A DNA stretch of 64,000 bases from Aromatoleum toluclasticum ATCC 700605. Lineage in GTDB: Bacteria > Pseudomonadota > Gammaproteobacteria > Burkholderiales > Rhodocyclaceae. The notes beneath the pieces were generated by a model that saw nothing but the letters and a program-made list of their open reading frames with translations, had not been told where the DNA came from and did no database searches. How positions within the stretch are numbered: position 1 is the first letter of the stretch; every line of letters begins with the position of its first letter. The stretch lies in NCBI RefSeq assembly GCF_000378245.1, contig NZ_KB899498.1, forward strand, positions 1 through 64,000, written 5' to 3'. Made by a program: the position numbers and the translations under genes. Of the stretch, positions 1-64,000 are shown in pieces.

Positions 1-1
1 G

Positions 2-997
2 ACGCTGCAGGGCATGGCGGGGGTGGCGGGTCGGATTGCGGCGGGCGATCTGAGCATCAACGTCGAGCCGCGCTCGCGCGGCGACGTGCTGGGGGTGGCC
101 TTTGCCGAGATGGTGAAGAATCTGCGCGGGCTGACCACGGAACTGGGCGAAGGGATCGGCGTGCTGGGTACGTCGGCGAGCGAGATCTCGGCCTCGACGG
201 CGCAGTTTGCTGCGAGCGCCTCGCAGACGGCCGCTGCGGTGGGCGAGACCACCACCACGGTCGAGGAATTGCGCCAGACCGCCGAGCTGTCAAGCCAGAA
301 GGCGCGGGCGGTGTCGGAAACGGCCCAGAAGGTCGCGCAGGTGGCGCAAAACGGGCGCCAGGCGACCGAGCAGACGATCGAGGGGATGGGGCGCATCCGC
401 GAGCAGATGGCGGCGATCACCGACAGCATGCTGCGTCTGAGCGAGCTCAACCAGACGGTGGGCCAGATCGTGGCCACGGTCGAGGATCTGGCGGCGCAGT
501 CGAACCTGCTGGCGGTCAATGCCTCGATCGAGGCGGCCAAGGCGGGCGAGTCAGGCAAGGGCTTCGCGGTCGTCGCGCAGGAGGTCAGGAGTCTGGCCGA
601 GCAGTCGAAGCAGGCGACCGCCCAGGTGCGCACGATCCTCAATGACATCCAGAAGGCGACCAGCGCGGCGGTACTGGTGACCGAGCAGGGCAGCAAGGCG
701 GTCGAGGCGGGGGTTGCCCAATCGGCGCAGGCGGGGCAGTCGATTCAATCGCTGGCCGCCGGCATGGGCGAATCGGCGCAGGCGGCGGCGCAGATTTCGG
801 TCTCCAGCCAGCAGCAGCTGGTGGGCGTGGATCAGGTGGCGGCGGCGATGGAGGGGATCCGCCAGGCGAGCGCGCAGAACGCCGATGGCGCGCGCCAGTT
901 GGAGGGCGCGGCCCACGAGCTGAAGCTGCTGGGCGAGCGGCTCACGCAGATGGTGGCGCGCTACCGGGTGCACGAGGCGCAGGCGGAGGTCCGGTGA
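2..997 (+). CDS. Methyl-accepting chemotaxis protein, C-terminal part (5' end outside window)
   Basis: The frame is open from base 2, so the start codon and the N-terminal sensor lie upstream. The visible part begins inside a HAMP linker ([13 protein letters not shown], first about 40 residues). A long helical cytoplasmic signalling domain follows, whose hairpin tip reads [20 protein letters not shown], the site where such receptors contact CheA and CheW. The protein ends without an NWETF-type pentapeptide, so no CheR/CheB tether is visible. Its stop overlaps the cheA start by four bases (GTGA), so it is almost certainly the receptor feeding the CheA below. The ligand cannot be inferred because the sensor is missing. 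Confidence 0.9.
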
Positions 998-3378
998 GTA
1001 TGGACGAGCAGGCGTTTCTCGCCAGACTGCGCGCGACCTTCCACGCCGAAGCGGACGAGCACGTGCGGGCGATCTCGGGCGGGCTGCTGGCGCTCGAGCG
1101 CGAGGCCGATCCGCAGGCGCGCGCCCGTGAGCTTGAGACCGTCTTCCGGCACGCGCACAGCCTCAAAGGCGCCGCCCGCGCGGTCAACCTCGCACCGATC
1201 GAGCGAATCTGCCAAGCGCTGGAACATGTGCTCGCGGAATGGAAACGCGGCACGGCCGGGTTCGGGGCCGAAGGCTTTGATACGCTGCACGCGGCGATCG
1301 ATCTGATCGGCTCGCTCGCCGCCGCGACCGAGGACGAACCCTCCGCGGCGCAGGGGGCGGCGATATCGGCGCTGGTCAGGCAGCTCGGTGCGCTGAGTTC
1401 CGGCTCCGTTATCGAACAGAGCGCCCCAGATCCGGCCGCGCCGATACAGCAGGTCGAAGCGGCGCCCCTGCCGGGGGCCGCAGCGCCGGAGCCGCTCTAC
1501 GCAATCGATGCCGAGAGTCGCCCGGAACAGGCGCACGCACTTCCGCCGCCCATGTTCGTGCGCGCACCGCCTGCCGAGACCGTGCGCATCGCGACCGCCA
1601 AGCTGGATCTCCTGCTTCTCGAAGCGGAGGAGATGCTCACTGCCAAGCAGATGGCGGCGCAACGTGTCGCCGACCTGCGTCAATTCGAGGGGCTGTTCGA
1701 CGACTGGAATGCACGGTGGGAACGGATCCAACCACAGGTCCGCGCGTTGCGCAGGGCCGCAGTCTCTGCGGGCGCTGGCGCAGCGGACGGGGCTCCAATT
1801 GGGGCAACCCAGCCGCGATTCACGATGCTGCTCGAGTTTCTGGATTCGAATTGCGACTTCATCCGTTCGCTCGAACGCCAGTTGCGCGTACTGAGCAAGT
1901 CGGTGGCGCGCGATCAGCGCACGATCACCAAAGGCGTCGACGACCTGCTGAGTGATTCGAAGAAGCTGCTGATGCTGCCGTTTTCCACCTTGTCGGACCT
2001 GTTCGGAAAAATGGTTCGCGAACTAAGCCGCGACCAGGGCAAGGAGGTGGATCTGGTCGTGCGCGGCGGCGAAGTGGAGATCGACAAACGCATCCTCGAT
2101 CACATGAAGGACGTGTTGATCCACTTGGTGCGCAACAGCATCGATCACGGGATCGAAAAGCCCGAACAGCGACTGTCGCAAGGCAAGTCATCGCGAGCGA
2201 CGCTGACGATTGCCGCAGTTCCGGTCAATGGCAACAAGATCGAGATCCTTGTCGCCGACGACGGAAGCGGCATCGACCGCGCGCGGGTCACGGAAGCGGC
2301 AATCAGGCGTGGAGCCCTTTCCACCGAGGCGGCGCAACAGCTCGACGAGCGCAGCGCGCTCGAACTCATTTTCCACTCGGGCGTGTCCACCAGTCCCATC
2401 GTGACCGAGATATCCGGCCGCGGTCTTGGGTTGGCGATCGTGCGCGAACAAACGGAAAGTCTCGGCGGGCGTGTCGTTATCGACAGTCGGCGTGGCGCCG
2501 GGACGAGCTTTCGCATCGTTCTCCCGCTGACCCTCGCCACCTTTCGCGGCGTGGTGGTGCGGGTCGCCGATCGGCCCTTCGTCATTCCCACGGTCCAGGT
2601 CGAGCGCGTCGCGCGAATTCCCGGGGTGGAGGTAAAGACCGTCGAAAACCGTGAGACGGTCGCGCTCGATGGCCGCGCGGTCGCGCTTGTCCGGTTGGAA
2701 CAGGCGCTTGAACTGGGTAGCGAAAACGCTATTGGCATGGAGTCCGCTTTCGTCCCGGTGGTCGTGCTCGGTTCGGGCGAGGAACGGATCGCCTTTGCAG
2801 TCGACGAGGTGCTCAACGACGAGGAAGTGCTGGTCAAGACGCTCGCCCGGCCGCTGGTGCGAGTGCGCAACATCGCCGGTGCCACCGTGCTGGCGTCGGG
2901 CAAGGTGGCTCCGATCCTCAATGTCGCCGACCTGGTCAAGTCGGCGCGCAAGCTCGGTGGCCGGACGGGGATGCCGCACCGCGCCGATGCGTCTGCCCAC
3001 AAGGGGATGCGTCACCCGGTGAAGGTCCTTCTCGCGGAAGATTCCATCACTTCCCGCATGCTGCTCAAAGGCATCCTCGAATCGGCCGGTTATCGCGTTA
3101 GCACCGCGGTCGACGGGGTAGAGGCCTTCACGACGCTGCGCAGCGAGGTCTTCGACCTGGTTGTCTCGGACGTCGAAATGCCGCGCATGAACGGTTTTGA
3201 TCTGACCGCGCGGATCCGCGCCGATCCGAAGCTTGCAGCCAAGCCCGTCGTGCTCGTGACCGCATTGTCGTCGGCGGCCGACCGCGAGCGCGGCATCGAT
3301 GTCGGGGCGAACGCCTATATCGTCAAGAGTGGCTTCGACCAGAGCAATTTGCTGGACGTGATCCGGAGGCTGGTGTGA
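994..3378 (+). CDS. cheA: Hybrid chemotaxis histidine kinase CheA with C-terminal receiver
   Basis: A 794-residue cytoplasmic kinase that takes receptor signals and autophosphorylates on the Hpt domain. Order of domains: Hpt at about 1-110 with the phospho-histidine in HSLKG (H55); a poorly conserved linker; dimerisation helices and HATPase at about 320-510 (N box [12 protein letters not shown]); a CheW-like coupling domain at about 515-650; and a receiver at about 672-794 with phospho-acceptor D726 in [11 protein letters not shown] fused receiver is typical of Wsp- and Frz-like alternative pathways rather than of flagellar CheA. The GTG start overlaps the receptor stop, and the stop overlaps cheB in the same way. 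No cheW, cheR or cheY lies in the window; they may be upstream. Confidence 0.93.
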
Positions 3379-4475
3379 GGACGATCGACGGGAAAATTGC
3401 GGTGCTCGTGGTCGAGGATTCGCCCGCGGCACGACTGCTGCTGATCCACCTCCTCACCTCGGATCCACGCTTCGGGGTCGTCGATGCGGTGGATAACGGC
3501 GCGGAAGCGCTGCGCTTTCTCGAAGGCGGCAGGCCCGACGTGATCCTGATGGACATTCACATGTCCGGCATGGACGGTTACGAGGTGACGCGCAGGATCA
3601 TGGAGACCCGGCCGGTCCCGGTGGTGATATGCAGCGCAACCGTCGACCCCGCCGAAGTCGCCTCGACTTTCAGGGCGCTGGAGGCGGGTGCGGTGGCGGT
3701 GGTGGCCAAGCCGGCCGGGCCGGGGCACCCGGACCATGAGGCGTCGGCGGCCAAACTCCTGGAGATCGTCGCGCTGATGTCCGAGGTGAGGGTGATCAAG
3801 CGCTGGCCGCGGCTGCGGCGCTCCACTGGGACGACCTCGGCGATCGTGCCGGCCAACGGGCGTTCGCAAGAAGGACCGATCCAAGTGGTTGCGATCGGCG
3901 CGTCGACGGGCGGCCCGCCGGTGCTGCAAACGATTCTAGCCAGCCTGCCGGCAAGCTTCCCCGTGCCGGTACTGATCGTGCAGCACATCGCTGCCGGCTT
4001 CCTTCCGGGATTTGCCGAATGGCTGAGCCACGGTACCGGTTTCCCGGTCCGTATCGCCGCGCACGGCGAAGTACTCCTGCCGGGGCATGCGTATCTTGCG
4101 CCGGACGGCTGTCACATGGGCCTCGCGCCCCATGGCCGCATCGCGCTGAGTCGTCAATCGCCGGAAAATGGTGTGCGTCCGGCCGTTTCCTTCCTGTTCC
4201 GTTCGGTCGCCGCGGAGTGTGGTTCGCGCGCGGTGGCGATACTGCTGACCGGAATGGGCAGGGACGGCGTGACGGAACTCAAACTGCTGCGAGACGCCGG
4301 TGCGGTCACGGTGGCACAGGATGCGGAAAGCTCCGTGGTCCACGGCATGCCGGGCGAGGCGATCCGATGCGGTGGCGCGAGCCATGTTCTGGGCCCCGAT
4401 AAGATTGCAGCCCTGCTGACCGGGCTGCTCGCAGCCCCATCGAGGCCGGCTTTGGTGCCAACGACCAAAAGGTAA
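3375..4475 (+). CDS. cheB: Chemotaxis protein-glutamate methylesterase/deamidase CheB
   Basis: A 366-residue response regulator that removes methyl groups from receptor glutamates when phosphorylated by CheA. The N-terminal receiver (about 10-135) has acceptor D60 in LMDIHMSGMDG. The C-terminal methylesterase domain (about 168-350) carries the full serine-hydrolase triad: S177 in GASTGGPP, H204 in VQHIAAG and D297 in GMGRDG. The GTG start overlaps the cheA stop by four bases, indicating translational coupling. Its presence implies that a CheR partner exists, probably in the unseen upstream part of the operon. Confidence 0.95.
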   Translation: MRTIDGKIAVLVVEDSPAARLLLIHLLTSDPRFGVVDAVDNGAEALRFLEGGRPDVILMDIHMSGMDGYEVTRRIMETRPVPVVICSATVDPAEVASTFRALEAGAVAVVAKPAGPGHPDHEASAAKLLEIVALMSEVRVIKRWPRLRRSTGTTSAIVPANGRSQEGPIQVVAIGASTGGPPVLQTILASLPASFPVPVLIVQHIAAGFLPGFAEWLSHGTGFPVRIAAHGEVLLPGHAYLAPDGCHMGLAPHGRIALSRQSPENGVRPAVSFLFRSVAAECGSRAVAILLTGMGRDGVTELKLLRDAGAVTVAQDAESSVVHGMPGEAIRCGGASHVLGPDKIAALLTGLLAAPSRPALVPTTKR

Positions 4476-4498
4476 TTGAAGAAGAGAGGTTTATCCGA

Positions 4499-7168
<2,670 letters not shown>

Positions 7169-7304
7169 GGCACGACGCTGCGCTCTCGATCCTGTATTTA
7201 CGTCGAGCAGAAGGAACTTTGGAGGGATCTCGTGCGCGCTACAAGACCTCGTTGTGGCAGTCCCAAGTGAAAGTGCCGTTGGTCATCTGGCGAGTAGGGC
7301 GGTT

Positions 7305-10300
7305 ATGAATATGGATCGGGAGCAAATCGGTCGTGCGTCGGGCACGCGGCGCAACAACGTGTTGCTGAAAATCGTGCTCGTCGCGACGCTGTATGTCCTG
7401 GGAGGACTGGCCGGCAGGCTGCTGGCACTGCCGCCCGGTTATGCCTCGCTGGTGTGGCCCGCCGCCGGGCTCGCGGTTGCCGCCCTTCTGATTGGTGGCG
7501 TGCGTTGCTGGCCAGGCGTATGGCTTGGCGCATTCATGCTCAACATATGGCTGGATCTGTCGGCGACGGGCGCATTCGTGGCCGCGCTCAATGCTTCCGC
7601 GGCAACGATGCAGGCGCTTTTCGGTTTCTGGTTTGCGCGACGCTTTCTCGACGGGGCCAGCCCGCTCGCGCGCAATGCGGACCTATGGCGTTTCCTCTTC
7701 CGGGCCGGACCGTTCGCGTGCCTGGTGTCGGCGACGATCGGCGTCGCCACGCTGAACGGCTTTGGACGCCTGGCGGACGCGGGGGCACTCAACCAATGGT
7801 TGATCTGGTGGGCAGGCGACGTTGTCGGCGTTTTGCTGTTCATGCCGATGGCCCTCGTTGCCTGGCCGGGCGGGCCTCCTACCTGGGCGCGGAACCGGAT
7901 TTCGATCGTGTTACCGCTGCTCACGACCGCAGCGCTGGTCGCGGCGGGCGGCTTCGGGCTCACCCGCTTGGAGCAGGCACGAGCGCAACGGGCAGCCGAG
8001 CACCTGCAGGATCAGGCCTATGAACTCGGTTTTCTGGCGCTCCCCTCTGCCATCGATTCCCTGCTCAGTGTGGAGCGCTTTTTCGCCGCCAACGAGGCGG
8101 TGACGCAACGGCAGTTCTCGCTGTTCACGTCGTACCTGCTGGAGCGGCCCGGCCTGCAGGCTATTGCATGGCTGCCGCGTATCGAGGCGGCCGACCGCGC
8201 TGTTTTCGAGGCCACGCTGCGGGACGATTTCGAGAACGCGAGCGGCATTACCGAGCGCGCGCCAGATGGACGTCTGATCGGTGCCGATACGCGCAGTGCC
8301 TATTTTCCGGGGCGGTTCGTCGAACCGCTGGCACACAGCCGGACCTTGGTCGGATACGATTTCGCCGCGCATCCCGCGCGGCTTGCAGCCATGGATCGGG
8401 CCCGCGACACGGGTCAGGCTGTTGCCACCGCACCGCTGCCGCTGGTACAGAACGGGCAGATCGGCGTGCCCGTTTTCGTTCCCGTCTATCAGCTGACCCC
8501 TGACGACGGCGCCAAGTCCGTCGAGCAGCGGCGCGCTGCCCTGAAGGGCGTGTTAATGGGGTCGTTCGACCTCGAACAGCTGTTCGCGCCCCTCGCGAAC
8601 GTGGCGCGAGCAAGGGAGCTCGCATTTCGCGTATCCGACATCACCCCCGGTGCACTGGCGAGCGTCCTGGTCACCACGCTGCCGGCCGGTGCAGCACCGC
8701 AGTGGCACCGCGACGTGCAGTTTGCCGGCCGCGTCTGGCGCCTCGAAATGCAGCATGCCAGCGGCCTCTGGTTGCCGGGAGAGAGCGTTGAAGCGCGCGC
8801 CTACCTCGCCTTCTCGGTGTTGGCGGCATTCCTGATCACCTTGGTGACGCTGGGCATGGTCGGCCGCAACGCAGCCGTCGAGGCACAAGTGGCCCAACGC
8901 ACGGCCGCACTTGAGGAGGAGTTGCGTGGGCGACGGAGCGCGGAAGCGGCGCTTCAGCAGAGCGAGAAGGATCTCGACATCACCCTGCATTCGATCGGTG
9001 ATGCGGTACTGGCCACAGACGCCGACGGACGCGTCACGCGCTTGAATCCGATTGCCGAACAACTCACCGGGTGGTCGCTGTCCGCGGCAAGAGGGCGCTC
9101 AGTTCAAGAGGTGTTTCGCATCATCAATGAGCAGACGCGCCTTCCCGCCAGGATTCCGGTGGACGACGTGCTGCGCACGGGCGCAATCCAAGGCCTCGCC
9201 AACCATACCGTGCTCATCTCCCGCGACGGGCGCGAGTGTGCCGTTGAGGACAGTGCCGCCCCCATCGTCGATGCCGACGGAATTGTGCGTGGTGTCGTGC
9301 TGGTGTTTCGCGACGTGACGGAGGCGCGCCGGGCCGAACTGGCCTTGGCCGCGAGCGAAGCGCGCTACCGGCAGTTCATCGAACTGTCGCCGTTCGGCGT
9401 ATTCGTGCAGAGCGAAGGATGTTTCCAGTTCCTCAACCCTAAAGCTATCGCACTGTTTGGCGCCGAATCGGCGGATCAACTGATCGGGCGGCGGGTGCTC
9501 GATTTTGTCCATCCCGACAGTCGGGTGATCGCAGGCGAGCGTATTGGTCGTCTCAACAACGAACGGGCGGTCGCCACCGCGTTGGAGGAAAAACTGCTTC
9601 GGACCGACGGCTCCGCCTTTCTCGGCGAGGTCACGGCCGTGCCTTACGACCATGACGGGCGTACCGGTGGACTCGTCCTCTTCCAGGACGTCACGGCACG
9701 GCGCGAGGCCACGGAGCAGCTCGATCGCATCTTCAACCTTTCGCTCGATCTGATGTGCATCATCGACATGGAAGGCTATTTCCAGCGCATAAACCCAGCC
9801 GCCAGCCAGTTGCTGGGTTGGAGCGAGGCGGAAATTCTGGCGCGGCCGTTCATGGACCTTTTGCATCCCGACGACCTCCCCGCAACGATGGCTCAAATGG
9901 AGCGCATCGCCGCCAACGAGCCGGTGCTCAACTTCGAGAACCGTTACCGCTGCAAGAACGGTTCGTGGTGCTGGCTTGCGTGGAAAGCCCTGCCTCAGCC
10001 CGGCGGCTTGATCTTCGCCACCGCGCGCGACGCGACCGAGCAACATGAAGCGGCACAGCGCTTGTCGCAATTGAATCGGGAGCTCGAGCGTCGCGTCGAC
10101 GAACGCACCGTTGCGCTGGAGGCGCTGAATGCGAAGAAGGAGGAGATCCGCGCGGTGGTCGACAATCTCCTCGAATGTGTCATCAGGATTGACAATCGGG
10201 GGATCGTGCGCAGTGCGAATCCGGCAGTGGAAAGGATTCTCGGTTACCGGTCCGAGGAAGTCATCGGGCAAAACGTGTCAACCCTGATGCCAGAACCGCA

Positions 10301-12470
10301 TCGCAGCCGGCATGACGAATACCTCGATCGCTATCGTCGCACCGGCGAGGCCCACATCATCGGTATCGGTCGCGAAGTGGAAGGCCGGCACAAGGACGGT
10401 CATCTCATTCCCCTCTCGTTGTCAGTCGTTGAATACGCAATGCGTGGCGAGCGTTTTTTCATCGGTACGCTACGCGATATCGGCGAAAACAAGCGACTGA
10501 TCGCCGAACTGACTACCGCTCGGGCCGATGCCGAACAGGCAAGTCGTGCCAAATCGGCATTCCTTGCCACGATTAGCCACGAAATCCGTACACCGATGAA
10601 TGGGGTGGTCGGCATGGTGGACGTGCTGGCCAACGGTCGGCTGTCCGAGCATCAGATGGATCTGATCAGAACCATACGCGAGTCGGCCACGACCCTGCTC
10701 GGCCTCATCGATGACATCCTGGATTTTTCCAAGATCGAGGCCGGCAAGCTGGAAATCGAACGAGCACCGCTGTCAATTTCGGATCTCGTCGAAGGACTGT
10801 GCAATTCGCTTGTTCCGGTGGCCGCCCGGCGGGGGGTGGATGTCTCGCTGTTCATCTCGCCGGACATCCCGGAGCGAGTGCTCGCGGACGACGTGCGGCT
10901 GCGTCAGGTGCTCTACAACCTGGTTGGCAACGCGATCAAGTTCTCGGCTGGCCGGCCCGATCAACATGGCCGTGTTTCGGTTCGCGTGGAGATTGTAGAG
11001 GAGGCACCGCTGCGGCTCGCCATCCGCATCGCCGACAACGGCATCGGCATGGCTCCGGACACGCTCGGCAGCCTGTTTACCCCGTTCAGTCAGGCTGAAG
11101 TCTCGACCACCCGCCGTTTCGGGGGCACAGGTCTCGGGCTCGCGATCTGCAAGCGGCTGGTGGACCTGATGAACGGAGAAATCCTCGTGGAGAGTGTGCC
11201 CGGCGAGGGCGCGATCTTTACAGTCACCCTTCCGTTCGAAATCGCCAGCGAACAGCCGGTGCGTGTGCTGCCGGATCTCAGGGATGTCAACTGTATTCTT
11301 ATTCAAAGTGCAGACCTTAACATCAGCGATTTATCCACATACCTCGAACACGCTGGTGCCCGCACGCGCGTGGCGGTCGATGAGGGCGGCGCGGCGGCGG
11401 AGGCCGCAACCCTGGCGGCGCCGGTGGTTGTGATTTCGTATTCAGACCACAGATGTTCCCAGACGTGCAATCTCGCCGCTGCCATACCGAAGGTGCATTG
11501 CCTGCAAATTACGCGGGGGCGGCGGCGGCGTGCTCGGGCGGTAGCGCCCGACATGGTCACGCTGGACGGTGACGCGCTGAGGCGCCAGGCTCTGTTGCAC
11601 GCAGTGGCGGTGGCTGCAGGCCGGGCGTCACCCGAGATCGTTCACCATAACGGCAATGGACCGTTTGACGACGAAGAGGTGCCGCCTCCGTCCGTAGCGG
11701 AAGCTCGTGCGCTAGGTCGTCTGGTTCTGGTCGCAGAGGATGACGACATCAACCAGAAGGTCATCCTGCAGCAGCTTGCGCTGCTCGGCTACGCAGCCGA
11801 AGTGGCCTCTACCGGTGCGGAAGCCCTGCAGATGTGGCGCATCGGGCACTATGCGCTGCTACTCACCGACCTTCATATGCCGGAATTGGATGGCTATGAA
11901 TTGGCGGAAACGATTCGTCGGGAAGAGGCGGGGCGGCGACGCATCCCCATTCTCGCGCTCACCGCGAACGCCCTGCGAGGAGAGGCGAGTCGGGCGCGCG
12001 CCTTGGGTATGGACGAATATCTGACCAAGCCGATTCAACTCCATGTGCTCCGCGCTGCACTGGAGAAATGGCTGCCGACGACAAAGGCCTCGCCGCCGCC
12101 GGCGGCACCCCATCCAGCAGAGCAGCTCACCCCCCTTGTGAATGTAGCCGTCCTGAAGGAGTTGGTCGGCGACGATCCCGAGACCGTCGATGCAATACTT
12201 GGAGACTACCTGGTCTCCGCCAAGCAACACGCAAGCGACCTGCATGCCGCCATCACTGACGGGGATATGCGAACCGTCGGCGCGATTGCCCACAAACTCA
12301 AGTCGTCATCGCGTGCGGTGGGAGCCGCGGGGCTGGGCGACCTCTGCGCGGAACTCGAGAATGCCGTGCGGTCCGAAGATCGGACCGCGATCGCGCAGCG
12401 GATAGCGCAGTTCGACGATCTCGTGGGTGCGGTGCTGGTTGCAGTACTTATCGAAAAAAATAGATCATAG
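7305..12470 (+). CDS. Membrane hybrid histidine kinase (MASE1-CHASE-PAS-HisKA-HATPase-REC-Hpt)
   Basis: A kinase of about 1,721 residues. The N-terminus has a run of membrane helices of MASE1 type (about 15-225), then an extracytoplasmic CHASE-like sensor (about 235-480), another membrane helix (about 500-525) and four PAS repeats (about 555-1060). The kinase core has H1092 in [11 protein letters not shown] degenerate receiver, a true receiver (D1522) and an Hpt domain (H1663 in AHKLKSS) follow. I chose the ATG at 7305; the same frame is open from a GTG at 7254, but those 17 residues look non-coding. The C-terminal half duplicates that of the preceding kinase. The phosphate probably passes to the receiver proteins immediately downstream. 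Confidence 0.9.
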
Positions 12471-12488
12471 AAAAAACAGGAAACGATC

Positions 12489-13691
12489 ATGAACATACTA
12501 CTGATCGACGATGACCCCCTCATGCTCAAACTTCTGGCGCGCCAGTTGGCCAAATTCGGCCTTGGCGACGTGACCGCGTGCGAGCGTGCCCATGATGCGC
12601 TGGTTGTGGTGGAGGCCCGCCGCGGCGCCGCCGAGCTGATCTTTTGCGATCTGCAAATGCCGGAAATGGACGGGGTGGAGTTCGTCCGGCAACTGGCGCA
12701 CATCGGGTTCAAGGGGGGACTGGTGCTGGTCAGCGGCGAGGATGAGCGGATCCTGCAGGCCGCGGAAAAACTTGCCAGGGCCCACAAGCTCGACGTCCTC
12801 GGCAGTTTGCACAAACCCGTTTCCCCTGCCCAGTTGCAGGAGATTCTTGGACTGTTTTCCAATAGGCCCGCCCTCGTGCCTCGCGCTTTCCGCAAGGGCT
12901 ACGGCCCTGACGAATTGCAGCGCGGCATTGTCGGCGGGCAGATGGTCAACCATTACCAACCGAAGGTGGCATTCGCTTCGGGTACCGTGATGGGCGTTGA
13001 GACGCTGGTGCGTTGGCGCCACCCCGAAGACGGTCTCGTGTTTCCCGACCAGTTCATCGACGTGGCTGAGGAATACGGCCTCATCGATCATCTGACGCAT
13101 GCGGTGTTGACCGGCGCGCTGGAGGCGGACCGCCGCTGGAAGGCGGAAGGCCTGTCGCTCGGGCTGGCGGTCAATGTCTCGATGGAGAACCTCACGAATC
13201 TCGAATTTCCCGAGCGGGTCGAGCGCGCGGTGGCCCAGGCGGGACTTCCGGTGAGTAGTCTCATGTTGGAGGTGACGGAAAGCCGACTCATGAAGAATCG
13301 GCTGGAGTCGCTGGACATCCTGACCCGCCTGCGTCTCAAACGGATCGGTCTGTCGATCGACGACTTCGGCACCGGCCATTCCTCGCTCGTGCAGTTGCGT
13401 GACATTCCGTTCTCCGAGCTGAAAATCGACCGTGGCTTCGTGCATGGGGCCCACCGCGATGCGTCGGCGCGAGCGATCGTCGAGGCAAGCTTGAGTATGG
13501 CGCGACACCTCGGCATGACGACAGTGGCCGAAGGGGTGGAGGACCGCGATGACTGGGACTTCCTGCGTGCGAGCGGGTGCGATCTCGCGCAGGGCTGGTT
13601 CGTCGCCAAGCCCATGCCGGCGGCCGAATTGCCCGACTGGATTGCCGAGTGGGACTTGCGGCGTCCCTCCTTGGTGGGGGAACAATCATGA
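12489..13691 (+). CDS. Response regulator with EAL c-di-GMP phosphodiesterase domain
   Basis: A 400-residue protein with an N-terminal receiver (acceptor D54 in FCDLQMPEMDG) and an EAL domain at about 140-390. The signature EAL reads ETL (MGVETLVRW), which keeps the metal-binding Glu. The other catalytic landmarks are present: NVS, EVTES, SIDDFGTGHSS, LKIDRGF and EGVED. It should hydrolyse c-di-GMP to pGpG when phosphorylated. It lies 18 bases after the hybrid kinase and overlaps the next gene by four bases (ATGA), so it is the likely enzymatic output of this operon. Confidence 0.9.
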   Translation: MNILLIDDDPLMLKLLARQLAKFGLGDVTACERAHDALVVVEARRGAAELIFCDLQMPEMDGVEFVRQLAHIGFKGGLVLVSGEDERILQAAEKLARAHKLDVLGSLHKPVSPAQLQEILGLFSNRPALVPRAFRKGYGPDELQRGIVGGQMVNHYQPKVAFASGTVMGVETLVRWRHPEDGLVFPDQFIDVAEEYGLIDHLTHAVLTGALEADRRWKAEGLSLGLAVNVSMENLTNLEFPERVERAVAQAGLPVSSLMLEVTESRLMKNRLESLDILTRLRLKRIGLSIDDFGTGHSSLVQLRDIPFSELKIDRGFVHGAHRDASARAIVEASLSMARHLGMTTVAEGVEDRDDWDFLRASGCDLAQGWFVAKPMPAAELPDWIAEWDLRRPSLVGEQS

Positions 13692-14851
13692 ACCACGACG
13701 CCCGGATCCTGGTCGCGAGCGATATCATTGCGGACGCCGGATTGGTGCGAAAACTCTTGAGCGAGGAGTTCGAGAACGTCGCGGTCTCAACGGAGCCGGA
13801 CCGGAGCGTTCAGGATTTCGAGCGCTGCAAACCTCAGGTGCTGATCCTCGCCTTCGATACCCTCGAGAAGGCCGAGCGCTACTATCTCGGACTTTATCGG
13901 CTGAGCACGCTGATCCATGCGCTGCCACACCGGACCCTGATCCTGTGCAACAAAGATGACGTGCGCCGGGTTTATGCGTTGTGCAAGAAAGAGCACTTCG
14001 ATGACTACATCCTGTTTTGGCCGATGACCCACGACACGCCGCGCCTGCCGATGGCGGTGATCCACGCGCTGCGTCAGATGACGGACGCCGGAGCGGATGG
14101 GCCTACTGTCCGGGAACTTGCGGTGCAGGCGCGGCGCATTGCGGAGCTCGAATCGCAGCTGGCCCGATATGCGACGACGGGTGGCCTACACGTGGAGCTC
14201 GCGAACCGGTCGTTACAGCAGGCCGGACAGGAAATCGGGGCGGCGCTGGAAGGCTTTTCCCGCAAGCTGTCGGGCGGCGAACTGCGCGATGTTGTCGAGA
14301 TCAAGGACCATAGCGGCTTCCAGCGCGAGATCGAGCGTCTGAAAATGGACGAGATCGGCAAGCGGTTCGAGGCGGCCGCCGAAGCAGTCGAACCACTGAC
14401 CCTGTGGATCGACTCCATCGAGGAGGAATTCGCACCGCAGGTCGCAGCGGTGCGCGAACTCCAGACGCTTGCAGCGCAGGTCCGACCGGTCGTTCTGGTG
14501 GTCGATGACGACGAATTTCAGCACAAGCTGCTCGGGCGCATACTTGCAGAACTCGAGCTGGAGCTGATCATTGCGACGTCGGGCACCGAAGCTCTCGGGG
14601 CGCTGCGCCGGCGTCGACCCGATCTCGTCCTGATGGACGTCAATCTGCCTGATATCGACGGTATCGAAACTACCCGTCGCCTGAAGTCCGTCGGGCAACT
14701 CGCCGCTGTTCCCGTCATCATGATTACCGGCCGCAGTGAAAAGAACGTGGTGGTCGAAAGCCTGAAAGCGGGCGCCGCCGATTTTGTGGTCAAACCCGTT
14801 GACAGGGATGTACTGCTGTCGAAGGTCCGCAGCTTCCTCGGCATTGCTTAG
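13688..14851 (+). CDS. Receiver-domain protein with N-terminal pseudo-receiver and coiled-coil middle
   Basis: A 387-residue protein. The ATG at 13688 overlaps the upstream stop and fits an operon. The first 130 residues have an alpha/beta pattern like a receiver (ARILVASDIIADAGLVRKLL) but lack a convincing acceptor Asp. Residues of about 140-255 are helical and rich in Glu, Arg and Gln. The C-terminal 125 residues form a canonical receiver (VVDDDE, LMDVNLPDIDG, KPVD). There is no output domain, so it probably acts through protein contacts, for example as a phosphate acceptor for the Hpt domains or as an adaptor at the chemosensory array. Its specific function is not recognised. Confidence 0.82.
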   Translation: MNHDARILVASDIIADAGLVRKLLSEEFENVAVSTEPDRSVQDFERCKPQVLILAFDTLEKAERYYLGLYRLSTLIHALPHRTLILCNKDDVRRVYALCKKEHFDDYILFWPMTHDTPRLPMAVIHALRQMTDAGADGPTVRELAVQARRIAELESQLARYATTGGLHVELANRSLQQAGQEIGAALEGFSRKLSGGELRDVVEIKDHSGFQREIERLKMDEIGKRFEAAAEAVEPLTLWIDSIEEEFAPQVAAVRELQTLAAQVRPVVLVVDDDEFQHKLLGRILAELELELIIATSGTEALGALRRRRPDLVLMDVNLPDIDGIETTRRLKSVGQLAAVPVIMITGRSEKNVVVESLKAGAADFVVKPVDRDVLLSKVRSFLGIA

Positions 14852-14855
14852 CTGG

Positions 14856-14876
14856 CCTCGGGCTCGCCCGGGGTTT
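14856..14876 (+). terminator. Possible intrinsic terminator after the signalling operon
   Basis: Five bases after the stop codon a 7-bp GC-rich stem with a CTCG loop (one G-T pair) is followed by only three Ts. The position is right for ending the operon, but the short T tract makes it weak. Confidence 0.35.
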
Positions 14877-14905
14877 GATCGTTAGTGACCGGGCTCCGCC
14901 CAGGG

Positions 14906-15447
14906 CTACTGGTCCCCGAGCTCGGTGAGAACGAACAGGCGCGCAGGAGCGGCACTCGATTTGATTTCCAGCTTGCGAAACAGATTCGTTCGGTGGGCGT
15001 CGAGGTCCGAAGACTAATCCCTAATTCGGCTGCCAATTCGGGGTATGAAATCCCTTTGGCAAGATGCCGCGCCACTTGCAGCTCGCGCTCGGTGAGCAGT
15101 CCGTGCTTTGCCCGCGCCAGACCGATCTGCACGCGGCGAGTGCGGCGGGTTCGCGCCCCAGCTATTGCCGTTCACACGTACGCATTGAGCAAATCACTGC
15201 TCAACGGTTTTTCGATGACGGCGAAGGTGCGAGCCTGCACCGCGTGAACGGTGGCGGGAATGTTCGCGTTGCGGGTGTAGATATTGACAGGCAGGTGGGA
15301 TCCTCGCTGTTTGAGCCAGTCTTGCATTTCGCGCCCACCGACTGCAGCTTTCGCGGGCGGGGATCGCAGGGATCTGTTATGAGTGCGGGAGGGGCAGTCG
15401 AGACCGGCTCCCCCGTCCGCCATCCGGCAGAAGACGGGGCTGAGCAA
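14906..15447 (-). pseudogene. Decayed FixJ/NarL-type response regulator
   Basis: On the minus strand this stretch encodes pieces clearly related to the intact regulator at 41553-42170. There is a receiver C-terminal half (NANIPATVHAV, KPLSSDLL), then an HTH (LLTERELQVARHLAKG, AAELGISLRT). Three lesions are visible. The first is an in-frame TGA at about 15172-15174, where an Arg codon is expected. The second is a one-base deletion near 15008 just after SLRT, which puts the LuxR recognition-helix tail (VDAHRTNLFRKLEIKS) in another frame until a TAG at 14906-14908. The third is loss of the N-terminal half of the receiver, including the acceptor Asp. It is non-functional as written. Confidence 0.85.
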
Positions 15448-15477
15448 CGCGCTCGAGTGTTGCTACGCATTGAAAAT

Positions 15478-16528
15478 GGCTATGTCACCGGTAAGTGTTG
15501 AACTGCCGGCGCCGAGAGCTATATTTTTATATAGTTATTAGGCGCGGAGAGGCAGCGATGAGAACGGTAGAGTTCGAACGCGTGTTGAAGCTGTTGGGGC
15601 AGTTGTCACCCCGTCAGCGGAGCAGGGTCGTTGAAGTCCTGAGGCGACCGCATGATGGCGACCAAGCGGCAGCGCACCTTCAAGCGTGCTTTGAATCGAG
15701 CCCGAAATGCCCGCACTGCGGGCATTCGCGGCTGCATCGACATGGCCAGGCACACGGTCTTCAGCGTTATCGCTGCCAGAGCTGTGGCAAGACCTTCAAT
15801 GCTTTGACTGGCACCCCATTGGCGCGGTTACGACACAAATCGAAGTGGCTGACCTATCTGCAAGCGATGCTGACTTCGCAGACGGTACGCCAGGCAGCCA
15901 AGAATACCGCGGTACACCGCAACACAAGTTTCCGTTGGCGTCACCGCTTCCTGGCCTGGATTAAGAACGACCGCCCCTCACATTTGCATGGCATCACCGA
16001 AGCGGACGAGACTTACTTTCTCGAGTCACAGAAAGGGGCCCGGAAACTGCCTCGACCGCCCCGCAAGCGCGGCGGAGCCGCAACCAAACGAGGGCTATCG
16101 AACGAACAGGTGTGCGTGCTCGTCGCGCGAGACCGAACCGGACAAACGCTGGACTTCGTGACAGGAAGAGGGCCCGTCAGCAAAGCCCAACTGCGCCAAT
16201 GCCTGCCGCCGGTCCTCGATGCAGACGTATTGCTGGTCAGCGATGCCAATGCAAGCTACCGGTACTTCGCCAAAGACGTCGGCATCAGCCATGAGTCCGT
16301 CAATTTGTCAGCCAGCATGCGCGTCAAAGGCGCGTTCCACGTGCAGAACGTCAACGCCTACCACAGCCGACTACGGCAATGGATTGAGCGCTTCCACGGC
16401 GTCGCTACCCATTACTTGCCGAACTATCTCGGATGGCGGCACGCCCTCGACGCTCACCGCCTTCCTACGTCCGAAGCAATGCTGCTTGCCGCCATCGGGA
16501 GATTTCCACATTTAGCGGTGACATAGCC
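15478..16528 (+). mobile_element. IS1595-family insertion sequence, complete, 1,051 bp
   Basis: The element is bounded by near-perfect terminal inverted repeats of 21 bp. The left end starts GGCTATGTCACCG at 15478 and the right end is its complement, ending at 16528; they differ at two positions. It is flanked by an identical 8-bp direct repeat TTGAAAAT at 15470-15477 and 16529-16536, the duplication size typical of IS1595 elements. The single transposase gene's stop codon lies inside the right repeat. Intact ends, gene and target duplication indicate a recent insertion. Confidence 0.93.
15558..16526 (+). CDS. tnp: IS1595-family transposase
   Basis: A 322-residue DDE-type transposase. The N-terminal region has a zinc ribbon (CPHCGHSRLHRHG then YRCQSCGKTF) after a helical lead-in. 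The ISXO2-like catalytic domain shows ITEADETYF for the first acidic residue, LLVSDANASY for the second, and a conserved C-terminal HVQNVNAYHSRLRQWI then FHGVATHYLPNYLGW. I chose the ATG at 15558, preceded by GAGAGGCAGCG; the frame is open further upstream to 15495, but that would run through the terminal repeat side. It moves the element by cut-and-paste or copy-out chemistry. Confidence 0.92.
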   Translation: MRTVEFERVLKLLGQLSPRQRSRVVEVLRRPHDGDQAAAHLQACFESSPKCPHCGHSRLHRHGQAHGLQRYRCQSCGKTFNALTGTPLARLRHKSKWLTYLQAMLTSQTVRQAAKNTAVHRNTSFRWRHRFLAWIKNDRPSHLHGITEADETYFLESQKGARKLPRPPRKRGGAATKRGLSNEQVCVLVARDRTGQTLDFVTGRGPVSKAQLRQCLPPVLDADVLLVSDANASYRYFAKDVGISHESVNLSASMRVKGAFHVQNVNAYHSRLRQWIERFHGVATHYLPNYLGWRHALDAHRLPTSEAMLLAAIGRFPHLAVT

Positions 16529-16680
16529 TTGAAAATTGACCCTCCGGGGGGTCAAAATTCAATGCGCGCGGACAGTTCAACACGTCAGAGGTTTCGCTGG
16601 CGCCCCGTGAGGCGTGGAGTCGCAGATGACACAGAGATCGCCGCGAATCCTGGACGAAAAACGGTGAAATGATCAGCGCT

Positions 16681-16728
16681 CGTTGAATTTCATTGCTCAC
16701 ACGGACGGATGTGGCGCAAAATTCAACG
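16681..16728. promoter_or_regulatory. Inverted repeat upstream of hipB, candidate autoregulatory operator
   Basis: CGTTGAATTT at 16681-16690 is exactly complementary to AAATTCAACG at 16719-16728. The arm centres are 38 bp apart (about four helical turns), and the right arm ends 23 bases before the hipB start. HipB-type antitoxins bind pairs of inverted sites before their own gene, so this is a reasonable operator candidate. It is a different sequence from the E. coli hip operator. Confidence 0.45.
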
Positions 16729-16751
16729 ATCGTTTATTTTCCGGAGGGGCG

Positions 16752-16988
16752 ATGCGACCCCGAGACGTTAGTATCTGCTCGGTCGCCGATCTGGGGAAGA
16801 TCGTTCGGGCCGTTCGCAAGGAGTCGGGGTTGACTCAGCGCGATGCCGCAGCGCTGTGCAATGTCAGTCTGCCCTTTCTAAACGGCCTGGAGCAAGGAAA
16901 ACCTACGGTCCAGATCGGAAAAGTGTTGGTCGTCTGTAGTCGCTTCGGCATCGAGTTCAGGCTGCGGCTGCCGGGTGAAACAGAATGA
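16752..16988 (+). CDS. hipB: HipB-like antitoxin, XRE-family HTH
   Basis: A 78-residue DNA-binding protein with a helix-turn-helix (about 12-65: IVRAVRKESGLTQRDAAALCNVSLPFLNGLEQGKPT). The ATG at 16752 is preceded by GGAGGGG; the frame also opens at a TTG at 16683, but that lies inside the upstream inverted repeat. Its stop overlaps the hipA start (ATGA), the usual antitoxin-toxin arrangement. By analogy it neutralises HipA and represses the operon. It lies just after an IS element, in an area with other mobile remnants. Confidence 0.9.
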   Translation: MRPRDVSICSVADLGKIVRAVRKESGLTQRDAAALCNVSLPFLNGLEQGKPTVQIGKVLVVCSRFGIEFRLRLPGETE

Positions 16989-18343
16989 GCGCGTTGGTCG
17001 TTCTAGCCAACGGCGCTCGGGTCGGAACCCTCGAGATCGAGGGCGGGCGGTGGACGTTTCGCTACGCGAGCGAGTGGGCGGCCTTCGCGCTGTCGCCGAA
17101 TTTCCCGATCGCCACCCGGGAATTCAAGGATTCGGCGCCTGCCAAGTCAGTCGAATGGTTCTTCGAGAACCTCCTGCCCGAAGGCCGTTTGCGAGAGTTG
17201 ATTGCCGTCCGGGATCGGATTGATCCGCGGGATACGTGGGCACTCCTGTTGCGGCATGGACAGGACACCGCGGGGGCGCTTTCACTGATGCCAGAAGGCG
17301 TCGGGGAGCCGGGCGAGGAAATCCTGCTGCCCCTGTCGCCGGAAGCGCTGCAGGAAAAGATCCTCGCCTCCCGGGCGCGCAATCTGCCGCTGATGGCTTC
17401 CTGGGACGAAATCCGGATGTCCCTGGCCGGTGCCCAGGAAAAACTGGGGCTACGCATCGACGCGAACGGCGCGATGTTCCTGCCCGAAGGTTCGGCACCC
17501 TCGACCCACATCGTCAAACCCGAGAACGCCAGCGCGGACTTTCCCTTTTGTCCCGCCAACGAATTCTTCTGCATGCGCCTCGCCCGGGCATTGCAGGTTC
17601 CGGTACCGCCGGTCGGCTTGCTGCACCTTCCCGAGCCGCTCTATGTCATCGAGCGCTTCGACCGGGAACTACAGGCAGGGCAAGGGGCGAAGGAAGCCAG
17701 CCAGGCCGTCCGGCGGGCTCATCAGATCGACCTGTGCCAGGCCTTGGGGGTGGCGCCGTCGAAAAAGTACGAGAGCGAGGGGGGACTGGGGCTGCAGCAG
17801 TTGTTCGGCGTATTCCGGGGCGCCTTCATCGAACGTCCGATCGTGGCGGTCAACGCCGTGATCCAATGGGTTGTTTTCAACTACCTGATCGGCAATCTGG
17901 ACGCCCACGCCAAGAACATCGCCTTTCTGATGCGCGGGCACAAGGCGGCGGTCGCGCCGTTTTACGACATGCTGTGCGTGGAGGCGTATCTGCCGCGGCA
18001 GACCATGGCCATGGCGATTGCCGGTGAGAACAAGCCGGGTTGGGTGGAGGGGGCACACTGGGATGCGATGGCCTACGAGGCCGACGTTGCGCCGAGACTA
18101 GTCCGCGGCGTCCTGTCGCGTATCAGCACCGGCTTGCCGGAGGCCATCGCCAACGTGATCGGCGACGAACGGATATTGCCGGTCGAACGGGAGTTCCTGA
18201 GAGAGAAAGTGCTGCCCGTCATCGAGGAACGAAGAGGTTTCGTTGCCGAGGTGCTCAAGTCTCGACCGACGACACTCAGCGAACTGCTGACTCGGCGGGA
18301 GGTCGATCCGGCTGTGCGGGAGCGTCTGGCCGCGCGTCCATAA
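16985..18343 (+). CDS. hipA: HipA-like serine/threonine kinase toxin
   Basis: A 452-residue type II toxin of the HipA kinase family; E. coli HipA inactivates GltX by phosphorylation and causes persistence. The N-terminal HipA domain (about 5-105) includes VEWFFENLLPEGRLR. The kinase core has the autophosphorylated activation-loop serine region SLAGAQEKLGL (S146), catalytic IGNLDAHAKN (D306) and metal-binding PFYDML (D328). All the residues needed for activity appear present, so the toxin is probably functional. The GTG/ATG overlap with hipB supports coupled translation. The target in this organism cannot be told from the sequence. Confidence 0.92.
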   Translation: MSALVVLANGARVGTLEIEGGRWTFRYASEWAAFALSPNFPIATREFKDSAPAKSVEWFFENLLPEGRLRELIAVRDRIDPRDTWALLLRHGQDTAGALSLMPEGVGEPGEEILLPLSPEALQEKILASRARNLPLMASWDEIRMSLAGAQEKLGLRIDANGAMFLPEGSAPSTHIVKPENASADFPFCPANEFFCMRLARALQVPVPPVGLLHLPEPLYVIERFDRELQAGQGAKEASQAVRRAHQIDLCQALGVAPSKKYESEGGLGLQQLFGVFRGAFIERPIVAVNAVIQWVVFNYLIGNLDAHAKNIAFLMRGHKAAVAPFYDMLCVEAYLPRQTMAMAIAGENKPGWVEGAHWDAMAYEADVAPRLVRGVLSRISTGLPEAIANVIGDERILPVEREFLREKVLPVIEERRGFVAEVLKSRPTTLSELLTRREVDPAVRERLAARP

Positions 18344-18539
18344 TCGTTCTTGAAGGGTGGCCACGTCGAGGCCCCGCGCTCCGTCGTTCTGCCAGACACC
18401 ACCCCAACTCCGCGTGAGCCCTCAGGCGGCGAACCGGACTGCGACGAGTTCATCGTCGCGAGGGCCGAGCGGAACATCCCGACCATTACGAAGCCGTTGA
18501 AGGGGGGCGCTGATTGGGAATGCTGCCTTCCATGGTGGC

Positions 18540-18914
18540 TCAGATGAATTCCTCGATCGCACGCAAAGAACTCCGCGTCGCACGCCTTCGTGCGGTCGCC
18601 GTGCCCGTGCCGGCTGCCTCCGACGACCGATTGCCCGGGGCAACGGCAAGTTTGAGCTTGTGACTGGGGTGAAACACCACCACGCGGCGCGCGCTGATGA
18701 GCGCGGTTTCGCCCGTTTTCGGATTTCGTCCGGGACGGGCGCGCTTTTCACGCAGTTGAAAGCTGCCAAAGCCCGACAACTTCACCTCCTGCCCGCTGAC
18801 AAGTGCGCCGGCAATCTCCTCGAAGAACGCTTCGACCATTTCGGCGGCTTCTCGCTTGTTGAGACCGATGGCGGCGGCGATGTCTTGGATGAGGTCAGCT
18901 TTGGTGAGGGTCAT
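18540..18914 (-). CDS. IHF-alpha/HU-family DNA-bending protein with basic C-terminal tail
   Basis: A 124-residue protein. Residues 1-95 are an HU/IHF fold with the nucleoid signature [20 protein letters not shown] and the Pro-containing minor-groove arm. About 28 further residues (Arg/Ala/Thr-rich) extend beyond the usual IHF-alpha length. The start was set at [10 protein letters not shown] because its paralog at 51728-52099 begins the same way; the frame stays open 19 codons further upstream and no strong SD is visible. It could be a second IHF-alpha or a specialised HU. It lies among mobile remnants, not beside pheT, where ihfA usually sits. Confidence 0.85.
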
Positions 18915-19293
18915 GGGGGGCGACTTGCGCGACATGGAGGGATGTTGCTGAGAGCATAGTAATGGATGCATTCGGCAGCTGCAGCAAGCACCGCCTCGCC
19001 GACGGCGAGAAGGTTTGAGCGACGGGAGACGGCGCAGCGAACCCGGACGTGCCGCCTCTCGGGTAGCCGATGATTACAGGCGACGTATAGCCGTTCAAGA
19101 CGCCTTCGACGCGTTTGCGGCGCAACGGGTGAGTAAGGCGAGTCAGACGGTAATTGTGCCCGGTGCCGGCCGATTGGCTGGTGGCTTTGCCGCGGAAGGG
19201 AGGGCAGGGGAGCAAGGTGCGCCCGAATGAACCGTTTAATGTCAAAGTTCCTCGGAGGATATTGCGGTGGAATCTTGAAGGCCCGCATTCGGC
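18915..19293. other. Intergenic region, no gene recognised
   Basis: No ORF here has plausible coding character or a database-like motif. The DNA leads into the truncated transposase and is probably old insertion debris, plus the promoter region of the IHF-like gene. Confidence 0.5.
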
Positions 19294-19719
19294 CGAGGCT
19301 ATGACCGCGAGCATGACGAGTACGTCTGCCCGGCGGGCGAGGGCCTGATCTGGCGTTATACGAGCGTTGAGACCGGACTGACGATGCACCGTTACTGGAG
19401 CTCACACTGTCCGCGTTGCCCCATAAAAGCCAAATGCACGCCTGGTGATTATCGACGCGTCAGCCGCCGGGCGCATGAGGAAGAGCTCGAGGTCATGCTG
19501 GCCCGTCTAGACGAGGCGCCCGACAGCATGCGTATTCGGCGCCGGACGGTTGAGCATCCCTTCGGTACTCTGAAGACATGGATGGGCGAGACGCATTTCC
19601 TGACCAAGGGCCTCGAACGCGTCAGAACCGAGATGAGCCTGCACGTGCTCGCGTACAACCTGAAGCGGGTGATGAATCTGATGGGAAACGAGGCACTGAT
19701 GGCGGCGATGAAGGCCTGA
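19294..19719 (+). pseudogene. IS1182-family transposase, C-terminal fragment
   Basis: The frame is open from about 19294 with no start of its own. It encodes the characteristic end of IS1182-type DDE transposases: DEYVCPAGEGLIWRYTS, a Cys-rich CPRCPIKAKCTP patch, RRRTVEHPFGTLKTWMG carrying the last acidic catalytic residue, and TEMSLHVLAYNLKRVMNLMG. The N-terminal two thirds, including the first two catalytic Asp residues, are absent, so the element is dead. An internal ATG at 19384 is not a real start. Confidence 0.88.
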
Positions 19720-20108
19720 GCGGGTCTTCTTGCCGCCGATCAGCGCTGACTTACTGCGTTCAAGTCAATGACTGCCGCGGCCGCGCGTCGGAGCGACTGA
19801 TTCTCGTTGCATCGGCAACCGTTTTTACACGACCTCGGCCTAAATCGGCCAGTCATTCACGCTCCGCAGCTGACATTCGAGTGACTGCTTCAGTTGGCAA
19901 GCAGGCTGACAAACGACCGAGAACCTTGGACTGCGGACATAGACGTCAGCGAAATTCCCCGGTATTGCCCCCGACATCGACGCGGTGGGCATTGATTCCC
20001 ATTGCTGACACGGCAGGAACATTCAGCCCGCATTCAGTTCGCTCCGTTCAGGATTGCGCCACGGTCACCAGAAAGAGGCCGCAACCCCAAGGAACAGGAG
20101 AAACCACC
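19720..20108. other. Intergenic region before the PepSY gene
   Basis: No convincing gene. The left part probably belongs to the dead IS1182 element. The right part should contain the promoter of the PepSY/flavocytochrome genes, but no sigma-70 pair or operator stood out. Confidence 0.4.
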
Positions 20109-20615
20109 ATGCGCACGAACACACTCATCGTCACCTTCACCCTCGGCGCCGGTCTGCTGGCGGGCGGAATCATCGTGCCGGCGCTCGCTGCAAGCAATGC
20201 GACCGGTACCGGCTCGGCCCAATGGCTGACACCGCACGAAGTCCAGCTCAAGGTTGAAGCCTTGGGCTACCGCGACCTCACGAAACTTGAACGCGAGAAG
20301 GACAAGTACGAGATCAAGGCCACCAACGCGGACGGCCGCTTGGTGGCGATCGATGTCGATCCCGTCACGGGGGTCGTCCTCAAGACCGAAGCGAAGCGTG
20401 ACAAGGACACCAGCGCCAAGCCCACCACGGGATTAACGCTGCACCAGGCGCAGGTCAAGGTCGAAGCGATGGGATATCGAGACCTCAAGGAGATCGAGCG
20501 CGATGGTGACAAGTTCGAGGTTACGGCCACCGATAGGGAGGGACGTTTGGTGGAACTCGACGTCGCCCCCGTCACCGGTGAGGTCATCAAAACCGAGGTC
20601 AAGCGCAACAACTGA
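20109..20615 (+). CDS. Secreted protein with two tandem PepSY domains
   Basis: A 168-residue protein with a clear signal peptide (MRTNTLIVTF then a hydrophobic core, cut near ALAASN). Two similar repeats of about 60 residues follow, one starting at LTPHEVQLKVEALGYRDL and the other at LTLHQAQVKVEAMGYRDL. Each ends in a D-x-x-x-G-x-V-x-K-T-E strand typical of PepSY. AACAGGAGAAACC precedes the ATG. PepSY domains are often linked to redox or metallo-reductase proteins, and the next gene is a flavocytochrome. A role as its periplasmic partner is plausible but inferred. Confidence 0.87.
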   Translation: MRTNTLIVTFTLGAGLLAGGIIVPALAASNATGTGSAQWLTPHEVQLKVEALGYRDLTKLEREKDKYEIKATNADGRLVAIDVDPVTGVVLKTEAKRDKDTSAKPTTGLTLHQAQVKVEAMGYRDLKEIERDGDKFEVTATDREGRLVELDVAPVTGEVIKTEVKRNN

Positions 20616-20684
20616 GCCTCTACCCGAGGGGAGCGCCGCCCACGCCGGCGCTCCTGCCGTTATCCCGCCTAAAGAGGGTATCCG

Positions 20685-22004
20685 ATGGTCTTCATCCTCT
20701 CCTCGTTCATTGCCCTTCTCACCCTCGCCTGGGGGCTCGCCGCGAGTGTCGACGGCGACGGCAGCGCGTCGCTACCATGGCTGATCCGCGACCAGGCGCT
20801 CTATCTCAGCGGAGTGCTGGGCATAGGCCTAATGTCGCTGGCAATGGCACTGGCCACCCGGCCGGCGGTACTCGAACGCCCGCTAGGCGGGATGGACCGC
20901 ATCTTTCGCCTGCACAAGTGGGCCGGCATTCTCGCCGCAGTCTTCGCGGCGCTGCACTGGCTCATCGAGATGTCCGACGACGTGCTCGAATCCGTCTTTA
21001 GCGAGGCCGGCCAGGTCCCCGAGGCGCACTTTGGCGCGTTACTGGAAAGCCTGCGCGATGCCGGCGACGAATTGGGCGAATTCGCGATCTACTTCGTACT
21101 GGGAATGATCGTCCTGAGCCTTTGGAAGCGCTTCCCGTACAAATTCTGGCGCCATCTCCATCGCGCAATGCCGGTGCTGTACCTGATGCTCGCGTTCCAC
21201 GCCGCGGTGCTCGCGCCGCCGGAATACTGGAGCAATGCGGTCGGATGGTTGATGGCGGCCCTGATCGCGGCCGGCTCCGCGGCATCGATCCTGGCGCTGA
21301 CCGGACGTATCGGCCGGGATCGGCGCGCAATGGGCGTGGTTGCGTCCGTCTCGTCCCCGGCCCCCGACATCACCGAGGTGACCTGTCGTCTCGACGCCGG
21401 ATGGAACGGTCACCGTGCGGGCCAGTTCGCCTTCGTCGGTTTCGACCGCATCGAAGGAGCGCATCCCTTCACCATTGCCAGCGCCGACCGCGGCGACCAG
21501 ACGGTGACTTTCCAGATCAAGGCGCTGGGCGACTACACGCGTCGCTTGGCGACACGTATTGCGGTCGGGCAGCCTGTCACCGTCGAAGGGCCATACGGAC
21601 GTTTCCTGCTCGAGCGCCATGATCGGAACGCGCGCCAAATCTGGATCGCCGGCGGGATCGGCATCACGCCTTTCCTGTCATGGCTGGATGCCCTACGCGC
21701 CGCCCCCGACTCGGCACCGCAAGTGGAGCTTCACTACAGCACGCGCAACGCCTCGCGCGACCCCTTCGTGGAACGGCTGCAGCGGCTTTGCGCGAGACTT
21801 CCCATGGTTCAGCTTCATATTCACGATACCTCGGTCGGCGCGACCCTGACATCGGAGGAGTTGGCCGCGTCACAGCCGAAAGCGGGACGCACCGAAGTGT
21901 GGTTCTGCGGGCCGAGGCTATTTGGCGATCAGCTGGAGGCCGGGCTGGCTGCAATCTGGGGCAGGCGCCTGAGATTTCGTCGGGAGGCCTTCGAGATGCG
22001 ATGA
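20685..22004 (+). CDS. Ferric-reductase-like membrane flavocytochrome
   Basis: A 439-residue protein. The N-terminal half has about six membrane helices with paired histidines suited to two haems (RLHKWAGILAAVFAALHW and HLHRAMPVLYLMLAFHAAVL). The C-terminal half is a ferredoxin-NADP reductase-like module: an FAD-binding beta barrel (HPFTIASADRG), VEGPYGRFLL, and a nucleotide-binding domain with GGIGITPFLSWL and a final WFCGP. It would carry electrons from cytoplasmic NAD(P)H through FAD and haem across the membrane. The acceptor could be ferric iron, oxygen or a partner protein. It starts 69 bases after the PepSY gene. Confidence 0.9.
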   Translation: MVFILSSFIALLTLAWGLAASVDGDGSASLPWLIRDQALYLSGVLGIGLMSLAMALATRPAVLERPLGGMDRIFRLHKWAGILAAVFAALHWLIEMSDDVLESVFSEAGQVPEAHFGALLESLRDAGDELGEFAIYFVLGMIVLSLWKRFPYKFWRHLHRAMPVLYLMLAFHAAVLAPPEYWSNAVGWLMAALIAAGSAASILALTGRIGRDRRAMGVVASVSSPAPDITEVTCRLDAGWNGHRAGQFAFVGFDRIEGAHPFTIASADRGDQTVTFQIKALGDYTRRLATRIAVGQPVTVEGPYGRFLLERHDRNARQIWIAGGIGITPFLSWLDALRAAPDSAPQVELHYSTRNASRDPFVERLQRLCARLPMVQLHIHDTSVGATLTSEELAASQPKAGRTEVWFCGPRLFGDQLEAGLAAIWGRRLRFRREAFEMR

Positions 22005-22072
22005 AAACGGCTAGGGATGGGCAGTCCGGCCTTCTGATTGATGATCGTCTTCTTAGTGTTCAAGGGAGCAAT

Positions 22073-22402
22073 ATGAGCAGCGAAAAATCGGGGACTGAAG
22101 TGCAAAAGCTCAAGACCCTGCTTCAATATCAGGACAAAGCAGTCGTGAGCCGAATGCTGGTCAAGAATTCTGCAGGCAATGTCACCTTGTTTGCCTTCGA
22201 CGGCAATGAGGGCCTAAGCGAACATACGGCGCCGTTCGATGCCTTGGTCATTGGCATCGAGGGTAGCGCCGAAATTCCGATCGCAGGTGTCGTCCATACG
22301 GTGGGCGAAGGCGATGCGCTACTCATGCCGGCCGGCGTGCCTCACGCAGTGCATCCCGTCGACGGGTTCAAGATGCTGTTGATAATGATCCGGGGCGAAT
22401 AG
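22073..22402 (+). CDS. Small cupin-domain protein
   Basis: A 109-residue single-domain cupin. The first conserved motif is reduced (LSEHTAPFDALVIGIEG) and the second is GEGDALLMPAGVPHAVHP, which retains a His. The family can bind a metal, but with few His ligands the catalytic status is unclear. CAAGGGAGCAAT precedes the ATG, 68 bases after the flavocytochrome gene, so the two may be co-transcribed. Such proteins are often found near stress and redox genes. Confidence 0.85.
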   Translation: MSSEKSGTEVQKLKTLLQYQDKAVVSRMLVKNSAGNVTLFAFDGNEGLSEHTAPFDALVIGIEGSAEIPIAGVVHTVGEGDALLMPAGVPHAVHPVDGFKMLLIMIRGE

Positions 22403-22406
22403 AAAC

Positions 22407-22436
22407 ATGTCCTCGCCTTCAATTACGGGAGGACAT
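22407..22436. repeat. 8-bp inverted repeat after the cupin gene
   Basis: ATGTCCTC at 22407-22414 and GAGGACAT at 22429-22436 are exactly complementary with a 14-base loop. There is no T tract after it, so it is a possible 3'-end hairpin rather than a classic terminator. Confidence 0.35.
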
Positions 22437-22599
22437 CACTCAGTTCGTCTTCATCGTCCTCTTGCTTTCGCAATTGTTTCCGTGGGGGATACAAGATTGT
22501 GAGCCATGCACGGCTTATCGACGCTCGTCAGCGCTCCTATCATGGAGGCATCCGCTGCTAGTCAGATGCGTCAGCATGTCCGCAAGAAATGAGGAAAAT

Positions 22600-22992
22600 A
22601 TGCCAGAATCAAATATCGTCCTAAGTGAAATCGACTTCGTACGCCTGATGGCGATGCAACCGCCCCCCACCCTGCGCGCTGAACTGGAGCGCGCAATTGT
22701 CATCCCTACGGAATCGGTGCAAACGGACGTCGTCACGATGAACGCCCGGGTTCATTACCGCGACGAGAAAGCAGGGCTCGACCGTGAGGTGCGGATTGTG
22801 TTCCCCGACGAGGCAGACATTGCCCAAGGGAAGGTTTCCGTCCTGGCGCCGGTCGGCGCGGCACTCATCGGCCTCAGCGTGGGTCAGGCTATTGACTGGG
22901 ACTTTCCCGATGGCACTGAGCGCCGCCTGACCGTCATCGCGGTCGATCAGGCCGCGACCACGAGCGAGGCGACATCAACCCGTCAGCACTGA
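22600..22992 (+). CDS. Rnk/GreA-GreB-family transcription elongation-factor-like protein
   Basis: A 130-residue protein resembling Rnk, the 'regulator of nucleoside diphosphate kinase'. A short N-terminal helical part (LSEIDFVRLMAMQ) is followed by a Gre-type C-terminal FKBP-like domain (MNARVHYRDEKAGLDREVRIVFPDEAD, VLAPVGAALIGLSVGQAIDW). The GreA-type long coiled coil is missing, as in Rnk. The ATG at 22600 follows GAGGAAAAT; the frame is open further upstream (another ATG at 22576). It probably binds near the RNA polymerase secondary channel. Confidence 0.82.
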   Translation: MPESNIVLSEIDFVRLMAMQPPPTLRAELERAIVIPTESVQTDVVTMNARVHYRDEKAGLDREVRIVFPDEADIAQGKVSVLAPVGAALIGLSVGQAIDWDFPDGTERRLTVIAVDQAATTSEATSTRQH

Positions 22993-23218
22993 ACGGGGCG
23001 GTGTGCCGGGCGAGGCATTGAGCTTGCTCGAATAGGGACGGCGAGTTTTTGGAACGTCTGCGATCGACATGCTTTGCGCCGAGGTTCTCCTGGCGTCACG
23101 GTGCAAAAGGGAGCTTCGCCGCGAGTCGTCCGGGTCAGGGGCTGCTGATCCGCAGGGGGGACGCAGGCAATCCGGGGTGATCGCCTGCCCTGAAATACCT
23201 TCTGACCCCCTGCGCTCG

Positions 23219-24103
23219 TCAAACGGAGACGAGCACATCGCATTGCGATTCGGCCAGGACATGCTTGGTGACGCTGCCGAGGAAAAACTCGTCGAGCATG
23301 CTTTGGCCGTGTTTGCCCATCACGATCAGATCGCAGTCGGCTTCCTGCTCCTGTTCGATGATGTGTGTCGAGGGGGAGCCTTGCTGCACGACGATGTGTG
23401 CCTCGTATGGCGGCAGTCCGGCCTGCTCGCTCAATGCCTTCAGATTCTGAATCGCTTCCTGCCTGGCTTGCCTGCGATAGCCACTGATGACTTCGTCCTC
23501 TACACCGGCATACCGTAGATGGCCTTCGAACGGCAAGTCGAAAGCATGGAGCAGGACGAGCCGCGCCTGTGGCGCAACGAGCCGGGCATTGGCGATCGCT
23601 TGCACGGACGAGGGGGAGAAATCGACCGGCACGAGCACCGTCCGATAGGGTTCATGCGCAGCCTGCTTCACCACCAGCATCGGACATTTCGCGCGGCTAA
23701 GCATCCGCTCGGCCGTCGAGCCCAAAAGGATATGCCGCACGAAACTCTCGCCACGCGCGCCGCAAACGATAAGTTCCGCTTTGGATGCTTCGACCGCCCG
23801 CGCCAATTCTGCAAGCAGGGAGCCGAACGCGACATGTGCAGCCGCCGAGAGGCCATAGTGATTTTGCAGGCTGCCGACAAGGTCATGCAGCCGTGCCTCC
23901 GCAGTCTCGAGCACCCGTTGTTTCAACTCGTCCGCCGAATTGCCCATGAGGTGGCGGAGCCGGTCCAGCGGGGCGAGATCGGCCACATGCAGCACGTCCA
24001 GCGCTGCTCCCGTTTCCCTGCTCACCAGTGCTGCCCGCTCGACAGCGTGGCGAGCCGGCGCGGAAAGATCGGTCGCAGCAAGCAGGCGTTTCAGTTTCAA
24101 CAT
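23219..24103 (-). CDS. Universal stress protein, two UspA domains
   Basis: A 294-residue cytoplasmic protein with two Usp folds (about 1-140 and 150-294). The first ends with GARGESFVRHILLGSTAERML and the second with GKHGQSMLDEFFLGSVTKHVL; both fit the ATP-binding G-x-x-G-x9-G-S/T pattern. I chose the ATG at 24103 (MLKLKRLLAATD), preceded on this strand by GGAGAGGACGACGACC. It is divergent from the P-type ATPase at 24284, across a 180-bp shared promoter region. Usp proteins bind ATP and aid survival under stress or low oxygen; the exact target is unknown. Confidence 0.9.
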   Translation of the reverse strand: MLKLKRLLAATDLSAPARHAVERAALVSRETGAALDVLHVADLAPLDRLRHLMGNSADELKQRVLETAEARLHDLVGSLQNHYGLSAAAHVAFGSLLAELARAVEASKAELIVCGARGESFVRHILLGSTAERMLSRAKCPMLVVKQAAHEPYRTVLVPVDFSPSSVQAIANARLVAPQARLVLLHAFDLPFEGHLRYAGVEDEVISGYRRQARQEAIQNLKALSEQAGLPPYEAHIVVQQGSPSTHIIEQEQEADCDLIVMGKHGQSMLDEFFLGSVTKHVLAESQCDVLVSV

Positions 24104-24283
24104 GGTCGTCGTCCTCTCCATTCATATGCTGTGCGCGTCTCGACGCTTGCGCCGCCCGGTGCGAAATGCATATTCCGCGGGCCTGGGAGGTCTATGCATG
24201 CATCAGTATAGTATTGCTACAAATATTCTTCGCTTTCGCGTCTGTCCAGGCCGTGCGAGGAAATACCTGGAGACTGCGCATTG

Positions 24284-27010
24284 ATGAGCGACCGTCACGT
24301 GGATCATACCCGGCCTCCAGATTGGCATGCACTCACGCGGGGCGAGGTCGAACAGGCCCTGCAAACCGGGCCGGATGGCCTGCTGCCAGATGAAGTGCAG
24401 CGTCGGCTCGCGCACTACGGCCCGAATCGGCTCGCCCCGCCGGCCCGACGCGGCCCGCTCCTGCGCCTGGCTATGCAGTTTCACAATATTCTGCTGTATG
24501 TAATGCTCGGCGCGGCCGTCATCACGGCGGCGCTTGGGCATTGGGTCGATACCGGGGTGTTGCTCGGCGCGGTGGTGATCAACGTGATCATCGGCTTCAT
24601 CCAGGAAGGCAAGGCCGAAGCGGCACTCGACGCAATCCGCGCGATGCTGTCCGCGCATGCAGTGGTGATCCGCGGCGGCAATCGTCAGGAGATCGACGCG
24701 GCCGATCTCGTCCCCGGCGACTGGGTGGCCTTGACCTCCGGTGACCGCATTCCAGCGGACGTACGCCTCGTGTCGGTCAGGGAACTGCGAATCGAGGAAG
24801 CCGCGCTGACGGGCGAATCCCTGCCGATCGACAAGGGGGCGGAAGCCGTCGCCGCAGACGCTCCACTCGGTGATCGCTACGACATGGCCTACTCGGGAAC
24901 CTTCGTCGTCTACGGCCAGGCGACCGGGATCGTGGTGGCGACCGGGGGCGCGACCGAACTGGGACGGATCAATCAGATGCTGGCGGGCATCGAGCAAATG
25001 TCGACGCCTCTGTTGCGCCAGATCGAACGCTTCGGCCGCATGCTGGCACTCGTCATCCTCGGCCTGTCTGCGGCAACCTTCGTGCTCGGCACGCTGTGGC
25101 GTGACCATGCCCCGGCCGAGATGTTCATGATGGTCGTCGCGCTCGCCGCCTCGGCCATTCCGGAGGGTTTGCCGGCGATCATGACCGTGACTCTCGCGCT
25201 CGGTGTGCAGCGCATGGCCCGGCACAAGGCCATCGTGCGCCGGCTTCCAGCCGTGGAGACGCTGGGTTCGGTGACGGTGATCTGCTCGGACAAGACCGGG
25301 ACGCTGACGCGCAACGAAATGACGGTGCAGCGCTTCGTCTGCGGCGGTCACGTGTTCGACGTCGGCGGGGTCGGTTACGCACCAGTCGGAGACTTCAGCG
25401 TCGACGGCCGGATCATCGATATCGCCCACTACCCCGCGCTGCAAATGGCGATGCGAGCAGGCGTGCTGTGCAACGACGCGCGTCTGCGCGAGCAGGACGA
25501 TCTTTGGTCGATCGAAGGCGACCCGACCGAAGGCGCCTTGCTCGTTGCGGGACACAAGGGGGGCTTTACCCAGCACGCCGGGGATACGGCGTGGCCGCGG
25601 GTCGATTCGATTCCGTTCGAGTCGCAACATCGCTTCATGGCGACCTGGCACTGCGATCCGGACGGCGACTCGTGGATCTTCGTCAAGGGAGCCCCCGAAC
25701 GGATTCTCGACATGTGCGAATCCCAGTTGGACCACGATGGCCTGCGGTCGCTGGATGTCGATTACTGGCGAAGGATGGCGACCGACACGGCGGCACAGGG
25801 TTTGCGGCTTCTCGCCCTGGCGTGCAAGCGCGCTGCGCCGGCCGGCGACAGTCTGGAATTTGCCGACGTCGAGGACGGCTACGTGCTGGTCGCGCTGGCA
25901 GGCATCATCGATCCCCCGCGCGAGGAAGCGATCGCGGCGGTGAGCGAATGCCACCGTGCCGGCATCCGTGTGAAGATGATTACCGGCGACCACGGTGAGA
26001 CGGCGCGCGCCATCGGTGCCCAACTGGGCATTGGCGTCGGAAAGCCGTTCATCACCGGAGCGGAAATTGCCATCATGGATGACGCCGCATTGCGGCGGGT
26101 GGCGATGGAAGTCGATGTGTTCGCACGGGCCAGCCCCGAGCACAAGCTGCGCCTCGTGCAGGCCCTGCAGGACGACGGACAGGTGGTCTCGATGACCGGG
26201 GACGGCGTGAACGATGCCCCCGCGCTCAAACGCGCCGACGTCGGCGTGGCGATGGGCCTCAAGGGTACCGAAGCGGCCAAGGAAGCGTCCGACATGGTGC
26301 TCGCCGACGACAATTTCGCCACCATCGCGCGAGCGGTCCGCGAGGGCCGCGCCGTCTATGACAACCTGAAAAAATTCATCCTGTTCATGCTGCCCACCAA
26401 CGGCGGTGAGGCCCTCGTGGTGATTGCCGCCATCCTGTTCGAGCTGGCATTGCCGCTGACGCCGGCACAGGTGCTGTGGATCAACATGGTCACTTCCTCG
26501 ACGCTCGGGCTGGCGCTGGCATTCGAGCCGGCCGAGGGCGACGTCATGAAGCGCCATCCGCGACCACCGAGCCAGGCCCTGCTGTCGGGCTTCTTCGTCT
26601 GGCGGGTGCTGATGGTTTCGGTGCTGATGATGGCCGGTGCGCTGGGACTCTTCCTGTGGGAACTGGCGGATGGCACGAGTCTGGAAACGGCGCGCACGAT
26701 GGCCGTCAATGCGGTGGTCGCGGCCGAGATGTTCTACCTGATCAACAGTCGCCATATCCTCGCGCCGGTCACGAATCGGGAGGGGCTGACCGGAAATGCT
26801 TATGTGCTGCTAGCGATCGCCGCCTGCATTCCCTTGCAGATCGCCTACACCCATGCTCCTTTCATGCATGGCATCTTCGACTCGACAGATCTCACGCCGC
26901 AGGAGTGGTCCAAGGTGGTTGCGGCCGGTCTGCTGGTTTTTGCCGTGGCGGAGCTGGAGAAGCTCGTCATCCGCAGTACCGGCCTCGCGACACGCCTTGT
27001 GCGCGCGTGA
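24284..27010 (+). CDS. P-type cation-transporting ATPase (P2-type, Ca2+/PMR1-like)
   Basis: A 908-residue membrane pump. It has an N-terminal cation-ATPase domain (about 8-75), paired helices M1-M2, an actuator domain with LTGES, M3-M4 with PEGLPA, the phosphorylation site D336 in DKTGTLT, a nucleotide-binding domain with KGAPER, the hinge TGDGVNDAP, and M5-M10. The overall order is that of P2A calcium pumps. In M6 the usual N-L-V-T-D-G of calcium pumps reads NMVTSST, so a key Asp ligand is absent and the transported ion is uncertain. GGAG lies 11 bases before the ATG. Universal stress genes flank it on both sides. Confidence 0.9.
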   Translation: MSDRHVDHTRPPDWHALTRGEVEQALQTGPDGLLPDEVQRRLAHYGPNRLAPPARRGPLLRLAMQFHNILLYVMLGAAVITAALGHWVDTGVLLGAVVINVIIGFIQEGKAEAALDAIRAMLSAHAVVIRGGNRQEIDAADLVPGDWVALTSGDRIPADVRLVSVRELRIEEAALTGESLPIDKGAEAVAADAPLGDRYDMAYSGTFVVYGQATGIVVATGGATELGRINQMLAGIEQMSTPLLRQIERFGRMLALVILGLSAATFVLGTLWRDHAPAEMFMMVVALAASAIPEGLPAIMTVTLALGVQRMARHKAIVRRLPAVETLGSVTVICSDKTGTLTRNEMTVQRFVCGGHVFDVGGVGYAPVGDFSVDGRIIDIAHYPALQMAMRAGVLCNDARLREQDDLWSIEGDPTEGALLVAGHKGGFTQHAGDTAWPRVDSIPFESQHRFMATWHCDPDGDSWIFVKGAPERILDMCESQLDHDGLRSLDVDYWRRMATDTAAQGLRLLALACKRAAPAGDSLEFADVEDGYVLVALAGIIDPPREEAIAAVSECHRAGIRVKMITGDHGETARAIGAQLGIGVGKPFITGAEIAIMDDAALRRVAMEVDVFARASPEHKLRLVQALQDDGQVVSMTGDGVNDAPALKRADVGVAMGLKGTEAAKEASDMVLADDNFATIARAVREGRAVYDNLKKFILFMLPTNGGEALVVIAAILFELALPLTPAQVLWINMVTSSTLGLALAFEPAEGDVMKRHPRPPSQALLSGFFVWRVLMVSVLMMAGALGLFLWELADGTSLETARTMAVNAVVAAEMFYLINSRHILAPVTNREGLTGNAYVLLAIAACIPLQIAYTHAPFMHGIFDSTDLTPQEWSKVVAAGLLVFAVAELEKLVIRSTGLATRLVRA

Positions 27011-27037
27011 CCGGACATCCTCTAGGGAGAGACGACC

Positions 27038-27934
27038 GTGACGCATGAGACCGCGATTCACCCCCCCGACCGACCGCCCGCTCGTCTTCTCCTGGCGACC
27101 GACCTCGGCGCGCGCTGTGACCGGGCGCTCGACCGGAGCGCCCAGCTCGCCCGTGAGTGGCAGGCGGAGCTCATTGCCTTGAATGTCCTCGATCCATCGG
27201 TGTGTGCGGATCAGACGCATGCATGGATCAGCGGCGCAACCGACGATCAACTGATGAGTGTCGCCGAGCGGCAACTCAGCCGCGACCTGTCCGGGATGAA
27301 GATGCCGGTGAAGATCCGGATCGTGCAGGGACGGGAGCCCGACACCGCGATCCGAGAAACAGCCACCGCAGTCGGTGCCGACCTCGTCGTGACCGCGGTC
27401 GCTCGTCAGGAAACATTCGGGCGCGTGCTGCTCGGGACCACCAACGAGCGCCTCGCCCGCTCCCTGAAGCCTGCCCTGCTGGTCGTTCGCGGCCGTGCGC
27501 AGGGTCCCTACCAACGCATCCTCGTGGCAACCGACTTTTCCGAAATGTCGCGGCACGCCTTGCTCACTGCGGCGGCGTTCTTTCCCGGTCGCGACCTGAC
27601 GCTTTACCACGCTTACACACCGCCGATGTCCGGTCCGGGCACGACTGCGTCGATCGGCGTAACTTCCCGGCAGATCGCGCTCGCGGAGTGCGGGGAGTTC
27701 GTTCAGGAAACGCGGCTTTCCGAGGGTACGCTTATGCATCCGGTAGTCGAATGCGGCAGGATCCCGATCAAGCTCGCGCGTTACGTACGCGACAATGACA
27801 TTGATCTCGTCGTGATAGGCGGTCATTCCCACGGGGGCATCATGAGCATGCTGTTGGGCAGTACCGCTGCGAAGTTGCTCGAATTCCTGCCCTGCGACAC
27901 GCTGTTGGTGCAATCGCGCCATGTCGCAGTGTAG
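27038..27934 (+). CDS. Universal stress protein, two UspA domains
   Basis: A 298-residue tandem Usp protein. Domain 1 (about 16-150) ends with TTNERLARSLKPALLVV, and its loop AVARQETFGRVLLGT replaces the standard first G. Domain 2 (about 158-298) has the full GGHSHGGIMSMLLGSTAAKLL nucleotide-binding pattern. A GTG start at 27038 is preceded by AGGGAGAG, 27 bases after the ATPase stop. Co-transcription with the pump is likely and with the antiporter operon possible. It is a different paralog from the one at 23219-24103. Confidence 0.9.
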   Translation: MTHETAIHPPDRPPARLLLATDLGARCDRALDRSAQLAREWQAELIALNVLDPSVCADQTHAWISGATDDQLMSVAERQLSRDLSGMKMPVKIRIVQGREPDTAIRETATAVGADLVVTAVARQETFGRVLLGTTNERLARSLKPALLVVRGRAQGPYQRILVATDFSEMSRHALLTAAAFFPGRDLTLYHAYTPPMSGPGTTASIGVTSRQIALAECGEFVQETRLSEGTLMHPVVECGRIPIKLARYVRDNDIDLVVIGGHSHGGIMSMLLGSTAAKLLEFLPCDTLLVQSRHVAV

Positions 27935-28030
27935 ATTGAACCGGCGCCGCACCCCGTGGAGGCGGCGGCCCTGTATTGCCGGCCGGTCAGCCCGCACTGA
28001 CTGGCCGGCCCCACACCCTGGTCATGACGG

Positions 28031-30937
28031 ATGTTGCTTGCTTCACTGATTCTCGTTCCATTTGCCGGCAGTGTGCTGGCGGCACTGATGCCGGAAAATG
28101 CCCGTAACCGCGAGGCATGGCTGGCGTTCGCCGTCGCGGCCGGCGGGCTGCTCGTCACCGGTCTGCTGTACCCCGCCGTTGCTGCCGGAACGGTGCTGCG
28201 CGAAGAGCTCGCCTGGCTGCCGTCGCACGGACTCAATCTCGTGCTGCGCGTGGATGGGCTGGCCTGGGTATTCACTCTGCTGATTCTCCTCATCGGCCTG
28301 CTGGTGGTGCTGTACGCGCGCTACTACATGTCGCCGAAGGACCCGGTGCCGCGCTTCTTCTCCTTTCTGCTGGCCTTCATGGGCTCGATGCTGGGCGTGG
28401 TGCTGTCCGGCAACCTGGTGCAGCTGGTGGTGTTCTGGGAACTCACCAGCCTGACCTCGTTCCTGCTGATCGGGTACTGGCATCACCGCTCGGATGCCCG
28501 GCGGGGGGCACGCATGGCGTTCACCGTGACCGCCACCGGCGGATTGTGCCTGCTGGCCGGCGTGCTCGTGCTCGGCCACATCGTCGGCAGCTACGATCTG
28601 GACACCGCACTGGCGGCCGGGCCGCTCATCCGTTCGCACGAGTTGTACCGCGTCGCACTGGTGCTCGTCGCCTTGGGCGCGCTGACCAAGAGCGCGCAGT
28701 TCCCCTTCCATTTCTGGCTGCCGCACGCGATGGCCGCGCCGACGCCCGTATCCTCGTATCTGCATTCGGCCACGATGGTGAAGGCCGGCGTGTTCCTGCT
28801 CGTGCGGCTGTGGCCCGCGCTCGCGGGCACGGCGGAGTGGAACTGGATCATCGGCGGTGCAGGCGTGTGCACGCTGCTGATCGGTGCCTTCATCGCGATC
28901 TTCCAGCACGACCTGAAGGGCCTGCTCGCCTATTCGACGATCAGCCACCTCGGCCTCATCACGGTGCTGATCGGCATCGGCACGCCGCTGGCGATCGTCG
29001 CGGCCATCTTCCACATCCTCAATCACGCGACCTTCAAGGCTTCGCTGTTCATGACCGCCGGCATCATCGACCATGAAACCGGGACCCGCGACCTGCGCGT
29101 CCTGCGCGGACTGCGACGCCAGTTGCCGGTCACTGCGGCGCTGGCGATCGTATCCAGCGCGGCCATGGCCGGCGTGCCCCTGCTGAACGGCTTCCTGTCC
29201 AAGGAGATGTTCTTCGCGGAAACGGCGCTGGTGGGCGGCGACGAGAACTGGTGGATGTCTGTTGCAGCCGTGGCGATGGGCATGTTCAGCGTGGCGTATT
29301 CGCTGCGCTTCATCTCGATTTTCTTCGGCACGCCCACGAGCGATTTCCCGCGCGACCCCCATGAGCCGCCGCGCTGGATGCGCTTTCCCGTGGAGTTGCT
29401 GGTAGTCCTGTGCCTGATCGTCGGCATCGTGCCGGGCGTGAGCATCGGGCCCTTCCTGCAACTGGCGGTCACCGCAACACTCGGGCCGAACACGCCGGCA
29501 TACGACCTCACGCCCTGGCACGGCGTGAACCTGCCCCTGCTGCTGAGTACGATCGCCTTCAGCGGTGGCGTCATGCTGTACGTCGTGCTGCGCCGCTACT
29601 TCAATCTGCGACAGCGTGAACAGGTTCCGGTGATCCACCGTTTCAGCGGCGCACAGGCCTACGAAACCTCGATGATGGTCCTGACCCGCTCGGCCCAATG
29701 GCTGTTGCAACGCATCGGCACCACGCGCCTGCAGCCACAGCTGCTGATGATGATGCTCGCGATGCTGATCGTTCCCCCCTTGCTCGTCGGCATGCCCGTC
29801 GCCTGGACGGAAATCCCGCTGCACGAACCCGACCCGCTGTTCGCGGCCCTCTGGGCCATCGGCTGCGCGTGCGCAGTCGCCGGGGCGTGGATGGCGAAGT
29901 ATCACCGGCTCGCGGCCCTCATCCTCATCGGTGGCACGGGCATCGTGACGGCGGCCACCTTCCTGTGGCTTTCTGCGCCCGACCTGGCGCTGACGCAGCT
30001 GATGGTCGAAACGGTCACCACCGTGCTGATCCTGCTCGGCCTGCGCTGGTTGCCGCCGCGCATCGAACCCAAGATACTCCAGCTCACGATTCCGCGCCGC
30101 GTATGGATGCGCCGTTCGCGTGACATGCTGATCGCAGTCGCCGGCGGCCTGGGGATGGCACTGCTGACCTATGCGGTGCTCGTGCACCCGCCCCCCGAAA
30201 CGATAGCGGACTTCTTCCTGCTGCGCGCATTGAGCGAAGGCGGCGGAAGCAACGTCGTCAACGTGCTGCTGGTCGATTTCCGCAGCTTCGACACGCTGGG
30301 CGAAGTGACGGTGCTCTCGATCGTCGCCCTCACGGTCTATGCCTTGCTGCGACGCTTCCGCCCCGCCGCGGACAGCGCCGAGATCCCCGCGCAGCAGAAG
30401 AACGCGGCCGACCCCGCGAGCAGGCAGACCACGGCCGAACAGGCCGACAGCGGTTATCTTCAGGTACCCGGAATCTATCTGCGCATGCTGCTGCCCTTCA
30501 TCGGCGTGATCGCGGTCTACTTCTTCATGCGCGGGCACAATCTCCCGGGTGGAGGCTTCGTGGCGGGCCTGATCTTCGCGGTGGCGATCCTGGTGCAATA
30601 CATGCTGGCGGGCACCGTGTGGGTGGAGAGCCACCTGCAACTGCGCCCGCACCGCTGGCTGGGCGCCGGGTTGCTGATCGCCCTGGCGACGGGCCTCGGC
30701 GCATGGGCCTTCGGCCACCCCTTCCTGACGACGCATACGGCGCATGTCGATTGGCCGCTGCTGGGCGAACTGCACCTGCCCAGCGCCTTCGTATTCGACC
30801 TGGGCGTGTTCGCGGTCGTCGTGGGCACGACGATGCTGATGCTGGTGGCGCTGGCGCACCAATCCTTGCGCGCGCGCCGCTTGCCGGGTGATGGCGGGCC
30901 GGACGACGCGGGAGTCGGGCAGGGGAGGGAGGTCTGA
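28031..30937 (+). CDS. phaAB: Multisubunit cation/proton antiporter, fused subunit A+B
   Basis: A 968-residue membrane protein. Residues of about 1-770 are MrpA/PhaA, related to complex I NuoL, with the proton-translocating antiporter core (FWELTSLTSFLLIGYW, KSAQFPFHFWLPHAMAAPTPVSSYLHSA split over about 220-245). Residues of about 800-968 are the MrpB-type domain (FIGVIAVYFFMRGHNLPGGGF). The A-B fusion is the usual state in proteobacterial Pha (group 2) systems. It is the first gene of a seven-function operon whose later genes overlap or abut by one to four bases. The complex exchanges K+ or Na+ for protons and gives tolerance to alkali and salt. Confidence 0.94.
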   Translation: MLLASLILVPFAGSVLAALMPENARNREAWLAFAVAAGGLLVTGLLYPAVAAGTVLREELAWLPSHGLNLVLRVDGLAWVFTLLILLIGLLVVLYARYYMSPKDPVPRFFSFLLAFMGSMLGVVLSGNLVQLVVFWELTSLTSFLLIGYWHHRSDARRGARMAFTVTATGGLCLLAGVLVLGHIVGSYDLDTALAAGPLIRSHELYRVALVLVALGALTKSAQFPFHFWLPHAMAAPTPVSSYLHSATMVKAGVFLLVRLWPALAGTAEWNWIIGGAGVCTLLIGAFIAIFQHDLKGLLAYSTISHLGLITVLIGIGTPLAIVAAIFHILNHATFKASLFMTAGIIDHETGTRDLRVLRGLRRQLPVTAALAIVSSAAMAGVPLLNGFLSKEMFFAETALVGGDENWWMSVAAVAMGMFSVAYSLRFISIFFGTPTSDFPRDPHEPPRWMRFPVELLVVLCLIVGIVPGVSIGPFLQLAVTATLGPNTPAYDLTPWHGVNLPLLLSTIAFSGGVMLYVVLRRYFNLRQREQVPVIHRFSGAQAYETSMMVLTRSAQWLLQRIGTTRLQPQLLMMMLAMLIVPPLLVGMPVAWTEIPLHEPDPLFAALWAIGCACAVAGAWMAKYHRLAALILIGGTGIVTAATFLWLSAPDLALTQLMVETVTTVLILLGLRWLPPRIEPKILQLTIPRRVWMRRSRDMLIAVAGGLGMALLTYAVLVHPPPETIADFFLLRALSEGGGSNVVNVLLVDFRSFDTLGEVTVLSIVALTVYALLRRFRPAADSAEIPAQQKNAADPASRQTTAEQADSGYLQVPGIYLRMLLPFIGVIAVYFFMRGHNLPGGGFVAGLIFAVAILVQYMLAGTVWVESHLQLRPHRWLGAGLLIALATGLGAWAFGHPFLTTHTAHVDWPLLGELHLPSAFVFDLGVFAVVVGTTMLMLVALAHQSLRARRLPGDGGPDDAGVGQGREV

Positions 30938-31278
30938 TGGAGATCGTGTTCGCCATCGCCGTCGGCGTCACCTTCGGGTCCGGCATCTGGCTGATCCTGC
31001 GTCCGCGCACCTTCCAGCTCATCACCGGCCTGCTGCTGATGTCCTACGCCGTCAACCTGTTCATTTTCGGCATGGGGCGCTTGTGGGTGGATCGGCCGCC
31101 GATCACACCTCACGCGGCGGTCGATCCGGCGCAGTTTGCCGACCCGCTGCCGCAAGGCCTGGTGCTGACGGCGATCGTGATTGGCTTTGCGACCACTGCG
31201 CTGTATCTGGTGATGATGATCGGCGCCCGCGGGCTGACCGGAAGCGACCACGTGGATGGCGAGGAGCCACGCGAATGA
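30937..31278 (+). CDS. phaC: Cation/proton antiporter subunit C
   Basis: A 113-residue protein with three membrane helices, homologous to NuoK and MrpC (SGIWLILRPRTFQLITGLLLM, VLTAIVIGFATTALYLVMM). It starts within the last codon region of phaAB and its stop overlaps phaD by four bases. It is a core membrane subunit of the Pha/Mrp complex. Confidence 0.93.
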   Translation: MEIVFAIAVGVTFGSGIWLILRPRTFQLITGLLLMSYAVNLFIFGMGRLWVDRPPITPHAAVDPAQFADPLPQGLVLTAIVIGFATTALYLVMMIGARGLTGSDHVDGEEPRE

Positions 31279-32909
31279 GCGCTCTTCCGTGGCTGGATCA
31301 TCTGATCGTGCTCCCGATCCTCCTGCCGCTCCTCGCAGGGGCGTTGCTGATCCCGGTCAACCACAAGCATCACCGCATCAAGTTCGGCTGCGCCGCGGTG
31401 GTCAGCGTGCTGCTATGGCTGGTCGCGGTGGCCCTGCTGCTTCTTGTGGATGCCGAGCACTGGCCGAAGGGAATTGGCGTGTATTTCGCCGCCAATTGGG
31501 CCGCGCCCTTCGGCATCGCGCTGATGGTCGACCGCCTGGCCGCGCTGATGCTGGTGCTGACGGCGACCATCGCCCTGGCGGTGCTGGTTTTTTCCGCGCA
31601 GCGCTGGAGCCGGGTCGGCGTGCATTTCCATTCCCTGTTCCTCTTCCTGCTGATGGGGCTCAACGGCGCCTTCCTGACCAACGACCTGTTCAACCTGTTC
31701 GTGTTCTTCGAGGTGATGCTGGCCGCGTCCTACGGCCTGTTGCTGCATGGCTACAACCTGAACCGCATTCGGGCCGGCATGCAGTACATCGCCGTCAACC
31801 TGGTCGCCTCCTTGATGTTCCTGATCGGCGTGGCGCTGATCTACGCCGCGTCGGGCACGCTCAATATCCCCGACCTGGCCGCGCGGGTGCCCGCGCTGAG
31901 GCCGGAGGACGCCTACCTGCTGGGCGTCGGGGCGAGCGTGCTCGCGCTGGCCTTCCTGACCAAGGGCGCGATGTGGCCGCTCGGATTCTGGTTGCCCGGC
32001 GCCTACTCCTCGGCATGCCCGCCCGTGGCGGCGATGCTGGTCGTGATGACCAAGGTCGGCGTGTATGCGGTGCTGCGCGTATGGATGGCCGTGTTCGGCG
32101 ATTCGGCCGGAGCCCTCGCCGGTTTCGGCTTCCAGGCGCTGATCATCGGCGGCATGGCCACGCTCGTGTTCGGCACCTGTGGCATGCTCGCCAGCCAGGG
32201 CGGGGCGCGCATGGCCGGCTACGGCGCGATCGTCTCCTCGGGCACGCTGCTGGCCGTGATCGGGCAGTCCGGCGGCGCAGTACTCGCGGCAGGGCTGTAT
32301 TACCTGGTGGGTGCGACGCTGGCGATGTCGGCCTTCATGCTCCTGCTCGAACTCACCGAACGCATACGTCCGCCGGGCGCATCCCTGCTGGCCGTGACGA
32401 TGGAGGCGTTTGCGATCAACGACAAGCCGGAGGATCCGGTGGGCGTCGTGATCCCCGGCACCCTTGCCTTCCTCGGGCTGGGCTTCGTCGCGTGTGCGCT
32501 GGTCATCAGCGGGATGCCGCCGCTGTCGGGCTTCGTCGCCAAGTTCAGCCTGTTCCATGCCTTGCTCGATGCCTCACCGCCCGGACAAGGCGGCGTGACG
32601 GCGACGACATGGCTGCTGATCGCGCTGGTCGTGGTCGCAGGCCTGGCGGCGATCATCGCGCTGATGCGGCTGGGTGTGCGGACGTTCTGGGCCTCGGGAG
32701 CCGTGACCCCGCCCAGCTTGCTCGCCTCGGAGGCCGCGCCGGTCACCGCCCTGATCGTGCTGTGCGTGCTCCTCACGACCCATGCCGGCCCGACCTTCGA
32801 CTACCTGAACCGGACGGTGGCCGGCCTGACGCGGGTTGCCGATTACAACGAACGCGTGCTCGGCCAATCGCCCGTGATTCGACCGCTGCCGGTGGAGACG
32901 ACGCGATGA
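31275..32909 (+). CDS. phaD: Cation/proton antiporter subunit D
   Basis: A 544-residue polytopic protein of the NuoM/NuoN/MrpD family, with the Lys/Glu-containing half-channel motifs (FFEVMLAASYGLLLHG, FLTKGAMWPLGFWLPGAYSS) and a final conserved GMPPLSGFVAKFSL. I chose the ATG at 31275, overlapping phaC by four bases; the frame is open far upstream but only as a shadow of phaAB-C. It forms the second antiporter-like channel of the complex. Confidence 0.93.
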   Translation: MSALPWLDHLIVLPILLPLLAGALLIPVNHKHHRIKFGCAAVVSVLLWLVAVALLLLVDAEHWPKGIGVYFAANWAAPFGIALMVDRLAALMLVLTATIALAVLVFSAQRWSRVGVHFHSLFLFLLMGLNGAFLTNDLFNLFVFFEVMLAASYGLLLHGYNLNRIRAGMQYIAVNLVASLMFLIGVALIYAASGTLNIPDLAARVPALRPEDAYLLGVGASVLALAFLTKGAMWPLGFWLPGAYSSACPPVAAMLVVMTKVGVYAVLRVWMAVFGDSAGALAGFGFQALIIGGMATLVFGTCGMLASQGGARMAGYGAIVSSGTLLAVIGQSGGAVLAAGLYYLVGATLAMSAFMLLLELTERIRPPGASLLAVTMEAFAINDKPEDPVGVVIPGTLAFLGLGFVACALVISGMPPLSGFVAKFSLFHALLDASPPGQGGVTATTWLLIALVVVAGLAAIIALMRLGVRTFWASGAVTPPSLLASEAAPVTALIVLCVLLTTHAGPTFDYLNRTVAGLTRVADYNERVLGQSPVIRPLPVETTR

Positions 32910-33430
32910 GCCGCTGGTTCCCCTCGCCGATGTTGTCGATCGGCCTGCTGCTGACGTGGCTGACGCTGGTCCAGAGCCTCGAACCGGCGCACTGGCTGCT
33001 GGGCAGCGTGCTGGCCATCCTCGCGCCGATCCTCGCGCGCCCCCTGCAACCGCACAGCTACGCGCGCATCGCCAGGCTGCCTGCATTGTTCCGACTGCTC
33101 GGAATGTCGGCCGTCGAGATCGTGCGCTCGAGCTTCAACGTCGCGCAGATCATCCTTTTCCGCCGCTCCGAGGGCGTGAATTCGCAGTTCATCCGGATAC
33201 CGCTCGACCTGCGCAGCCCGCACGGCCTGGCGCTGCTGTCCTGCCTCATCAACATGACGCCGGGCACCGTATGGGTCGATCTGCTGCCCGAGCGTCACGA
33301 ACTGCTGTTGCACGTGTTCGACCTGCACGACGAGCGCTGGTGGGTCGAAACGATCAAGGCAAGTTACGAGCGGCCCATCATCGAGCTGTTCGAAGCGCCG
33401 CCGAGCTCCGGACAAGGAGGAAAGGCATGA
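32906..33430 (+). CDS. phaE: Cation/proton antiporter subunit E
   Basis: A 174-residue MrpE/PhaE protein: an N-terminal membrane pair (MLSIGLLLTWLTLVQSL), then a cytoplasmic domain with the family signature LLSCLINMTPGTVWVDL. ATG overlaps phaD and the stop overlaps phaF. MrpE is needed for full assembly of the complex. Confidence 0.92.
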   Translation: MSRWFPSPMLSIGLLLTWLTLVQSLEPAHWLLGSVLAILAPILARPLQPHSYARIARLPALFRLLGMSAVEIVRSSFNVAQIILFRRSEGVNSQFIRIPLDLRSPHGLALLSCLINMTPGTVWVDLLPERHELLLHVFDLHDERWWVETIKASYERPIIELFEAPPSSGQGGKA

Positions 33431-33711
33431 CCGTCGGCACCCTGCTGTCCCTGGCGATCGGCTTCGCACTCACCTGCGTCGTGCTGGCGATGCTGCTGTG
33501 TGCCGTGCGTCTGCTCATCGGCCCGTCGGCACACGATCGCGTGCTTGCACTCGACACCCTGTGGATGTGCACCATATTGCTGGCGGTGATGCTCGGCATC
33601 CGCTACGGCAGCCAGATCTATTTCGATGCGGCCCTGATCATCGCCCTGCTCGGCTTCGTGTCGACGATCGCGCTGGCGAAGTTCCTGATGCGCGGCGAGG
33701 TGATCGAATGA
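33427..33711 (+). CDS. phaF: Cation/proton antiporter subunit F
   Basis: A 94-residue protein with three membrane helices of MrpF type (LLIGPSAHDRVLALDTLWM, IALLGFVSTIALAKFLMRG). It is translationally coupled on both sides by 4-bp overlaps, and AGGAGGAAAGGC precedes its ATG. Confidence 0.92.
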   Translation: MTVGTLLSLAIGFALTCVVLAMLLCAVRLLIGPSAHDRVLALDTLWMCTILLAVMLGIRYGSQIYFDAALIIALLGFVSTIALAKFLMRGEVIE

Positions 33712-34097
33712 CTGAACTCGATGCGATGCCCTGGTGGGCAGCGGTGACGGTTTCTTTCCTGCTGGTGCTCGGCGGGCTGATCGCGCTCATCGGAACCCTC
33801 GGCCTGCTGCGCCTCAAGTCCTTCTATCAGCGCATCCATGGGCCCGCGATCACGATCACGCTGGGCACCGGCTGCATCCTGATCGCATCGATGGTGTATT
33901 TCACCGTGGCGCAGTCGCGACTGGTGATCCACGAGATCCTGATCGCCGTATTCGTGCTGATGACCGCGCCTGTGGTCACGATGCTCATCATGCGTGCCGC
34001 GGTGTATCGGACCCCGCGAACCGGCACGGAGTTCGCGGCGCAAGATGACGCCCCGAAGCAAGACCCCAAGCAAGACGAGGATGCCCGACCAACGTAG
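33708..34097 (+). CDS. phaG: Cation/proton antiporter subunit G
   Basis: A 129-residue protein with three membrane helices of MrpG/PhaG type (GLIALIGTLGLLRLKSFYQRIHGP, split at about 22-45; LMTAPVVTMLIMRAA). A hydrophilic Asp/Lys-rich tail of about 25 residues closes the protein. It is the last gene of the pha operon; the LysR gene that follows is convergent. Confidence 0.92.
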   Translation: MTELDAMPWWAAVTVSFLLVLGGLIALIGTLGLLRLKSFYQRIHGPAITITLGTGCILIASMVYFTVAQSRLVIHEILIAVFVLMTAPVVTMLIMRAAVYRTPRTGTEFAAQDDAPKQDPKQDEDARPT

Positions 34098-34169
34098 ATC
34101 GCCCGTGAGCGAGCGCGCGATCGCCGGGCACTGTCCTGCTCACCTACCCCGCAAACCTCGACTTGAATG

Positions 34170-35108
34170 TCATGCAGCGGGTTCGGCGGCAGTGCGTTCG
34201 GCGTCCCAGTACGGCTCGGCGCCAAAACGCTCGAGCAGGAAATCTATGAAGGCGCGGACTTTGACGGGCAAGTGTCTGGTCGGCAAGTAAAGGGCGTAGA
34301 CGTGGCGTTCGACGGGGATGTATTCGGATAGCGCTGCGCATAACCGGCCGGCCTGCAAGTCCCTGCCGATGATGAATGTCGGAAGCAATGCAAGTCCGAG
34401 CCCGCCGAGTACCGCTTGCGACAGGGCTTCATCGTCGTTGATGCGCAAGCGACCGGCAACGGGCACGGCGATTTCACCTCCAGGTCCAGTGAAGCGCCAC
34501 AGACCCTGCTCACCGGAGTGGGTGTAGTCGAGACAGTTGTGGCTGGACAAATCCTGCGGAATTTGTGGCAGTCCGTGGCGCGCGAAATACTCGGGCGTTG
34601 CGCATAACTTGCGCCGCACTGGAGCGAGTTGACGCGCGACGAGAGTCGGGGGCAACTCGTTCGCCACGCGCACCACAACGTCGTAACCCTCTTCCGCGAG
34701 ATCGATGCCACGGTCGGAGATGGTCATGTCGACATCCAGGTCCGGGTAACGGCCAAGGAAGTCGGCAAGGGCGGGCGCAACGTGCAGCGTCCCGAAGGCT
34801 ACCGATGCCGCAACTCGCAGAGTGCCGCGTGGCTCCGCGTGCAAACTGTCCGCAAGTTGCTCGGCCTGGACGATCTCGTCGATGATGCGGTTGCAGTGCT
34901 CGGCGAAAGCAGCTCCGACCTCGGTGACGCTCAAATGTCGGGTGCTACGCTGGAGCAAACGCACGCCGAGCGAGTGTTCCAGCTTTGCCACTGCCTTGCT
35001 CACCGCCGAACGTGACGTACCGAGGCGGCGGGCAGCTCCTGAGAAGCTGCCGCTATCGACCACATGTGCGTATGTCACCATCAGATTCAGATCTTGCATT
35101 CCTCCCAT
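34170..35108 (-). CDS. LysR-family transcriptional regulator
   Basis: A 312-residue regulator. The N-terminal winged helix (about 8-65) includes GSFSGAARRLGTSRSAVSKAVAKLE. An effector-binding domain (about 95-300) follows, with PRGTLRVAASVAFGT and LVARQLAPVRR, typical of the CrgA/DmlR-like subgroup. The ATG at 35108 is preceded by GGAGG at a five-base spacing; a second ATG three codons later sits too close to an SD to be preferred. The target is unknown. It is convergent with phaG and is not divergent from any clear metabolic gene. Confidence 0.9.
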   Translation of the reverse strand: MGGMQDLNLMVTYAHVVDSGSFSGAARRLGTSRSAVSKAVAKLEHSLGVRLLQRSTRHLSVTEVGAAFAEHCNRIIDEIVQAEQLADSLHAEPRGTLRVAASVAFGTLHVAPALADFLGRYPDLDVDMTISDRGIDLAEEGYDVVVRVANELPPTLVARQLAPVRRKLCATPEYFARHGLPQIPQDLSSHNCLDYTHSGEQGLWRFTGPGGEIAVPVAGRLRINDDEALSQAVLGGLGLALLPTFIIGRDLQAGRLCAALSEYIPVERHVYALYLPTRHLPVKVRAFIDFLLERFGAEPYWDAERTAAEPAA

Positions 35109-35212
35109 TGTAGCCTCCGGAGAACTAGACGGGTCTCCGAGAGGACGTTTAGGGCGTGGCAGTAGAACCCCCATGTTTATGCGGGCCGAAAACTCCGGAC
35201 CGACGCTTCGCG

Positions 35213-36097
35213 CTACGACAAAGTGAGGGGCAACTCCAGCCCTTCCCACCAGCCGCTCATCAGTCGTGGAGGCAGCTTTCTCGCCTTCACCTTGGCGCAG
35301 CTTTCCCAGGAGTCGACCGGAACGCTAAGACCAGCGAAGATTCCATGCCCCTTGCCCGCGCGGATTTCCTCGCCGGCAAGGATGCTTTCTCCTGCCCGAA
35401 TCGAGCCGTCAGCGACAATTGCCTCGCCCGCACGGATTCCCCAGCCGGCTTCGAGATGTCGCCCGCATTGAATGGCGCCGCCTGCTTCGATGCCCTGCGT
35501 TGCTCGAATGTCTTCATCGCCGCAAATGTCGAATCCTGCGCGAAGCGTCTTCATGCACGAGATCGAGCGGTGAACGACAAGGCTTCCGCCGGCGAAGGCA
35601 TTGCCGGCGCAATCGACCACGTCGGCACAACAGATATCGCGCCCCGCATGCAGATTCCCGCCGCATGCCACGCTTCCGTTCGCGTCCACACCCCAGCCAA
35701 CGCGCAGGTCGCCTGCGACGCTCACACGCCCCGCTGCATTAAGATGTCCCGCGAGGCGAACGTCGCCTCCGACATCCATTGCACGCCCAACGCGAATGCC
35801 CCCTCCAGCCCGGATCGAGCCGCCAACGCGCACGACGTCACCGACCTCGATATTGCCGCGCACCTCGACCGAGCCGGCATAGACAAAGGCTTCGGCATCG
35901 ATGCTATCGACAACAAGGACCTTGTTTGTCGGGCCGAACTGGTCCATCAGCCAGCAAGCATCGTCAACACGGCCATCGGCGACAAGTTCATCGAGCAGTT
36001 CCTGATAGTTTCCGCCTTCTCCGAAATGTCGAAGAAACCAGCGAAAACCGTCGGCACAGGGGCTTTTTGCGCGAAGGAAATCTCGGCTAAGGTTCAT
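35213..36097 (-). CDS. Hexapeptide-repeat solenoid protein with helical N-terminal module
   Basis: A 294-residue protein with no signal peptide. Residues 1-60 form a helical module (RDFLRAKSPCADGFRWFLRH, ELLDELVADGRVDDACWLM). From about residue 65 to 255 the chain is an almost perfect run of about 30 hexapeptides with a hydrophobic residue at position 2 and mostly small residues at positions 4-5 (SIRAGG, GIRVGR, DVRLAG, DLRVGW, HLEAGW, SIRAGE). This predicts a beta-helix, as in hexapeptide acyltransferases or bactofilin-like polymers. A short C-terminal cap follows. No acyltransferase loop or catalytic His is apparent. Several Cys residues occupy equivalent repeat positions. ATG at 36097 was chosen over TTG at 36109. 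Function not recognised. Confidence 0.75.
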   Translation of the reverse strand: MNLSRDFLRAKSPCADGFRWFLRHFGEGGNYQELLDELVADGRVDDACWLMDQFGPTNKVLVVDSIDAEAFVYAGSVEVRGNIEVGDVVRVGGSIRAGGGIRVGRAMDVGGDVRLAGHLNAAGRVSVAGDLRVGWGVDANGSVACGGNLHAGRDICCADVVDCAGNAFAGGSLVVHRSISCMKTLRAGFDICGDEDIRATQGIEAGGAIQCGRHLEAGWGIRAGEAIVADGSIRAGESILAGEEIRAGKGHGIFAGLSVPVDSWESCAKVKARKLPPRLMSGWWEGLELPLTLS

Positions 36098-36200
36098 CTT
36101 TAGATCCAAACGAATTCAGGTGTGCGGGCTGACCATTCCGGCTGTAGTGAAAGCGCGAAGGTCGTACGACGCACGTCATGGAGTACTGATCTATCCATCA

Positions 36201-37160
36201 CTACTTGACCAGGGTGATCGGGATAGACGTGCGATACAGCACGGCCCATGAAATCGAGCGAGCCATGAGGGCTGCAAACCAGCCAAGGCCACGCGAGGAC
36301 ATGACTATGCGACAGCAATCGACGCTTGCCGCAAGCTGCAGTATTTTCTCGACGGGATCCCCATGTGCGACATGGAATTCGAAGTCAGCTCGTACCGTCT
36401 CAAGTGCGCGCAATGCTGCATCACAAGCCTCGAGGGCCGTTGTTCGCTGGCTGAGACGGGTCCCCGAATTTTTTCCAGCAGACAATCCATCATTGGCCGC
36501 TTGAAGGTTGAGCAAATGGATTCGCGGGGCATTATTAAGCCCATTTGCATATCGAAGTCCGTAATGCAGCGCCCTCAAGGATCCTGCCGAACCATCATAT
36601 GCAATCAATAGGTCGCCGGTCCCCTGAGCGAATCGAGGTGAATGGATTCTCGATTTGACCAACGTTACCGGTATCTCCACTTGACCCAGCACATCCAGGG
36701 CGACGGAGCCGAGCAGCGCGCACCCCACGCTGCCGGTCCCGTCGGCGCCCATGACGACTTCCGCGATTTTCTGCTCACGTATATAGGTAAGGATTACCTC
36801 GTCAGGATTGCCCGCTGCGAGTCTCAAGCGATACGAGGCATCTGCACCTGCGAGAAACTGGCGTGCGATTTCAGTGTCGGCAAGTCCCGCATTCAATAAA
36901 TCATCGTCGTCGCCTGTACAACCAAGGATGGTCTGCACGTTAAGAACGTCGAGACTTGATTCCGCCAAGCGGCCGGCAATGTCAGCTGCAACCCGCAAAG
37001 CCGCAAGGGAGGCGCGTGAGCCGTCTACCGGTGCAAGGACCGTATAGGCAGGAACGGAGTGGGTTTCCTGCCGTCGAATCCGTGTCGTCAGACCAACTAT
37101 GCGCCCGAACGGATCGCGTTCGACGCATTCCCAGCCCCTTTGATCGGCTATTACGTCCAT
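36201..37160 (-). CDS. Universal stress protein, two UspA domains
   Basis: A protein of about 319 residues with an N-terminal extension (about 38 residues) before the first Usp fold (YTVLAPVDGSRASLAALRVA). Domain 1 contains GADGTGSVGCALLGSVALDVL. Domain 2 (about 170-319) starts LLIAYDGSAGSLRAL and ends with SSRGLGWFAALMARSISWAVL, which keeps only part of the ATP-binding pattern. The start is uncertain: ATG at 37160 was chosen, but the frame is open to 37223. It lies 103 bases upstream of the hexapeptide-repeat gene on the same strand, so co-transcription is possible. It differs from the other two Usp proteins of the window. Confidence 0.82.
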   Translation of the reverse strand: MDVIADQRGWECVERDPFGRIVGLTTRIRRQETHSVPAYTVLAPVDGSRASLAALRVAADIAGRLAESSLDVLNVQTILGCTGDDDDLLNAGLADTEIARQFLAGADASYRLRLAAGNPDEVILTYIREQKIAEVVMGADGTGSVGCALLGSVALDVLGQVEIPVTLVKSRIHSPRFAQGTGDLLIAYDGSAGSLRALHYGLRYANGLNNAPRIHLLNLQAANDGLSAGKNSGTRLSQRTTALEACDAALRALETVRADFEFHVAHGDPVEKILQLAASVDCCRIVMSSRGLGWFAALMARSISWAVLYRTSIPITLVK

Positions 37161-37661
37161 ATCGATGCATTTCCACCAAAACCTGAAACGGGTTCGTTTG
37201 GTGGTGCGTCGTCCCTCGATCAATGCCTGCGATTCGATGATCTTGTCGCAGGCGCTCGATCCGACGAAGAAGAAGGCACCAAAACCGACGTAATCGTAGG
37301 CTACGGACCCTCGAGTGATAAGCTCTCAACGAAGAATCATGTTGTTGCCTCTAGGGAGACAATATCGGGACGTGTAGTCGATTGAATGCAGTTCATCAAG
37401 ACGAATTCGAGGGACACGGTTTTGGGGTGAAGGGGAAGAGCCCATGGTCCGCGGCCGGAATTTCCACGAACTCTGCGTTCATGTCGCGCTCGCTCGTCGT
37501 GAGGAGATGCCGGAAATGCATGACCGAAATTCGCGGCCGCAACGATCAGTTAATTGTAGAATTTCAGGAAACAGAAACGGGCAAAAGCGCCTACTTATCA
37601 AACTAATTCAGTTTGCTTAACATATGCGTGAAGGGTTGGGGTGAGGGCGTAGGAGGGGCGA

Positions 37662-37919
37662 ATGTCAGGCAAGCGGTTTTGTCTCGCAGATAAGGGTCTT
37701 GGCGGGGTGATATCTCCTGTCGCGTCGAGCGAGGTTGAAGAGAGGGAGAAAAGAATATTGTTCGGGGAGCACGAATTCGTGACGTCGAACAACACACTTT
37801 TTGACGCGCACCCGGCGCCAGATTCTGACAAGAGTGACACCCGCGACGTCGTTTCTCAGCGCACTGCATTCCTCGACCGCCGCACCGACGTATGGGTGAA
37901 GCGCCCGGCACAGGTCTGA
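37662..37919 (+). CDS. Possible small protein, unknown
   Basis: An 85-residue ORF whose ATG is preceded by AGGAGGGG at good spacing. The protein is hydrophilic, has no membrane segment and matches no family I recognise. Base composition is less GC-rich than the genes around it. It may be the remnant of a larger gene or a chance ORF. Confidence 0.3.
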   Translation: MSGKRFCLADKGLGGVISPVASSEVEEREKRILFGEHEFVTSNNTLFDAHPAPDSDKSDTRDVVSQRTAFLDRRTDVWVKRPAQV

Positions 37920-37953
37920 TTTGATGAATCGCTGCGAAGTGAAGGAGACAGGG

Positions 37954-38163
37954 ATGAGACAGGTAGATGCAGATTCTGTAACCCACGACAGCTCTCGCCT
38001 AATTCTGATGGCCGTGAGACCCAGCGCGCGATTTCATCGGCTCGGAGGCATCGACAGCCTGCTATTGCTGTATCCAGCGCGGGATCCACTTGCGCATCAA
38101 TCCCGCTTTGATAGGTTTGGTAATTGTCGGACTGAGGGCGGAAGTCCTGGTGAAGCTGCTTGA
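37954..38163 (+). CDS. Possible small protein or gene remnant, unknown
   Basis: A 69-residue ORF starting 34 bases after the previous one, with AAGGAGACAGGG before its ATG. It contains one hydrophobic run (LGGIDSLLLLY) but no known motif. The tandem position behind another small ORF with a good SD is the only support. Confidence 0.27.
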   Translation: MRQVDADSVTHDSSRLILMAVRPSARFHRLGGIDSLLLLYPARDPLAHQSRFDRFGNCRTEGGSPGEAA

Positions 38164-38371
38164 CGCCGAAGGCTAATTGGAAAATAAAGCGGAGGCCACT
38201 GACCGAATATGCCGTTTTTTGCGGCGATTTCACTTTGGCGACGGGGAAAAAGTTCGATAGGATGTATCCGGAAATCGCCGTCGACTCCGCTCCGTAAGCA
38301 GTCACCGCGTCGCAAATCGCATGAATCGCACCGGGTTTCGCGGAGGCTCCAACTCTTGAGAAGATGGAGCC

Positions 38372-38692
38372 ATGAAGAAGACAACGAAGTTCTCCCCCGA
38401 AGTGCGCGAGCGCGCCGTGCGCATGGTGTTCGAGCAGCGCGGCGAGCACGGATCACAGTGGGCGGCGATCGAGTCGATCGCCGGCAAGATCGGCTGCAGC
38501 GCGCAGACGCTGTCGAACTGGGTTCGGCGGTACGAGCGCGACACTGGGCAGCGTGACGGGGTCATCACCGCGGAGGCGGCCCGCGTCAAGGAACTCGAGC
38601 GCGAGGTGCGTGAGCTGAAGAAGGCCAACGAGATCCTGCGCCTGGCCAGCGCGTATTTCGCGCAGGCGGAGCTCGACCGCCGCAACAAGTGA
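38372..38692 (+). CDS. IS3-family transposase subunit OrfA
   Basis: A 106-residue HTH protein of transposase_8 type ([34 protein letters not shown]) with a C-terminal leucine-zipper-like coiled coil ([20 protein letters not shown]). OrfB starts in the overlapping -1 frame, the arrangement that allows frameshifted OrfAB production. The frame itself is intact. Confidence 0.92.
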
Positions 38693-39299
38693 TGAACGGT
38701 TTCATCGACACGCACCGCGAGCGCTTCGGGGTCGAGCCGATCTGCAGAGTTCTGCAAGTCGCCCCGTCCGGTTATCGACGCGCCGTGGCTCGCCGCCGCG
38801 ATCCGGCCTTGCGCTGTGAGCGGGCTCGTCGCGACGAGGTGCTGGCTACCCACGTTGAGGGGATCTGGCAGGCGAATTTGCAGGTGTATGGAGCGCGCAA
38901 GGTGTGGCGACAGTTGCAGCGCGAGGGCATCGAGGTCGCCCGCTGTACCGTCGAGCGGCTGATGCGGGCCCAAGGGCTGCGTGGTGCGATGCGAGGCAAG
39001 GCGGTACGGACTACTCGGCCCGATCGAGCAGCCCCCTGTCCGCTCGATCGCGTCAATCGACAGTTCGCCGCGCAGCGCCCGAACCAGCTTTGGGTCTCCG
39101 ACTTCACGGATGTCTCGACCTGGCAAGGTTTCGTGTACGTCGCCTTCGTTATCGACGTCTTCGCCCGCTACATCGTGGGCTGGCGCGTCAGCCGATCCAT
39201 GAACACCGAATTCGTCCTCGACGCCCTGGAGCAGGCCCTGTGGGCGCGCCAACCCGAACGCAACGCCTTGATCCACCACAGCGACAGTAAGAATATAAG

Positions 39300-39560
39300 G
39301 GCCAGTTGTTCCTGGTGGTCTGACCCTCACAGCGATCGACCAATAGGGCTGACCGGTGCTGCAGGTGTTCCAGGTAGCCTGACTCACACTCAGATCGACC
39401 TTGTGTCTTTCCCCGGACCTGTCGGCCGCCTGGGAACATCATGCAGCGAGGCTGCGCCTCGCCGATGCGTGTGACCCGAGAAGGGCCTGACATCCTGTCA
39501 CGTTACTGTCCTGTCCAGGTGTTCGGTCGTGGCCAAGCCGTGCTCATGCCAATCAAGCTT
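39300..39560 (+). ncRNA. Candidate IS110 bridge RNA region
   Basis: The non-coding part of the element contains two related 35-base segments, 39307-39341 and 39366-39400. They match at 27 of 35 positions and share TGTTCC, CTGAC and GATCGACC blocks. IS110 bridge RNAs have similar target-binding and donor-binding loops, in this order. The first segment contains CACAGCGA (39328-39335), identical to the eight bases just left of the insertion junction (39277-39284). The exact RNA ends and fold were not computed. Confidence 0.55.
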
Positions 39561-39571
39561 GGAGACCGATC

Positions 39572-40651
39572 ATGCAGGATGGTCAGCAAGACGGCGCACG
39601 CGTGGTGGGTGGCGTCGATACACACAAGGATCTTCATGTTGCTTCGGTGGTCGATGAGCATGATCGCGTTCTCGGAAACCAGTGTTTTGCAACGACGCGT
39701 CAAGGCTACCGACAGATGCTGCAATGGATGCGATCCTTCGGCACACTCGAGCGGGTCGAAGTTGAGTCGACAGGCACCTATGGTGCTGGCCTGCTGCGCC
39801 ACCTGCAAGCTGCGGGGGTGAAGGTGCTCGAAGTCACCGCACCCGATAAGCAAGATCGCCGTCGTCGTGGCAAAGACGATGATATCGATGCCCAGAATGC
39901 GGCTCACGCGGCGTTCGCCGGCAGGCGGACGGTCGCGCCAAAGACCCGCGACGGAATGATCGAATCGTTGCGCGTATTGAAAGCCTGTCGCAAGACCGCG
40001 GTGGCCGCACGCCGAGTGGCCTTGCAGCTGATTCACAATACCATCGTCTGCGCCCCCGATGAGTTGCGTGACGTATTACGCAAGCTGACTCGCATGCAGC
40101 TTATCCGCACACTTGCGGGCTGGAGGCCTGACCTGTCCGATTATCGCAATGTGTCGTCTGCATACCGCATTGCATTGAAGTCTCTTGCGCGCCGCTACCT
40201 TGAACTGCACGACGAAATTGCCGACCTGGATTCCATGATCGGCGCCATCGTTGAAGAACTCGCACCAGAGCTCGTAGCTCGAAATTCGATCGGTCACGAG
40301 TCCGCCGCGCAGCTTCTGCTGACAGCCGGAGACAATGTCGATCGTATTGGCTCGGAGGCAAGCTTCGCCGCGTTATGCGGTGTGAGCCCCGTCCCCGCGT
40401 CATCTGGACAGGTCACTCGCCACCGATTAAATCGAGGCGGCGATCGCGCTGCCAACAGCGCACTGCACATCATCGCTATCGGCCGGCTTCGAACTGATCC
40501 TCGCACCAAGGACTATGTTGCCCGCCGCATTGCCGAGGGCCATTCAAAGCTTGAAGCCATCAGATGCCTGAAGCGGTACATCGCCCGGGAAGTCTATACA
40601 CTCCTTCAACGACGGAACCTTGAGATCAACCGAACCCGGATTTCGGCTTGA
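39572..40651 (+). CDS. tnp: IS110-family transposase (DEDD recombinase)
   Basis: A 359-residue recombinase. The N-terminal RuvC-like DEDD domain has GGVDTHKDLH, VESTGTYG and GKDDDIDAQNAA. A helical middle precedes the C-terminal Transposase_20 domain with GVSPVPASSGQ (candidate catalytic Ser) and RGGDRAANSALHIIA. It appears complete and functional. It directs RNA-guided insertion, here into a conserved position of an IS3 transposase gene. Confidence 0.93.
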   Translation: MQDGQQDGARVVGGVDTHKDLHVASVVDEHDRVLGNQCFATTRQGYRQMLQWMRSFGTLERVEVESTGTYGAGLLRHLQAAGVKVLEVTAPDKQDRRRRGKDDDIDAQNAAHAAFAGRRTVAPKTRDGMIESLRVLKACRKTAVAARRVALQLIHNTIVCAPDELRDVLRKLTRMQLIRTLAGWRPDLSDYRNVSSAYRIALKSLARRYLELHDEIADLDSMIGAIVEELAPELVARNSIGHESAAQLLLTAGDNVDRIGSEASFAALCGVSPVPASSGQVTRHRLNRGGDRAANSALHIIAIGRLRTDPRTKDYVARRIAEGHSKLEAIRCLKRYIAREVYTLLQRRNLEINRTRISA

Positions 40652-40976
40652 CAAACAGAAGGGCGTCCGGGGAAGCCAGTATGCCAGCCACGCTTATCAG
40701 GCCCACCTGGCCGCATACGGCATGAGGGGATCGATGTCGCGCAAGGGTAACTGCTGGGACAACGCCCCGACCGAGAGCTTCTTCAACAGCCTGAAGAACG
40801 AGCGCGTTCATGGCGCAGCCTACGCGAATCGCAGTGAGGCCACGAGCGATCTATTCCAGTACATCGCCGTATTTTACAACCGGAGCCGCCTCCACTCCAC
40901 CTTGGGATATCTGTCGCCGACCATGTTCCTGCAGAACTGGATCGAACGACAGGATCAGCAAGAAATGGCAGCATGA

Positions 40977-41552
40977 GGACGGCGGCTTGGAAGGCGGAAA
41001 ACGTAGGGCACCTCAAGCTTGGGTATCCATGATCAGGACTCCAAAACGGACGCCTGATTACAGCTTAGCCTTCAACACGTAATTGGGACATAGCCATTGC
41101 AAAATGGGTGAGGGCGCACTTCCGGTGCCGGAAAAAACAAGCGGAAGGGTAAATTCCGGAAGGAATCACGAGTTTCTCACCGTCCTGCTAGGGATGGTAC
41201 GGCATTCACCACGCACTGACTACAGTGAACCCGGTATGCGGAAAGTCATACACGCACACGACCGTGCTACTTGAAGTCCATCGTCGAGGGCGTGGAGGAC
41301 CGGGACGCCGGGACCACCTTCGTACGTGTCGATCGGGCGAGGGGCATGCCCTGATTGGTGATGGTCGGCTCGGACGTTATTGCGCCAGATCGGCCGCAGT
41401 TCACCCATCTGGGCGTCTCTTTCGCGCTCATCGACCGTTACCTCGGAACCCGTCGAGGGCTCAGGTTACTTTTGCCGGGCGCAAGACTTCCGGTCGGCGC
41501 CTGACCTTGTCGAACAATGAGCAAGACATGTCCTTCATGTCATAATTGAGTA
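40977..41552. other. Intergenic region after the IS elements
   Basis: No gene recognised. It includes a sequence resembling an IS1595 terminal repeat (separate entry). The remainder lies downstream of the minus-strand FixJ-type gene and holds no clear terminator. Confidence 0.45.
41071..41095. repeat. Relic end of an IS1595-like element
   Basis: Read on the minus strand, this 25-mer matches the left end of the complete IS1595 element (15478 onward) at about 20 of 25 positions, starting GGCTATGTC and including GTGTTGAA. No partner end or transposase lies nearby, so it may be a solo end left by deletion. Confidence 0.4.
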
Positions 41553-42170
41553 TTATGAGTCGCCGAGTTCGGCGAGAACGAAGAGACGCGTCAGCGCTGC
41601 GATGGATTTGATTTCCAGCTTGCGCAACAAGTTGACCCGGTGCGCATCGACCGTCCGTGAACTGATCCCGAGGATGGCGGCCATTTCCGGAGATGACCGG
41701 CCTTCGGTCAGATGTCGTGCCACCTCGACCTCCCGTTCGGTCAATAATCCAAGTTTGGCACGCGCCGCCGCGACCTGAATCCGCCGAGTCCGCCCGGCTC
41801 GGGTTTCGGCAATCGCCGCTCGTACGCGTGCGATCAACAGCTCGCTGCTGAGCGGTTTCTCGACGACGGCGAAGGCCCCCGCCTGCATCGCCTGGACGGT
41901 GACCGGAACGTCCGCATTGCCGGTGTAGATGATGACCGGAACGTCAATGCCGCGCTCCTTTAGGCGATCGAGGAGTTCGAGTCCCCCAATTCTCGGCATC
42001 CGCAGATCAAGGATGATGCAAGCCTCTTCCTTTGGGATGTAGCCGGTGAGAAACGCGTCCGCGCTGGCGAAGCTCTCGACGCGAAAGCCGGCGGAGTGGA
42101 AGACGCGTTCGAGTGCCTTCCGAAAAAAATCGTCGTCATCAACGATCACTACCGATTGGTCGCCACTCAT
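41553..42170 (-). CDS. FixJ-type response regulator with LuxR HTH
   Basis: A 205-residue regulator. The receiver (about 5-125) has an acidic pocket VDDDD, acceptor D55 in ILDLRMPRIGG and KPLSS at the end of strand 5. A GerE/LuxR HTH (about 140-200) shows LLTEREVEVARHL and ISSRTVDAHRVNLLRKLEIKS. ATG at 42170 follows AGGGGGTATTG. FixJ-type proteins dimerise on phosphorylation and activate sigma-70 promoters. No histidine kinase gene is directly adjacent. A decayed close relative lies at 14906-15447. Confidence 0.92.
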   Translation of the reverse strand: MSGDQSVVIVDDDDFFRKALERVFHSAGFRVESFASADAFLTGYIPKEEACIILDLRMPRIGGLELLDRLKERGIDVPVIIYTGNADVPVTVQAMQAGAFAVVEKPLSSELLIARVRAAIAETRAGRTRRIQVAAARAKLGLLTEREVEVARHLTEGRSSPEMAAILGISSRTVDAHRVNLLRKLEIKSIAALTRLFVLAELGDS

Positions 42171-42515
42171 CAATACCCCCTGTTTTCGTCGCCTGCGCAC
42201 CTGCCGGCGAAATGGCGCCTCGATCTGGCAAGTGAAGACAAAAGGATCGTTACTTTACCGTCTCTGGTGTGCGCTTTCTAGGTAGATCTGCGTAGACGCT
42301 CACGCGTCCCTGCGAATTTTCCCGCGTTCCTCTCTCTTTTATTCTGGTCCCAGCGCACATACCTGCGGCGTCATGACAGCGCAGGCCAGTCGATACCGAT
42401 CCGATCTGATAACCGAATTCGGCGTGTTCAATATGCAGTTGGATTGACCCGGCGACGGCTGTTGTCGCGTGCCTCGGAAGGAGGCCAGGATTGCGGCAGC
42501 GGGCAGGGGGGAATA
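42171..42515. other. Divergent intergenic region, FixJ-type gene and FlaG-like gene
   Basis: About 345 bp with no ORF of coding character. It should contain promoters for both flanking genes, but no clear sigma boxes or operator palindromes were identified. Confidence 0.4.
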
Positions 42516-42926
42516 ATGTTAGGGAGACTTTCGGCGACGAGCGCGATCAGCATCGCTATGTTGGACGGTGTATCCAATCGGCGCAGGGCATCTTCGGATC
42601 CCCTTGGTGGCGGACTGGACGATGCAACGACGCATCGGAAGACAGCCAACGCAACGCGAGCGCAACGCGATCGTTCCCTCGCGGTCCCGGGCTTAACGCT
42701 CGAGCCTGGCTTGCATGAGCGCGTTAACGTCATGAATGAACTGTTGCAGGCCCGCGCCAAGGCACTGGAGTTCGTCGTTTCGGTGGAGTCCCGGAAGATC
42801 TTCGTACGGCTTGTCGATCTCGAGCGGGGCGAAATCATCAGGGAGTATATGGTCGGAAGCGCACCCCGCGCTGCGGCCTCGGTGAATGGGTACGTTCCCG
42901 GGCTGCTACTGTCGGCCACTGCGTGA
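42516..42926 (+). CDS. FlaG-like protein (tentative)
   Basis: A 136-residue protein with a variable, Arg/Ser-rich first half. The C-terminal segment (about 85-120) is a beta-rich motif, LEFVVSVESRKIFVRLVDL then GEIIREY, resembling the LxFxVDxxTGxxVVxVxDxxTGEVIRQ pattern of FlaG. The central Gly and Thr of that pattern are missing. FlaG proteins usually sit beside flagellin genes and affect filament length, whereas no flagellar gene is visible here. The ATG at 42516 follows GGGGGAATA. It may be a diverged or non-flagellar relative. Confidence 0.5.
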   Translation: MLGRLSATSAISIAMLDGVSNRRRASSDPLGGGLDDATTHRKTANATRAQRDRSLAVPGLTLEPGLHERVNVMNELLQARAKALEFVVSVESRKIFVRLVDLERGEIIREYMVGSAPRAAASVNGYVPGLLLSATA

Positions 42927-43184
42927 TGTGAGTTGCGAGACAGGGGCATGCGTCGGACGGTCGGCTTCAAGGTACAGGGAGCCGATCTGCTCGACCGGAC
43001 TGCGTCGCCCTAGACTGAAAATCCCCGAGAGAGACCCTCGGAACCCGTATTGGATTAATGGTGGATGGAAACGGGTGAAAGGCGCCGCACGGTCGGGGTG
43101 ACTGGGCGGATCGTGTGGACGCGCCCCGCTACAGGGAGCCGGTAGTGGCCTTGCGGCGGGGGCTCACGTACCCAGGAGGAGAGC

Positions 43185-44497
43185 TTGCGCGACTTCATCG
43201 ATTTGATGCTCGACACGATCTTCCTCGTCGACCCACGCGGGCGCATCGCGTATGTGAATGCCGCGTGTCAGCGCATGTTCGGGTACGCGCCGGAGGAACT
43301 CATCGGGCAAATGTTGTTCGACTTCCTTGCCCCGGAGGGCCGGGCTAGGACCGAGGAGGAAGCCCAGCATGTGATGGCTGGGTGCCCTCGAGTCGGCTTC
43401 GAGAACCGCTACATCCGTAAAAACGGACGCCAGGTGCACGTCATGTGGTCCGCCTGTTGGTCTGCAGAGGACCAGTTGCGGATCGGCGTTGCACGCGATG
43501 TCACCCACCTGAAGCGTGCAGAGGCTGTTCAGCATGCGCTTTACGCGATTTCCGAAGCGGCGCACAACGCCGCCGACCTCGATGTCCTGCTGCGCGAATT
43601 CACCACATCGTCGCGACGCTCGTGCCGGTGGCGGGCCTAGCCATTGCCACCTGCGACCGGTACACAAAGGAGCTGAGTTTTTCCTACCAGATGGATCGGG
43701 ATGGGAACCTGCCGGTGCTCGACGAGCCGTTGGCATGCCAGTTTTGTGCTCAAGTGATATGTGGCGGTCGTCCGATGCGACTGCCGGATACGATGCTGGG
43801 CGCGCTAAGCGGTGACACCGTCTCTCGTCATGACCGCGCCGGCTGGCTTGCGATTCCGCTCATCACGCAGCACGAAACGATTGGGGTCCTGGTGCTGAAA
43901 AGCGATCCGGAAACCCGTTACTTGGACGAGGACCGGGACCTCCTTCAATTCGTCTCGGAGCAGGTTGCGATCGCGATCGACCGCGCGCAGATGAAAGTCG
44001 AACTGCTGCGCGCTGCCCGATACGACGAACTCACCGGCTTGCCCAACCGGCGCCTGTTCAAAGACCGTGTCAACTCCGCCGTCGCCAGATGTGTCCGGAA
44101 CCGACGCTCGATGTCGGTTCTGTACATCGACGTCGATGACTTCAAGCAGGTCAATGACGCCTTCGGGCACGCGACGGGAGACCAGTTGCTAAAGGAGGTC
44201 GCACGACGACTACAACTTTGCGTACGTGGGGCGGATACCGTTGCAAGATTTGGAGGAGACGAATTCGTAGTACTGCTCGAAGGCGTCGAGACGCAGGGTG
44301 ACGCTCAGCTTGTCGCAGTCAAGATTCGTGACGCGATGTCGCCTCCGCTCGATATCGACGGTCATTCGCTGCGGATACCGCTGAGTATTGGATTGGCGCT
44401 GTATCCCGAGCACGGCCAGGAACTTGAACAACTTCTGAAGCACGCCGATGAGGCCATGTACGCGGATAAATGCAGCCGGGACGTAGCGCCGACGTAG
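43185..44497 (+). pseudogene. PAS-GAF-GGDEF diguanylate cyclase with frameshift
   Basis: A TTG start at 43185 is preceded by AGGAGGA. The first 139 codons encode a PAS domain (FIDLMLDTIFLVDPRGRIAYVN split over about 4-28) and the start of a GAF domain. At 43601-43602 a C is missing after GAATTC. Reading on in the next frame gives HHIVATLVPVAG, the rest of GAF, and a complete GGDEF domain with LTGLPNRRLF, RFGGDEFVVLL and an RGAD inhibitory I-site. All catalytic residues are intact after the shift. As written the cyclase is not made from this start; a sequencing error or phase variation would change that. Confidence 0.85.
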
Positions 44498-45031
44498 CGG
44501 ACGCCGCCCAATCCCATCGCGGTTCCCCCCCGATTCGGCCGAACGGTGAGGGCGCCGCAGACTCTTTTGCACTCGCCCGGCTATCGGCACCGCCGCCTGT
44601 TTCGGTTCCGGAAGCGTCGGACCGACAATCGCCAAGCGTCCTAAATACCTAAAAAAGTTAAGGACATTCGTGTATGCGTTCGTGCAATACTGTTCGAGAG
44701 TAGTATGGGACGGTGGCGCAGAGCATTGTTGCATGACGAGGGCGGCGCACGAGAATGTGAGGTGGTCTCGGGGGACCTCGATCCCCCGTGCGACGGGCGT
44801 TACCAAGAGCGGCGTTCCCGCGCACCCTCCGGCGCGGAATTTGTCACGCGAATCTCTTTACTGCGGTCCGTCGCAGCCCAAAATGGGCATAACATGAAAA
44901 TAAAAACGCTAATTGAAAGCAATAAGCCTCGGGATTTTCATGATACCGGGACAGGTGGCGCGTATCGCTTGGCCCATTTTTTTCCTCGGTGCCCAACAAT
45001 GCTGGACTTTCAGCCGGAGGGAAATTAGTCC
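44498..45031. other. Intergenic leader of the phosphorelay operon
   Basis: About 530 bp without a supported gene. It contains short AT-rich patches near 44640-44700 and 44890-44930 and probably carries the operon promoter. I looked for a c-di-GMP riboswitch (GEMM) core and a sigma-54 box and found neither convincingly. Confidence 0.4.
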
Positions 45032-48000
45032 GTGACTGCTCGTCTGCCCATCGGTCTGGCCAACCGCCTGCAGGTGGTGGTTGCGCTCACGCTATCGCCG
45101 CTACTGCTGCTGCTCGCCTACTGGAGCTGGAACGACTTTCGTGAGGCCGAGGCGCGCGCGCGTATTACCGCCCAACGTATTGCGTCCAATACGGCGCTGC
45201 GCATTGAGGAGCATCTGGGTGGGTTGCGCCAGGCCCTTCTCGCTCTGGGCCAGGCAGGTGAGCTCGGCAACTTGCCTCCCGAGCAGTGCGCCGCGTTGCT
45301 TGCGCGGGCCCACTCGGTGCTGCCGGAGTTTCTCGCGCTCAGCGTCGCGGCACCCGAGGGACCGGTACGGTGCAGGTCGCGGCCCGTCGGTAGCGCGATT
45401 ACCGCCGCCGGCCGCCCCTATTTCCAGCGCGCCCTCGAGACGCGCGAGTTTGCCGTCGGCGACTTCCAGATCGGACGCGCGACCGGGCGCCCGTCGATCA
45501 ATCTCGCTTATCCGCTGACGGGCGATGGCGTCGCCGTCGCTGCGGTGCTCATCGCGCCGATGAGCACCGCAGCCTTTGCCGAGTTTGTTACCGACACCCG
45601 TCTGCCGGCTAATGCGCGCCTGACGCTGATTGATCGCACGGGCACGGTGGTGTCCCGCAGCGGCGAAGATGGCGAGCGCTGGGTAGGCCGCCAACTTCCC
45701 GAGGCGCCGCTGATCCGCGAGGTGCTTGCGCGCGGCGAGGGTCTCGCCGACCTTAAGGGCCTCGACGGCAATTTCCGGCTACATGCCTTCGCGCCGGTGC
45801 GGTCACGGCAGGAGCCGGTTTTCTACGCCATTGTCGGCATCGACCGGGAGGATCTGGTGGCGGATGCTTGGGTGCGGCTCGCCCAGCGGATGGGGTGGCT
45901 TGCGCTGATTGTTGTCCTCGCCCTCGCTGCGGCGGCGGCGAGCAGCCGGCGTATGATCGTGCACCCGGTGCAGAGCCTCACCGCCATGGCCGGCCGGCTG
46001 CGTACCGGCGACCTTGCGGCACGCAGTGGCTTGGCGCATTCGCCCGACGAGCTCGGACAGCTCGCTCACGCCTTCGATGATTCGACCGCAGCGCTGCAGG
46101 ACGCGCTTGCGGCAACCCGGCGCGGCCAGGAAGAGCTCGCCGCGCTCAACCGCGATCTCGAACGCCGCGTCACCGAGCGCACTGCCGCGCTGGAGGAGGC
46201 CAACCGGGAACTCGTGCAGGGGGCGAACTACGACATCGGGCACGGCGAGGCCTTGCGCCTGATGAACACGCTGCATGACCGTCCAGCGTTGCTCGCAGCG
46301 GTGCTGGCGCTGCTCGCCGAGCGTTTTGCCTACCCCGCCGGTGCCGTGTACGCGTTTGACGAATGGCACGGCGACTACGCCTTCGAGGCGGGGTATGGCG
46401 TTTCCGCCCGGCTCGCCCGCCGCTTTACCGCCGGAGAGGGCCTGCTCGGCGAGGCGGCGCGGCGCGGAGAGGTGGTCGTCGTCGAGTCCCCTGCCACGAC
46501 GGAAGGGTTCGCACTTGAGGCGGGGATTGTCGACCTCGTGCCGGCGGCCGTCGTGATCGCTCCAGTGGTCTATCAGGAAAGCCGCCTGGGCCTCATGGTT
46601 CTGCTCGCGTCGCGCGTGCCGAACGATCGGGACCGGACTTTCATCGGGCGCCTCTGCGCCCAGCTCGCCGTCGCGCTGCACAACCTGCGCCAGTACGAAG
46701 ACGTGCGACTGCTGGCGACCCAGTTGCGCGCGCGGGGTGAGGAGATCGGCGCAAAAAACGCCCAGCTTGAGGAGGCTAATCGCCTGAAGTCCGAATTTCT
46801 TGCCACGATGTCGCATGAACTCCGCACGCCACTCAATGCGATCATCGGCTTCTCGGAAATTCTCAAGGACGGTATGGCCGGCGAGCTCGCGCCGCGGCAA
46901 CTCGAGTTTTGCGAGGAGATCTTCGGCAGCGGGCGGCACTTGCTGGCGCTCATCAACGACGTCCTGGATCTATCCAAAATCGAGGCGGGGCGGATGGATC
47001 TCGAGCTCGAAACGGTGCTCTTGGGCGAAGTGCTGCGCAACAGCCTCTCCGTGGTCAAGGAACAGGCCAACGCGCATCGGCAGGCCCTCGAGCTGGAGTT
47101 GGGTGATAGTCCCACCGAGTTGGTCGCCGATCCACGCAAGCTCAAACAGATTCTCTACAACCTGCTCTCCAACGCCGTGAAATTCACGCCCGACGGCGGT
47201 CGAGTCTGCGTTAGCGCCCGACTATGCGGAACCGCAGACGTACAGGCCGCCCTCGCGGACCGGCCGGGGCGTGCGCGCGGGGTCGCGGAAGGCGCCTTCA
47301 GCCGCTTCGTCGAGATCGCCGTGCGCGACACGGGCATCGGCATTGCCGGCACCGACCTCGGCAAGCTCTTCCAGCCCTTCACCCAGGTCGACAGCGACTT
47401 GTCGCGGCGCTACGCCGGCACCGGCCTCGGATTGGCGATGGTGGCCAAGCTGATCGAGTTGCACGGCGGCGCCGTGGCGGTCGATAGCGTCCCCGGCGAG
47501 GGCAGCACTTTCTTCGTCTGGCTACCGGTGCGCGAGACCGCTCTGCCTTTGGAAACGAAGGCCATGGAGCGGGTGGTGGCCGTGCCGCCGTCGGGTTCGC
47601 GCGTGCTGGTGGTCGAGGACGATCCTGCGGCCTTCGGGCTGATCCGCAGTCAACTCGAGGACGAAGGTCTCGAGGCCGTGCAGGCCGAGACGGGCGAGAT
47701 CGCCGAGAAGCTGCTTGCCCAGACGAAGTTTGATCTGATCATCCTCGATATCCTTCTGCCCGGCGTTGATGGGTGGGAACTGCTCGCACGCCTTAAGGGT
47801 AATCCTGCGCGCGCCGCCACGCCGGTCGTGATCATCTCGGTGGTCGCCGACACGCGGCGCGGCCTGTCGCTGGGCGCCGCCGACGTGCTGCAGAAGCCAG
47901 TCGGTCGTGAAGAACTGCTCGACGCACTGGGACGACTGGGCTTCGTCGAAGATGGGGGGCGGCCGCGGCGGGTGTTAGTGGTGGACGACGATCCGCATGC

Positions 48001-48343
48001 GGTCGAAATCGTCGCGAGCCACCTTGAACAGGCGCGATTTGCGGTGAGCCGCGCCTACAGCGGCGCTGAAGCGGTCGAGGGGGCGCAGCGCGAGCATCCC
48101 GCGCTGATCATTCTCGACTTGCTGATGCCGGAGATGAGTGGTTTTGAGGTGGTCGAAAGCCTGAAGTCGCACTCCGCTACCGCGACGATCCCGATCATGG
48201 TATTGACCGCCAAGGAATTGACGGCGGAAGATCGCGCAGCGCTCAACGGCCATGTTGAGAGGATCGTGGGCAAGGCCCATTTCAACCACGGACGCTTCGT
48301 CGGGGAGGTCCGGCGCGCGCTGCAGCGGCATCCGGAGATCTAG
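45032..48343 (+). CDS. Membrane hybrid histidine kinase (dCache-like sensor, HAMP, GAF, HisKA, HATPase, two receivers)
   Basis: A 1,103-residue kinase. Two membrane helices (about 12-30 and 285-305) enclose a periplasmic sensor of Cache type (LPEFLALSVAAPEG, GRPYFQRALETREFAVGDFQ split over about 128-150). Next come HAMP (about 308-360), coiled coil and GAF (about 415-550). HisKA has H595 in SHELRTPLNAI and the HATPase has NLLSNAVKF and GTGLGLAM. Two C-terminal receivers follow (ILDILLPGVDG and ILDLLMPEMSG). The GTG start follows CGGAGGG. Phosphate probably flows to the downstream single receivers and to the EAL protein. Confidence 0.92.
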   Translation: MTARLPIGLANRLQVVVALTLSPLLLLLAYWSWNDFREAEARARITAQRIASNTALRIEEHLGGLRQALLALGQAGELGNLPPEQCAALLARAHSVLPEFLALSVAAPEGPVRCRSRPVGSAITAAGRPYFQRALETREFAVGDFQIGRATGRPSINLAYPLTGDGVAVAAVLIAPMSTAAFAEFVTDTRLPANARLTLIDRTGTVVSRSGEDGERWVGRQLPEAPLIREVLARGEGLADLKGLDGNFRLHAFAPVRSRQEPVFYAIVGIDREDLVADAWVRLAQRMGWLALIVVLALAAAAASSRRMIVHPVQSLTAMAGRLRTGDLAARSGLAHSPDELGQLAHAFDDSTAALQDALAATRRGQEELAALNRDLERRVTERTAALEEANRELVQGANYDIGHGEALRLMNTLHDRPALLAAVLALLAERFAYPAGAVYAFDEWHGDYAFEAGYGVSARLARRFTAGEGLLGEAARRGEVVVVESPATTEGFALEAGIVDLVPAAVVIAPVVYQESRLGLMVLLASRVPNDRDRTFIGRLCAQLAVALHNLRQYEDVRLLATQLRARGEEIGAKNAQLEEANRLKSEFLATMSHELRTPLNAIIGFSEILKDGMAGELAPRQLEFCEEIFGSGRHLLALINDVLDLSKIEAGRMDLELETVLLGEVLRNSLSVVKEQANAHRQALELELGDSPTELVADPRKLKQILYNLLSNAVKFTPDGGRVCVSARLCGTADVQAALADRPGRARGVAEGAFSRFVEIAVRDTGIGIAGTDLGKLFQPFTQVDSDLSRRYAGTGLGLAMVAKLIELHGGAVAVDSVPGEGSTFFVWLPVRETALPLETKAMERVVAVPPSGSRVLVVEDDPAAFGLIRSQLEDEGLEAVQAETGEIAEKLLAQTKFDLIILDILLPGVDGWELLARLKGNPARAATPVVIISVVADTRRGLSLGAADVLQKPVGREELLDALGRLGFVEDGGRPRRVLVVDDDPHAVEIVASHLEQARFAVSRAYSGAEAVEGAQREHPALIILDLLMPEMSGFEVVESLKSHSATATIPIMVLTAKELTAEDRAALNGHVERIVGKAHFNHGRFVGEVRRALQRHPEI

Positions 48344-48739
48344 ATGGCAACCATCCTGCTCGTCGAAGACAACCCGGCAAACATGAAGCTCGCTGCCTTC
48401 GTGCTGGGGCAGGGCGGGCATGACGTATTGTGCGCGACGAGCGCCGACGAGGCGCTGGTGCTGGTGCAAGAGCGCCAGCCGGCGCTCGTGCTGATGGACG
48501 TACAGCTGCCCGGGATGGATGGTCTCACCGCCACACGCCGGCTCAAAGACGACCCGTCGACGCGCGCCATTCCAGTTATCGCGCTCACCGCCTTCGCGAT
48601 GCGGGGCGATGCCGAGCGTATCCGCGAGGCCGGTTGCGACGGTTATATCGCCAAGCCCATCCGTTATCAGCAGTTGCTGGGCGAAGTCGCGCGCGCGCTG
48701 GAGAACAACAATGAGAACAACCCCGGGGGCAGATCATGA
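48344..48739 (+). CDS. Single-domain response regulator (DivK/CheY-like)
   Basis: A 131-residue stand-alone receiver: LLVEDNPANMKLA, acceptor Asp in LMDVQLPGMDG, TAFAM and KPIRY. The ATG immediately follows the stop of the hybrid kinase and its own stop overlaps the next gene by four bases. With no output domain, it acts as a diffusible phosphate carrier or protein-binding switch. Confidence 0.92.
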   Translation: MATILLVEDNPANMKLAAFVLGQGGHDVLCATSADEALVLVQERQPALVLMDVQLPGMDGLTATRRLKDDPSTRAIPVIALTAFAMRGDAERIREAGCDGYIAKPIRYQQLLGEVARALENNNENNPGGRS

Positions 48740-49119
48740 ACACACCCAACACCCCGTATCTGCTGATCGTCGATGACGATCCGCGCAACCGGCGCGTGCT
48801 CGAAGCCATGCTGGCCGGCGAGGGCTACCGGGTCGTCAGCGTGGGCTCGGGGCGCGAGTCGCTGGCAGCGGTCGGCGCCGAACCGCCCGCGGTCATCCTG
48901 CTTGACCTGATGATGCCGGAAATGGACGGTTTCGAAGTGGTGCGCCGACTGCGCGCCGATGCGGCGACACAGACCATCCCGATCGTCGCCGTGACGGCGA
49001 TCGACGATGCGGGCTCGCGCGCGCGCCTGGCCGCCGCCGGCGTGGTCGACGTGCTTGGGAAACCGGTCGAACGCTGGACTCTGCGTACCTGCCTCGGGCG
49101 CCTGCTGGAGAAACGATGA
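48736..49119 (+). CDS. Single-domain response regulator
   Basis: A 127-residue receiver: LIVDDDPRNRRVLEAML, acceptor Asp in LLDLMMPEMDG, TAIDD and KPVERW. It is coupled by 4-bp ATGA overlaps to the receiver before it and the EAL protein after it. It is a second shuttle in the same operon and distinct in sequence from its neighbour. Confidence 0.92.
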   Translation: MNTPNTPYLLIVDDDPRNRRVLEAMLAGEGYRVVSVGSGRESLAAVGAEPPAVILLDLMMPEMDGFEVVRRLRADAATQTIPIVAVTAIDDAGSRARLAAAGVVDVLGKPVERWTLRTCLGRLLEKR

Positions 49120-51449
49120 TGTCCGACGATTCGTCTGCGCTGCGGGAGCTTGAGCATCTCAACCGCTTGTATGCGATGCTTAGTGCGGTGAACCGGGCGA
49201 TCGTGCGCAGCGACGACGTCCAGTCGCTGTTCGCGGAGGCATGCCGCATTTCGGTCGAGAAAGGGGGATTCGCTGCTGCCTGGATCGGGCTGTTTGAGCC
49301 GGGCGAAAACCGGCCACGCATCAATGCACGCGCCGGCGTTAGCGTGCCTTCGCCGCAGTGCGCGGCTTGCGGCGATGAATGTCCGCTGCGTGCGGGACAG
49401 CCCTGCCGCCTCGACGATCTTGGGGCCAACGCATCCGCGGCGGGCTGGCGTGCATTGGCCCGCGACGCCGGCCTGCGCGCAAGCATAGCGCTGCCCCTGC
49501 ACAACGGAACGGAACTGGTCGGAGCGTTTGGCATCGCCACGCAGCAGCCGCAGGGGTTCACCGAGGCTGACCGTCGCCTGCTCGACGAAGTCGCGGCGGA
49601 TGTGTCTTACGCGCTCGCCGCACTGCATCGCGAGCAGGCGCGCGTCGCCGATCAGTCACGCATCGAGTTCCTCGCCTATTACGATGCCCATACCGGCCTT
49701 CCCAATCGTGCTTTGTGCGAGCGGCGGCTGTGCGAGGCGACGACGCGTGGCGAGCGCCTCGCCATCCTCGTCGTCGAGTTGGGCGTGTTCCACGATGCTG
49801 CGCGCCTCTTCGGTCCCGGCGGAGCCGTTCTCATCGCGCGGGAGGCGGCGCGTCGGCTCGAGGCGGGCCTTCAGCAGGCCGGCGTCGCACGCATTGCCGA
49901 GAACGCATTCGCGCTATGGGTTCCGGGGCTACCCGCAGACGAGGAGACCCGTGCCATGGCCGCGACGGTTGCGCTGCGGATCGGCGAACTGCTCGCACCG
50001 GCCCTGCGCATCGAGGGGCAGGATCTGTATGCCGCCCCTTTTGTCGGCATCGCGCTCCATGCGGGTGACGGGGCGACCGAGGAGACGCTGCGCCAGGCCG
50101 TGGTGGCGGCGGGGCGTCGGCGCGGTACGGCCGATGCCAGCTACTGTTTCTATGCCGGTGAAATGGCGAACAGCTCGCTGCGGCGATTCGATCTCGATGC
50201 AGCCCTGCGCCGGGCGCTCGACCGCGGCGAGTTCCTGCTGCACTACCAGCCGCAGGTGGACCTCGCTACCGGTGAGGTCATCGGCGCCGAGGCCCTGCTG
50301 CGTTGGAATCGGCCCGGCGTCGGACTGGTGTCGCCGCTGGAGTTCATCCCGGTGCTGGAGAGCAATGGGCTCATCGGCGCAGTCGGCGAATGGGTGCTCG
50401 ACGAGGCCTGCCGCAGCTGCCGCGACTGGCAGGAGTCCGGCGGTGCGCCTTTGCGGGTCGGCGTGAACCTCTCCGCGCGCCAATTCCGCGACGGCGACGT
50501 CGGTGCCGTGGCGCGCCACGCGATCGACCGCAGCGGCCTCGATCCGCGGCTGCTCGAGCTTGAACTGACCGAAAGCATTGTCCTGCAGGATGCCGACAGC
50601 GTGATTCGCTGCCTGCGTGAGTTACGCAGTGACGGCATCGGTACTGCGCTCGATGATTTCGGCACCGGCTACTCGTCATTGAGTTATCTGCAGCGGCTGC
50701 CCGTGGATCGCATCAAGATCGACCGCTCCTTCGTCACCGATCTGACAAGTAATCCCAACAGCAGCGCGATCGCCCGCGCGGTCGTCGGTATGACGCATAG
50801 CCTCGGCATGACGGCGATCGCTGAAGGAGTCGAGACGGAGGGGCAACTCGGGTACCTGCGCGGCCTCGGTTGCGAAGCCATGCAGGGCTACCTGTTCAGT
50901 CCGCCGCTTCCCGGCGACGCTTTCGTCAATTTGTTGCGCGACGGGCGCCGCATGGCGTCGGGCGACGCCGCGACGGAAGGCAAGCGCATCCTGCTGGTGG
51001 TCGACGACGAGCCCAACGTACTAAACGCGCTGCGCCGAGTGTTCCACCGCAAGCGTGTGCAGGTGTTCACCGCTACCAGCCCGCACGAAGCCTTCGAGTT
51101 GCTCGCCCGGCACCCTGTCGGCGTGGTGGTGTCCGACCAGCGCATGCCCAGCATGTCGGGCACCGAATTTCTGCGCCGCGTGAAGGCCCTGCATCCGGAC
51201 ACCGTGCGCATCGTGCTGTCAGGCTATACGGAACTCGGCGCGGTGATCGAAGCGGTGAACCACGGGGCAATCTACAAGTTTCTGACCAAGCCTTGGGAGG
51301 ACGAGGGAATACGCTCAATCATCGACGAGGCTTTCGGGATATTCGAGCTGGCGCAGCAGAATCGTGTGCTGACGGAGAGACTGGCGACCGTGCTCGCCGC
51401 CTCGATTCCGTCGCCGGCGCGATCGGCCACCGCACACGGTCGCCACTAA
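49116..51449 (+). CDS. GAF-GGDEF(degenerate)-EAL-receiver protein, probable c-di-GMP phosphodiesterase
   Basis: A 777-residue cytoplasmic protein. GAF at about 25-175 contains a Cys cluster (CAACGDEC), possibly redox- or metal-sensitive. The GGDEF domain at about 185-345 has AENAF in place of GGDEF and is therefore not a cyclase. EAL at about 365-610 is intact: GAEALLRWN, NLSARQ, ELTES, LDDFGTGYSS, KIDRSF, EGVET. A C-terminal receiver follows (about 625-750: LLVVDDEPN, VVSDQRMPSMSG, KPWED), of the kind found in RpfG-like HD-GYP regulators. A receiver after EAL is less common than before it. It is the likely output of this operon. Confidence 0.9.
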   Translation: MMSDDSSALRELEHLNRLYAMLSAVNRAIVRSDDVQSLFAEACRISVEKGGFAAAWIGLFEPGENRPRINARAGVSVPSPQCAACGDECPLRAGQPCRLDDLGANASAAGWRALARDAGLRASIALPLHNGTELVGAFGIATQQPQGFTEADRRLLDEVAADVSYALAALHREQARVADQSRIEFLAYYDAHTGLPNRALCERRLCEATTRGERLAILVVELGVFHDAARLFGPGGAVLIAREAARRLEAGLQQAGVARIAENAFALWVPGLPADEETRAMAATVALRIGELLAPALRIEGQDLYAAPFVGIALHAGDGATEETLRQAVVAAGRRRGTADASYCFYAGEMANSSLRRFDLDAALRRALDRGEFLLHYQPQVDLATGEVIGAEALLRWNRPGVGLVSPLEFIPVLESNGLIGAVGEWVLDEACRSCRDWQESGGAPLRVGVNLSARQFRDGDVGAVARHAIDRSGLDPRLLELELTESIVLQDADSVIRCLRELRSDGIGTALDDFGTGYSSLSYLQRLPVDRIKIDRSFVTDLTSNPNSSAIARAVVGMTHSLGMTAIAEGVETEGQLGYLRGLGCEAMQGYLFSPPLPGDAFVNLLRDGRRMASGDAATEGKRILLVVDDEPNVLNALRRVFHRKRVQVFTATSPHEAFELLARHPVGVVVSDQRMPSMSGTEFLRRVKALHPDTVRIVLSGYTELGAVIEAVNHGAIYKFLTKPWEDEGIRSIIDEAFGIFELAQQNRVLTERLATVLAASIPSPARSATAHGRH

Positions 51450-51727
51450 AGACGCGAAAGGGGCGTGTGTCGGGCGCCCTTGCCTGTCAAGTGTCGCCGG
51501 ATTTGCGCTCCGCACGTGACATGGGACTCCGCTTTGCGCCCTCTACCACGACGAATGTAGATTTCATTGCGCGCACGAAGCCGACAACACCCTTGTTGTC
51601 GGCTGTGCTATTTAGGCGATGGACGTACGTATAGGGCAGTGCGTACTCGCTGGCGACGTAATCAAGGATGTACCAGACAGGGTGAATCGGGGCCTTGCCC
51701 GGCCAAGGCGGGCTGGTCGGCTCGAAG

Positions 51728-52099
51728 TCAGGCAAATTCGTCGGCTTCGCGCTCGACGGCGTCCAACATGCCGACAGGGCGGGGAAGGCCGCGCGATGAT
51801 TTGTCAGACGCGGGCATCCGTGCCTCAATGTTCTTCTTGAACGTGTTGCTGGCGTGAAACACCACAACGCGGCGTGCGGTGATCACGGCCGTTTCGCCGG
51901 TCTTGGGATTGCGCCCCGGGCGCGAGGACTTGTCACGTAACTGGAAACCGCCGAAGCCGGACAGTTTGACGTCCTCGCCCTTTTCAAGCGCCGCGCTGAT
52001 CTCCTCGAAAAAAGCATCGGTCAGTTCGCTCGCCTCGCGTTTGTTGAGGCCGATGGTGTCGATGATGCGTTGTATCAGGTCGACCCTGGTCAAGGTCAT
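51728..52099 (-). CDS. IHF-alpha/HU-family DNA-bending protein with C-terminal tail
   Basis: A 123-residue protein, closely similar to the one at 18540-18914 over its first 95 residues ([30 protein letters not shown]). The roughly 28-residue tail is different and more acidic. ATG at 52099 is preceded by AAGGGCAGAACCGCC. The two genes are paralogs; neither is in the usual ihfA context. Bending of promoter DNA is the family role. Confidence 0.87.
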   Translation of the reverse strand: MTLTRVDLIQRIIDTIGLNKREASELTDAFFEEISAALEKGEDVKLSGFGGFQLRDKSSRPGRNPKTGETAVITARRVVVFHASNTFKKNIEARMPASDKSSRGLPRPVGMLDAVEREADEFA

Positions 52100-52614
52100 G
52101 GCGGTTCTGCCCTTGTACGCGTGTTGTGAGTGGGATGCCCGAATTCTGCCATAGGCGCACGACCGGGAACCTACCTGCGCCATCGGGTAGGTCGGACGGC
52201 GCTCGGACTGAACCGGCCGGCGGGAGCAGGCCAGCCGCGAGCGATCGCGCGATCCGACCGGCTCCGGATCATCGACGTCGCCCACTATGACTTTCGGAAA
52301 GCGGGTCCATCAGCACAACGCTTAAGACAAGGAACGGCGTTGATGTGAGCAGTGCCGTCCGATAGATACAACGGCCTAGAAATTCCCATCGATGCACCGT
52401 ACGCGAATCGCGCTCACGAACTTGTGCATTTGGCCTTCGCCACCCAAAAACGTCGCTTGCTGTCCTGCAATCCGGTGCTATACCGACACAAAGCTAGAAG
52501 ACATTGCCGCCCATCTCGCATAGTCAAATCGGGCGGGCAGGGGCGTAAGCCGTGCGAGAGGAAAGGGCGTTTCAGCCTTCGCGCAGTAATGTCCAGAGCA
52601 CACATGCGCCCCGA
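52100..52614. other. Intergenic region, no gene recognised
   Basis: About 515 bp between the IHF-like gene and ribA. ORFs on both strands are short and lack coding character, and no terminator hairpin with a T tract was seen. Confidence 0.45.
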
Positions 52615-53253
52615 TCAAGCTTCCGGCCAAGGGAACAGATGGCCGAGCCGCTCCGCCTTCGTGCGCAGGTAGCCGGCGTTGTGGGGGTTCGGCTCGATGA
52701 TGTGGGGGACGCGCTCGGCGACCGCAATGTCGTAGCGCTCCAGCGCGTGCACCTTCCGGGGATTGTTCGTCATCAGCTTCAGCGTCGCGATGCCGAGGCT
52801 GCGCAGCATCGCCGCCGCGACCGAGTAGTCGCGCCTATCCGCGGGAAAGCCGAGACGTTCGTTGGCCTCGACGGTGTCGGCGCCTTGGTCCTGCAGCGCG
52901 TACGCGCGGATCTTGTTCAGCAGCCCGATCCCGCGGCCTTCCTGGCGCAGGTACAGCAGCACGCCGCGGCCTTCGGTGGCGATTGCGGCGAGCGCCGCTT
53001 CGAGCTGCGGGCCGCAGTCGCAGCGCTGGCTGAACAACGCGTCGCCGGTCAGGCATTCGGAATGGACGCGGGTGAGCACCGGCGCCCCGTCGGTCACCGC
53101 GCCGAGCGTCAGGGCGACGTGCTCGCGTCCGCTGGCGACTTCTTCAAAACCGTGGAGTTCGAATGTCGCCCACGGTGTCGGCAAGTGACACGCGGCGACG
53201 TGGAGGATCTCGCTACCGGACGTTTTGTCCGTTTCGTTGAACTTGTTCTGCAT
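52615..53253 (-). CDS. ribA: GTP cyclohydrolase II
   Basis: A 212-residue stand-alone RibA that opens the imidazole ring of GTP, the first step of riboflavin synthesis. The zinc ligands lie in [17 protein letters not shown], and the catalytic region is [20 protein letters not shown] followed by [12 protein letters not shown]. It has no fused RibB domain. ATG at 53253 follows CAGGGAATTAGC; the frame is open upstream but without family similarity. It is a single gene here, away from other rib genes, and could support demand for flavin. Confidence 0.95.
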
Positions 53254-53431
53254 GCTAATTCCCTGTTGGCTCCGCGCTGCCCGGCCGGACGTCGCGCTAC
53301 CGCCGGACGTGCGACGGTATCGGGAAAAGCAGCCAGGATCGGCGATTGACGGTCGGTGCAACCGAGGTGGTTGAGATCTATGTGAGTCTTTGCCGGGCAT
53401 CGCGCAATGGGTGAAAACGCCCCGCGCGGGC

Positions 53432-55378
53432 TCAGTGCGCGAGTGAAGCCGGGCTCGACCAGGGCGAAGCGGCCCGCCACGCCCCGAACTGGTCGGCCGC
53501 CATCGGATGGCTCACAAAATGGCCCTGCGCGATATCACATCCCAGTTCCGTCACGCGCCGCAACGCATCCTGGCTTTCCACGCCCTCTGCCACAACTTCG
53601 AAGCCCAGCTTGTGCGCCATCTGTGCGGCCGAGCTGACGATGGTCGCGCAATCCTCGCTCTGTACCAGCGGGATGACAAACGACTGGTCAATCTTGATGG
53701 CATCGACGGGCAGGCGATGCAGATAACCCAGGCTCGAATAGCCGGCACCGAAGTCGTCGATGGCAAGTTGAAAACCCAGCCACTTCAGGGAGTGAAGGAT
53801 CTCGACCGCGGCCGAGGCGTCCACCATCAGCGCGCTCTCCGTCAGCTCCAGCTGAATCCAGCCTGGCTGGGCTCCCCAGGTCTCGACCAGGCCCTTGAGC
53901 TTGTCGAGCAGCGTCGGGTCGCGCAGATCGTGCGCCGAGAGATTCACCGACAGCGGCAGTTCGATTCCTGCCATGTGCCACGCGTAGCGCTGGCGGAACG
54001 TCGCTTCGAGGACCCAGTGAGTGACGGGGGTGATCATTCCCGCCTGTTCCGCGAGCGTGATGAACTCGAACGTCGGGACCTGGCCGAGCAGTGGATGCTT
54101 CCACCGAACCAGTGCCTCGGCGCCACAGATCGCTGCCGAAGCCAGGTGCAGCTTGGGCTGAAGCTGGAGCGCGAGTTGGTGCCTCTCGATCGCGTGGCGC
54201 AGCTCCCCCATCAACGCCAGCCTGCGCGAGGCTTCCTGATCGAGCGCCGGTGCAAAGACCGCGTAGTCCCGACCGGCCTGCATCGCATCGCGCATCGCCA
54301 CGCGAGCGCGTCGTAGTAACACCTCCGCGTCCGCCCCATGGCCGGGAAACAGGGCCAGACCGGTGTGAGTGTGTACATCGAACGCCAACCCCTCGACGTC
54401 GATCGAGGTGTGCAACAACTTCGAAAGCTGCTGTGCCGTCGCGGAGGAGCGAGCCGAATCGGCATTCGGCAACAGCAGCGCGAATTCGCCTTCGCCCACC
54501 CGGGCGACTGTTTCAGCAAGCTTGGCCTCGATCAGTCGGCGCGCGAATGTCTGGATGAGCCGATCGCCTTGAGCGTAGCCCAGGGTGTCATTGACTTCCT
54601 GTAGATGGTCGAGGCTCACGATCATGAGCGCGAGCGGCTGGTTCTGCGCAACCGCGGTAGCAAGAACGGACTCGAACCGCTCGCATAAGCTCGCCCGATT
54701 GGGTAGACCGGTCAGCGCATCGCAGTAGGCCATGCGGTGAATGGTGGCTTCAGCCTCCTGGCGGCGAAGCCGCGAGCGAAGGTTGCTGATGCCGTAAGCG
54801 AGATCGTCGGCCAACTCCGCGAGCAGTTTCACCTCCGCCTCATCGAAGGCGTCCGGCTCCGAGGCCGCAATCCCCAGGGTGCCGATCACCTCGCCGTCGA
54901 CGTGCAGCGGAAAGGCGCTGGCGGATGCGTAGCGAAAGCGAAGCGCCTCCGCGTGCCACGGAGCGTGATCGGGGTCGGTCAGCAGGTGGCGCACGATACA
55001 CGGTTTGCCCGTGCGGATTGAAGTACCGGTCACGCTGTGACCGAACTCGTTGTCGGCCCAGCTCGCATACAGGTTTCGAAGCGTCTCCTCCTCCTGCTCA
55101 TAGTGGTCGTCGAAACCGAACGCCGCCAGGGAGACGGATTTTCGCTCATCGTGCTGGACGTAGCCGACGTAGCTCATGCGGTAGCCGCCTTGCTCGACGA
55201 TGACGCGGCACATCGCATTCACCAGTTCGGCCTCATCGCTGGCCCGCAACAGCGTCCTGTTGCCTGCGCTGAGCGTCTTCAGGGCGCGGTTGACGCGAAG
55301 CAGTTCCTTCTCGTTGTCGGCTATCGTCGCCGAAGCGTTGGGTCGTGTGATTTGAGCATTGGCTGGCGTACTCATCAT
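53432..55378 (-). CDS. GAF-GGDEF(degenerate)-EAL protein, probable c-di-GMP phosphodiesterase
   Basis: A 648-residue cytoplasmic protein. GAF lies at about 30-190. The GGDEF domain (about 215-375) has [10 protein letters not shown], but the active loop reads GEGEF, so cyclase activity is unlikely. EAL is at about 390-640: [31 protein letters not shown] (Gly-Ala for Gly-Thr), KIDQSF, EGVES. It should therefore be a phosphodiesterase, possibly regulated by GTP bound to the degenerate site. It starts 15 bases after the glyoxalase-fold gene on the same strand. Two adjacent ATGs are possible (55378, 55375); no strong SD is visible. Confidence 0.9.
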
Positions 55379-55392
55379 TCAGTATAGACAGC

Positions 55393-55785
55393 CTATCCCT
55401 CTTCTTCAGATTTGCGGCAGGAGGCCACGAGCTTGTTTCCGTCGAGGTCGCGTATGTATGCGGCGTAGGCATGCGGCGCGAAAGGTCGGGGGCCAGGGGC
55501 GCCTTCGCAGGTACCCCCGAGTTCAAGCGCGCGTCGATGGAACTCGCGCACGGCAGCGCGGTTCGGGGCTGCGAGGCCGATGGTCATGCCGTTACCCGTA
55601 GTGGCAGGCTCCCCGTTACGGGGGTAGAGGATCATGAACTGCGGTGCCTCGATACCCCAGCCGCAGGCCTTGCCTTCGAGCTCAAGCAGGCACTTGAACT
55701 GCAGCGGTTCGAGAACCTGGTCGTAGAAGGTCTTCGCGCGCGGGATGTCGCGCGTCCCGAGCGTGACGTGGGTAAAGATGCTCAC
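55393..55785 (-). CDS. Glyoxalase/VOC-family protein
   Basis: A 130-residue protein of the vicinal-oxygen-chelate fold: FTHVTLGTRDIPRAKTFYDQ at the start, the mid-strand FMILYPRNGEPA, and a final YIRDLDGNKLVASCR. The metal-ligand pattern (His near the start, Tyr/Asp region late) is only partly clear, so the reaction cannot be named. It lies between the acyl-CoA ligase and the GGDEF-EAL gene, all on the minus strand. Confidence 0.87.
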   Translation of the reverse strand: MSIFTHVTLGTRDIPRAKTFYDQVLEPLQFKCLLELEGKACGWGIEAPQFMILYPRNGEPATTGNGMTIGLAAPNRAAVREFHRRALELGGTCEGAPGPRPFAPHAYAAYIRDLDGNKLVASCRKSEEEG

Positions 55786-55820
55786 GGTGTCTTCCTCTCC
55801 GTTTTTCTGCCTTATGGGGA

Positions 55821-57452
55821 TCAGCGTTTGCTGACCTTGATGTCGGTCTCTTCCAGATCCCAGGTCGTTGGCGTCTTGCCCTCTTCACGCAGCTGGTACT
55901 TCAGCACCCGGCCCTGCGGGTTCTTCGGCATCGAGCTGCGGAATTCGATATAGCGGGGGAGGGCGTAATAGGGAACGGAGTCGATTGCCCACTTGAACAA
56001 TTCTTCGGGCATGAGGGCGCTGCCGGGCTTGAGAATCGCGGTGACCTTGACGTCATCCTCGCCCTTGTCGGAAGGCACGGCGTGGACCGCAACTTCTTCG
56101 ATGGCCGGATGCGCTGCGAAGGCGGCTTCCATCTCGAAGCTAGAGATGTTTTCGCCGCGCCGGCGCAGGTAGTCCTTCTTGCGGTCCACGAAATAGAAGA
56201 AACCTTCTTCGTCGAATTTTCCGATATCGCCGGTGTGGAACCACATGTTGCGCAGCAGCTTCATGGTGTCGGCGGGGCGTCCCCAGTAGCCCATGAACAT
56301 GATGTCGGGGCGCAGGGGGCGAACGACGATCTCGCCTGGCGTGTTGGCCGGAAGCTCGCGATCGAGGTCGTCGACGATGCGCACGTCGAAATCGGGGATG
56401 CGCTTCCCGGAGGAGCCGGGCGCTGCGTACTCGCCGCCGGGTAGCGAGGTAATGACGCTCGCTTCGGTGAGGCCGTAGCCATTGCCGCCCACCTGCTTGG
56501 CGCCGAAGCGTTCGCGCCAGATCCTCTTCGATTCCTCGGTGAAGGGATTGCCGCGCACGGTGTGGATCTGTCCGATGCAACGTTTCATCGACTCGTTGTC
56601 CGGCGCCTGGGCGAGCAGTCCGCCCATGCTGCCGAGGATCGACGCGATGGTGGCGCCGCTGCGCTCGACTTCGGGCCAGAAATTGGATACCGAGAAGCGC
56701 TGCACGATCGCGACCCGGGCGCCGACCATGATGTTCGAGAGGATGCCGACACACAGCGCGTTCATGTGGAAAAGCGGCAGCGGGGTGATGGTGACGTCAT
56801 TCTCGGTTGCCGGTCCCGCGCGCAGCTGGAGGCGGGCGAGATTGCACATGTAGTTGTAGCTCAGCATGCAGCCCTTGGACGGCCCGGTGGTGCCCGACGT
56901 ATAGACGATGCAGGCGAGGTCCCAGGGATTCGGCTTCGTCTCGATCGCGTCGTCGCGCCGGCCGCGGTGCTCGTCCAGCGGCGCGATGCGGGCGCGGCAC
57001 TCCGGGATCTTGGTGAGGTGGGCGCGGTGAAGGATCAGCTGCATTTCCGGCAATCCGTCCGCCACCTGCGCGATGCGTTCGACGTAATCCGCCTCGCAGA
57101 TCACGATTGCAGCCTGCGAGTCCGCGATCTGATGGCGGAGGAACTCGCCCCGCAGCGCAGTGTTGACGGGAACACTCACGGCACACAGTTTGTTGATGGC
57201 GAGCCAGGCCACGACTGCATCGATGTTGTTGTCGAGCATGCTCAGGACGGTCTGCCCGGCCTGGACGCCCAATGCTGCGAGCGAGTGGGCGAGGCGCGTC
57301 GAAAGCTGGTCGACCTGGCCGTAAGTGTAAAGCTCGCCGCCGAAGTCGAGCAGCACCCGCTCGGGGTGCTTTGCAACTGCACGGTCGAGTGCCGCGATGA
57401 CCGTATCCTGTGGGCCGACCGACCAGGTTTCCTGATTGCCCATGCCTGCCAT
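55821..57452 (-). CDS. Acyl-CoA ligase (AMP-forming)
   Basis: A 543-residue member of the ANL superfamily that activates a carboxylic acid as acyl-AMP and then as acyl-CoA. Motifs in order: YTSGTTGPSKG (P-loop), GYGLTEAS, HTGDIG, DRKKDYLRRRGENIS and the catalytic Lys in PQGRVLKYQLR. Sequence style resembles CaiC-like and medium-chain ligases, but the substrate cannot be assigned. ATG at 57452 follows AGGAGACATCAC. It is divergent from a TetR gene, with two operator-like palindromes between them. It is presumably the entry or a mid-step of the pathway encoded on its right. Confidence 0.92.
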   Translation of the reverse strand: MAGMGNQETWSVGPQDTVIAALDRAVAKHPERVLLDFGGELYTYGQVDQLSTRLAHSLAALGVQAGQTVLSMLDNNIDAVVAWLAINKLCAVSVPVNTALRGEFLRHQIADSQAAIVICEADYVERIAQVADGLPEMQLILHRAHLTKIPECRARIAPLDEHRGRRDDAIETKPNPWDLACIVYTSGTTGPSKGCMLSYNYMCNLARLQLRAGPATENDVTITPLPLFHMNALCVGILSNIMVGARVAIVQRFSVSNFWPEVERSGATIASILGSMGGLLAQAPDNESMKRCIGQIHTVRGNPFTEESKRIWRERFGAKQVGGNGYGLTEASVITSLPGGEYAAPGSSGKRIPDFDVRIVDDLDRELPANTPGEIVVRPLRPDIMFMGYWGRPADTMKLLRNMWFHTGDIGKFDEEGFFYFVDRKKDYLRRRGENISSFEMEAAFAAHPAIEEVAVHAVPSDKGEDDVKVTAILKPGSALMPEELFKWAIDSVPYYALPRYIEFRSSMPKNPQGRVLKYQLREEGKTPTTWDLEETDIKVSKR

Positions 57453-57528
57453 GTGATGTCTCCTGTCCCGATTCGCCGTGTTGGGGTGATGTGCAGCTTT
57501 CGTTGTGATGGCAAAACATAAACACAAA

Positions 57529-57543
57529 TTGAAAAACTGTCAA
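57529..57543. promoter_or_regulatory. Operator-like repeat, TTGAA-N5-GTCAA
   Basis: An imperfect member of the TGAC-N5-GTCA set found at three other places in this cluster, with the same 5-base spacing and one arm mismatch. It lies 77 bases upstream of the acyl-CoA ligase start. Confidence 0.4.
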
Positions 57544-57610
57544 ATATAAGGAAGCGTAATGATCATTTTGATGGGGGGGCGGATGTTCGTGCGGTTGGGG
57601 CACGCTACAA

Positions 57611-57624
57611 TCACCGATCGGTGA
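57611..57624. promoter_or_regulatory. Perfect 14-bp palindrome, candidate TetR operator
   Basis: TCACCGATCGGTGA is fully self-complementary and sits 17 bases before the TetR start at 57642, in the divergent region with the acyl-CoA ligase. This is the classic location for an autoregulatory TetR-family operator. It differs in sequence from the TGAC-N5-GTCA sites. Confidence 0.65.
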
Positions 57625-57641
57625 ATTCTCGGGGAGCGGAG

Positions 57642-58331
57642 ATGGCGGAAGCAGTCGAGGCGGCAAAGGCAAAGGTGAAGAAGCCTCGCGCGACCGCCCC
57701 TGCGAAGGAGGGCGCGGAGCCGGCGCCGGTCAAGGCCGTGAAGGCGGTTCGCCGGAACAGGCGGTCCGAAAGCACGATCCTGGGCATTTTCGACGCTACC
57801 GAAGCGGTGGTTCTCGAGTCCGGAGCAGACCGGGTAAACATCCTCGACGTTTGTCAGACCGCAGGCATCTCGCGTGGGACGTTCTACCGGTATTTTTCGT
57901 CGCAGGACGATCTCTTGGACGCGTTTTCACGTCACCGGCGCGATCGTTTCCATGCTGCCCTGATCGAGGCGACTGCCCCGTATGCCGATCCGGACGAGCG
58001 TTTCGACGCCGTATTGCGATTCGTCGATGATTACCTTGAGCGCGGCAATGCACGACGGCTGCTCGTCGTTGCTCCGGAGTACGCGATGCGCTGGCTGCAG
58101 CGCATCTTCCCCGACTCGGTGATCCGGTTCCAGGACGTGCTTGGGCCGGTCTTCGATGCGTGGGAGTCGCGTGCGGGAATCAAGATCGACCGCGAGCTCA
58201 CCTGCGAGCTGCTGGTCCGATACATCCTCAGCGAGATTCTCGTCCCCGCCGGCCCTGAGCGCCGAAGCCTGCCGCGCCGCCTCGAGCGGATGTTCGCCAT
58301 GCTGATGCAGGGCCGCGTTTCCCGCCGCTGA
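57642..58331 (+). CDS. TetR-family regulator
   Basis: A 229-residue regulator. A basic Ala/Lys-rich leader (about 1-38) precedes the HTH (about 50-95: VNILDVCQTAGISRGTFYRYFSSQDDLLDAF split over this span). The remainder is an all-helical ligand-binding and dimer domain. GGGGAGCGGAG precedes the ATG; an in-frame GTG at 57621 lies inside the palindrome and is not preferred. It probably represses itself and the divergent acyl-CoA ligase through the palindrome just upstream. Confidence 0.9.
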   Translation: MAEAVEAAKAKVKKPRATAPAKEGAEPAPVKAVKAVRRNRRSESTILGIFDATEAVVLESGADRVNILDVCQTAGISRGTFYRYFSSQDDLLDAFSRHRRDRFHAALIEATAPYADPDERFDAVLRFVDDYLERGNARRLLVVAPEYAMRWLQRIFPDSVIRFQDVLGPVFDAWESRAGIKIDRELTCELLVRYILSEILVPAGPERRSLPRRLERMFAMLMQGRVSRR

Positions 58332-58406
58332 GCACGCCGCGTCCGCTCGCCGCTGCGGGCGAGCGGGCGAGCGGGTGTGCGGCATCCGTCCGTCTTCCAC
58401 TGCGCT

Positions 58407-58421
58407 TTGACTCCGCGTCAA
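58407..58421. promoter_or_regulatory. Operator-like repeat, TTGAC-N5-GTCAA
   Basis: TTGAC at 58407-58411 and GTCAA at 58417-58421 form a perfect inverted repeat that extends one more base on each side. It lies 107 bases upstream of the flavoprotein gene. The same arms and spacing recur at 60909-60923. Confidence 0.55.
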
Positions 58422-58528
58422 ACCGCCCCGCCGTGTCCGGCCGGGGCGCTGTGCTTCAATCGGTTGGTTCGTCGAATCGGACGCATTTCACCAACAAGCG
58501 CATCCGGCACACCCCGGAGGGAGACAGA

Positions 58529-60109
58529 ATGAGTGGCGCAAACAGTTATGACGTGGCGATCGTCGGTGGCGGGCACAATGGCTTGGCAGCCGCCTGTTAT
58601 CTGGCCGAGGCAGGTAAACGTGTCATCGTCATCGAGGCCCGCGAGAAGATCGGCGGCATGGCCTCCAGCGGTTACCTGATACCGGAGGCGCCCCGGCATC
58701 TGATCAACCCCTGCGCGCTTGATCTCATGTCGCTCAGGGTTCATCCCATGATGCCGCAGGAGCTGCAACTCGAGCGCCATGGGTTTCGTCAGGTCGAAAT
58801 GTCCCCGGGATACGTGTACGTCCATCCGGATGGCAATTCGCTGGTGTTCTGGCGCGAGCCGGAAAAGACTGCGGCGGAGATCCGGCGCTTCTCGTCCCGA
58901 GACGCGGAGGAGTTCCTGGCGCTGATGAAGCTCGTGGATGCCTTCATCGACATGGCCATCCCGATGATGCGTGTCGACCCCGCGCAGCGCAACCTGGGCG
59001 CGAAATGGCAGGCCCTGAAGGCGGTCTTCAGGAACCGCCATCTGAAACCGGAAATTATGGCCCTCATCGGCAGTCCGGCGTACACGTCGATCATGGAGCG
59101 CTTCGAGCATCCGGTCGTACAGTCGGCGCTGTCCTGCCTGCTTGGCGCGGCCGGACCCATCGCGAACGACGCGACGGGGATCTACTTCGCGCTGTTGGGC
59201 TTCATCCATCGCTTCGGGCTGGGTCGCGCCGTGGGCGGGACTCAGGCTTTGTCGGATGCACTGGCAGCCCGGTTGCGCGAGCTGGGTGGGGAGATTCTGG
59301 TGTCTGCGCCGGTGGCGGAGATCATTGCCGGCGATGGTCGGGCGAAGGGGGTGCGGCTCAAGGACGGACGTGTGCTGTCGGCGAAAGCCGTGGTGGCGTC
59401 GATCCACCCGAAGATGGCGCTGGAAATGGTTACGCCCGGGGCGCTCGATCGGCGCACGCTTACTCGCGTAGCGCTTGCGCCGGCCAACGGCCACGGGGCT
59501 TCGCCACTGAAGGTCGATGTCGCGCTCAGTGGCCAGGTGAACTACCGCCGCGTCGAAGCCCTGCGGGCCGACGGGCTGAGTCTGCGCAAGAGCGTGCTCC
59601 TGATCGGCACCTCCGACGCCGTGCTCGACAACTTCCGCTGCGCCGCGCGCGGCGAGGTGTCGAAGCTGCCCTACATGTGGATCACGGTGCCGACTGCTGT
59701 CGACCCTGGGCAGGCGCCCGAGGGGCAGGACGTGGCTTACCTCTATCCCGTCGCGACGCCGGTCGAGCCGCGCGAAGGATGGGATGCCATCAGGGACCGG
59801 GTAGGGCAGACGGTCATCGACCAGGCCGCCGAATACATGCAGGGTCTCAAGGAATTCGAGATCGGTCGTCGGGTCGAGGCCGCGCCGGACCTGGAGAAAC
59901 GGCTTAATGTGCATCGCGGCTGCGTGGTGCATGTGGATACGAGCACCACGCGTTCCGCGATGATGAGGCCGGCGGCGGGATTGGGTGGGGACAGTCTGCC
60001 GGTTGCAGGACTCTTCCTCGGAGGCGCGGGCATCCACCCGGGTGGTGGGGTCAACGGCTTGCCGGGACGCATCGCCGCCTGTCGGGTGAACCGTTTCCTC
60101 GCACGCTGA
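58529..60109 (+). CDS. FAD-dependent oxidoreductase, phytoene-desaturase-like
   Basis: A 526-residue flavoprotein of the amine oxidase/CrtI superfamily. The dinucleotide-binding start is YDVAIVGGGHNGLAAACYLA, followed by VIEAREKIGGMASS; near the C-terminus GLFLGGAGIHPGGGVNGLPG forms the second FAD contact. Bacterial CrtI-like proteins of this group occur outside carotenoid pathways and dehydrogenate lipid or terpenoid-like substrates. No crtB or crtE gene is present, so carotenoid synthesis is unlikely. CGGAGGGAGACAGA precedes the ATG at 58529. It is a candidate dehydrogenase of the P450 pathway. Confidence 0.9.
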   Translation: MSGANSYDVAIVGGGHNGLAAACYLAEAGKRVIVIEAREKIGGMASSGYLIPEAPRHLINPCALDLMSLRVHPMMPQELQLERHGFRQVEMSPGYVYVHPDGNSLVFWREPEKTAAEIRRFSSRDAEEFLALMKLVDAFIDMAIPMMRVDPAQRNLGAKWQALKAVFRNRHLKPEIMALIGSPAYTSIMERFEHPVVQSALSCLLGAAGPIANDATGIYFALLGFIHRFGLGRAVGGTQALSDALAARLRELGGEILVSAPVAEIIAGDGRAKGVRLKDGRVLSAKAVVASIHPKMALEMVTPGALDRRTLTRVALAPANGHGASPLKVDVALSGQVNYRRVEALRADGLSLRKSVLLIGTSDAVLDNFRCAARGEVSKLPYMWITVPTAVDPGQAPEGQDVAYLYPVATPVEPREGWDAIRDRVGQTVIDQAAEYMQGLKEFEIGRRVEAAPDLEKRLNVHRGCVVHVDTSTTRSAMMRPAAGLGGDSLPVAGLFLGGAGIHPGGGVNGLPGRIAACRVNRFLAR

Positions 60110-60142
60110 GGTGGCGCGCGTCGCGCAAGGGGGCCGGCTCTC

Positions 60143-60862
60143 TCAGGCCGCGTCGGGCGGTGTCTTCGCCGGGGCGTCCGGCCGCGTGAGCGGATGCTGG
60201 GCGCTGCGCTCGCGCTCCACGGCAGCCAGCACGAAGTCGACCGCGAAGCGTCGCCATGTGTCCGCGTCGTCGGCGTTCGCCACGTCCAGGCCGCACAGGG
60301 TGACGACGGTGTAGCGGCTGACGAAGGCGCTGGTGGTCACCTGCGCGGCTGCGGCGAGGAACAGGTCCGGGTCGACGTTCGCACGAAAATCGCCACTTTC
60401 GGCCCCGCGCGCGAGGACGCTGCGCATCTTGCGCTTGAGCTCGGGAGCGAGGTCGACAAAGCTGTTGCGCGGCGTGGCGTGGCTCTCGTGGTAGCGGATC
60501 CCTTCCTGTGCGAGCGCGCTCAGCATGGGGTCGCAATAGGGCCGGATCATGTGGTTGAGGAGTGCCCGCAGCGCGTCACGCGGCGCCAGGTGATCCAGTT
60601 CTACCGCGACGAGTTCGCCCATGGTCGTCGCGGACGAGTCTTCCAGCACGCAGGCGAAGAGTTCCTCCTTGCTTCGGAAGTAGTGATAAACGAGCTGTTT
60701 TGTGACGCCGGCGGCCTGGGCGATATCGTCGATGCGGGCGTCCGCCAGTCCCTTGGCGGCGAATTCTCGTCGCGCCGCAGCGCTGATGCGGCGCAAGGTC
60801 TCCCTCTTATCGGGTGCTGCGCGTTCGGTCGACTTGCTCGGGTTTCGGGAAGAGCTGGGCAT
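60143..60862 (-). CDS. TetR-family regulator
   Basis: A 239-residue regulator with HTH at about 25-70 (RIDDIAQAAGVTKQLVYHYFRSKEELF split over about 43-69) and a helical ligand domain resembling TetR_C subgroups that respond to hydrophobic acids or CoA esters. A Pro/Ala/Arg-rich tail closes it. It is divergent from the P450 gene, and the inverted repeat at 60909-60923 lies 47 bases before its start. It is the best candidate for the protein that binds the TGAC-N5-GTCA repeats, because that repeat sits at its own promoter. Confidence 0.9.
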   Translation of the reverse strand: MPSSSRNPSKSTERAAPDKRETLRRISAAARREFAAKGLADARIDDIAQAAGVTKQLVYHYFRSKEELFACVLEDSSATTMGELVAVELDHLAPRDALRALLNHMIRPYCDPMLSALAQEGIRYHESHATPRNSFVDLAPELKRKMRSVLARGAESGDFRANVDPDLFLAAAAQVTTSAFVSRYTVVTLCGLDVANADDADTWRRFAVDFVLAAVERERSAQHPLTRPDAPAKTPPDAA

Positions 60863-60908
60863 GTTGGGAGATTTCGTTTCCGCTCGTTGTCCGCGAAGCT
60901 TAGCGCAG

Positions 60909-60923
60909 TTGACTCGAGGTCAA
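60909..60923. promoter_or_regulatory. Operator-like repeat, TTGAC-N5-GTCAA
   Basis: TTGAC at 60909-60913 and GTCAA at 60919-60923 are exactly complementary. The flanking bases also agree with the copy at 58407 (TTGACTC before the centre, GTCAAAC after). It lies between the divergent TetR and P450 genes, 133 bases before the P450 start. Confidence 0.6.
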
Positions 60924-61056
60924 ACGACAGTCGCTGTCGAATCGGCCACTGCTTCGATTTGATGGTTAGGATGTGGACACTTTTGCAAAAAATGCGCATG
61001 TGTCTGGCGGTTGTTTCTCGATAACCGCAGCAACGGGCGCCACACAGGAGACAACC

Positions 61057-62331
61057 GTGAGCACCGATATCCTCAACCTCGACCTCGAAACCGCATACAC
61101 GGCCGTATCGGAAACCTACAAGGGCAAAGGCGACATTCACGCCGCGTGCCGGGAGATGCGCGGCAAGTCCCCGATCTACGTCGGGGACTTCATCAAGCAG
61201 TTCGGCGTGCCGACGAACGCCGGCCTCAAGCAGGGCACTCGGCCCACGTTCGCTCTGTTCGGCTACAAGGACGTGATGAACGTGCTGCGTGATGCCGACA
61301 CCTACACCAACGGATTCATTGCCGAGGGACTGGGGGCATTCTTCGATGGCCTGATCATTCTCGCGATGGACGGCGAGCAGCACCGGCGCGTGCGGGCCTT
61401 GCTGCAACCGGCCTTCATGCCGGATACGGTCAACAAGTGGCGGGGCCAGATCGATCACGTGATCCGCAAGGACTTCCTCGAGCCGATGGTGCCGCAGAAG
61501 AAGGCGGATCTGATGGACTTCGGCCTGTACTTCCCGATCCGTGAAATGTACGCGCTGATGGGTTTCCCGACCGACGACACCGAGAGGTACAAGAAATACG
61601 CGGCATGGACCCTGGCGATGGTCGGAGGCAACCAGGTCGACCCCGAGAAGATCGATGAGGCGCGCCGTAATGCCGGGATTGCGGTCAAACTGCTCTATGA
61701 CGCCATCCAGGAGGTGGTGGTCAAGCGCCGCGCCGAGGGCTCCCACGGCGACGACATCATCGGGCGCCTGCTGCGCGCCGAATACGAGGGCGAGAGGCTC
61801 GACGACCACCAGGTCATCACCTTTGTGCGCTCGCTGTTGCCGGCGGCTGGCGAGACGACCACGCGCACGTTCAGTTCCGTCATGACCTTGTTGCTGACGA
61901 CGCCGGGGCTGGTCGATCGCGTCAGGGCCGACCGCTCGCTGGTGCCCAAGCTGATCGACGAAACCGTCCGCTATGAACCGGTGGCGACCTTCAAGGTGCG
62001 CGAGACGGCCAAGGAGGTGGAACTGCACGGCGTAAAGATCCCCAAGGGGTCGTTCGTGCAGTGCATGGTGGTGTCGGCGAACCGGGACGAGGAGGTGTTC
62101 GAGAATCCGGACCAGTTCGACATCGACCGCAAGCTCAAGCCTTCCTTCGGTTTCGGGTTCGGCCCGCATATGTGCATCGGGCAGTTCGTTGCGAAGGTGG
62201 AACTCAATTGCGCGATCAACGCGATCCTCGATCTTTTCCCGAACCTGCGGCTGGACCCGGACAAGCCCGCACCGGTCATCGAAGGTGCCCAGCTGCGCGG
62301 CGCGTCCCACGTGCATGTGATCTGGGACTGA
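61057..62331 (+). CDS. Cytochrome P450 monooxygenase
   Basis: A 424-residue soluble bacterial P450. The oxygen-activating I-helix has AAGETTT, the K-helix ExxR is in DETVRYEP, and the haem loop is FGFGFGPHMCIGQF with the thiolate ligand C373. It inserts one oxygen atom into a C-H or C=C bond, receiving electrons from a ferredoxin and reductase not seen in the window. GTG at 61057 is preceded by CAGGAGACAACC; the frame opens further upstream at 60973 but without similarity or SD. It is first in a plus-strand set with the next two genes. The substrate is unknown; terpenoids, steroids or fatty acids are possible. Confidence 0.93.
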   Translation: MSTDILNLDLETAYTAVSETYKGKGDIHAACREMRGKSPIYVGDFIKQFGVPTNAGLKQGTRPTFALFGYKDVMNVLRDADTYTNGFIAEGLGAFFDGLIILAMDGEQHRRVRALLQPAFMPDTVNKWRGQIDHVIRKDFLEPMVPQKKADLMDFGLYFPIREMYALMGFPTDDTERYKKYAAWTLAMVGGNQVDPEKIDEARRNAGIAVKLLYDAIQEVVVKRRAEGSHGDDIIGRLLRAEYEGERLDDHQVITFVRSLLPAAGETTTRTFSSVMTLLLTTPGLVDRVRADRSLVPKLIDETVRYEPVATFKVRETAKEVELHGVKIPKGSFVQCMVVSANRDEEVFENPDQFDIDRKLKPSFGFGFGPHMCIGQFVAKVELNCAINAILDLFPNLRLDPDKPAPVIEGAQLRGASHVHVIWD

Positions 62332-62396
62332 ACCCGGGCACCGTTCCCGCCCGTCGCGTGCACGGGCGGCTTCCCGACCTCTTCCGGAATTCAACG

Positions 62397-63428
62397 ATGA
62401 GAATCTTCAAGACCGTTCCCCAACGGGGCGATTTCGCCTATCAATGCCTGGTCGGACCGCAGAAAGTCAGCGGCGCCAAGCTCGCGGACCTGCGTGATCA
62501 TTTCGGGCTCAAGCTCACCAAGCACATGCCCTTCGGCAGCGTGCGCGACGAAGAAGGGCACATCTATTCCTTCGTCCGTGCCGTAAATGCGCCTGGCAGC
62601 TCCCCCAACCCGACGAAGTTCATCTATCAGTCCACCCGGATTGACGAGCGCCACATCCGCGTCGACAAGGAAAGGATCCTGCCTCGCGCGATGACGATGT
62701 TCCCTAAACGCTGGCTGGAAGGCGATACCGCCTGCTGGTCCAGCCTGGACGGCGAATCCGGCGAGCCGTGGCTGATTACCGCGTCGGGTGAGCGCTTCAG
62801 CTGGAAGGAGGAGGGTCTTCTCGACATCGGCGGGCCGCTTATCGGCAACGGCATGCAGTGGTACCTGCCCGGCGAGGATTGGGGCACCTTCTACGTGTCG
62901 CAACTCTACGACGTGTCCGGCATCTGCGAGGGGCGTCCGGTGAAGGGCGTCATCGCGCTCGACCAGGCGTGGATGGCCGACGGCGGTGCCATTCACTTCC
63001 AAAAGGACCTCGTCGTAAACCACAAGATGCACGTCATCTGGTGGTCGTTCGCGACGATCTACAAGGACGGGACCTGGGATGCGGGCTCGTTCATGGTCGG
63101 CCATGAGAATCTGGGCTACGCGATCTTCCAGAACCACAAGGGCGAGATCTATTGCACGACGGATATCGAGGGCGAGGTGCGACACAAGGAGGGAAGTTAT
63201 TTCGCCGAAACTGCCCGCATCGTGGTAGATGGCCGGGAGGAGTGGGAGTTCCTGCCTGATCCGAAAGGCGAAATGATGGACTTCGTCGGCGGGTTCCCGA
63301 TCACCGCGCAACAGGAGGGCCGCTGGAGGCGTGTGGGTGATACGCGCGAGCCGGATCGCTGGATGGCCTGGGGCGAATCGGACCGCCGCAACGGCAGCGC
63401 GCGCAATGTGCGCGGCAGCGAACTCTGA
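62397..63428 (+). CDS. Unrecognised 343-residue protein in the P450 operon
   Basis: I do not recognise this family with confidence. The protein has no signal peptide or membrane segment. It is rich in Trp, Gly and Asp, with many alternating beta-strand patterns (HVIWWSFATIYKDGTWDAG, GKPRVE-like turns, EWEFLPDPKGEM), which suggests a lipocalin- or AttH-like double beta-barrel for binding or converting a hydrophobic substrate. It starts 65 bases after the P450 stop, with only a weak SD-like GGAA. Its tight association with a P450 and a SnoaL-like protein suggests a step in the same pathway. Confidence 0.7.
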   Translation: MRIFKTVPQRGDFAYQCLVGPQKVSGAKLADLRDHFGLKLTKHMPFGSVRDEEGHIYSFVRAVNAPGSSPNPTKFIYQSTRIDERHIRVDKERILPRAMTMFPKRWLEGDTACWSSLDGESGEPWLITASGERFSWKEEGLLDIGGPLIGNGMQWYLPGEDWGTFYVSQLYDVSGICEGRPVKGVIALDQAWMADGGAIHFQKDLVVNHKMHVIWWSFATIYKDGTWDAGSFMVGHENLGYAIFQNHKGEIYCTTDIEGEVRHKEGSYFAETARIVVDGREEWEFLPDPKGEMMDFVGGFPITAQQEGRWRRVGDTREPDRWMAWGESDRRNGSARNVRGSEL

Positions 63429-63465
63429 CCGTTCGATGAACACGAGACACGAAAAAGGAACCACC

Positions 63466-63822
63466 ATGAGCATCGACGCAAAGGTCATCGAGCATTTCCT
63501 GCACACACAGCTTGCGCGATGGAACGCCTCCGACAAGGAAGGTTTTCTGGCTGCTTACCGCGAAGTCGCACCAGGCGGTCTCACCATCGAATACGTCGGT
63601 CGACCGTCCGCTGACGGGTGGCCGGTGCTTGAAGCGATGTGGACCGCGCAGAACGCCAAGATCGGCATCGAGGAGGTCGCGATGATCATCAATGGCTGCG
63701 AGGCGGCCTGTCACAACCGCAACAGGGTGAAGGGGACCGATGTGACGATCGAAACCATCGAGCTCTATTGCTTCGACGAGGGCGGCAAGCTCCACGTGCG
63801 CTACTTCATTCGTCAGCCCTGA
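63466..63822 (+). CDS. SnoaL-like/NTF2-fold protein
   Basis: A 118-residue protein with the cone-shaped NTF2 pattern: N-terminal helices (VIEHFLHTQLARWNASDKEGFLAAY split over about 8-32), a short strand (GLTIEYVGRP), then three strands ending FDEGGKLHVRYFIRQ. SnoaL-like proteins act as isomerases, hydrolases or binding proteins on polycyclic or steroid-like substrates. AAAAAGGAACC precedes the ATG, 37 bases after the previous gene, which suggests the same operon. Confidence 0.82.
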   Translation: MSIDAKVIEHFLHTQLARWNASDKEGFLAAYREVAPGGLTIEYVGRPSADGWPVLEAMWTAQNAKIGIEEVAMIINGCEAACHNRNRVKGTDVTIETIELYCFDEGGKLHVRYFIRQP

Positions 63823-63900
63823 ACGGGCAGTAACGGCACGGTCGGGAAAAACCGCGATCGCGAGCGTCCTCTCTACATCCTGAGGCAGGTGCGGCGTGTT

Positions 63901-63915
63901 CTGACACCCGGTCAG
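63901..63915. promoter_or_regulatory. Operator-like repeat, CTGAC-N5-GTCAG
   Basis: CTGAC at 63901-63905 and GTCAG at 63911-63915 are complementary and extend one more base on each side. It has the same TGAC-N5-GTCA core as the sites at 58407 and 60909. It lies 78 bases after the SnoaL-like gene and probably belongs to a transcription unit beginning beyond the window. Confidence 0.45.
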
Positions 63916-64000
63916 ATCACGCCGTTCTTGTTTCGGACGGGATTCAGTCGTATATTTGAACAGAAATGCAAAAACTGAACAGATACCGACGAGAGGCTGT

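Follow-up and report, generated by a model that had tools for sequence, protein, structure and literature searches.

The window analysed here, a 64,000-nt stretch of Aromatoleum toluclasticum ATCC 700605, carries towards its right end genes for an acyl-CoA ligase, a flavoprotein, a cytochrome P450 and two TetR-family regulators, and two different palindromic elements, termed box 1 and box 2, lie between them (Table 1). The gene of the conserved 343-aa protein directly follows that of the P450 in most loci of relatives and is probably co-transcribed with it; assigning the small 118-aa protein to the 'NTF2' type is a guess.

Table 1. Genes and sites at the locus; positions refer to the window unless they carry the prefix C8.
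Feature	Position	Strand	Remarks
Acyl-CoA ligase (AMP-binding)	55821..57455	-	family match
Box 2 copy	57519..57543		TAAACACAAATTGAAAAACTGTCAA; between ligase and TetR1
One-mismatch copy of the sequence-only reading	57529..57543		judged not box 1; inside box 2 57519-57543
TetR1, second TetR-family regulator	57642..58331	+	candidate box 2 binder; 57% paralogue at C8:111378-111971
Box 1 copy A	58407..58421		TTGACTCCGCGTCAA; exact; between TetR1 and flavoprotein gene
FAD flavoprotein (amine-oxidase/phytoene-desaturase-like)	58529..60109	+	proposed box 1 target
TetR2, TetR-family regulator	60143..60862	-	TetR_N + TetR_C_29; proposed box 1 binder
Box 1 copy B	60909..60923		TTGACTCGAGGTCAA; exact; divergent TetR2/P450 intergenic region
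Degenerate box 2 copy	60974..60998		upstream of P450; score 17.8, below cut-off 19
Cytochrome P450	61057..62331	+	proposed box 1 target
Conserved 343-aa protein	62397..63428	+	without Pfam or NCBIfam hit
Small conserved 118-aa protein	63466..63822	+	without Pfam or NCBIfam hit
CTGAC-N5-GTCAG copy of the sequence-only reading	63901..63915		judged not box 1; score 4.1
Box 2 copy	63957..63981		TGAACAGAAATGCAAAAACTGAACA; upstream of carboxymuconolactone-decarboxylase-like gene
IclR protein, DitR-like	C8:98950-99738		dioxygenase region of island

Conifer resin acids are abietane diterpenoids, and in its gene content the island around these genes resembles the dit clusters for the catabolism of such compounds. 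At C8:98950-106607, genes for the alpha and beta subunits of a ring-hydroxylating dioxygenase are co-located with SDR, FAH isomerase, thiolase/sterol-carrier protein and IclR genes, and each of the 21 relatives searched has an FAH orthologue. The P450 of the window shares 78% identity with one in Pseudomonas abietaniphila ATCC 700689, which we take to be strain BKME-9, and in the ATCC 700689 genome FAH lies about 17 kb from the P450 on one contig. The P450s of dit clusters, DitQ and DitU, are assigned to the CYP226 family. Clusters of the dit/tdt type are known from P. abietaniphila BKME-9, P. diterpeniphila, P. fluorescens F113 and Paraburkholderia xenovorans LB400, and their gene lists, in the accessible text of these papers, include i) CoA ligase, dioxygenase alpha and beta, dehydrogenases and FAH-type isomerase as well as ii) thiolase/lipid-transfer protein, MFS permease, IclR regulator and P450 (PMC12628601, PMC10710418, PMC13063091). 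Gene types listed there are also present in this island. The genetics of abietane diterpenoid (resin-acid) catabolism are known for the enzymes, and the accessible parts of the literature searched describe no operator for the dit/tdt clusters.

Box 1 is a 15-bp palindrome, TTGAC-N5-GTCAA, with the finer consensus TTGACYCNNRGTCAA. A previous sequence-only reading had proposed that four TGAC-N5-GTCA sites, at 57529, 58407, 60909 and 63901, represent one repeat. All four sequences are present at these positions with the flanks reported (TTGACTC and GTCAAAC, shared by 58407 and 60909), and extending the arms to TTGAC/GTCAA leaves just 58407 and 60909 as exact copies in the window, with a single mismatch at 57529 and two mismatches at 63901. 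The 8-base core was said to be over-represented, which holds for exact copies in the window (four observed versus 0.91 expected; at least four in 2 of 100 shuffles) but not with one mismatch allowed (18 versus 22.3 expected), so that statistics give no support to 57529, a copy with one mismatch. The fourth exact copy, at 39487-39501, was absent from that reading and is flanked by ORFs read as transposase-like. Window-only statistics were judged too weak to decide, and comparative tests were used instead. A scan of the 5.92-Mb genome for the 15-mer, as had been suggested, gave a number near chance (three sites versus about 2.1 by base composition and two for a reversed control pattern), and the 15-mer is not enriched across the genomes of 17 relatives either (48 sites versus 68 for the reversed control), but all three own sites, at 58407, 60909 and C8:102524, fall within 44 kb. 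What is notable about box 1 is this clustering together with conserved positions beside TetR, not its number.

Among relatives from several genera, the exact box 1 recurs in 39 of 53 divergent TetR2/P450 regions, a set from which overlapping or rival hits were dropped and which omits L015, L016, L017 and L070 (all exact); the fuller list gives 43/57. Since some of the genomes may be duplicates of others, the regions were also counted by non-redundant groups, 14 of 24 of which carry the exact box, compared to 0.010 expected. The spacing is strict, as a gap of 5 accounts for the 39 regions and gaps of 2-4 and 6-9 for none of the 53, and the inner bases Y-C..G-R are also conserved. Between TetR1 and the flavoprotein gene, 11 of 18 regions of relatives (5/11 groups) contain the exact box. 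A matrix trained only on the TetR2/P450 sites, and therefore circular at these but not at the other promoters, scored 15.8-21.7 in all 15 distinct regions before the flavoprotein gene; because true sites sat in the background, these results are given as scores and quantiles (99.99th percentile of background, 8.3) rather than as empirical p values. In the flavoprotein-promoter sites of L024 and L036 both arms are changed symmetrically to TTTACC...GGTAAA, as would fit the site of a dimer.

The regulator encoded next to copy B, TetR2, matches PF00440 (E 1.2e-15) and PF17938 (E 1.4e-14), has a TetR_N DNA-binding domain and bears the conserved palindrome in its own promoter region. Within the genus, the four genomes with TetR2 carry three box 1 sites each, and the eight genomes without it have 15-mer counts of 0, 0, 1, 0, 0, 0, 0 and 0. 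At 80 P450 loci, an exact box was found somewhere in 41/57 with a TetR2 homologue versus 1/23 without. In order-wide searches, each of an even draw of 300 genomes, neither TetR turned up beyond the window's own genome; the family-level search was run after these. The co-occurrence of TetR2 and box is partly linkage, both travelling with the same island.

A further association concerns the recognition helix, which reads TKQL[VI]YHY in 60 of 67 TetR2 homologues. The exact box is absent from all seven loci with a changed helix (L018, L038, L049, L051, L062, L090, L092), which represent few lineages (L038/L049/L051/L062; L090/L092; L018) and not seven independent events. L038, L049, L051 and L062 have a Tyr-to-His change in common (TKQLIHHY in P. 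abietaniphila, compared to TKQLVYHY in the TetR2 of the window), and their best sites show altered arms (TTGAC..GTCCA, TTTAC..GTACA); L049, L051 (P. abietaniphila ATCC 700689) and L062 contain weak sites only, with matrix scores of 10.0-10.7. Helix change does not account for every loss of the box, because ten of the 16 TetR2-homologue loci (of 57) lacking an exact box keep the usual helix, among them L066 with a best match of 7/10; in half of the 16, the TetR2/P450 region holds a version with a single mismatch. Among a set of 15 TetR2 homologues, seven lie within 1.5 kb of a strong box, unlike the other eight (L198, L203-L208, L210); six of these eight, two of them with in-frame stops, are at 44-47% identity, but L198 and L203 reach 51% and 49%. 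The sole TetR2-less locus with a box, L069, stops inside the flavoprotein gene, where the adjoining TetR2 would be expected.

The third box 1 site, C8:102524, is located outside the window, about 42 kb away, between DUF35/thiolase and SDR/FAH/dioxygenase genes, that is between operons, one of them with the ring-hydroxylating dioxygenase. It recurs at the equivalent DUF35/SDR position in L142-L144, and among 21 genomes with the FAH gene it is exact in four, has one mismatch in four and is absent from 13, which include all six Massilia-group genomes. The gene caller places the site inside a + strand ORF (102143-102562), a call that we rejected: the opposite strand shows a DUF35-type gene, labelled so by our own reading of the sequence, which starts about 25 bp from the site, and the site is therefore treated as intergenic. 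Extra copies of the 15-mer in G523, G481 and G578 have few or no cluster genes nearby.

What was observed, as a basis for interpretation, is thus the set of three sites, the conservation of where they lie and how their arms are spaced, and the association with TetR2 and its recognition helix. We consider it likely that box 1 is the autoregulatory operator of TetR2 in a dit-like island, with repression and ligand release taken as part of the same model. A TetR2 dimer would bind the palindrome in the TetR2/P450 region and before the flavoprotein gene and, within this genus and in the relative G360, also between the DUF35/thiolase and SDR/FAH/dioxygenase genes. It would most likely repress, rather than activate, these promoters and its own gene, and it might be released by a ligand that derives from the substrate, either a diterpenoid itself or the corresponding CoA thioester. 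It had already been suggested that the P450-cluster promoters share an operator and that the TetR at 60143-60862 probably binds it, and the conserved TetR2/P450 regions, the absence of the 15-mer from the P450 loci of nine Burkholderiales genomes without TetR2 and the helix correlation all argue for this.

Other TetR systems offer partial parallels. KstR and KstR2 are TetR repressors of large steroid (ring-degrading) clusters with short palindromic operators, the sequence of which differs from the boxes here; TetR1 reaches 28.7 bits with the KstR model (cut-off 280), far below family level, and TetR2 has no match to it at E 0.001. The RutR operator, TTGACCA-N2-TGGTCAA, has arms that start, like those of box 1, with TTGAC/GTCAA. 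However, these arms are separated by N6 instead of N5 (gap 6 in 0/53 regions, gap 5 in 39/53), RutR targets pyrimidine genes and not catabolic diterpenoid-type genes, and TetR2 has only a weak match to the NCBIfam RutR model, which it does not pass (34.8 bits, cut-off 368). For RutR of Escherichia coli, a TetR-family member, the accessible text of PMC10891134 gives a palindrome of about 16 bp.

That TetR1 instead of TetR2 binds box 1 seems improbable. One copy lies directly downstream of TetR1, and TetR1 occurs in all 22 genomes searched, box 1 carriers included, but nine Burkholderiales genomes that all have TetR1 and lack TetR2 (E 1e-25) contain no 15-mer at their P450 loci, the ligase/TetR1 region, where autoregulation would be expected, has no conserved box 1, and exact boxes are gone where the TetR2 helix is changed. 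A weaker argument, since TetR1 may be elsewhere in the genome, is that 27 of 42 box 1 loci lack TetR1 in the locus. The same nine genomes carry the IclR protein and thereby speak against a binder encoded elsewhere, be it this DitR-like protein or a global regulator, which we regard as quite improbable even though the IclR protein, too, occurs in all 22 genomes and resembles the IclR-type DitR listed among the dit genes in the accessible text of PMC12628601. Moreover, the eight TetR2-less genomes of the genus hold one 15-mer in total, so that no general regulon is visible there.

There is a very slight chance that the repeat consists of two opposed -35 elements or arose by accident. TTGAC is the -35 consensus, exact 15-mers are near their chance number genome-wide and one-mismatch cores in the window are fewer than expected; yet the 5-base gap alone is conserved, a control that rules this out as a full account, and the conserved inner bases and the paired arm changes in L024 and L036 point in the same direction. 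It is also very unlikely that all four sites of the sequence-only reading form one regulon, although they are intergenic in one cluster and similar in look. That claim stands for 58407 and 60909 and fails for 57529 and 63901, which are not conserved as box 1 and where a distinct 25-bp element is conserved. In 11 distinct ligase/TetR1 regions of relatives, the best matrix score at the 57529 position is 2.7, compared to the background percentile of 8.3, and L020 and L022 read TAGAAAAACTGTCAA there; the 63901 copy is confined to the nearly identical relatives L019, L020, L022 and L094 and absent from the Massilia loci and L023. Since 57529 lies inside and 63901 upstream of copies of this separate element, we read them as marks of a second, different element, box 2.

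Box 2, TNNACAS-N11-STGTNNA, has arms 19 bp apart and an A-rich centre; it occurs in ten intergenic copies in the island and is conserved in relatives. Box 2 sites lie, for example, at 57519, 73556, 102560 and 112068. With a score hand-made from sites already seen, these ten copies compare with a mean of 1.2 in 20 local shuffles, and 108 hits in relatives with 12 in shuffles, flavoprotein-gene hits being included and near-identical genomes counted separately. The reversed-pattern control gave three matches versus 14 (both strands). Around TetR1 homologues there are 16 hits against three, with none at 10 of 23 loci. Candidate binders are TetR1 and the IclR protein, and their presence could not tell them apart because each occurs in 22/22 genomes. 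For a TetR dimer, box 2 would be unusually long as a palindrome. IclR group 2 operators are given as TGRAACA-N1-2-TGTTYCA in the accessible text of PMC13273656, with arms that resemble TGAACA/TGTTCA of box 2 but are separated by one or two bases instead of 13. A literature search for the written motif returned no matching paper.

Somewhat more tentatively than for box 1, we favour the view that an island of about 80 kb of diterpenoid type, moved between beta- and gammaproteobacteria, carries a two-layer operator code, in which box 1 (TetR2) would control P450, flavoprotein and dioxygenase entry, and box 2 the whole pathway at at least ten promoters via TetR1 and its paralogue or the DitR-like IclR protein. 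The prediction of two operators, with targets named for both and a correlated change of the recognition helix for one, provides a map of regulation open to direct testing, and the operators could help to locate more pathway genes and give diterpenoid-responsive promoters.

The individual box 2 copies of the window differ in quality. The copy between ligase and TetR1 is conserved at this position in L019-L026, L028, L033, L036 and L094 and overlaps, on the - strand, TTGACA-N17-TATGTT (read by eye), a plausible ligase promoter. At the position of the degenerate copy upstream of the P450, full palindromes are found in L024, L025, L026, L028, L033 and L036. The copy at 63957 precedes a gene that starts beyond the window end, and clearer palindromes occupy its position in L024-L028, L033, L036 and L095.

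Across the genomes and loci compared, box 1 (TTGAC-N5-GTCAA) is associated with TetR2, the regulator encoded divergently from the P450 gene, and we assign it as the predicted operator of this protein, which the sequence-only reading had already named as the likely binder. The assignment is based on co-occurrence within the genus, on the P450 loci and on genomes carrying only TetR1. The TetR2-bearing genomes of the genus (our own, G340, G524 and G540) hold exactly three box 1 sites each, and in eight further genus genomes from the TetR2 family search, in which TetR2 was present in 9 of 297 genomes including our own, the counts are 0, 0, 1, 0, 0, 0, 0 and 0. Among the best 80 of 184 loci from a P450 scan of genome contigs, the exact box is found in 41 of the 57 with a TetR2 homologue versus 1 of the 23 without, and this sole exception (L069) ends inside the flavoprotein gene. 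Besides, nine Burkholderiales genomes with TetR1 and without TetR2 have no 15-mer in their P450 loci.

The P450 is 98% identical in Aromatoleum toluvorans and A. toluolicum, which suggests Aromatoleum as the genus, and within the 80-locus set box 1 occurs in the divergent TetR2-P450 region of Aromatoleum, Thauera, Massilia and relatives and many Pseudomonas. Exact copies are present in 43/57 such regions and in 39/53 of a controlled subset; after grouping of similar regions, 14 of 24 groups retain one versus 0.010 expected from dinucleotide shuffles, and the same arms at other gaps (2 to 9) were found in 0 of the 53. Upstream of the flavoprotein gene the exact box is seen in 11/18 regions (5/11 groups), and a matrix trained on the TetR2-P450 sites (background 99.99th percentile, 8.3) scores at least 15.8 in 15/15 distinct regions. 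In two relatives both arms of this site are altered together (TTTACCTGAGGTAAA in L024, TTTACCTCAGGTAAA in L036), as would be expected for the palindrome of a dimer. The third site, at 102524, is less conserved than these two: of 21 FAH-bearing genomes, 4 carry an exact copy (G360 and three from the genus itself), 4 a one-mismatch version (L159-L162) and 13 none, those of the Massilia group among them.

All four sites that had been read as one regulon exist, and the repeat at 58407 and 60909 is conserved, while those at 57529 and 63901 fail conservation scoring. As box 1, 57529 reaches a best score of 2.7 across 11 distinct ligase-TetR1 regions, close relatives having TAGAAAAACTGTCAA in place of TTGAAAAACTGTCAA; 63901 scores 4.1 and is common only to nearly identical relatives.

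Features of the window and of the same contig (C8)
Feature	Position	Strand	Sequence or remark
Transposase-like ORFs (by eye)	38372-40976		surround the TGAC-N5-GTCA at 39487
Acyl-CoA ligase	55821-57455	-	
Site 57529	57529		TTGAAAAACTGTCAA
TetR1	57642-58331	+	
Site 58407	58407		TTGACTCCGCGTCAA
Flavoprotein	58529-60109	+	
TetR2	60143-60862	-	
Site 60909	60909		TTGACTCGAGGTCAA
P450	61057-62331	+	
343-aa protein	62397-63428		
Site 63901	63901		CTGACACCCGGTCAG
Transposase-like ORFs (by eye)	89541-92103		within the island
IclR protein	98950-99738		
TetR1 paralogue (L006)	111369-112070		57%
Second dioxygenase alpha-like gene (L211)	135288-136682	-	ring-hydroxylating; 464 aa
Box 2 copies in window	57519-57543, 60974-60998, 63957-63981		
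Box 2 places scoring at least 19	57519, 63957, 73556, 83840, 93545, 98852, 102560, 110463, 112068, 136729		
Box 2, whole span	57519-136753		

Exact TGAC-N5-GTCA occurs 4 times in the window versus 0.91 expected, a count reached in 2 of 100 shuffles (the fourth copy, at 39487, is flanked by transposase-like ORFs), and allowing one mismatch gives no surplus (18 versus 22.3 expected), so that the evidence from the window by itself is modest. The proposed genome scan for TTGAC-N5-GTCAA returned three exact sites in 5.92 Mb, which is unremarkable since about 2 are expected from base composition and the reversed control pattern gives 2; nor is the 15-mer in excess in 17 relatives (48 sites versus 68 reversed, summed). 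What is remarkable is the clustering of all three (58407, 60909, 102524) within 44 kb of C8, with a probability of about 2e-4 under uniform placement. Bases 1-64000 of this contig make up the window. Among same-genus genomes the spacing between box 1 sites differs, at about 42-108 kb. On one side of 102524 lie a DUF35-type and a thiolase/lipid-transfer gene (- strand), on the other SDR, FAH and ring-hydroxylating dioxygenase alpha and beta genes (+ strand), and G340, G524 and G540 also have the third site in this DUF35-SDR region (L142-L144).

Further support comes from the recognition helix, taken from all tblastn-found TetR2 homologues in the loci used (n=67). It reads TKQL[VI]YHY in 60, and the variants are TKPMIYYH (L018), TKQLIHHY with Tyr to His (L038, L049, L051, L062) and TRQLIYQY (L090, L092). 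The exact box was not found in any of these seven loci, and the best sites are altered to TTGACGCAGCGTCCA in L038, TTTACCGCGCGTACA in L049 and TTTACCCCACGTACA in L051 and L062. This correlated change ties the operator to TetR2 rather than to a neighbouring protein, with a small number of independent events, as the variants belong to few lineages.

Against this assignment, the exact box is missing from 16 of the 57 TetR2 loci, ten of which keep the usual helix; 8 of the 16 have a one-mismatch version in the TetR2-P450 region, and P. abietaniphila ATCC 700689 (L051) has a weak best site only (score 10.7). Of 15 additionally fetched TetR2 homologues, 8 lack a strong box within 1.5 kb, six of these being 44-47% identical. 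In G523, G481 and G578, 15-mer copies are distant from the P450, and in four examined stretches around such copies, cluster-like genes are close to only one copy, in G481. A Stutzerimonas genome (G593; L209, L210) has three TetR2 homologues on its contig C8: two boxes (scores 19.3 and 14.5) lie close to the one at 86623, and none was found near that at 135425. In Halopseudomonas laoshanensis and Pseudomonas saliphila (L204, L205) each homologue has an in-frame stop, and box 1 was not found nearby.

The site at 60909 is upstream of both divergent genes, 47 bp from the TetR2 start codon and about 130 bp from the P450 start. By binding box 1, a TetR2 dimer would hold off both divergent promoters, that of the flavoprotein gene and, in this genus, those of the dioxygenase operons, until released by a pathway compound; binding, repression and ligand we infer from the TetR family at large. 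Autoregulation of TetR proteins via a palindrome is of a known kind. To our knowledge, the nearest known operator is that of RutR, whose arms are the same, but with one base more between them. The RutR operator is described as a roughly 16-bp palindrome (PMC10891134). No earlier report of the box 1 operator was found in the literature searched.

The surrounding island encodes a CoA ligase, dioxygenase alpha/beta, FAH-type isomerase, sterol-carrier/thiolase, IclR regulator, MFS permease, dehydrogenases and the P450. This gene content agrees with published dit clusters, the counterparts being ditA1/A2 (dioxygenase alpha/beta), ditH (isomerase), ditF (sterol-carrier/thiolase) and ditR (IclR) (PMC12628601, PMC10710418, PMC13063091). 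We therefore call the island no more than dit-like, a label taken from gene content. P. fluorescens F113 is reported to have such an island and to have grown on abietic acid (PMC3570484). The 343-aa protein is kept beside the P450 in most loci compared and has no Pfam or NCBIfam match.

Side-by-side reading of the ligase-TetR1 and 63901 regions yielded a common element with an A-rich centre, box 2 (TNNACAS-N11-STGTNNA, 25 bp). In C8, examined up to 153 kb, it scores at least 19 at ten places, all at 57519 or to its right, whereas 20 local shuffles gave 1.2 on average. The first nine places are intergenic by our own gene calls, disregarding an erroneous ORF at 102143, and the last directly precedes the second dioxygenase alpha gene, so named because it resembles the first one. 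A looser pattern occurs at 12 distinct places genome-wide, six of them in C8:57-137 kb. Several relatives keep box 2 at ligase-TetR1, at DUF35-SDR and at the promoter just beyond the right end of the window, and six Massilia-group loci have it at the P450 promoter. The copy at the ligase shares bases with a plausible sigma-70 promoter, read directly as TTGACA-N17-TATGTT (- strand), and this overlap may partly account for the conservation of that copy. Both candidate binders, TetR1 and the IclR protein, occur in 22/22 genomes, so presence does not single out one of them. By the TetR1 paralogue, one copy (110463) lies upstream of the preceding SDR gene and another (112068) just past the paralogue.
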